A DNA stretch of 34,674 nucleotides from Saprolegnia diclina VS20 (Eukaryota; Oomycota; Saprolegniomycetes; Saprolegniales; Saprolegniaceae): positions 470,970-505,643 of the forward strand of contig NW_008246073.1 in NCBI RefSeq assembly GCF_000281045.1, given 5' to 3'. The notes under the pieces are model-generated. The model did no database searches and was not told the origin of the DNA. It worked only from the letters and a program-made list of their open reading frames with translations. Shown in pieces: positions 1-34,674 of the stretch (position 1 is the first letter of the stretch; each line of letters starts with the position of its first letter). The translations under genes and the position numbers were made by a program.

Positions 1-802
1 TAGTAACGTTAGAAGACGACGCGGTCTTCAATGTGCTAGTACTCTTGCTACGTGCTGGTACCGTCCGTGCACTTGTCGGTTTGCAGCAGGAAGGTATTCA
101 CTCACAATCGCTGAGACTCCGCTTGAGGTAGGAAAATGCAATTCCATCGGAGGGGAATCTCGATTGTGTCGCTGCGAGTTTTGTCGTCGAAGTCCATTTG
201 AATTTGTTTGGTCGCTAGTATTAGTACAGTGCAGGAGTTGACCTAGTCGACTTCAAACGCAGCGTTTCCGCGTCGCCGCCTCGTGTCTCTACACGTCTTG
301 GTACCAAACCAAGACGACGTATTGATAAGTGCGGGAGTGTAGTCATGTCCCGGGCATGCTGTTCGTGTAAATGACGCTTAGGTTGTGTCGCGACGAACAG
401 ACAACTTGTCATTCGTCGACCGCACGAAAGACACCCATGCGGGAGAGGGATCGGCATATACTGATGCGCCGGTTACAGAAAAAGGTCATGGTGTTTAACG
501 CGGGGCGAAACGTTTTTCTCCGCCAGTCGTGCAGACATACTGTATGGCGTCCTAGTATCTCTTCCTACGACTGCGTCGTGCAAGCTCCGCGGGTCGAATT
601 GAGACTGCTATTGAGACCGTCTCATCCTTGTGGCATGGGATATCCACGATCCGTCTTAAAGCCAGAGTAGAACGTAGAATAGTCAAAAATGCGTAAAACA
701 TCACAAGACATGGGTAGAAATCTATTGCAACGTTTAACGTAGTGCGTCAAAAGCGTTTAACGCACATCGACAGGCGGCCTGCCATTTCTGAAAATCGGCG
801 TC
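1..802. other. Left-edge region without a recognisable gene
   Basis: I see no reading frame here with recognisable protein features; the frames at 221-457 and 371-670 have random-looking composition and no domain. The nonamer CGTTTAACG occurs at 731-739 and 754-762, with its 8-base core at 493-500. The two close copies lie 41 to 72 bases upstream of the FUN14 start codon and could be promoter elements, but that is a guess. The stretch may also hold the untranslated leader of the FUN14 gene. Confidence 0.4.
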
Positions 803-1534
803 ATGAGCGCGCTGTACTTAGAGCTACCGCCGACAGGTCGGCGTCGTGCGCACCACGTTGCGCTCAGGCTTGCGTAGGCGCCGAGTCGGCCAAGGTCGTG
901 ATTCGCATCGACCCGATGCAGGTACTGCTGGGTCTCAGCTCAGGCGACCTCTCGGAGATGGCCGTGCCCGGTATTTACGTGCCGCTGGACTTTCTCGAGT
1001 CGCTCGACACGAACGCCTCGGTGCACGACGCGTGGGAGAAGGCGCAACTACAGGCATCTACTCTATTGCGTGGACAATGGCTCATTAGGACACGTAGGAG
1101 GCGCGCGAATGCGCTGATATCACCAATCAAGACATTGTGACGCAGATTTCGCTGACGTACCCCGTCGTCTTTAGCACCACGATGGGCTTCATCGCGGGCT
1201 ACGCTCTCAAACACATTGGCCACATCATCGGCGTCCTCGGCATTGCAGCCATCGCGTCTTCCGAGGGTCTCGTCGAGATCCACTGGAAGCGCATCAAAAA
1301 GTATTTTGCGCTCAATGCGCTGGTCGCGGCGCCGGCGTCGACGTCGCTGAGTGTTGTCGAGATCTGGGACGACTTGACCAAGAGCTTCCGAAAAGAGAAG
1401 CGCCCGCGTCGGCCACCGCCGCGCGTGCTCTCACCAGGTTGGTCATTTTGGAATGCATTAAGGCTGTCTACTATCGCAAATGTCTACTAGGGGGCTTCCT
1501 CGTCGGGCTGATACTCGGGCTGCGGCACCGGTAG
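803..1534 (+). CDS. FUN14-domain membrane protein (FUNDC-like)
   Basis: Small FUN14-family membrane protein; animal and fungal members sit in the mitochondrial outer membrane, and FUNDC1 is a mitophagy receptor. Joining exons 803-836, 878-1053, 1098-1437 and 1491-1534 gives 197 residues. The FUN14 core is seen in the glycine-rich helix FSTTMGFIAGYALKHIG, followed by VEIHWKRIKKYF, which matches the IxVDWxR(V/I)xK signature of the family. A second hydrophobic helix, GFLVGLILGLR, ends the protein, as in other members. Introns 837-877 and 1438-1490 are ordinary GT-AG introns. The middle one is uncertain: 1054-1097 keeps frame and length but would use a GC donor; 1070-1131 is a GT-AG alternative. 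No LIR motif is evident, so a mitophagy role is not shown. The stop lies 5 bases from the stop of the convergent methyltransferase gene. Confidence 0.8.
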
Positions 1535-1539
1535 TTGTT

Positions 1540-4500
1540 CTAGTTCATGCGGCCGATGCAGTTGACGGCGCCGCAGTCGCACTTGATCGCTTCGTCCTCG
1601 ATCGGAAACTTGTAGTCGTACGTGACCTCGTCGCCGACGTGCAACGTCTGCTTGGCGAAGATGATGATCTTCTTCTCGTTTCCGTCGATCGTGATGATGC
1701 GCGCATTGGCCTTGGGCTATGGACGCAAACCTTAGTAATAGCACCTAGTATTCTTTGCAGTGGTGTACGTTGCAAGAGTGGTTGATGAAGCGCGCGAGGT
1801 TGCCCGTGCGCGTCGCGTCGACAATCGTGTCAGCGTCGAGCCGAAACATGTAGCAGCTTCCAATGCCCATCTCCTCGTATCTAGAGCACATTGAGTGATC
1901 GTAGTCGCCGCGCGAGGACGCATACCTTTTCTCGCGGCAGTCGGCGACCTTTTGCCGGATCGCTTGCCCTTGGTATTCGACAATCATCTTGCCTTCGGCG
2001 ATCTTTTCCTTGACAAAGAGCCCGTAGCCGTGGATGCGCGACTTGCGCACCTCGAGGCGCTCGTCAAACGGACGCTTCCGTAGCTCGCGGTACTGCATAG
2101 CGATCGGAAGCTGCTCCAAGTCGACGCTCGGCTTGTTGGCGTTGTTGCTGTTGGCAGCGATCGGCTCGTCTGCGTGCTTTGAGAGTCCAACTGTCCGGCT
2201 TTTCTTCTTGGTCGAGGGCTTGATCGCCTTGGACTGCTGCCATCCAAGGTACCCGTCGGTGCGGATGCTGCCCGACGACTGCTTGGCATGCTCGCGCATC
2301 GAGCGCAGCCGCTTGAGGTCCGTTCGCGCCTCGTCAAACGTGGCCTCGGACGGCAGCACGTGGCAAAACACGTACGGAAGCGGGTTGGCCACCGGGTCGT
2401 AGAGGGCGCAGGTCGGCGCCATCGGCAACGCCTCCAAGGCCGCGCCGACGACAGGCACCGTGAGGCCAAAAAAATGGTCGCCAACCAGGCCGTACGAAAA
2501 CCACGACGTCCGCCGAAGGAACGGGTTCCAGCCGACGCTGAAGACGCGCTGCGTCTCGTAGAGCGCCAAAAGACGGCTTCGGAGTTGGTTCATGGCGTCT
2601 AGGATAGCCTTGATACAAAATCACGATTCGATTGCGTACCGTTGGGCGAGACGCCAAAGATTGGGTTGTCCTTGTTGTCGGACGGTGTGATGCGAAAGAG
2701 CGGTGTCTTGGTCGGCGACAGAAGGATGTCGCACTCGTAGAGACAGCGCGTCTGGACCGTCACGGCACTCCAAAAGATGCGCGTGCTCCGGTACCCGATC
2801 GGGTACAATGTTGAGACGGTGTGGCACGCGTCGTTGCCCACCTCGATGGCACCGAGCGCGTGAACGGTGAGCGCGCCGATGCGGTAGCAGACGCCCTTGG
2901 CCAGCTGCGTTTTGCTGAGCTTCTTGGATTTGCCACTCGTTGCTTCCTGCTCGCACATGAGAAACCGAAGCGGCTCCACGCCAGGCGTCGGCGTCTCGAG
3001 CGTTGCCGTCGCCACAACGTGATCGACAAGGTCATTCAAGCATGCCGTCACATCACATGCCAGCATGGATTCCCCGTCCGTCGCTTCGCAGCCCGTGGTC
3101 GCCGTCTTGAGTTTCTTGCGCGCCGCGACGTCGTCGTCACGCTTGCGCTTTTTGCTGTGTGTCTTTTGAACGTGGACGCGCCAGTGGTCGGCGCAGAACG
3201 CTTGGTTTTCCGTCGTGAACGTCAGATGCGGCGTCGCGCAGTGCAGATGATAATTAAGCTGACACCGGAGCCCATGACAGCCTATTGTCGCGCCGCTCAA
3301 CAAGCACACTGCGCAACGGTACGTGCGGCCGCGGAATCGAGCTTTCTGGCACATCTTGAGCACGCCATAACTGTCTTCGTAGACCTCGGACGACCACGAG
3401 ATGCAGTTGACGTGCACCCACTGGTCGAAATCCGCAAACACGAGTCGCCCCGCAAACGCTGGGTCGTCCCCCGACTCGCGGCACAAGCCGCACACGCGCG
3501 GGTCCGTAAAAGCCCCGAGCGTCGACGACCAGTCGCCCCAGTCGCGCAGTGGCGGCGCAAACGTCATTTTCGCCAGTGCCGTGTGCACGGGCATCTCAGG
3601 CACGCGCATCGGCTTTGGCGTAATCTCTGCAACGGCGGTCTTCGTTTCGATCTCGGCAGACGCGTCACTGCCCGTGTCGACGTCGTCCAGAATCTCAATC
3701 ACGCTCGGCGACACTGGGGCGTCAGGTAGTGGTGGTACCTCGTCGACATGCGGCTTGGTGGTTTGCTGCTTCCGGCGTGCATACTCGTTGGTGATGGCGG
3801 CGACCTCGGCATCAATCGAAACAGCGCTGCGATCGACGAGCGCATCCGAGAGCCGAGCTGGAATGTCGTGGCTCGCGAGGAGTCCGGCTGTGAAGAGGCT
3901 AACGCGCTTCGTTCCATAGAGCCACGTGCAGCAGGCTAAGAAGGACGCAGCCCCGACTGCTTCCGACACAATGTGCGCGATCGCCGACGGCGTTGACGCG
4001 ACACCGTCCACCGTGAAGAATTGTTGCTTCTTGCGCAGCTCTCGACGCGCGGCAGCACGGGGACCCCGAGAGTAGCGCTTGAAGCGGATGTAGCGGCTAG
4101 CAGCTTGCCGCAGTGCAATCGGGATCATGCTCTCGGAAAATCCCGTCGACGGTGGCTCGACAAGGAACGAGATGCGACGCCCCGAGAGCGCTTTCAGGCA
4201 ATCTTCACCGCAGCGCAAGATGTAGAGGTACAGCGGCGCGTAGTTGCGCCAATGGTCGTACTGCCGCAGCGTCTGGCGCAGCGACTGCTGCGACTCCCAT
4301 GCGAGCGTGATTTCCTGCCGCTTTTCTTGGATGAGCGCAATGTTGAGCTGGAGGCCCCACGCTTGCCGGAAGGCCCTGAGGTGTTTTCGCTGCTTCTTGC
4401 GGCAATGAGGACAGTAATACTCGCTCTCGTCCGTGAGCGACGCAAGCGTCTCTTCCGTAATGTTGTCGCAAGCAGGATGCCCCCAGGACTGGCAGCCATC

Positions 4501-7500
4501 GCACTGTATGAGCGTCTCGGACTCGGACCAGCGTTTTTGGCAGCCTGGACACGTGTTGTTATCGCTGCCGCCGCGCGACCGGGGCTTGCGCGGCGCACCG
4601 AGCAGTGAGTCGCGGGCAGAGTCGTCCATGCAGCCGATGCAGCATGAGACGCTTGGGCTCCACGACGCGCTGTCCTGGATCTCGTGGCACGTCTCGCACT
4701 CGACGCAGTTGCCACACACAAAGCCCGTCGACGGCACGTCACGCAGTTTTGGGCGGAGGCAGAACGTGTGACACCCACGCTCGCAAACATCGCAGACTAA
4801 GAGCTTGGCTTCGTCCTTGTTGGTGCCACAGAGCTCACACAGCTTGCAGTTGGGGCAGCGCCAGAACGCCTGCAGCTTGGTTTGCTTGGCAGGGTTGTTC
4901 GACACGTCCAGCGGCGGGTGGAGGCAAAACTGGTGGTACGCCTCGCCACAGTCGATGCAAAATACAAACTTCTCGGACACGCCCGTACTGCAGCAGACGG
5001 CGCATGCATCGCACCATGCCAGTGCGTGCGCTTGTGCCAAAGACTGCGTCGCGACGACGCTGGCCACGCACGAGTATGGCTTGGGCACAATGCCCAGCTC
5101 GGTCGGAAGCTTGAAGAGGTCCAGGCGACCGACATCCGTCGTTGGCCCCGACGCCGCAACGTCGACTTCTTCTTCTGACCCGATCGAGGGCGACGGCACA
5201 TGCAGCGGAGAGTCCGTGGGCGTACCGAGACCATCGTCTGTTTTCGTCTTGGCCAACATGGCGTTAGCAAGCGTTGGACCGGCACCACCCGTGGACGTGG
5301 GCACGCCGCTTTCGTCCTTCGTTATAAGCGTCGAATTATTGGGCAATTGACGCTTGGCCGCAGCAGCGATGTTCTCCGAGAACTTGCCGTTCGGCACGAG
5401 GAGCACGGACGGAAGCAGCTGCCGCAGGAGGCGGGCGCCGGCGTTGTAGAAGCGCCACGCCTCTCGCCACACGAGGTAGTCTCGTTCCTTCGAGTTGAAT
5501 GTCACAGCGTTCAAGCACAGAAGCTCAAAGTGGTCCCGAAAGTCTGCGCCGAGGCCGTGAACATACGCGCGCTCCTTTAGCTGCCGCGCCATCGTGCTGA
5601 GGTCCATCGGCGACTTGATGATGTCAAAGTACGTCGGCGCGATCTCGACAGTCACGGGCTCGCTAAAGATGCCAAATTTGTCCTCAGCGCGCAGCGCGTG
5701 AAGAAGCTTGTAGAGGCGCAGCTGACGGCAGCTGGCACATTCGTACTTGGCCATCGTCCGCGGGTCGTACTTCGGCTTGAAGCTCAGTGCGCGCGCCAAC
5801 CGGTCGTCAAGCCACTTGCGCTTCAGCTTGTCGGTCCCAATGTCGTCGGGGCACACGTCGCTTGGTTCAATCGCGCCCACGCTGAAGTCCAGGATCTCAC
5901 TCTCGGCTGGGGTTGCGTGGTACATGGGATCTTGGTCCGGCTCGCAAGCGCTGTGCGCCCACAGCTCGCACGATGTGCACTGAAGCACGTCGGCACAGAA
6001 GCCGTCGCGGCCGTGCAGTTTGTGACACACGGGACAGTACTGCTGTGCCGCATACTCGATACTGCACTTGGCGCAGAGGTAGAGACGCGCAAGCTTGGTC
6101 TCGAAGAGCTGCCACGCGTCAACGTCGGAGGCGCCACAGCCGTCGCACGACCGGCAGCTGGCACAGACGTACGGGATTTCAAGGTCTCCAACGAGCTCTG
6201 TCCCGTCCTTGTCGAGGACCGGAAATCGCTCGTAGGGTGGCGAGATACACGCTTTGTGCGTGGTGATGGCGCAGGCGCTGCACGCGATGACGGACGCCGA
6301 TTGCAGAGGGAAGAGGCACGTCGCACAAGTCGGCGCATCCTCGTTTGTGGGTGGCACGTTGACGTCGAGACCCGGGTCATCGCTCCCGCTGGTCTGGAGT
6401 TGGAGGACGGCGTCGGCGTCAAGGTACCATTGCATCGAGAGGTCGGTGTACGAGAGGTGGCACTGCCACGTCCACGCCGTCGAGCGAACGCCCTCGGTGG
6501 TTGCAGGCGTCGGAGGCGACACGACGACGCTGGAACCTTCTTCGGTCTCGAACCAGTAGTTGTCGCCATTGCCCGGCACCTTGTCCATACGCGTGATGCG
6601 TCCCACAAGCGTCGTCTGTGTCGCGTAATCAACGATGCCAACGCGCTTGCCGACCCAGTCCGCGCCGACAAAGTGTTTTTGGATCTCACGCGCGAGCCCA
6701 TCGCGAGCGTCCTGGACGATTGCTACGAAGCGGTCATTGGCTCCGTGCGCTGTGTTGACCGCGCTTTGCCACGCGACGTCTTCTCTATATGCGTCGGCGG
6801 CGTCGGTGGCGAGCCACTTGTCGAAGGAGCGCAAGGACGAGAGCGGACACCACACCACACGCGTTTCGTCGTCGCCCGCCGATGTGTACAAGAGCACAAG
6901 CGCGTCTGCTTCCTCCTTCGCTGCGCCAAAGAGAAGCTTTGCTGGGTCGTTGAGCACCATCTTCTGTGCAGGCCACCATTGGCGCTCGAGGTGCAGAAAG
7001 ACGTTGGTGTTGGTGCCGACAGCCACTGGAAGGGAGTGCAACGGCAGCCACTGCGTCGTCGCGTCACAAAAATTGACGCGAAAGAGCAATCGGTGCAGGT
7101 CCAGCGCCATGACGTCACCAATGGACCACGGTGCGTCATCCTGATGGCGAATCAAGACGCGCCGCCCGACGTACTGGTGAAGCGTCTTGAGTTGCTTGGC
7201 GTCATCGATGCGTTTCATCCGCTCCGTGAGCGGCTCTGGGATCACGATGCGGAGCGGCTGCCGCGACACGCTGTCCAGCGACGCATCTGCGGCTCCCTCC
7301 TCATCTTCATCGTCGGGCTCATCATCACTGACGTGAGGCGATGCTCTGGGCGTGCTTCCTCGGCTGCCACTGCCCTTGCGGGGTTTTTTGGGCTTGGGCG
7401 ACGCCTTGCTCTCTTTCGGGAAGCGCTTTCCAGACTTGGAGGTGGTCGGTTGCGGCGGCGCGGTGCGGCTGTTGTCCCTTTTTAGTCCGTCACCGCTCGA

Positions 7501-8558
7501 TGGAGACGCATCGCGCTTGCGCTTCCGCGACGTCTTGGCCGCTTTCGTAGTACTGTCGCTGTCGTCGTCTAGCGCAAGATCGATGATCTCGTCCGGCTTC
7601 AATGCTGGCTTTGGCGCCTTGCGTGGCCGAGACTTCGCTGCGTTGTCGTCCATCTCATCACTTTCTATCGCGCTGGTGTGGTGGGTGACGTCGCAGTGCA
7701 CGCAGAACCATTGTCCAGACGGTACAACTCGCATGTCGAGATGCGCCATCGAGAACTCGCCTGAGCAGCTGTCGCAGAGCACAACCATCGCGTCGTCGAG
7801 GGGTTCGTCAAGAGGAATGATAATGTGGTCCGCGCGCCCACCGCGTTGACGACTACCCCGGCGAGGGGCTTTGTCGCGCTCGTTCTCAAAGCAGGATGGG
7901 CACTGCCATCGGCCCTTGCTCACGCTCGGCAGGCATAGCGTATGTGCCGTCGACACGAGGCACGCGCAGCACTTCATAATGTGCATCTCGGGGATCGTTG
8001 TCAAGCCGCAAGAGGAACACACGCCATCTGTACTCATGGGCAAGTCGTCAGACTCGGACTGCTCGAGCGGGCTTGCACCGAGACTCCCCTTCAACATCAC
8101 AGCATGAGTCAATGTATGCATGTAGCGTGAGCTGCATACCGTCGAGAGCAGAGACGGCGATGTGGCTTTCGTTGCCACACTTTCAGCTGCCATCTAGACA
8201 TGTCCAAGTGGCCCATCAGCATGCATACTTGCCAGCGTGCAACACGAACCTCGTCTGTATCGCTGGGCGAAGACGCGTCGTCTTGTACTGGCGCTCCTTG
8301 CATGCGGTCCCAGAGCTCGTCCGCTTCTTCGTCGTTATTGTCGCCGTCTTCAATGATCTTCTTGACTGTTTCGGCCAGGAGGAGGCCGCGTTCGGGCTTG
8401 AGCCGTCCCGAGCAGCCCGAGCAGGTCCATGAGGTCTTGGTTCGGCGCTTGTTGCGCACGCAGGGCGCGTGGAAGGTCCCTCTGCAGGCGGAGCAGCGCC
8501 ACTCGTCGTCGGCGCCGTCGGCCACGACCCGATGGCACTCGTCACAGGAGCGCTGCAT
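1540..8558 (-). CDS. KMT2/MLL/trithorax-like histone H3K4 methyltransferase
   Basis: Nuclear histone-lysine methyltransferase, expected to methylate H3K4. Exons 8558-8250, 8193-2640, 2598-1926, 1880-1769 and 1716-1540 give about 2274 residues. Order: an N-terminal Cys-rich finger (about 5-40); PHD-like fingers (about 161-270); a Lys/Arg-rich region with an acidic run (290-405); two Tudor/PWWP-like segments (about 440-660, weak); PHD fingers (725-860); a bromodomain (about 925-1030); three PHD fingers (1162-1370); an extended PHD (about 1670-1775); FYRN (about 1868-1945); FYRC (about 1957-2055); SET with GYGLF, NHSCNP and [10 protein letters not shown]; and a post-[11 protein letters not shown]. 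This is the KMT2 order with extra PHD fingers. The first intron could instead be 8194-8228, which is also in frame. Intron 1881-1925 is 45 bases, in frame and stop-free, inside SET. The catalytic and zinc residues appear intact. The 3' end nearly touches the FUN14 gene. Confidence 0.93.
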
Positions 8559-9113
8559 GCGGGGTGTAGCAGCAGGCGCTTTGATCCGCTCAATAATTTT
8601 CGAATGGTGGGCCTATTGTATTATTGTTGACGCTTTTCGCGCTGGTTTCCGACAGCGCATTTTTAATGCGAGTCGTTTTTTTTCAATGCAAAACCCCTAT
8701 ATAATCAATAAATTATGGTGAAACTCGTTTTATATTTGGCGCTGGCTGCATTCTATGACGGGGAACTTAACGTCTATTGCACGTCAAAAGCTTGGGTTGG
8801 TGTGTCGGTTGGGATCTTTTTGGCGCGTACTAGTACACAGCGCACCAGCGCCACGAGCCATTGGACTTTGTCGCAAGAAGCGCTCTTGATGCACGGAACG
8901 TAGAGTGTCCGCCGCTTCCCCGCGGTCGGGCCACTCGGAGCTGCTCTGGGATTAGAGATGGAGAGGCGCGTCGACGGTGTCGAGAATCACCAACCGACGA
9001 TGACGATGGTCTGATTCATGACAACTTCACGCATTGTCTATGAAGGAGACGACACAGCAAATAATGGAATGCCTTTTCTTTATATGTTGACAGCAATGCT
9101 TGTAGTTGTGTTG
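8559..9113. other. Intergenic: methyltransferase 5' flank
   Basis: This stretch separates the start of the methyltransferase (minus strand) from the 3' end of the coiled-coil gene on the same strand. I found no convincing coding frame. An AT-rich block at about 8660-8720 stands out from the GC-rich surroundings and lies 100-160 bases upstream of the methyltransferase start, so it probably belongs to its promoter (inference). The rest should hold the 3' untranslated region of the coiled-coil gene. Confidence 0.4.
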
Positions 9114-10448
9114 CTACGCAGTAGACGGCGCATGTCCAAAGGACCGAGTGCTGTCGCAGCATGCGGCGCGGAGCCGCTCCTGGAGCCCCAGCGTCGTCGG
9201 TGCCACTTCCAGAGCGGTACAAATGTGTATGAGTTCTGTGAGAATTGTCCTCTTGAAGCGCTCGAGCGCGACATGCTCCTGCAGCAGGCGGTCACGCAGT
9301 TGCAACTCTGCAGCAAGAAAGGCTGCTTCTCGTGCCTGGAGTCGTCCATCTTCTTCGATAAGCGCCTCCAGAACGCGGATGTTCATGCATTTGAGGCGCT
9401 CAACTTCGGCGGCTTCGAGCTCATATGTGCGCTTTTGCTCCTCCGCGAGCTCGAGATTGAGTGCAACTTGCCGCAGGGCTTCATCCAGACGACGCTCCAT
9501 TGACGCCACTTGAAGCGCAAGGAGCGCCTTCTCGCGCTCATTTACGATTCGATTTTGCTAAATTGTACCATGAGAAAAAGTAATCAAGCTTTGGGTTCTG
9601 AACCTCGGCGAGAACGGCGCGCTCGTCCGTAAGCACACGCAGACTCGAGCACTCTTCTTGTGCCATCTGGAATAGCTCTTCCCATTCGGCAGTGCTGTGT
9701 ACGACAGGTGCTTGGTCGTACAAAGTTGGCGCGCAGCACTGCATGTGTCCATTTTGCGTCGATGGCGTCGTTGGCGTGCTGGCGGAACTGCCATCGGCTA
9801 AATTGAGGGTCGCGTGAGTCACCGCACCCGTTTGGGATACGCGTCCATACCCTGCACGGCCACGGAGGTACTCATCTGTGCAAGAGGTCGCCGCTGCAGT
9901 GCAGACCACTCGTGTAGTGTCAGAGCCCACACGCCGAGCTGCCGGTCCAATGCCGTGCCCAGCGGCGATGTTCCGTCCCAAGAATTGCAAAAAGTCGTAG
10001 GACCCTCTGTGATCACGGCGATGAAGGCGTCGAGGCGTCGGACCGCTGACACTACCGCTTGCAGCATGTCGGATTTTAAAACGTCGAGCTCGACCATACG
10101 CGCTTGGAGCTTCGCCGCAACGTCGCCTTCATCGCCGACCACAGTAAGCACCTCAGCACGCGACTCCTTTTTGCTTGGCTCTGGCTCGTCGTAGTCGCTC
10201 AGCGTAGAGCAATCAGAGAGAACACCATAATCTTCGTTGTCGTATCGGGAGGTGCTCGTGTCGTTGTTGTTGTCGTCGTCGGACTCTTCGTCGCTGCTAA
10301 GCTCGAGAAAGTCGGGGGCAGATAAGACTGGGTCGAGCTTTCTTGTGTCAAGGCGCTGTCGGCCTGGGAGCGTTGTTTGTCGAAGGCGCCTTGAAGATCG
10401 AAGCACGGCTTGCAGCTCGAGAGCAGCGTCGCGGACCACGCTGGCCAT
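9114..10448 (-). CDS. Coiled-coil protein of unknown function
   Basis: Not recognised as a known family. Exons 10448-9851, 9797-9604 and 9557-9114 join to 411 residues. The introns 9798-9850 and 9558-9603 both end in TTTAG, and both joins keep the frame. The N-terminal 40 residues are basic and helical. An acidic Ser/Asp/Asn-rich stretch follows (about residues 50-90). The middle is mixed, and residues about 265-380 form a strong coiled coil rich in Glu, Arg, Leu and Ala (for example NEREKALLALQVASMERR), so dimerisation or scaffolding is likely. No signal peptide, membrane segment or catalytic motif is seen. The gene lies in tandem downstream of no obvious partner. It shares a divergent 800-base upstream region with the GH18 gene. 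Function cannot be assigned. Confidence 0.75.
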
Positions 10449-11247
10449 TGTCGAAGTTGCGCTCTATTCTTCGAATGGGATCTTTTCCAGCCGGTCAATT
10501 TGACTGCGTGGAATCTTCAGCGTCTGTGCGCTATGGTACACAGCGCATGGAGCTGTGTGTGTGTACAGTCATTATTGTTCAGAGCCATGGGGGTATGGAT
10601 CGCGCGAGGTCGGTCATGCACTGTTATCGGTGAAGGCTCCTTCGACAAGCTCTCCTCGCGCGATACTAGTAGCGTCTCCTCTTGTAATAAAATAAGGTCA
10701 GGACGCATAACCCGAGCTGTGAACATCTCACAATCAATTCTCGAGTGCTGCAGAGCACCCGAGCAGGAAGTGCGTTCAGGTACTGCACCGGTGGGCCCTC
10801 GAAGTCGCAGAAAATAGCGTGTCCATGTACGTACTACAGTACTGGTAATGAGCCGTATTGCGAGTGCCGTTGGTCGCTTGACCGTTGGTCCGTGCCACTG
10901 CAGCAAGTTCATGGAGGGTACAGTTTGCGCACGGGGTTGCACGGATCGCCTGGCGCCAATTTTTCCTTCTTGCTGGATGTTGCCACATGGCTCCATACAA
11001 ATCTTAAATATGGCATTCCACCCAGCCACTGCCCTAGTGCTTGGTGCATGGGAGAATCCACAAACAAGAAAGATATGGCTGGTCGACATTAGCGCCTGTC
11101 TCGCATTTTAGCCAATCAGATGACACGTTTCGATATGAATGAGTCCTATTGGTGCATGCAACGTTAAGTGTGTCCTTTTTGGCCAATCCAACGTGCGTTT
11201 CTAAGCGGTAGTAATGTTGAGCTGGTCATTCACCCGCCAGACGACAC
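10449..11247. promoter_or_regulatory. Divergent intergenic region with CCAAT boxes
   Basis: Shared upstream region between the coiled-coil gene (minus, starts 10448) and the GH18 gene (plus, starts 11248). No coding frame looks real. CCAAT pentamers lie at 11112-11116 and 11183-11187 on the plus strand and an inverted one (ATTGG) at 11148-11152, that is 61 to 136 bases before the GH18 start codon. Clustering close to the start suggests a CCAAT-dependent promoter; this is inference from spacing. Confidence 0.4.
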
Positions 11248-12511
11248 ATGAGCCGCCTCAGGTGGCTGTCATTTCGGAACTGGCCTTCAACGAGCATGAA
11301 CAAAGGGACGAAGATCGCCATCGCGGGTACGACGCCTCGTGAAACTGCGTTAAAAAATCGTTCCTCGTGTTAGTGATACTGCTTCTCGGCGCAGTCTTCG
11401 GCATTCTCGGCGGCGTCGGTGTCTTCTCGTCGTCCACGTCCGTTTCTGACAAGGCGACCCCGGACAATCAAACCAAAGCAAACGGCTCGTCCACGTCACC
11501 GACGCCTGCGACGGGCACTGCTGCACCTGGCTCACTGCCCGACGTTGTTGCCAACTCGTCTGCCCGCGAGGGTCATCTGGACCGTCCCGCAAGCTGCAAG
11601 ATTGTGCCTCCAGGAAAGCGCGTCGCCGCCTTTTGGATGACAGAAATTGGTGGCTGCGAGACCGTACGTCACTACGCATTATTGAACCGATTTAGTCAGC
11701 TCTCTACCGTAGATCCCCGATGGCGTTACGCACGTCTATTTCGCGTTCGCCGAGATCCAAGCGGGCCTCGTCAACCAGTCGTTCCAGACGAGCGAAGCCA
11801 ACATGACGGCATGCGTCTCGGCGTTGCGCAAGTATGCGTTTAAATGATCACCTTTCGCGCGCTGAAGAGCCTCCTAGGCGGTGCATTCTGGTACTCGGCA
11901 GTATTGGTGGCGCCAACGCCAGCAAGTACATGAAGACCGTCAAGGACCCGCAGGCGTTTGCCGACTCGGCGATGGCGCTCATCAAGAAGTACAAGTTTGA
12001 TGGCATCGACATGGACGACGAGAGTGTCGGTCCCGAGTTTGACGGCGTGCGCGTCTTGGCGTACATGAAGGCCCTCTACGCGGCAATGAAGGCCAACGGC
12101 AACAACTACCTGCTCACGTACGACGCGTTCATGTACGAGGGCAACCTCGACACATGCAAGAGCGCAACGTACATTCGGTGTTGGCCCGTCGGCCTCGAGA
12201 AATACCTCGACTGGGTCAACGTCATGGCGTACAACATCAACGACAACCCCGCAAGCGCCAACGGCATGTACGCGGCGGCCACGAAGCCTGGTGACATCTT
12301 CTCGCGCTGGGCGACGCTCGTCACGGCACCAAAGGTCATGATCGGCACGTGCAGCCGCGACGGTGATGCCTACGGGCCATGCGCAAGCGCGGCGGTGGTT
12401 TCGCAGTGGACCAAGTGGGCCACCAACTATGGGGGTATGATGGTCTGGGCCGGCTCCAAGGACGTCAAGTACAACTACGAAGTGCTGACCAACATCATCA
12501 AGAGCCAGTGA
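11248..12511 (+). CDS. GH18 family chitinase-like glycosidase, membrane-anchored or secreted
   Basis: Glycoside hydrolase family 18 enzyme, expected to hydrolyse beta-1,4-N-acetylglucosamine polymers. Exons 11248-11326, 11374-11663, 11713-11831 and 11878-12511 give 373 residues. The N-terminus has a hydrophobic helix (about residues 23-45, KIAIAVILLLGAVFGILGG), acting as a signal anchor or signal peptide. A Ser/Thr/Pro-rich linker (about 45-80) follows. The catalytic domain begins near residue 95. Beta-3 carries SIGG (171-174), and beta-4 carries the complete DxxDxDxE signature, DGIDMDDE (204-211), with Glu211 the expected acid/base; a WVNVMAYNIN strand follows. An alternative start is Met at 11296, in the same frame, which would shorten the tail before the anchor by 16 residues. 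No chitin-binding module is seen. Possible roles are remodelling of the cell wall or digestion of external chitin. Confidence 0.9.
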
Positions 12512-12530
12512 GCATGGTGCATTTTTGGTC

Positions 12531-12549
12531 ACTTGTCCAATGGACAAGT
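12531..12549 (+). other. Short perfect hairpin in the GH18 3' flank
   Basis: An 8-base perfect inverted repeat, ACTTGTCC and GGACAAGT, is separated by the three bases AAT. It starts 20 bases after the GH18 stop codon, so it would lie in the 3' untranslated region of the mRNA, and in the opposite strand's 3' region of the convergent gene. Its role is unknown; it may be chance. Confidence 0.35.
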
Positions 12550-12670
12550 ACAACTGATAACGGTTTCCATCAAATCGATGCATGCAATTTGTATTGCATC
12601 TTTAATTTGGCGCTTCACGCCTCTGTAGCACATGTACATACAAGGGATACAATACGCTTTTATGTTGGCG

Positions 12671-13729
12671 CTATGTCTTCATCAAGTAGCCGAGCTCATG
12701 CAGCTCGAGGAGCTCGTCGACGGTGAGCCTCTCAGGCTTGTGTCGCATGGCTTGAATGAGCTTGCCGAGGGCTACACCTTGGAGGTTCACGGGCCACGCT
12801 GGATCGTTCGGAGGTACAACAAAGTCATCGGGCACAACGTTGGTGTCGTGTAGGCTTTCGTAAATCTTCCAGCCGCGCACGCGGACTGCGAACGAGATCT
12901 CGGTGGCATCCCACGGAAACCCGAGTGACGCCAGTGCGTCGAGCTGACCGAGGGTGAGGCGCTCGGGGCGGCCGCGGATATTGTTGACGGCGAGTCCGAG
13001 TCTGATACCCCATGTCTCCTCGGGCCACGACGCATCCCCTTTTGGCACGACAAAGTCGCGCGGGACGTGCAATTCGTTGAACCGGCGGTGGTACGTCTCG
13101 AGAGCGAGTAGTTTCGCGTCCCACGATCGCTCCCACGACGACCAAACAAAACCCAGCGCGTCAAGTTGGTTCTTCTCATGCGCTGGCAGCGACTCGACCT
13201 GGTTGCGGATCGCGTTGACAACCTTTCCGAGCTTCATTCTGTGCAAGACCGGTGGCCAGACATCGTCGCTGGGCACAATGAACGCAATCGGGACGTTCAC
13301 GTGGCCTTCAAGTGCACGAAATGTCTTGAGTGCGAGGAGCTTGGTTGACCACGCAATAATCGTGCGTCCCGTGAACGGAAACGCTAGACGTTCGAGGTCG
13401 TGCTTTTGAGTCGACGAGAGCACGTTGCGCCTCCATTGCGTACGGAGGTTGTTCACAACGCGACCGAGCGCTAAATCCCATGTCTCTTCAGGCCACGTGG
13501 CGCGCATGGACGGTTCGACCTTGAAGGACTGGGGCACTTGCAGGTGGCCATGGAGCTCCTTGTAGCGCTCGAGTGCGAGCACCGTTGTGGCCCACGCTTT
13601 TCGCTGCGGTTTGACCTGGAGCTTAGGCACAAGACTCGTCGCTGCTGTCGTAATGTGCGTTCGCAATCGCTGCGGCTGGACGAGCTGCGGGCAGCGTCGG
13701 ACCAGCGTCGCCACGGCGTTGCGGAGCAT
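12671..13729 (-). CDS. Helicase-associated-domain repeat protein, probably mitochondrial
   Basis: Single-exon protein of 352 residues made of four repeats of about 65-75 residues. Each has the pattern Leu-Leu-Ala-Leu-x-x-Tyr/Phe, Val-Pro-x-x-Phe-x-Val-Pro, Trp-Pro and Leu-Gly-x-x-Val-Asn-x-Ile-Arg. This is the helicase-associated (HA) repeat, found attached to some bacterial helicases and as stand-alone proteins in oomycetes and other stramenopiles; it is thought to bind nucleic acid (family knowledge, weak). No helicase motor is present. I chose the start at 13729 because the sequence from there, MLRNAVATLVRRCPQLVQPQ, is Arg-rich, lacks acids and looks like a mitochondrial presequence; the open frame runs upstream to 13831. 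It is convergent with the GH18 gene, with 159 bases between stops. Function is not established. Confidence 0.82.
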   Translation of the reverse strand: MLRNAVATLVRRCPQLVQPQRLRTHITTAATSLVPKLQVKPQRKAWATTVLALERYKELHGHLQVPQSFKVEPSMRATWPEETWDLALGRVVNNLRTQWRRNVLSSTQKHDLERLAFPFTGRTIIAWSTKLLALKTFRALEGHVNVPIAFIVPSDDVWPPVLHRMKLGKVVNAIRNQVESLPAHEKNQLDALGFVWSSWERSWDAKLLALETYHRRFNELHVPRDFVVPKGDASWPEETWGIRLGLAVNNIRGRPERLTLGQLDALASLGFPWDATEISFAVRVRGWKIYESLHDTNVVPDDFVVPPNDPAWPVNLQGVALGKLIQAMRHKPERLTVDELLELHELGYLMKT

Positions 13730-13958
13730 GTTTGCGAACCGTGACAAAACGAACAATGAATACGTATATTGACTTCTCATTGGCCAAAAATGACGTAGGT
13801 GCTCACGTTGATTCGTGAAAAAGACGCCCAATCGTCGGCTTCAGGCGCGGTCATTGGTCAATATTTAAATTCTTACTTTGCCCCACAGCTGATGCTGACG
13901 AAAGCGAAGCGGCACGACGCTCAATACGTGTTCTGCGCTAGCTATACCGGAGACGAGA
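13730..13958. promoter_or_regulatory. Divergent promoter with CCAAT boxes
   Basis: This 229-base region lies between the divergent HA-repeat gene (minus) and the TFIIS-like gene (plus). Inverted CCAAT boxes (ATTGG) at 13779-13783 and 13853-13857 are 50 and 124 bases upstream of the HA-repeat start, and a forward CCAAT at 13828-13832 is 127 bases upstream of the TFIIS-like start. The similar position in other promoters of the window supports a shared promoter element. Confidence 0.4.
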
Positions 13959-14898
13959 ATGGACGGCGCTAACAACGGCCAGCTCGCCGAAGACGAGCAA
14001 GACAGGGTGCAGAAAGCGGTCGGAATGGAGCCCAAGAGTACAGTCGAAGGATGTGACAACGATGACGACGATATGTGGGCTCAGGAACTCGAGAGAGAGC
14101 TCGCCCTTGACGGTGCGCAGTACCATGCCTCAACCATTCAACCATTCTCTTACTCATGCAAGCATTTTAGTGCACGTAAAGAAGCGCGGCATGATTCCCT
14201 TCCACTTGCCGCATGAAGTCCTCATGGTACTTATGAGCATGGTGTCCGTGGGACGCGTGTGCCGTTCTTGGAGTTTAGCCGCCGCGGAAGGTACTAGTAC
14301 CTGCTTGACATATTCACTTGGAGACTTCACTGTTCGCTAGTCACGCGCAGCAAGTACCGCAATATCTTTGAAGGACTCTTTCTCGAGCTTCTCGCCGATG
14401 ACGCCACTGGCGCGATCGCACTCGCCCGGACGGTGGAGGATGCGTTGCACGCGTTCTACGGTCTTGACCAGTGTGCGCGTAAGTCTCCCTTGCCGAGTTC
14501 TTACAATTTGTACTTGTAGCGGCTGCTTTGTTCCGAAGGCCTACAAGGAGAAGGCACGCATGCTCAAATTCAACCTCCGGGATCCGAAGAACGCACTGCT
14601 CCGCACGCGCCTCTTCCAGGGTGATCTCAGCGTCGACGCGCTAGTCCGCATGCGGTCCAGCGACATGGCCAATCCGCTCTTGGTCCAACAACGCAAGGAA
14701 TGGATCAAAAAACGAACGCGCGAGGTCACACGGAACATGCGCGACCTCTCTGGCTTTATGTACTCGACGGACCTCTTCAACTGCCCGTCATGCGGCAGCA
14801 ACGAGACGCAACACAGCCAGGGCCGGCGTAAAGCCATGGCCGACCGCGTCTGCATCGTCGTCATCTGCTGTAAATGTCCGTACCGGTGGCAAGTTTAG
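13959..14898 (+). CDS. TFIIS-like zinc-ribbon protein with an F-box-like segment
   Basis: Exons 13959-14112, 14171-14290, 14341-14470 and 14520-14898 join to 260 residues. The introns are 58, 50 and 49 bases. Residues 1-50 are acidic. Residues 60-90 resemble an F-box (FHLPHEVL, then GRVCRSW), though about six residues shorter than usual. Residues about 93-190 match the three-helix TFIIS central domain that binds RNA polymerase II (KFNLRDPKNALLRTRL is typical). Residues 221-260 are a C-terminal zinc ribbon with Cys223, Cys226, Cys251 and Cys254. TFIIS needs an Asp-Glu pair in the ribbon hairpin to stimulate RNA cleavage; here the aligned residues are Ala242-Asp243, so cleavage activity is doubtful. 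The N-terminal TFIIS LW domain is absent. It could be a divergent elongation factor or a ubiquitin-ligase adaptor for stalled polymerase (inference). A transposon inserted 29 bases after the stop. Confidence 0.8.
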
Positions 14899-14927
14899 TC
14901 GTAACCATCAAGTACACTAGGAACTAA

Positions 14928-14942
14928 GGGTGCGTTCGGTTC
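14928..14942 (+). repeat. Left terminal inverted repeat of the transposon
   Basis: Outer 15 bases, GGGTGCGTTCGGTTC. They differ from the right end by one base and are preceded directly by TAA. Confidence 0.7.
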
Positions 14943-15715
14943 ACCGCGTACAAGTACTTTCAAAGCACATATCGCAAATCCGCATAACTTCGATTGCAAG
15001 GTTTTTCGATACGTGCTTTTTGTTACGCGGATTGCAAAATCGCGTTCGGTTCATCGATGTACGCCGACTTCGGTTTTTTTAGGACAGCGCATGGATGGTC
15101 CTGCGCGACGCGACCCGAGCAGCAAGCGAGGGTCCTCAATGCGATGAGTGGCGGCGTACAAGGTAAGCGCTTGAGACGTCTGTCGACGGCGCATACCCTC
15201 GATGCGCTACTCCTCCTCATACGCCTCGTGCCGGCTTCGCTAGGGGCTGCTTGGTGGAGCGACGAGGTAGCGGGCGCTCGACCTCGGAGAGAACGCTTGT
15301 CGAGTCGATGAGCAAGCAACACGACGCGCTCTGCGTGTGTACTGTTAGCATCACTAATCTAACCTAGCGCGCCCGTCGTCCGCGGCGGCATGCGCTCCCT
15401 GGTCCTTCCAAGCGTGTCGACTTGGCGCGCTGCGGTCATTGTCGCGGCCATGTCGCTGCTGGAAATCAAATCAGGGATCTGTGAAAAAAGGACCCAAATT
15501 AGGTTTTTCCGATCGAGGGCAGGATATATCCCAAAGCATCCCAACGTTCGCCGCTGGTTTGTGTCGGCTGGCCGGCTGAGGCGTTTTTTGAAAATACGTG
15601 CTTTGACGGCAAAGTACGCCAAGCTACGCGGATTTGAACCGAATGCGCCGCGTAACATTTTTTTTCGAAGTTACGTGGATGGCCTCGAAGTACGTGAAAA
15701 GCACGTGCTTTGGAC

Positions 15716-15730
15716 GAACGGAACGCACCC
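15716..15730 (-). repeat. Right terminal inverted repeat of the transposon
   Basis: Read on the minus strand it is GGGTGCGTTCCGTTC, one mismatch from the left end, and it is followed directly by TAA on the plus strand. Confidence 0.7.
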
Positions 15731-15926
15731 TAAGAAGCTGTTGAGTGATTTGTCCAGACCATGGACCACCACCACACGACGGTTTGCTGGCGGAATCGCC
15801 GAAAACACCGAGTCGGAAGATCTCGACACTGCGTCGTGGTACACGCTGATTGGTGAAAATCGTGTATCCGGATATCTGGCGTTGCACAGGGGCCGCAAGC
15901 CGACTTTGTAGAAACGGACGAGCAGC

Positions 15927-18900
15927 ATGTGGGTCAAGAGCCCCGAGGAGGAAGCGTTCTACGGGCGCATGTTCGCGCTCGCTGACGTCGACAAGAACGG
16001 CAAGGTGCAAGGGAAGAAAGCGGTCGACTTCTTCACCACGAGCGGACTAGCACCCAGCGTGCTCAAGCAGGTACGCCGTCGCAACACAACGACGATGCTC
16101 CATGCACCATAGGTCTGGAGCCTCGCGAGCTCGAAGATGCAGCCGTATCTGGACCAAGATGAGTTCCACGTAGCCTTGGGTCTCATCGCGCTGGCGCAGA
16201 AGGGTGAGGCATTGGACCTCGCCGCCCTCGTTGCGGCGGGTCGCGCCCGACAGCTACCACTGCCTTTGTTCCACCTCGCCGACATATTTGTCATGACGCC
16301 GAGCGATGAAGAGAAGTACGCGAGCATCTTTCGTACGTCGGCGCCAAGCGGGACCATTGCGCCGACCGAGGCGATCGAGCTCTTCCAAAAGTCGGGCCTC
16401 GCCCTTGCGGTACGGTCGCCATGCACTCGCTCAGGTGCTCATGGAGCCCACGCTATTAGGACGTCCAAGCAATTTACAAGCTCGTGGACCCAACACTCTT
16501 GACAGCACTCCCGCAGCAGGCGTTCACGATCGCAATGCACGTCATCGTGTGCAAGACGCGCCGTGGTCTCACGCAGCTGCCCATGTCGGTGCCCCGCGAG
16601 TGGTTTCCAACGCTTTTCTCATCTTCGTTGGCATCACTTGCGCAGTGCACATCCGCCGACGACATGCTCAGCATGCAGGTAACTAACCACTTACAACCCT
16701 ACCGCCTTATACGATTATTCAAAAATGGCAGGCCTCCATCCAGGCAACACTGCAGAAGACAGTCGCGAGCCTCCCTGTCGTAGTTGTGCCGTCGGTCTCA
16801 TCCATTGTGGCACCGCTGCAAGCGCTGGGGTATCACTTGCCCGACACAGCCATGATGCTCAGCGAGTCGTCGCTTCGCGAGCTCGAGGGCGTCTTGCTGA
16901 CATACGTACAGGGAGTCCAGAAGGACTTGCTCTTATCGTCGCCGGAAGGAGTGCCGCTTGCGACGCTGGTGCAGACCCTTTCCAATTTGAAGACGCAGTC
17001 GGCGCGTCTTTTGGAGCAAAAAGAGGCAGCGATGTCTCGTCACGGTAGCCGTCATCCAGGTCTCCACGTCGACACGAAAGCCAGCAGTAGTTACGTTGAC
17101 GCGCCGCCGTCGTTTCCAGGTAACTTTGGCTAATGCATGCGTCGATTGATTGCGTATCATCATGCTTTTTGCATCTCTCTAGCGCCGACAGCAGGCTGGG
17201 ATGCGTTCGAAGCCGCTCCAGCGCCCATCTTGCCGACGCAGACCGTACCAGAGCCCTTGCTTTTCTCGCCAACCGGGGCCGGGGATCCATTCGGTTTTGA
17301 CATCCTGGGTGGCACTGGGGGCAGCTTTACTGCGCCGATGGTTGCCTCGACGCACGTTGTCGCTACCGAGAAGCCCGTGCTCGACGCGTTTGCGTCCGCG
17401 TCATCGTCGTCGTTCAGCGCGTTTGATGCGATGAACGACATGGACTGGGGCTTTGCTGACAACCAGTACGAGCCCGTACCCGAGTTGGACGAGGCGACAG
17501 AGGTCACGAAGACAGCACCAAAGAAGATTGACAGCAACGAGCTGTTCCGGGCACCAAAAACTCAAGCACCGAACGTGCACGGCTTCGATAGCCCGTCGTT
17601 TGGCTCGGCAACATCTGCTCCAGAGCCCACGGCAAAAAATGCGTTTGGGGTCTTCCCTGCTCCGGCCGTCAAAGACCTCGGTGCGTTTCCGCCGATGGAT
17701 GTGCCATCATTTGGGTCGTTTGCAGCGACGGCGAACTCGGACGGCTTTGCAGACGCCCCCACTACTCATGGCTTTCAAGCCTTCGGTGCCGAGACTGTGA
17801 CCGGCGACGGCTTTGGCCCGTTTGCATCCTCGGATGCTGGTGCTTTCGCTTCTGCTCTTACCGCGTCGGGTGGCGACTTTAGTGCGTTTTCGTCCCCAGG
17901 TGCCGATGGATTCGGCACCATTGGAGCCACAGAGGCTAGCCCAAGCTTCGGTGCATTTGACGCACCTTCGGACGCGCCGGTGGCAGTTGACTTTGGCGCG
18001 TTTACACCAGCACCAGACGCACCGGCAGCGAACGGCTTTGCGTCCAGCGGCTTCGGGGCATTTGACGCTGCGCCATCTGTCGATGATGATGGCTTTGCGG
18101 CATTTACCAGCAAGTTGGAGACGTCCGCTGCGTTTGACGGCTCGAGTTTTGCGGCTTCATCCACTGGTGACGCGCCTTTGCCGACAGCTTTTGCTTTTTC
18201 GTCGAGCGAGGTGGTATCAACAGCAGAGACCGATGGCTTTGGGGCTTTCAACGAGTCGTCGGTGGTTTGTGATGTGTCCCCCGCGTCCGAAGCTTTTCCA
18301 GCGTTTGCTGCTGCCGAGTTCTCACCGCCGCCGGCCGACGACTCGTTCGGGGCGTTTGCACCCACCGATGCTTCGACGACCGATGGTTTTGGTGCGTTTC
18401 CCGCGTTTGAGCCCAATGCCGCCGTTTCGTCAGACGCCGTAGCAGAAGTGGTCGTCGACACGCTTCCAACGCCCGAAGAACTGGTCAACGTCTGTGGTAG
18501 CGACACGAGCGCGGTGTTCTGTGCGTCCGCCTTGCCCCACGATGCGGACTTGCGGGGCGACTCGCAGGCGCCGGCAGCGACGGAAGATGGCTCGGTGCCT
18601 GTCGATCTTTCGGAAAGCAGCTTCGTTACGGGCCCCATCATCGAAGCGGCATCCAACCCGTTGCCGAANNNNNNNNNNNNNNNNNNNNNNNNNNNNNNNN
18701 NNNNNNNNNNNNNNNNNNNNNNNNNNNNNNNNNNNNNNNNNNNNNNNNNNNNNNNNNNNNNNNNNNNNNNNNNNNNNNNNNNNNNNNNNNNNNNNNNNNN
18801 NNNNNNNNNNNNNNNNNNNNNNNNNNNNNNNNNNNNNNNNNNNNNNNNNNNNNNNNNNNNNNNNNNNNNNNNNNNNNNNNNNNNNNNNNNNNNNNNNNNN

Positions 18901-19772
18901 NNNNNNNNNNNNNNNNNNNNNNNNNNNNNNNNNNNNNNNNNNNNNNNNNNNNNNNNNNNNNNNNNNNNNNNNNNNNNNNNNNNNNNNNNNNNNNNNNNNN
19001 NNNNNNNNNNNNNNNNNNNNNNNNNNNNNNNNNNNNNNNNNNNNNNNNNNNNNNNNNNNNNNNNNNNNNNNNNGTCCCAACGCCAAGGGAAGGTGCGTTC
19101 GCCTTGAGCCAAGAGGACGTCGCTTCTGTGACGCCGCCGGCAACGGAGTCGGTGCCTGTCGACGAGCCAAGTGATCCCCCGACGACTCCCTTCGAGTTGG
19201 AGGAGTTTGTCAACCCCCCGGTTGCACCATCGTTGGTAGCACCGACGCTGTCGACATCGTGCGGTGCCAGCGTTGATCATCCGCTGGCGGCCACCAACGC
19301 TGCCACAGAGACGAACATCACGGCCGTTGCGCAGGATGTCGTCTTGGACCGCGACGGATCGTTCGTATTCGTCGCGTCGGCCAACGCCCCGACGATGTCG
19401 TCCGAGCCGATGGTCGTGGCCGACGACGACTGCGGCTGCTTTTGTGTGCCCGACAGTGGTTTTGCCGATTTTGCTTCGCCAATCGCAGCGCCGTTGACCG
19501 AGTCGGGCACGTCGACGGTACCCGTGCCACCCAGCGACGACATTTTTGGCGATTTTCAGTTTGCACCCGCGCCGTCGTTTGCTGCTTTCGCAACGGCGCC
19601 AGCCAACTCGGGGACGGCGGCACCGGACACAGCGTTTTCGAGTCTTCCAGCGCACCCGTCGGATGACATCTTTGCTGATTTTGCCGACTTCACTTCGGCG
19701 ACGACCGCAGCCAACTGGGCGTCGTTCTCGCCCCCTGCCGCGCCAACGGCCTCGGACGACTTCACATTCTAG
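15927..19772 (+). CDS. EH-domain endocytic scaffold (Eps15/Pan1-like) with Phe-motif tail; contains assembly gap
   Basis: Exons 15927-16070, 16113-16409, 16460-16678, 16732-17119 and 17183 onward encode about 844 residues before an N gap, and 232 more follow it. Two EH domains are visible: residues about 1-95, with an EF-hand-like loop DVDKNGKVQG and VWSLASSKM, and about 120-215, with IYKLVDP and FTIAMHV. EH domains bind Asn-Pro-Phe peptides on clathrin adaptors, so a role in endocytosis is expected. A helical linker follows. The long tail is low-complexity, with about fifteen Phe-x-x-Phe motifs before the gap (often FGAF) and DDIFGDF and DDIFADFADF after it; such Phe motifs resemble adaptor-ear ligands (inference). 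Frames on the two sides of the gap disagree for its stated 405 bases, so the gap length is nominal or hides an intron. A 38-base tandem duplication spans the stop. Confidence 0.85.
18669..19073. other. Assembly gap (405 N)
   Basis: A run of N lies inside the repeat-rich tail of the EH-domain gene. The coding frame before and after the gap differs by one position for this length, so the true size is not 405 or an intron lies inside. The Phe-motif repeats probably caused the assembly break. Confidence 0.95.
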
Positions 19773-19817
19773 CCTTGTCGCCAACGGCCTCGGACGACTA
19801 CACATTCCAGCCTTGTC
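19742..19817 (+). repeat. 38-base tandem duplication across the EH gene stop codon
   Basis: Two adjacent 38-base copies (19742-19779 and 19780-19817) differ at two positions. The first copy encodes the last residues TASDDFTF and the TAG stop. In the second copy the stop position reads CAG and one further base has changed, so it lies in the 3' untranslated region. Confidence 0.85.
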
Positions 19818-19877
19818 GCATAATGTAACAAAGCGTTTTTGCGGTTACCACTGAGCGTTGCGTCGCGAGCGAGCATT

Positions 19878-22039
19878 ATGAGCGTCACCTGGCCGAGCCT
19901 CGAGACGCGGACGCCACCAATCGTCGTCGTCGACGTCCACCGCGTCGTACGTCGGTCCATTCATTCAACGCATACTCTCATGTTCGCAGGCGTACTCGGA
20001 CGTCCCGACGCCCCAAGAGGTCGCCCTCTCCAAGGAGCTTCTTGCGCTACAAGCTGACCGCGACGTCATCGAAGCGCGCTGCCAAAAGGAGATTGTCCAG
20101 CTCGAGACACGCCTCCACGAGTACCTCTGACTTTGTCCCAACCTGATGACGATGCAATCTTTATAGAGCAGACCTTCGCGAAAGCGAGCTTCTCCAGCGC
20201 CTGCAAGCGACACATCTCGATCATGTTGAGCACGAGCATGCCGCTGTTTTGGCCGAACGCGATGCGTGGAAAGACCGGCTCGAGGCCATGCAAGCAGAAG
20301 TCCAAAAGCACAAGATCGCCCAGCGCGCCGAGGATGCGTGGCACCACCGGTACTTGCAGCTGCCAACCGATAGTTCTTATATGCCCTCGTAGGTTTGGTG
20401 AGCATATGATCGCGTCGCGGGCAACCACGTCTGGCGCCGACGTCGTCTTTAGCCGCTTTGGACAAACGATCGCGCTTTTGCCAGCGTTTGAAGCGCACAA
20501 TGTCGTCCGTGCCGGGTCCCTCGCATTTCTCGCCAACATCCTTCGAGAAACTGAGAGCGACATGGTCGTCGGCCCTGTACTTGTTGCCCTCACGCATATT
20601 GCAATCGCCCACGACGAGCTGCGCCATGCGATCGTACTGGCACACGCTCTCTCACCGCTTGTCCACCTTCTTGAAACGAGCTCCAATCCTGCTGTGCTCA
20701 CCGAAGCCGCACGGCTTCTCGCGGCGCTGGCTTCGGCGGCTTCAAACAAGACACCACTGGCAACCAAACCGACCGTCAAAGCCCTCGGATGTCTTCTCTT
20801 AGTGCACGAGGCGTCGCCGTCCGTGCTTGCGGCTTCACTGGCGGCACTCGTGAATCTCACCCACAGTGCGCATTTGCTTGTAATTGACATGGCTGCACGG
20901 TTTGCGTGTGTCTCGTAGGCGCTGACGTGCTGCGAACGCAGGTCGTGAACGCCAATGTCGTGCCTATTGTGTCGCGTCTCCTTGGAGAAACTACGGACGT
21001 CGCCGTCCAGGTCGAAGCAGCAAACGTACTGTGCAACGTAAGCTTCGCGGGAGTCTCTAACCAAACGACCGTGCTAATGGCACAAGGCGACGCCGAGCTG
21101 GTATCTCGGCTGCGCGACAGCACCAAAATCGACAATAGCAGCGACCTTGTCCGACGGCTTCAGCGAAGCGCAGCCTTGGCCGTTGCAAACCTGGCATCCA
21201 CGTCGTCGGCGCAGATTGCGCTTGGCTACTGCGACGTGAGTACGTCGTGTTTGCAGCTGCTTGTCGATGCCAAGCACCCGCCGGTCCTTGAAGCGTGTGG
21301 TATTATTGCTTGCTTTTGAACGAAGTCGTAGTCATTATACTCTGCTTGATAGCGCTCGTTGTCGCTGCATTGTGTTACCAGTGCAAGGTCAATAAGGTGC
21401 GGCTCGCAGCCCAGAACGGTCTGCACGTGTGTGTTTATGTTCTCGGCGAGCCCCGGCGATTTGGCGCCGATGACGCTGTCCTGACTGCGACGTGCTTGGC
21501 AGTAGCGACGCTTGTGCTCACCGACGCCAACGCGAGGACATTTGATGATGTCGACGGCCCCTCAGTGCTCGTCCAGCTGTGTCTCAGAGCGACAACACCA
21601 ACGCTTCTCGAGGCGAGTGCGATGGCAATCGCAGCGTTGGTACCAACACCCGAGTTCAAGCACAAGCATCTGTCGTGCGGCAAAGTTCTTGCCGTCGAAC
21701 GGGCCGGCGGCCTCACGGCCCTGGAGCGCGCGGCCCACTCACTCTATGGTAGCGTCAGTGCAGCCGTGCCGTCGTGGCTGCAGACGGCCCTAACGATCTT
21801 TCGCGCTTCCTTGGGTAAAGGCGGCAAGATGAAACCTGCTGACAAAGACCGTAGGCGAGATCAAGGCCAGTGTGACGCTCCAGGCAAGCGACGTGGACGT
21901 CACGAACCCAAAGTCAGACGAACTTGAGAGCGTTCTGCCCGAAGTGTATCCGCGTTCGTACCTCGGCCGCCAAGTGCTCTCACAGATTCTCCCCGACCCT
22001 GTCTGCACCGAGTATTACAGGCCCAAGTCGGCAGCATAG
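19878..22039 (+). CDS. Coiled-coil and armadillo-repeat protein, unknown function
   Basis: Exons 19878-19946, 19990-20120, 20167-20349, 20393-20865, 20919-21299, 21353-21814 and 21855-22039 join to 627 residues; six introns of 40-53 bases all keep the frame. Residues about 25-130 form a charged coiled coil (for example KELLALQADRDVIEARCQKE). From about 135 to 560 the protein is built of armadillo/HEAT-type helical repeats, recognised by segments such as VVGPVLVALTHIAIAHDELR, ALAVANLAST and LEACALVVAAL. The last 60 residues are a distinct tail ending DPVCTEYYRPKSAA. The layout suggests a protein-interaction scaffold in the cytoplasm or nucleus; no enzyme motif, signal peptide or membrane helix is visible. 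I cannot name the family. It is convergent with the Pcf11-like gene (101 bases between stops). Confidence 0.85.
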
Positions 22040-22140
22040 TAGTAATGTTTGTACAATATGCATCTTTATTTCAAGGGTTAGGTGGCAGGCAAGGCGCTGG
22101 GCTAACGGATGAGCAGAATCGTGTTAGATAGTTCGAGTAG

Positions 22141-24153
22141 CTAGACTTCGTCGGCCGTGCGGGGACGCTTCATCGAACTCTCGTCGCAAGCCTTGGGACA
22201 TATCAATACTCGCGTGCAGACATGTAGTATCCGTACCTCGTCAAGGCCGCGCTTCGTCACGAGTGGGCTTCCTGGCGCCAGCTGGGACGGCAAGATAACC
22301 TTGAGCTTCGACGACGCGACGACGCTGTCATAGCAGTACTTGTGGAAGATTGTTTCCTTCGGCGGCGACGTCTGGATCGTGCCGCGCACCGCATTCTGGT
22401 ACATCCACTCTTCCTCGTCATCGTCCCAGCACTTGGAGAATTGCTCGCTACACACAGCAATGAGCGTCAACGATGCGCCGGATGGAACATACCCGCAGAT
22501 GCGGCATTTGGTGGTCGCTTCGTCGACAGGCACGCGGGCTTGGTCCAGCACATCCTTGTCGACCTCTACCAAGGTATTCGTGAGCTCTACAAAAACGGAT
22601 TTTCAAATCGTACCAGCTTCTTGTTGCGCAATGGCAGCAACGCCGTCGACTTCCTTTGTGCTGGAGACGGCGCAAAAATCGGTGGCCCATTGCTACGCAC
22701 GAATCGTAAGTCGATGCCATTCGAACATGGTCGAGTTGCAACGAAGGCGTACCTCTTCGTCAGGGTACCATGGACGCGAGTTGCCGCCCTTCGTGCGCTC
22801 GCGCTGAGCGCGGTTGTATTGGAACAAAAAGTCCATGTGCTCAGAGAGCTATTCACAGCGATAAGAAGGCTAAACAGCGAGAGCAGTGACCAACTGTACC
22901 TGCTTCTCGTTAGCAAAGCGGACACCGCTGCCAGCACAGACGAACGGGAGACCCTCGTAAAGAAGGTAGATGTTTGCGTCGATGCGACGCTTGTTGACTT
23001 GGATATCGGAGCACTTGAGACCCGACGTGGCCGGCGCGAGCGAGCCTGGCGCTGTGATACCTTGGAGCTTTTGCAAGATCATCATAACTTCGGCAGTCGT
23101 CTTTTGGGTGGGTGGCTGCTGGCCGAGTGGTGGCGACCGGGACGGTGCAGGCACAGGTCGTCGGTGCGTTGGTTGATGTTGCTGCGACAGCTGGTGCGCA
23201 GCAGAAGGACGCTGTTGGTAAGCGAGTACGTTGCGGGGCGGCGGTTGCTGCGTACGGGGGTTGTTGCCATACCGCGGGTCGCGAGGATCACGAGGGTCAC
23301 GCAGTTCCGGCATCGGGCGCGTGCGAGGGGAGCGCGGTCGCATCAGTTCGGGCTGCATCGGAGCGTGGCGTTGGGGCGGCGGTTGTTGACGTGGCGGCGA
23401 ACGCGGCCGGGCAAGCGTGGCTTGCTGAAGTGGGCCTTGGTGTTGCATACTCTTGTGGAAGTCGAGGAGCTGCGCATAATACGCGGGGTTCGACATGCGC
23501 ACGTCTTCGAGGCTCATGTGCTGCGCGGGGTGGATGCCTTCTTCATTCTGGAGGTTCGTCAAGAGGAGGCGGAGTTGCATGTCGTCGGCGACGGGGCGCG
23601 TAGCAGCAGGTCGAGCTGGCGGTGCAGGTCGCGCGGCAAAGCTTGTTGGCTGGTTCGTGGGCTGCGCGACGCGAGTTGCAGAGTCGGTGGCGGCGCGCAT
23701 TCGGGCGAGGTCGTTCTCCGGGAAGAGGCGGACTTTCTCCCACGTATTCAACACATGAACAAATCGCTTCAAGTCGGTTGGATTCACAACTCTAACGCAC
23801 TCTACGAAGACAGGCGGAAGGCTGCCGCCGAGAAGCTGCACGTACGGCCCGCCAACGTTTTTCAAGATCGAGTCCATGAGGTACAAGATCGGGAGCTTGA
23901 AGGCGGGCACGACACCGTGCAGCTTCGAGACCAAGAAGGTCGCCAGCGGCTTGGCCATCGCCAGGTTCTCCGCAATCATCGTGAGGTTGTTGATGATCGG
24001 TTTGGCCGGGTACGCGCCCAGCTTGTTGAGCGTCTCGTCGTACTGGGCCAAGGAGGCCGCGACGCCCACGTTGTCGCCCATGCGTAGCTGTCGTGTGGTT
24101 TCCAACTGACCGCTTTCAGTGGTGACCACACTATTTGTCACATCGTATACCAT
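22141..24153 (-). CDS. Pcf11-like mRNA 3'-end cleavage and transcription-termination factor
   Basis: Nuclear factor that links the RNA polymerase II C-terminal domain to pre-mRNA cleavage. Exons 24153-22900, 22848-22753, 22692-22614, 22565-22237 and 22191-22141 join to 602 residues. Residues about 35-145 are a CID (KPIINNLTMIAENLA, LPILYLMDSILKNVGGPY) that should bind the phosphorylated CTD. A long Pro/Gln/Arg-rich middle with two or three DPR repeats follows. The C-terminal part has HMDFLFQYNRAQRE and WYPDEE, then the zinc-binding CRICG...FSKCWDDDEEEWMYQNAV and FHKYC, the signature of the Pcf11 Clp1/CFIA-binding region. The protein is at the short end for the family. The last intron (22192-22236) would end in AAG and is in frame without a stop, so it may be retained, adding 15 residues. 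It is convergent with the armadillo gene. Confidence 0.92.
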
Positions 24154-24970
24154 TTGTTATGTTTCGAAATAGTGTACTTTTTCACGACTGGCTTCTTATC
24201 CTGGCTATCCCATTGTCCTGCATCTCGCGTCCATGGTTGACGTAGTGAAGCATGATGCGCTGCACTCTTATTATAACATTTTAGGGCTGCCAGCGACTTC
24301 CTCCTTAGTCGCAAATGCTGCATAATGCTGTAGGTTTCACAGTCTAAGAGTGTGCAGAACGCGGGGAGTGCTGAAATAGACGCAGGGTTGGGTTTTCCGC
24401 AAAGAGAAACGCGCAGAAATTCATGGTGCAAGCGCCGTTGGTGGCAAGTGCCATGACCCAGATCAAGACGCCAAGCCCAGCTCGATGTCATTGAAATATC
24501 TATTGGAGCGCTGTATCAGTTTTCTTCGGCACGGGTGTTGCTTCAGTGCTGCAGGAGCGTGCGTCAGCAAGCGGGCGGATGCGACGTTGCACCGATCCCG
24601 ATCCGTCGAAGGAATCTTTTGCTGCGCGCGCAAGTTCAACGTGCGCCTCGAAATCCGCCCAGATCAGCGCAGAAATGTCTACAGCCCGTCAGGTTCTATG
24701 CGAGAGGGGGCTCGTGGGCTTTTCTTCTTTTGCGGAGCGGCGACTGTCTGTCTTAGAGGCTGTCGTAGGACGTTGGTTCGGCAGATGTCTCGCTCGCCGT
24801 GATCTAGCGTGTCCCACTGGGATCGGCAAGCATCGCAACCAGCTTAAAATAATATATAGTTATTTGTATGCTGCTTCATTAAAGCAGCCGTGCCGACTGT
24901 GATTGGCTGCCTTCTCAAATCCAAAGATCGCTGAACCAAGAACTCAGTTTGCATTTTGCCACGGACAAAG
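24154..24970. promoter_or_regulatory. Divergent intergenic region between Pcf11-like and vault genes
   Basis: This 817-base region separates the divergent Pcf11-like (minus) and major vault protein (plus) genes. An inverted CCAAT box (ATTGG) at 24902-24906 lies 65 bases before the vault start, at the same distance as CCAAT boxes in other promoters here. The only hint of coding is a possible J-domain remnant at 24233-24480. Open frames at 24485-24902 show no recognisable protein. Confidence 0.35.
24233..24480 (+). pseudogene. Possible decayed J-domain (DnaJ-like) gene fragment
   Basis: An ATG at 24233 opens a short frame whose residues 9-24, LHSYYNILGLPATSS, look like the first helix of a J-domain (typically YYxILGLPxxAS). 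The frame soon stops. About 150 bases later another frame reads EIHGASAVGGKCHDPDQDAKP, which aligns loosely with helix II and the HPD loop of J-domains but carries His-Asp-Pro-Asp. A third frame then continues with helical residues. I could not connect these by introns of the usual type, so it is either a frameshifted relic or a chance resemblance. Confidence 0.25.
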
Positions 24971-27616
24971 ATGGAGTACGAAGGAGCGCGCGTGATTCGC
25001 CTGCCGCCATACCAGTACCTGCACGTGCTTGACACCAACTGCAACGTGACGCGCGTGCTCTCGGGGCCGCAGACGTACACACGCCAGGACCACGAGAAGA
25101 TCGTTAGCGGCCCGAGCCCGATGGTCATCGTGCCGCCGCAGTCGTACGTGGTGATCGAAAACCCAGTGGTGCGGTCCGATGAAGGTACTCGTTTGACGGC
25201 AGAGCCTCTATCTCAATAACGGATGTGTCTAGGCACGGTCGTCGTCGATGCATACGGCCAGGCGAAACTTAGTCATGGCGAGCGCGAGATCCGTGTCGCT
25301 GTGCAATACCAAGACCCGTTTCCTCTTTACGCGGGCGAAGTCCTCGTCGGCGTTGTGCAAAAACTCACGGTCCTCGACATCAACTCGGCGCTGCGTGTCC
25401 GTGCGAACCGGGACTTTGGTGGCCATGCAGCCGGAGATGAATGGCTATTCCTTGGGCCTGCAACGTACATTCCACGCGTCGAAGAAGACGTCGTTGGTTC
25501 CATGAAGGCCTCCGTCATTCAGAAGAACCAAGCGCTCAAACTTCGCGCTGCCAAGAAGTGCACTGATTGGCTTGGCTCGACACGCGATGCTGGCGAAGAG
25601 TGGCTCGTGCGGCAGCCCGGCACGTACATGCCGCGCGTCGACGAGCTTGTGCTTAACGTTCTCAACGCAACGATCCTCACCGAGAAGACGTCTTTGCATC
25701 TTCGGGCGCTTCGAACTTTCACGGACATCTACAAGGTCCAGCGCAAGGCTGGTGAGGAGTGGCTCGTCACGAGCAAGATGGCCGAGACGCATGTCCAAGA
25801 TGTCCACGAAGAGATTGTGTCGCACGTGCCTATCACAACGCTCTCGAACCGGCAGTACGTTGTCGTCTTGGACCCGATTGTCAACGGCGTGCAGCAGCTG
25901 GGCACACGCGAGATTCGTCGCGGTGAGACGAGCTTCTTTCTTCAACCTGGCGAGTTCCTTGAGCACGGCATCATTCAGGACGTATGCATCCTCGGCGACG
26001 ACGAGGCAGTCTTGCTTCAAGCGAACGAGTCCTTCGTCGACGATGGCGACACGCAGCGCCACGCTGGCAGCAAATGGATGGTGTACGGTCCGTGCGAGTA
26101 CGTGCCGCGCATCCAAGTCAACGTTCTTGAGACGCGGAAAGCGATTCCTTTGGACAAAAACGAGGGCATCTACGTGCGCGACACCAAGACGGGTAAAGTC
26201 CGCGCCGAGACGGGTCAAACGTACATGCTGCAGCCAACGGAAGAGCTTTGGGCCAAGCCACTCCCAGATGAGGTTATTGAGCTCCTCCAACAAGATTCGT
26301 ACGTCGAAGGCAGCACCGTGGCCGGGCGCGGCCAAAAGGCGCGCGATCCCACGCGCGTCGTGACGTTTGAAGTACCGCACAACGCCGCGATTCAGATTTA
26401 CGATTACTCGTCGACTCGTTCGCGTATCATGTTTGGACCGACGCTTGTGATGTTGAGCCCCGAAGAGCAGTTCACGGTCATGAAGCTCTCGGGGGACGTG
26501 CCCAAGCGTGCCAAAGTCATCTGCACGCTCTGCCTCCAACTCGGACCCGACTTTATGCGCGACCAGGTACACTTCCTCACCATCCAAAACCCATCGTTTA
26601 TGCGCTGCCAACTAGATCACGGTCGAAACCTCCGATCATGCGCGGCTTCGGCTCACCATCGCGTACAACTGGCACTTTGAAGTCCCGGCGGAGAACGCAG
26701 CCAAGATTTTCTCTGTGCGTGACTTTACGGGTGACGCATGCAAAACGCTTGCGTCACGCATCCGCGGTGCCGTCGCTGTCGAAACGTTCGACCATTTCCA
26801 CAAGCACAGTGGTGCGGCCTCCATGTCATCTCCTTGCTCTTCTCATGGAAGTGATTAGCGAGCATCATTCGGACGGCGATCTTTGGACTTGACGAGTCGA
26901 CTGGCGAAGCCAAGAAGCAGCTCATTTTTGCGACCAACAACCTTGTGATCACGAACGTCGACATTCAGTCGGCCGAGCCCGTCGACGCTCAGACGCGCGA
27001 TAGTCTACAAAAGTCGGTGCAACTCGCGATCGAGATCACGACCAAGTCGCAAGAAGCCAAGGCCAAGGCCATCGCGATGAAGGAGGACGAGGAAGCGAAA
27101 GGCCTTCTCATCACGCAGCAACTCGAGAACCAGACCGAGGCGGAGAAGGCGCGGAAGCGGCTCGTGGAGCTATCAGCGCAGTGCGCCGCGGTCGAGGCTG
27201 AGGGTGCCGCTGTTGCCTCTGCTAAGGCCAAGGCACAAGCTGCCGAGATCGATGCACAGGCGGCTGTCACACAAGCCGAGTTGCGGGTCAAAGCACTGCA
27301 GATCGAACACGAGAGCCAAATGCGCCGGCTCCAGGCCGAACACACGCTGCAGATCGAGCACGCCAAGCAACTCGCTGAGCTCGAGATCCAAAAGAAGCGC
27401 GAGCTCCTCGCGATTGAGTCGGATAAGTTCAAGAGCATGATTGACGCTATCGGGCAGCAGACGATCGTGGAAATGGCGCGCGTCGGACCCGAGACCCAAG
27501 TTAAGTTGCTGGCCTCGCTCGGGCTGCAAGGCTATCTCATCACAGATGGCAAGTCCCCCGTCAACCTTGTCAACACGGCGCAGGATCTCGTGCGTAACAT
27601 TTCGACCGGTGCGTAG
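24971..27616 (+). CDS. MVP: Major vault protein
   Basis: Main structural protein of vaults, large hollow cytoplasmic ribonucleoprotein shells built of 78 copies in animals. Exons 24971-25184, 25233-26566, 26616-26811 and 26859-27616 join to 833 residues (human MVP is 893). The N-terminal two-thirds consist of MVP beta repeats with GPxTYxPRVxE-type motifs ([32 protein letters not shown]). The shoulder domain (about 505-640) includes [19 protein letters not shown] and [15 protein letters not shown]. The long cap helix (about 660-800) is a coiled coil with [15 protein letters not shown], and the end [14 protein letters not shown] matches the family's conserved cap-ring segment. All key regions are present, so a functional shell protein is likely. 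Vault RNA, TEP1 and vault PARP are not in the window. Confidence 0.96.
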
Positions 27617-27855
27617 TCGTCGATAAGTACATGTACATGACCCGGTACCCTCGACAGCATGTCGTTTTCTCAAATGCAAATGATTTTGTTTCGTTTCGAA
27701 TTGATGTGGAAGGAAGTCTACGTCTGTCTGCCAGTTGATTATTCTATTCGGATACCACCTACATGTACAATGCATCTTACCGACACTTCGGAAGCAAATA
27801 GGGATATATGAAAAATGCATTCAAAAGACATACAACCTCGTAAGGTGTGACCCAT

Positions 27856-30372
27856 CTACATACGACCCCACGTCGGCTTCATCTTGAGCTTCTTCTGGAG
27901 CCGCTCCCGCACCGAGGTTGGTTGTTTTTTGGTTGTGGGTTTGGCGGGGGCCTTGCTGGATTTCGTGCCACTTGGGATGTCGGGACGGACGTCGACGGGG
28001 GCCTTCGGTCGCTTGGCGGCCGGCGGGATGGCCCCGCGAGCCTTTTTCTTTGGCGGTACCGGTTCGTCATCATCTTCGTCCTCGTCGTTTTCTTCGTGGT
28101 CATCTTCGTCGTGGTCGTCGTCATGTACAAGGTCCTCGGCGGCGTCATCATCGTCAAGCGGGCGCACCGATTTCGGTAAGACGGGTGCTGTTTTCGGTGA
28201 CTTGACGGCTTTCTGCGGACGTTTCTGTTCCATTATCAGCTGTGGGTGCAAGGACAAGACTAATATGTACCTTTTGGAGGCAAGGAAGGCATACATAGTC
28301 TTCAGGTGGCTCTTGGTCATTCGGGATCCCGGCGCACAATGTATGTTGCCACGTATTGCAGCGGTCGCAGGCCACCATGCGGCACCCGTCGTCGTAGTTT
28401 TTGGCACGAATGCCACAGCTGCAGTGCACTACCCAGTCGCCAGGCACTGTAGCGGCGCTGCATTTAAAGCAAGTGTAGCCCGGTGGTGGCTCCTGGTTGT
28501 CAGGGATGTTGGCGCAGTGCGTGTGCTGCCATGTCGGGCACGACTCGCACTGCACCATGCGCTTGCCATCGTCGTAGTTTTGGCCTTTCTGGCCACAATT
28601 GCACTCGAAGTACCAGTCCTCCTAATAGCCACGAGTCTAAATCGCCCCGATTCTGAGCAAAAGAGGCATACCGCGATGAGGGCTGTCTGCACCTTGGCCT
28701 TGGCTTTCTTGGACTTCTTACCGGGCGTTGTGATGCAATGGGCCTTCGGCACCATCGACGCCTTCAGCGGAAAGGCATCGGTAGGGATTTTGACGACGAG
28801 GTGATGCTGAAGCTTGGGCAGAGGCGCCGAGACACGATCACGACGAAACTTGGGGTACGCTGCTTCGACATCAGAGACAGTCGAGCCCTGATCGAGATTA
28901 GCTTCCGCCAACAGATCAATGGGAACGTACGAGGCTTGAGTCGCTGTCGTCGCTTGCACTGCTGCTGCTACTGCTCCCGTCGTCGTCGACTCCACTACTA
29001 CTGCTTGTCACACTCGTGTCGAGTGTATTGGTGCGCACTCGGAGTTGCGCAAGCACCGCCGCAGCCGACGGTTGGTCCCGAGTAGGCAATACATCAGCCG
29101 CTGCGTCGGCGTGAATGTCATCGCCAAGTGCTGGGAGGAGGAACGATATCGCCTTCTCATCTGCCGAAGCAAAGCGAAGGTAGTCACAGGCAAGGTGCCA
29201 CAAAAGCGGCGACAGCGACGGAAAACCCATTGATGGAAAAGCCACTCGGTCCAAGTGGTAGCAATGCCACTGCGTCGCGAGGTCCAAGTCGTGCATAAAT
29301 GTCCCTTCATAGAGCAGCACGTCCTACGAGCGCTCTGAGTTGAAGGCGGTCAGAGTACTCGAATACCTCGACGGCAAACGTAGCATACAGCCACCCGGAA
29401 GGAATGAAGATCGTTGCACCAACGTCCAAAAGCGTAAACGCACTTGCCTCAACGAGATCATCAAACGGGCCGTGGAGGTTCTCGACGCGCGATCCTTGGT
29501 ACGCGCGGAGGTTTTCAGGTGTTGGTGGGATCAAATGAACGTTCTAGCACAGAGATCAGGCTTCGCCATGGATGCTATTGAACGCACGAGCTTGCCAGTG
29601 AGGACCGTGATCCAGGTCGACGCGCCGCTGCTGCCGTTGCGAAAGCCCTCAAAGCTATCCTTGGCGCAGACCTTGACGTGACGGGGTGTTGCCGGTAGAG
29701 ACGGAAACCGCTCGATCCACCCAATGTCGATGACGATCGTTGGTGGGGTCAACGCTGCTGAGACTGCTTCGAGGCGCAAAGTTGCCCAGCGTTGCGACGG
29801 GGGTGTCGCGATGTAGTCGTTCCATTGCGCAAGCGTCCATGCCGGGACCGTGGCACGGGCGACGGGCTACAAGTTTCGTATGAGAACTTGACGAGAAACC
29901 TCAGCGGCGTGTACGTCGATGACGAGAACGAATTCGCGGTCCACGAAAGCGCCAATACTGGTGATAGTGTACGGCCCGGGTGGTCCTAGACGACGTAGAC
30001 TGGAACGACGTCTCTATGACGTCACCGTACCGGTGATGCCGATGCTCTTTCGCGAGAGCACGACTAGCGGCTGCGTGAATCCCGTCTCCTGAAACTAAAA
30101 GCATCATCATAGCATCTAGAGCCGCCACGAAGGCAAGAAGCGCGTACCCACTCCTTCGAGACGTTCTCGCCATCGACGATGTTGACCGCGAAGGCGCGCG
30201 CTTGGCGCCAGTGCTGGAGGTGCCGAAGCTCTTTGGCCGCTGCAGTTGCGGCTGGATCGACTACGCCCGACGAGGCTGAGCGCACTACGTGGTCGAGGCA
30301 ACGAAGCATGAGGATCCGTGGTGCAGCAGCATGGTCATGGTCGTGGCAGTAGCATCTACCTTCCTCCACCAT
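27856..30372 (-). CDS. JmjC protein (KDM2/KDM7-like) with tandem PHD fingers; probably catalytically dead
   Basis: Nine exons (30372-30148, 30088-30031, 29985-29915, 29866-29588, 29543-29367, 29323-28931, 28887-28672, 28621-28271, 28224-27856) join to 712 residues. Residues about 65-310 follow the KDM2/KDM7 JmjC fold: ETGFTQPLVVL, LAQWNDYI, PPTIVIDIGWIERF, KDSFEGFRNGSSGAS, LIPPTPENL, FIPSGWLYA and FMHDLDLATQWHCY. The Fe(II) ligands His-x-Asp are Arg194 and Gly196 here, and the distal His is Tyr264, so demethylase chemistry is not expected. After a Ser/Asp-rich linker come two similar PHD fingers (about 476-527 and 535-588), each with C-x-CG, YDDG, MV-x-C and WQHT, the type seen in plant MMD1/MS1 proteins, which may read histone tails. 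An acidic run and a Lys-rich tail end the protein. It is probably a nuclear chromatin reader or scaffold (inference). Confidence 0.9.
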
Positions 30373-30440
30373 GGCAAGGTTGTGATGTCCTTTGAAACTC
30401 GATATTATGTATTATCAGTTTTTAAAGCTGGGAAAGATTC

Positions 30441-31897
30441 TCAGCGCAAAAGGTCGCGGACCGCGCCAAAGCGCTCGCGACGGTCCGTGGGCGACCGTTG
30501 CCAGATGACCTCGACGGCGGGTCGAAGCTTGACAACATCTAGAGGTAGCGGGCGATGGAAAGACTCTGCGTACGTCGCCCACATGGATGGATGCACCAGC
30601 GCAACGAAGGCCAGAACGACGCATTGCCGCCACTCGGCCATCTTGGCTTCCCATGCGGTGAGCGTCGTCGCTGCGCTATGGAGCGCCACGGAAAGCTCTT
30701 GCACTTGTTCATACGTGGCTTCAAATGCAGGTTCGCACGAGACTGCGACGTAAAACGCGTCGTCAAAGGGCGGCAGAGTTGCATTCCACGCCATCACCTT
30801 GGCGAGGAGCGGACCAGTCAGCTCTGCCGTATCTTCGCCTCCGGGTGTCGACGATGCAGACTGGAATACTTCGTGCTGTGGAGCAAAAGCTTGTCCGTAC
30901 GCGATGCAATCTTCGGCAGCCAACGCATCAAACGGTCTCTTCCCAGACTACAGAGACAAACCTCGTCAGTCGACGTCGCCATGTACGCTGTACCGTGTTG
31001 ACCAGCGTCGTGTTAGTCGCTGGTACGTCCGCGGCCATAAACTCGCGCAGCAGGGCAACAGTCACGCGACTGTTTTCGCACAGTACGTGCAGGGGCGAGT
31101 TGCCAATCTACATGCATCGGTTAGATTTGCATCCATACCATGGTTTTGTACGTTGTCTTGCGTATTTGGGTTGACGCCTGGTTGATGAAGCATTGCATGC
31201 AGCATTGCCGGGGAGACTTTCGCGTTTTGGCATAGGTAATGGAGCGCGGTTGCCTTGAACTAGTTGCAAGAAACAAGATCATAGATGTGAGGTGAGCTTC
31301 GAGCTGCGCGTACGTGGTTCTGGGTCATCATGCCGCTAGCAGGTGGCGTTGCTCGCAGCGCGAGTAAGAGCATGTCGTCTTGCAGCGCTTGGTTTGACGC
31401 CAGGTAGTGCAGCGCCGAGTTGCCGTCACCGTCCATCGCGTTCACAAAATTGCCACCCGGTGCCGAGAGCATCACCTGCAAGAGTGCTGCGCTGACGTTC
31501 TCGTTCATGCATAAAAAGTGCAAAGGTGTCGACTTCTTGTCGTCCTATGTCATTGATCGCCGTGAGCCACCTCGGCCCCAAGACTCGAGGACACCGTGGA
31601 CGTGGCATTGACCGAAGCGCCAGCTCGAATCAGCTCGCCGAGTGCCATCGCATTGATTTCGTTGTTCTTGCAGAGCAAATGCAGGGGCGTGTGACCTGTC
31701 TCGTCGACGGCGTGGACGCTGGCTCCGGCTGCCAGGAGAGGCTGCAGGCTGGAGACCGAGCGGTTGTCGCAGGCATAGTGCAGCGGGGTCCATCCGTCCA
31801 TTTCCATGAGCGCGATGGACTTGCCGACGAGGATCTTCCCGAGGGCTGCAGCGTCGTATTGCCCTTGTACGAGCCCCCACACGTCGTCGTTGCTCAT
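30441..31897 (-). CDS. Ankyrin-repeat protein
   Basis: Exons 31897-31595, 31544-31314, 31259-31152, 31107-30994 and 30947-30441 join to 420 residues; the four introns are 44-54 bases. Residues about 30-252 form about six ankyrin repeats, marked by DGWTPLHYACDN, TGHTPLHLLCKN, KSTPLHFLCMN, GNSALHYLASN, KATALHYLCQN and GNSPLHVLCEN. The remaining 168 residues (from SGKRPFDALAAEDC) are mostly helical, with a short hydrophobic stretch (QCVVLAFVALVHPSMW) that is too polar to be a sure membrane helix. Ankyrin repeats mediate protein binding, and the partner is unknown. It lies head to tail downstream of the CTL promoter and upstream of the JmjC gene: its stop is 69 bases before the JmjC start, on the same strand. 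Confidence 0.87.
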
Positions 31898-32145
31898 GTC
31901 CCCGTGATGACGAAGATCGGTCAGTAGGACGTGGCATCCGTGCCATATTTAAGAAACCTCCGTTTCCAGATATGCAGCGCCATCTGGGTTAAATCCTTGA
32001 AAACAAAGGACTAGCTGCAGTATAAATGGATTCTTTTAAAAATGTAAGTCGAATAAATCGGAACGTTCTTTCATATTGAGCTATAGAACGCTTATATTAA
32101 GGAATCTTTGTTCTTCGACCTGTGAAAGATGATGCTCATCCACAT
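31898..32145. promoter_or_regulatory. Divergent promoter between ankyrin and transporter genes
   Basis: This is a 248-base AT-richer region. TATAAAT at 32021-32027 lies about 120 bases before the transporter start and could be a TATA-like element; no CCAAT box was noticed. The function is inferred only from position. Confidence 0.3.
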
Positions 32146-34053
32146 ATGCTGCATTGCCGTTTTGCCGCTGTCATGCGCGACGCCTACAAAGCTCTCTCGG
32201 ACAAGGGGTTTACCGAGCCGGACGTCGATGACGTGGCGCTTCCCGGTGACTCCTACGTGGACTTTGCGTTCAAGGACAAGATTCCTGGAGGGCTCTTTCT
32301 CGGCAACGTCGCCGTCGTCGTCTACTTGGCCGTAAGATCGCATGCGATTCGCGATGGAGGCTGATCCTTATGCCACGTGCCAATAGGTCGTATGGGGCGC
32401 GCCGAACATTGGGACTTTCGACTTTACGCAGCACAAGTCCGGGGACGAGAAGCGCTCGCAAGGCATGAGCTTTCTAGTTGTGGCGGGGCTCATGGGGGCT
32501 GTCGGTGCTGTGCTCTCGGCCTTTTGGTTGCAGGCACTACAGCTGTACGCTGTTCGCATCATCTCTGTAACTCTTCAAGCAACGGTCGCTGCGCTTCTCG
32601 TGGGCGCCGCCGCCGGTTTTATGGAAGCCGGATTAGCCGGTCACGCGATTGGCCTTGGAAACCTCTTCCTTGCAGTCGCCCTCGGTTTGTACTACATCTC
32701 AGTGCGCCATCGCATCCCGTTTGCTGCAGCAAATCTTGCGGTTGCAAGCAAAATCATGCAGCGCTTTCCGCAGGTGCTTGTTGAAAACATGAACTGGTTC
32801 TTTATGGTCGAATTTAGGTTGCGCTGATAGCGTACGCCGCGATAGCAGCTCAAGTCGTGTGGACATCGTTGTGGACTGTGGCTCTTGTCGGAGTGTGGGT
32901 CATTACGCACAAGGATAGCGGGGCAATTGGATCGCTGCCGTCGTCGACAACGACCCACTTTTGTGTGTTTCTCATGCTCTTGAGGTAATACTCGCGCTCT
33001 TTGACGTGACACCTCGTAAAGCCCATCGTGAGTAGTCTCTTTTGGGGCCTTCAAGTCTTGCGCAACGTTGTGCACTGCACGGCCGCTGGTACCGTTGGTA
33101 CGTCTACATCTCACCTTTCAATTTGTTTCAGCAATCGCGTAGGCGAGTGGTGGTTCTCACCGCACCCTGAAGGCGCGGCCCGTCGGGCTCTGCGGCGCTG
33201 CGTCACGACGTCGTTTGGGTCGATTTGTTTTGGGTCGCTCATCGTGGCGGCGCTCGCCGCCTTGCGCTTTGTGCTACTCACAGCAAAACGGCGCAAGTCC
33301 CGCGGGTCGATAAATGCGTGCCTTGACTGCTTTGTCGGCGCACTCGAGTCCAACCTCAAGATTTTCAACAAGTATGCATATGTGCAAGTGGCGCTTTACG
33401 GCAAATGCCTCTACGACGCGGGTCTCGACACGATGCTTTTGTTTCGCGAAAAGTATTCTCTGCATTTCGAGACCGAAAGTTGATCACACGTGACTTAGAG
33501 GCTGGACGGCTGTCGTCAACGAAAGCCTTGTTTCGAGTGTGCTCTCGACGGGCTGCGTTGTCGTGGGCCTAGCCACCGGTCTTATCGGTGTCGGCTTGGT
33601 GCATGCTACGACGGCATGCTCAGACGCCGAGGCTCACGCTCACGCTGGCCAGTGCGGTAGGCAACGACAATATTACGTTCTTATACTGAATTGTGCATTT
33701 GGCACATAGACACGTTCAGCGTCCTCCTCACAACATTTGCGCTTTGCAATGCGGTCGGGTATGCCATGTGCGCTGTCGTCTCTTCGATCCTTGACAGTAT
33801 TGTTGCCACTGTCTTTGTGTGCATTGCGGAGGTGCGATTTTTCCATCCCGGTCTGCCCATAGTTCGTGATTGTGGTAGGACCCCATCGCACTGCACATCA
33901 CCAACTCGGACGAGTACATGGGCATCGTGGATGCGTGGTACGCTGCGTTGTGCTGATTTTTTGACAATCAACTTTGTTCTGCTGTGCAGGCGCCAATTCC
34001 ACCCCGAGCTCCTTACGCACTCGACATTCTCCGCTTCAGTTTCGTACGCCTAA
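32146..34053 (+). CDS. Choline-transporter-like protein (CTL/SLC44/PNS1 family)
   Basis: Polytopic membrane protein of the CTL family; animal members carry choline or related substrates, and the substrate here is not known. Nine exons (32146-32331, 32387-32773, 32818-32984, 33036-33097, 33143-33452, 33499-33656, 33710-33831, 33879-33937, 33990-34053) join to 504 residues. About ten hydrophobic helices are visible. Family signatures present are SVRHRIPFAAANL, NVVHCTAAGTV, the highly conserved TSFGSICFGSLIVA, and FNKYAYVQVALYGK, followed by GWTAVVNESLV. The length and lack of a big extracellular loop resemble fungal PNS1. The start at 32146 is a choice; Met at 32173 is in the same frame and equally possible. 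The gene is convergent with the acyltransferase (55 bases between stops). Confidence 0.92.
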
Positions 34054-34108
34054 GGGTCGTTACCCAAGAAATCGCGATTACTTTGCTTGGTCATGGTTGT
34101 GCCAAAGA

Positions 34109-34652
34109 CTACTTGAGTTTGGGCATGCCGGATGCAACGGCTGCGAATGCGGCATCCTTGATCTCGGCCTTGGTCGAGTTGGATGCCTCGAGGGGCGCAT
34201 GAACGATGAGCTTGCAAGCTCCGCGGCGATTCCACGTCCAAAGATCGTCGGGGATCACAATTGTGAGGGGGACAACGCGAGCCTTGGATGTTGTCGCTAT
34301 CTCGAATGCGCCGTCCTTGAACGGCAGGAACGTCGTTCGGTTGCGCGTGCCCTACTAACGCTCATTTTTCTGCGGCATTCCGCTGTGTACAAGCACCTGG
34401 GGGAAAACGATCACGCTCCACTGACTCGCGAGACGCTCATGGCAGGCCGCGAACATCTGCTTGATACTCTCCTTGTTCTTGCGCTTGAGCGGCACGTAAT
34501 TGGCGAGCTTCATCATCCAGCCAGGACCAGGCATCTACGACGGCACTGTCTCGCGACGACGATGCCACGAACCGTACCATAAAAATTACGCTCTTGGCCA
34601 CCCACGCGAAGCGCATGGGCAGGAAGTAGAGCGTCGTCACATCCATCATGGT
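34109..34652 (-). CDS. 1-acyl-sn-glycerol-3-phosphate acyltransferase (PlsC family), 5' part missing
   Basis: Membrane-bound acyltransferase expected to turn lysophosphatidate into phosphatidate in lipid synthesis. Visible exons 34652-34578, 34534-34397 and 34351-34109 encode the last 151 residues. The first visible exon starts TMMDVTTLYFLP, just after the place of the HxxxxD catalytic motif; its His should lie in the previous exon, beyond the right edge. Next come the conserved segments FAWVAKSVIFM and PGPGWMMKLANYVPLKR, then FPQGTRNRTTFLPFKDGAF, which is the acceptor-binding FPEGTR motif with Gln for Glu, and VVPLTIVIPD. An intron splits the motif after FPQ. The protein ends ASGMPKLK. The incoming intron ends at 34653. 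Confidence 0.88.
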
Positions 34653-34674
34653 CTACGAACGTTGTCCGTCATCG

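Follow-up and report, generated by a model that had tools for sequence, protein, structure and literature searches.

A KDM2/KDM7-type JmjC protein of Saprolegnia without iron or 2-oxoglutarate ligands is a probable non-enzymatic chromatin protein with two predicted H3K4me3-reading PHD fingers

PHF2, fission yeast Epe1 and budding yeast Gis1 (the last of the KDM4 type, not KDM2/7) are JmjC proteins with a tyrosine at the distal iron-histidine position; since most of the active site is retained in each, they are difficult to assess. According to the excerpts of the papers cited here, PHF2, which has this tyrosine in common with Epe1, is an H3K4me3 reader working with cohesin, for which demethylase activity has been reported (PMC11790891); Epe1 has a non-enzymatic function that needs the tyrosine and cofactor residues, and mutating its retained H297, its retained 2-oxoglutarate (2OG) residue Y307 or the tyrosine abolishes that function (PMC7192584); and Gis1, which combines JmjN and JmjC with DNA-binding zinc fingers, was judged likely inactive, its JmjC domain being dispensable for SSA3 induction (PMC4085034). 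The excerpts of a paper on stramenopile epigenetics treat diatoms and brown algae (PMC3145265). Our searches, which lay outside most subscription papers and bioRxiv, showed among the titles listed none on an oomycete JmjC pseudo-demethylase in the literature on oomycete JmjC proteins, lysine demethylases and pseudoenzyme evolution, and found no paper on histone demethylases in Saprolegnia, whose species live as fish parasites and saprobes.

Judged from its sequence, a protein encoded in a 34,674-nucleotide stretch of Saprolegnia diclina VS20 (hereafter the window) appears to be of the same kind as PHF2, Epe1 and Gis1 but to go further, with all three iron ligands and the 2OG residues gone. It shares the distal His-to-Tyr change with Epe1 (PMC7192584) and Gis1 (PMC4085034), whereas PHF2, as described, keeps His and Asp and has reported activity despite its Tyr, Epe1 keeps the cofactor residues on which it depends, and Gis1 has the different domain set given above. 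The PHD of PHF2 is N-terminal, whereas the Saprolegnia protein has two C-terminal PHD fingers.

The gene spans 27856..30372 on the minus strand and comprises ten exons encoding 689 residues, with nine introns, all GT-AG and 43-75 nt long. Its junctions were set by agreement with the proteins of S. parasitica (P0001, SPRG_20791) and Achlya (P0002), which refined an initial model of 722 residues. A short N-terminus is followed by the pre-JmjC and JmjC core (aa 51-273; 29246..30094, with introns at 29986-30030, 29867-29914, 29544-29587 and 29324-29366), a helical part, a Ser/Asp-rich linker, an AYPKF segment, the two PHD fingers (aa 453-504 and 512-564), an acidic/basic tail and a C-terminal motif. 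The interval 29367-29866, where the original prediction had placed a JmjC domain devoid of iron ligands, consists of two minus-strand exons separated by a 44-nt GT-AG intron (29544..29587): exon 5 (29588..29866) carries R171, N172 and G173 at the former His-x-Asp together with the 2OG positions E168, I181 and L188, and exon 6 (29367..29543) carries the former distal-His strand, IPSGWLYAT. An N-terminal CYCHDHDH considered as a metal site was discarded, being coding only in the initial model and intronic in the refined one. In the 54.15 Mb of genome searched (169 contigs), the one near-identical copy is the window's own. Upstream, about 70 bp away, the gene adjoins an ankyrin-repeat gene (30441-31948, minus strand); a stop parts the two genes in the window, and the ankyrin-JmjC fusion annotated in Thraustotheca (P0003) is probably a fused gene model.

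In phmmer searches against solved structures the best match was PHF2 (E 2.4e-27), then KDM7A, PHF8 and KDM2A, and the alignment was ungapped inside either motif, with one short gap between them. The window's DSFEGFRNGSSGASTW aligns on PHF2 DSYTDFHIDSGGASAW, and IPSGWLYAT on IPSGWIYAT of PHF2 and IPTGWIHAV of PHF8. The KDM2/7-type JmjC fold and sequence are thus present and the H-x-D/E...H metal triad is absent: by the alignments and the spliced model, Arg171 (CGC, 29639..29641, minus) stands at the first iron His, Gly173 (GGC, 29633..29635, minus) at the Asp, and, as in pseudo-demethylases of the PHF2/Epe1/Gis1 type, Tyr241 (TAT, 29385..29387, minus) at the distal His. The residues T/Y/K, which we take to be the 2OG-binding positions in KDM7 enzymes, are replaced by E168/I181/L188 (Leu188, CTC, 29588..29590, minus, at the Lys position). 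The loss of all three ligands and the altered 2OG-lysine region (GKLNVHLI versus GEKIFYLI) claimed in the original prediction were therefore borne out, also in the alignment with KDM7A, PHF8 and KDM2A that it had proposed; its Arg, Gly and Tyr stand, and its numbering (194/196/264) does not, since the refined model has other N-terminal exons. We rejected a shifted alignment restoring His/Asp/His, the register agreeing in alignments of 36 and 243 sequences. Neither the window protein (E up to 0.1) nor P0001 (E up to 1) had a reported match to the Pfam JmjC model (PF02373), so that routine annotation would miss the domain.

That these replacements are an artefact of gene model, assembly or alignment is scarcely credible. 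The splicing was predicted without transcripts and the initial model needed refinement, but the ligand codons lie inside exons, away from splice junctions, several alignments agree, and R/G/Y recurs in the S. parasitica protein, annotated separately, which comes close to refuting an artefact unless both assemblies err alike. With five more Saprolegniales species also triad-less, a sequencing error confined to this window does not explain the loss.

Comparison across 243 aligned proteins from three protein searches (two of which listed 120 of 291 and 120 of 1793 matches) placed the loss in one order. Among the matches listed, 236 of the 243 keep H/D/H and T/Y/K, and the seven triad-less rows (P0001-P0007, six species) are all named as Saprolegniales genera, the order having been ascertained for S. 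parasitica and A. stellatus and read from the genus name for the others; the sample is uneven, with many fish and frog KDM2A, some rows without an organism name and no row under the name PHF2, whose distal residue is Tyr. The states at first His, Asp and distal His are R/G/Y in the window and S. parasitica, R/G/F in Achlya, T/G/Y in Thraustotheca, D/N/Y in both rows of A. astaci, R/S/Y in A. invadans and H/N/Y in A. stellatus, where the 2OG residues T/Y/K are still present; Tyr holds the distal position in six of the seven orthologue rows. The comparison with other oomycetes suggested at the outset thus supports a triad loss common to all seven Saprolegniales rows fetched, although not a uniform one, the replacement residues differing between genera. 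Two proteins of the same architecture, from Globisporangium splendens (Pythiales; P0037) and [Pythium] brassicae (P0128), hereafter the Pythium-type pair, have H/D/H and T/Y/K. None of these oomycetes showed an H/D/Y intermediate, and no Phytophthora orthologue is named among the matches listed (120 of 291 and 120 of 1793), which does not imply its absence.

PF02373 scores above cut-off in both Pythium-type proteins and below it in A. stellatus, A. astaci and Thraustotheca, and it is not reported for Achlya, S. parasitica or the window protein (A. invadans was left out); across these sequences, the Pfam JmjC signal fades stepwise. By parsimony, the distal His would have become Tyr (Phe in Achlya) and the Asp become Asn, Ser or Gly early, and the first His would have been lost last, A. 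stellatus still having it and the 2OG residues. This retention, together with the distal Tyr of PHF2 and a structure entry (3pu8) titled as a PHF2 Jumonji-NOG-Fe(II) complex, could suggest a latent enzyme, with the metal held by Tyr in the manner of PHF2 or by substitute residues; with Arg and Gly as the other two ligands in Saprolegnia, and with T, Y and K changed to E, I and L, we consider this very improbable. Given that triad and 2OG residues are gone in an open gene in all seven Saprolegniales rows, a non-enzymatic role is very likely.

In a tree of 30 JmjC regions (30 of 36 aligned rows, P0007 and five others being left out), the window protein and P0001-P0006 form one group (support 97/100) on a stem of 1.24 changes per column. 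In the best tree without the second S. diclina locus described below, the Saprolegniales join the Pythium-type pair at 87/89, which is not decisive; grouping with animal KDM7 was not rejected (AU p 0.407), grouping with KDM2 gave p 0.103, and a firm placement with either was abandoned, the trees supporting neither decisively. Orthology with the Pythium-type proteins therefore rests mainly on shared architecture. Like the Saprolegnia protein, these have a JmjC domain, a Ser/Asp-rich linker, tandem PHDs and a RERLxKKLK-type C-terminus; unlike it, they keep the catalytic residues and have the reverse PHD order, the WYFEC-type finger coming first in Saprolegniales (28280-28615 in the window) and the DWVVHCSCG-type first in the Pythium-type pair.

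We compared divergence of the JmjC and PHD regions as ratios of Kimura distances, with 2000 column bootstraps. The JmjC/PHD ratio was 2.46-8.93 in the ten computed pairs (of 21 possible) among the window protein and P0001-P0006, and 0.38 [0.24-0.60] in the sole Pythium-type pair, below all ten Saprolegniales bootstrap intervals. Cross pairs gave 1.36 (A. stellatus-Globisporangium) and 2.34 (window-Globisporangium), and three hand-picked animal KDM7 pairs 1.60, 1.37 and 1.44, with intervals (0.77-3.69 overall) that overlap those of several Saprolegniales pairs. The window protein and S. parasitica are 92% identical in JmjC and 99% in the PHDs, which remain 75-89% identical in other Saprolegniales genera, and the Globisporangium and [Pythium] brassicae proteins are 82% identical in JmjC and 61% in the PHDs. 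The Saprolegniales ratios indicate that the PHD fingers, rather than JmjC, are mainly held by selection.

The supposition that the JmjC scaffold is otherwise conserved was not supported at sequence level: its rate of divergence is close to that of the disordered segments (window versus Achlya, 57% identity in JmjC and 35, 53 and 61% in three disordered segments), and across the seven rows just 34 of 223 positions never vary, 20 being G, W, P, F or Y. The own role of JmjC could therefore be small, the domain being as variable as disordered segments and shorter than in relatives (223 residues in the window, 233-237 in Aphanomyces, 244-245 in the Pythium-type proteins). These roughly 20 residues missing relative to the Pythium-type proteins, the fast divergence and the long stem branch would all suit a decaying remnant, in which the JmjC part or the whole protein is functionless. 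We hold this to be improbable, as proteins are annotated in six other species, nine GT-AG introns are present here, and the PHDs and the C-terminal motif (91-95% identical) are conserved.

A further explanation is that the JmjC pocket has been repurposed and now accommodates, without metal, a methyl-lysine tail or some other ligand, reading or masking a mark. The fold is kept (223 of 223 window positions are present in P0001-P0004, with insertions of at most 14 residues there, and the structure model of P0001 is confident), and the excerpted account of Epe1 has cofactor-site residues of its JmjC affecting partner binding (PMC7192584). Former pocket positions nevertheless vary among orthologues (T/V/E, Y/H/I, K/Q/L, H/D/R/T, D/N/S/G), and these differences between genera speak against one conserved new pocket ligand, which makes a repurposed pocket unlikely, though less so than decay. 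The suggestion that JmjC itself reads or masks a histone mark was accordingly not upheld, the conserved readers being the two C-terminal PHD fingers; the non-enzymatic role proposed with it stands, and its attribution to a conserved JmjC scaffold is not supported.

PHD finger a (aa 453-504; 28460..28615, minus) and finger b (aa 512-564; 28280..28438, minus) were identified by Pfam (PF00628) and PDB relatives, and by Pfam and by eye the C4HC3 zinc ligands are complete in both. The sequence neighbours in the PDB include the PHDs of Set3, MLL5, PHF20, BPTF, PHF13 and PHF2. Pfam PHDs occur only on the C-terminal side (initial model; the refined N-terminus is short), with no N-terminal PHD as in KDM7. 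The H3K4me3 cage of KDM7 is YYMW in the excerpt consulted (PMC10321576), and in an alignment by eye both fingers have Y, M and W at three of the four cage positions, the first being Glu or His. The cage Y is replaced by F in finger b of A. stellatus and by I or L in finger b of the Pythium-type pair, with L in both fingers of [Pythium] brassicae. From these three positions, it is a good inference that the PHD fingers read H3K4me3. The C-terminal motif, QPTSVRERLQKKLKMKPTWGRM (27859..27924, minus), shows 91-95% identity in the five Saprolegniales orthologues compared that contain the whole motif, and by eye it resembles ...AKQRLGKILK at the PHF8/KDM7 C-terminus. P0001 has only 12 of its 22 residues; in front of and inside the motif, some 55 residues present in P0002-P0007 and the window are missing from it, which is likely a gene-model cut.

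Taken as a whole, the sequence makes it probable that the gene encodes a KDM2/KDM7-derived pseudo-demethylase acting non-enzymatically as a reader or scaffold on chromatin. The two PHD fingers would dock on methylated H3K4 near active promoters, JmjC would be kept as a folded spacer or as a platform on which proteins dock, with PHF2, Epe1 and Gis1 for comparison, and partners would be recruited by the acidic/Ser-rich and C-terminal segments; methyl groups would not be removable by the protein, and chromatin may be protected or marked by its occupancy. A cofactor site erased in one oomycete order, with intact relatives of the same architecture in another, provides a natural test of JmjC without chemistry whose intermediates are alive, and we predict that Saprolegnia deals in another way with the mark that KDM2/7-type enzymes remove in other oomycetes.

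Searching the genome with three intact queries (P0037, P0036 and P0009) revealed one further KDM2/7-clade locus, on contig C42 (about 166800-164000, minus strand). It has an N-terminal KDM7-type PHD, CICRQGYDPKRFMIECAHCDRWFH (PF00628), and a JmjC domain best matched by PHF2 (1.9e-21), whose motifs YRDFRMN and IPSGWMYAL give R/N/Y, not H/D/H; the longer matches cross one TGA, taken as an intron. Cys-rich zinc-finger-like stretches follow this JmjC. Besides the gene in the window, the queries also matched C19 and C86, whose motifs mark them as other JmjC types, and C38 at E 2.5. Both KDM2/7-type loci found are triad-less. The search was made exon by exon in a possibly incomplete assembly, and as P0009 did not recover the gene in the window, another degenerate gene may have been overlooked. 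Seven PF02373 matches lie elsewhere in the genome, and by eye His-x-Asp/Glu is intact in the four in which it is visible (L001-L004) and the distal His in five of five (L001, L002, L004, L005 and L006); triad loss in this genome is therefore seen only in the KDM2/7 type. The JHD helical domain of Pfam gave no match in this genome and none in the control genomes either, and its lack of a match here is therefore uninformative.

From these sequences we regard it as evenly balanced whether Saprolegniales abandoned KDM2/7-class demethylation altogether, both loci here having lost all ligands (the first His, it appears, on separate occasions) and become chromatin readers as selection moved from JmjC to PHD. 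Living species keep the steps, from H/D/H relatives through H/N/Y to R/S/Y, D/N/Y, T/G/Y, R/G/F or R/G/Y, and if this is true, experiments could trace how a histone demethylase turned from enzyme into reader.

Elsewhere in the window, we observed a glycosyl hydrolase family 18 match (11807-12511, plus), a run of N, masked or a gap, inside a long open frame (18669-19073), a CID-domain protein, presumably Pcf11-like (22870-24156, minus), and major vault protein repeats (25220-26680, plus). Some 20 kb separate the predicted H3K4me reader from a Trithorax/MLL-like gene (1745-8193, minus) with PHDs, a bromodomain, FYRN, FYRC and SET, an architecture that we take to be that of an H3K4 methyltransferase.
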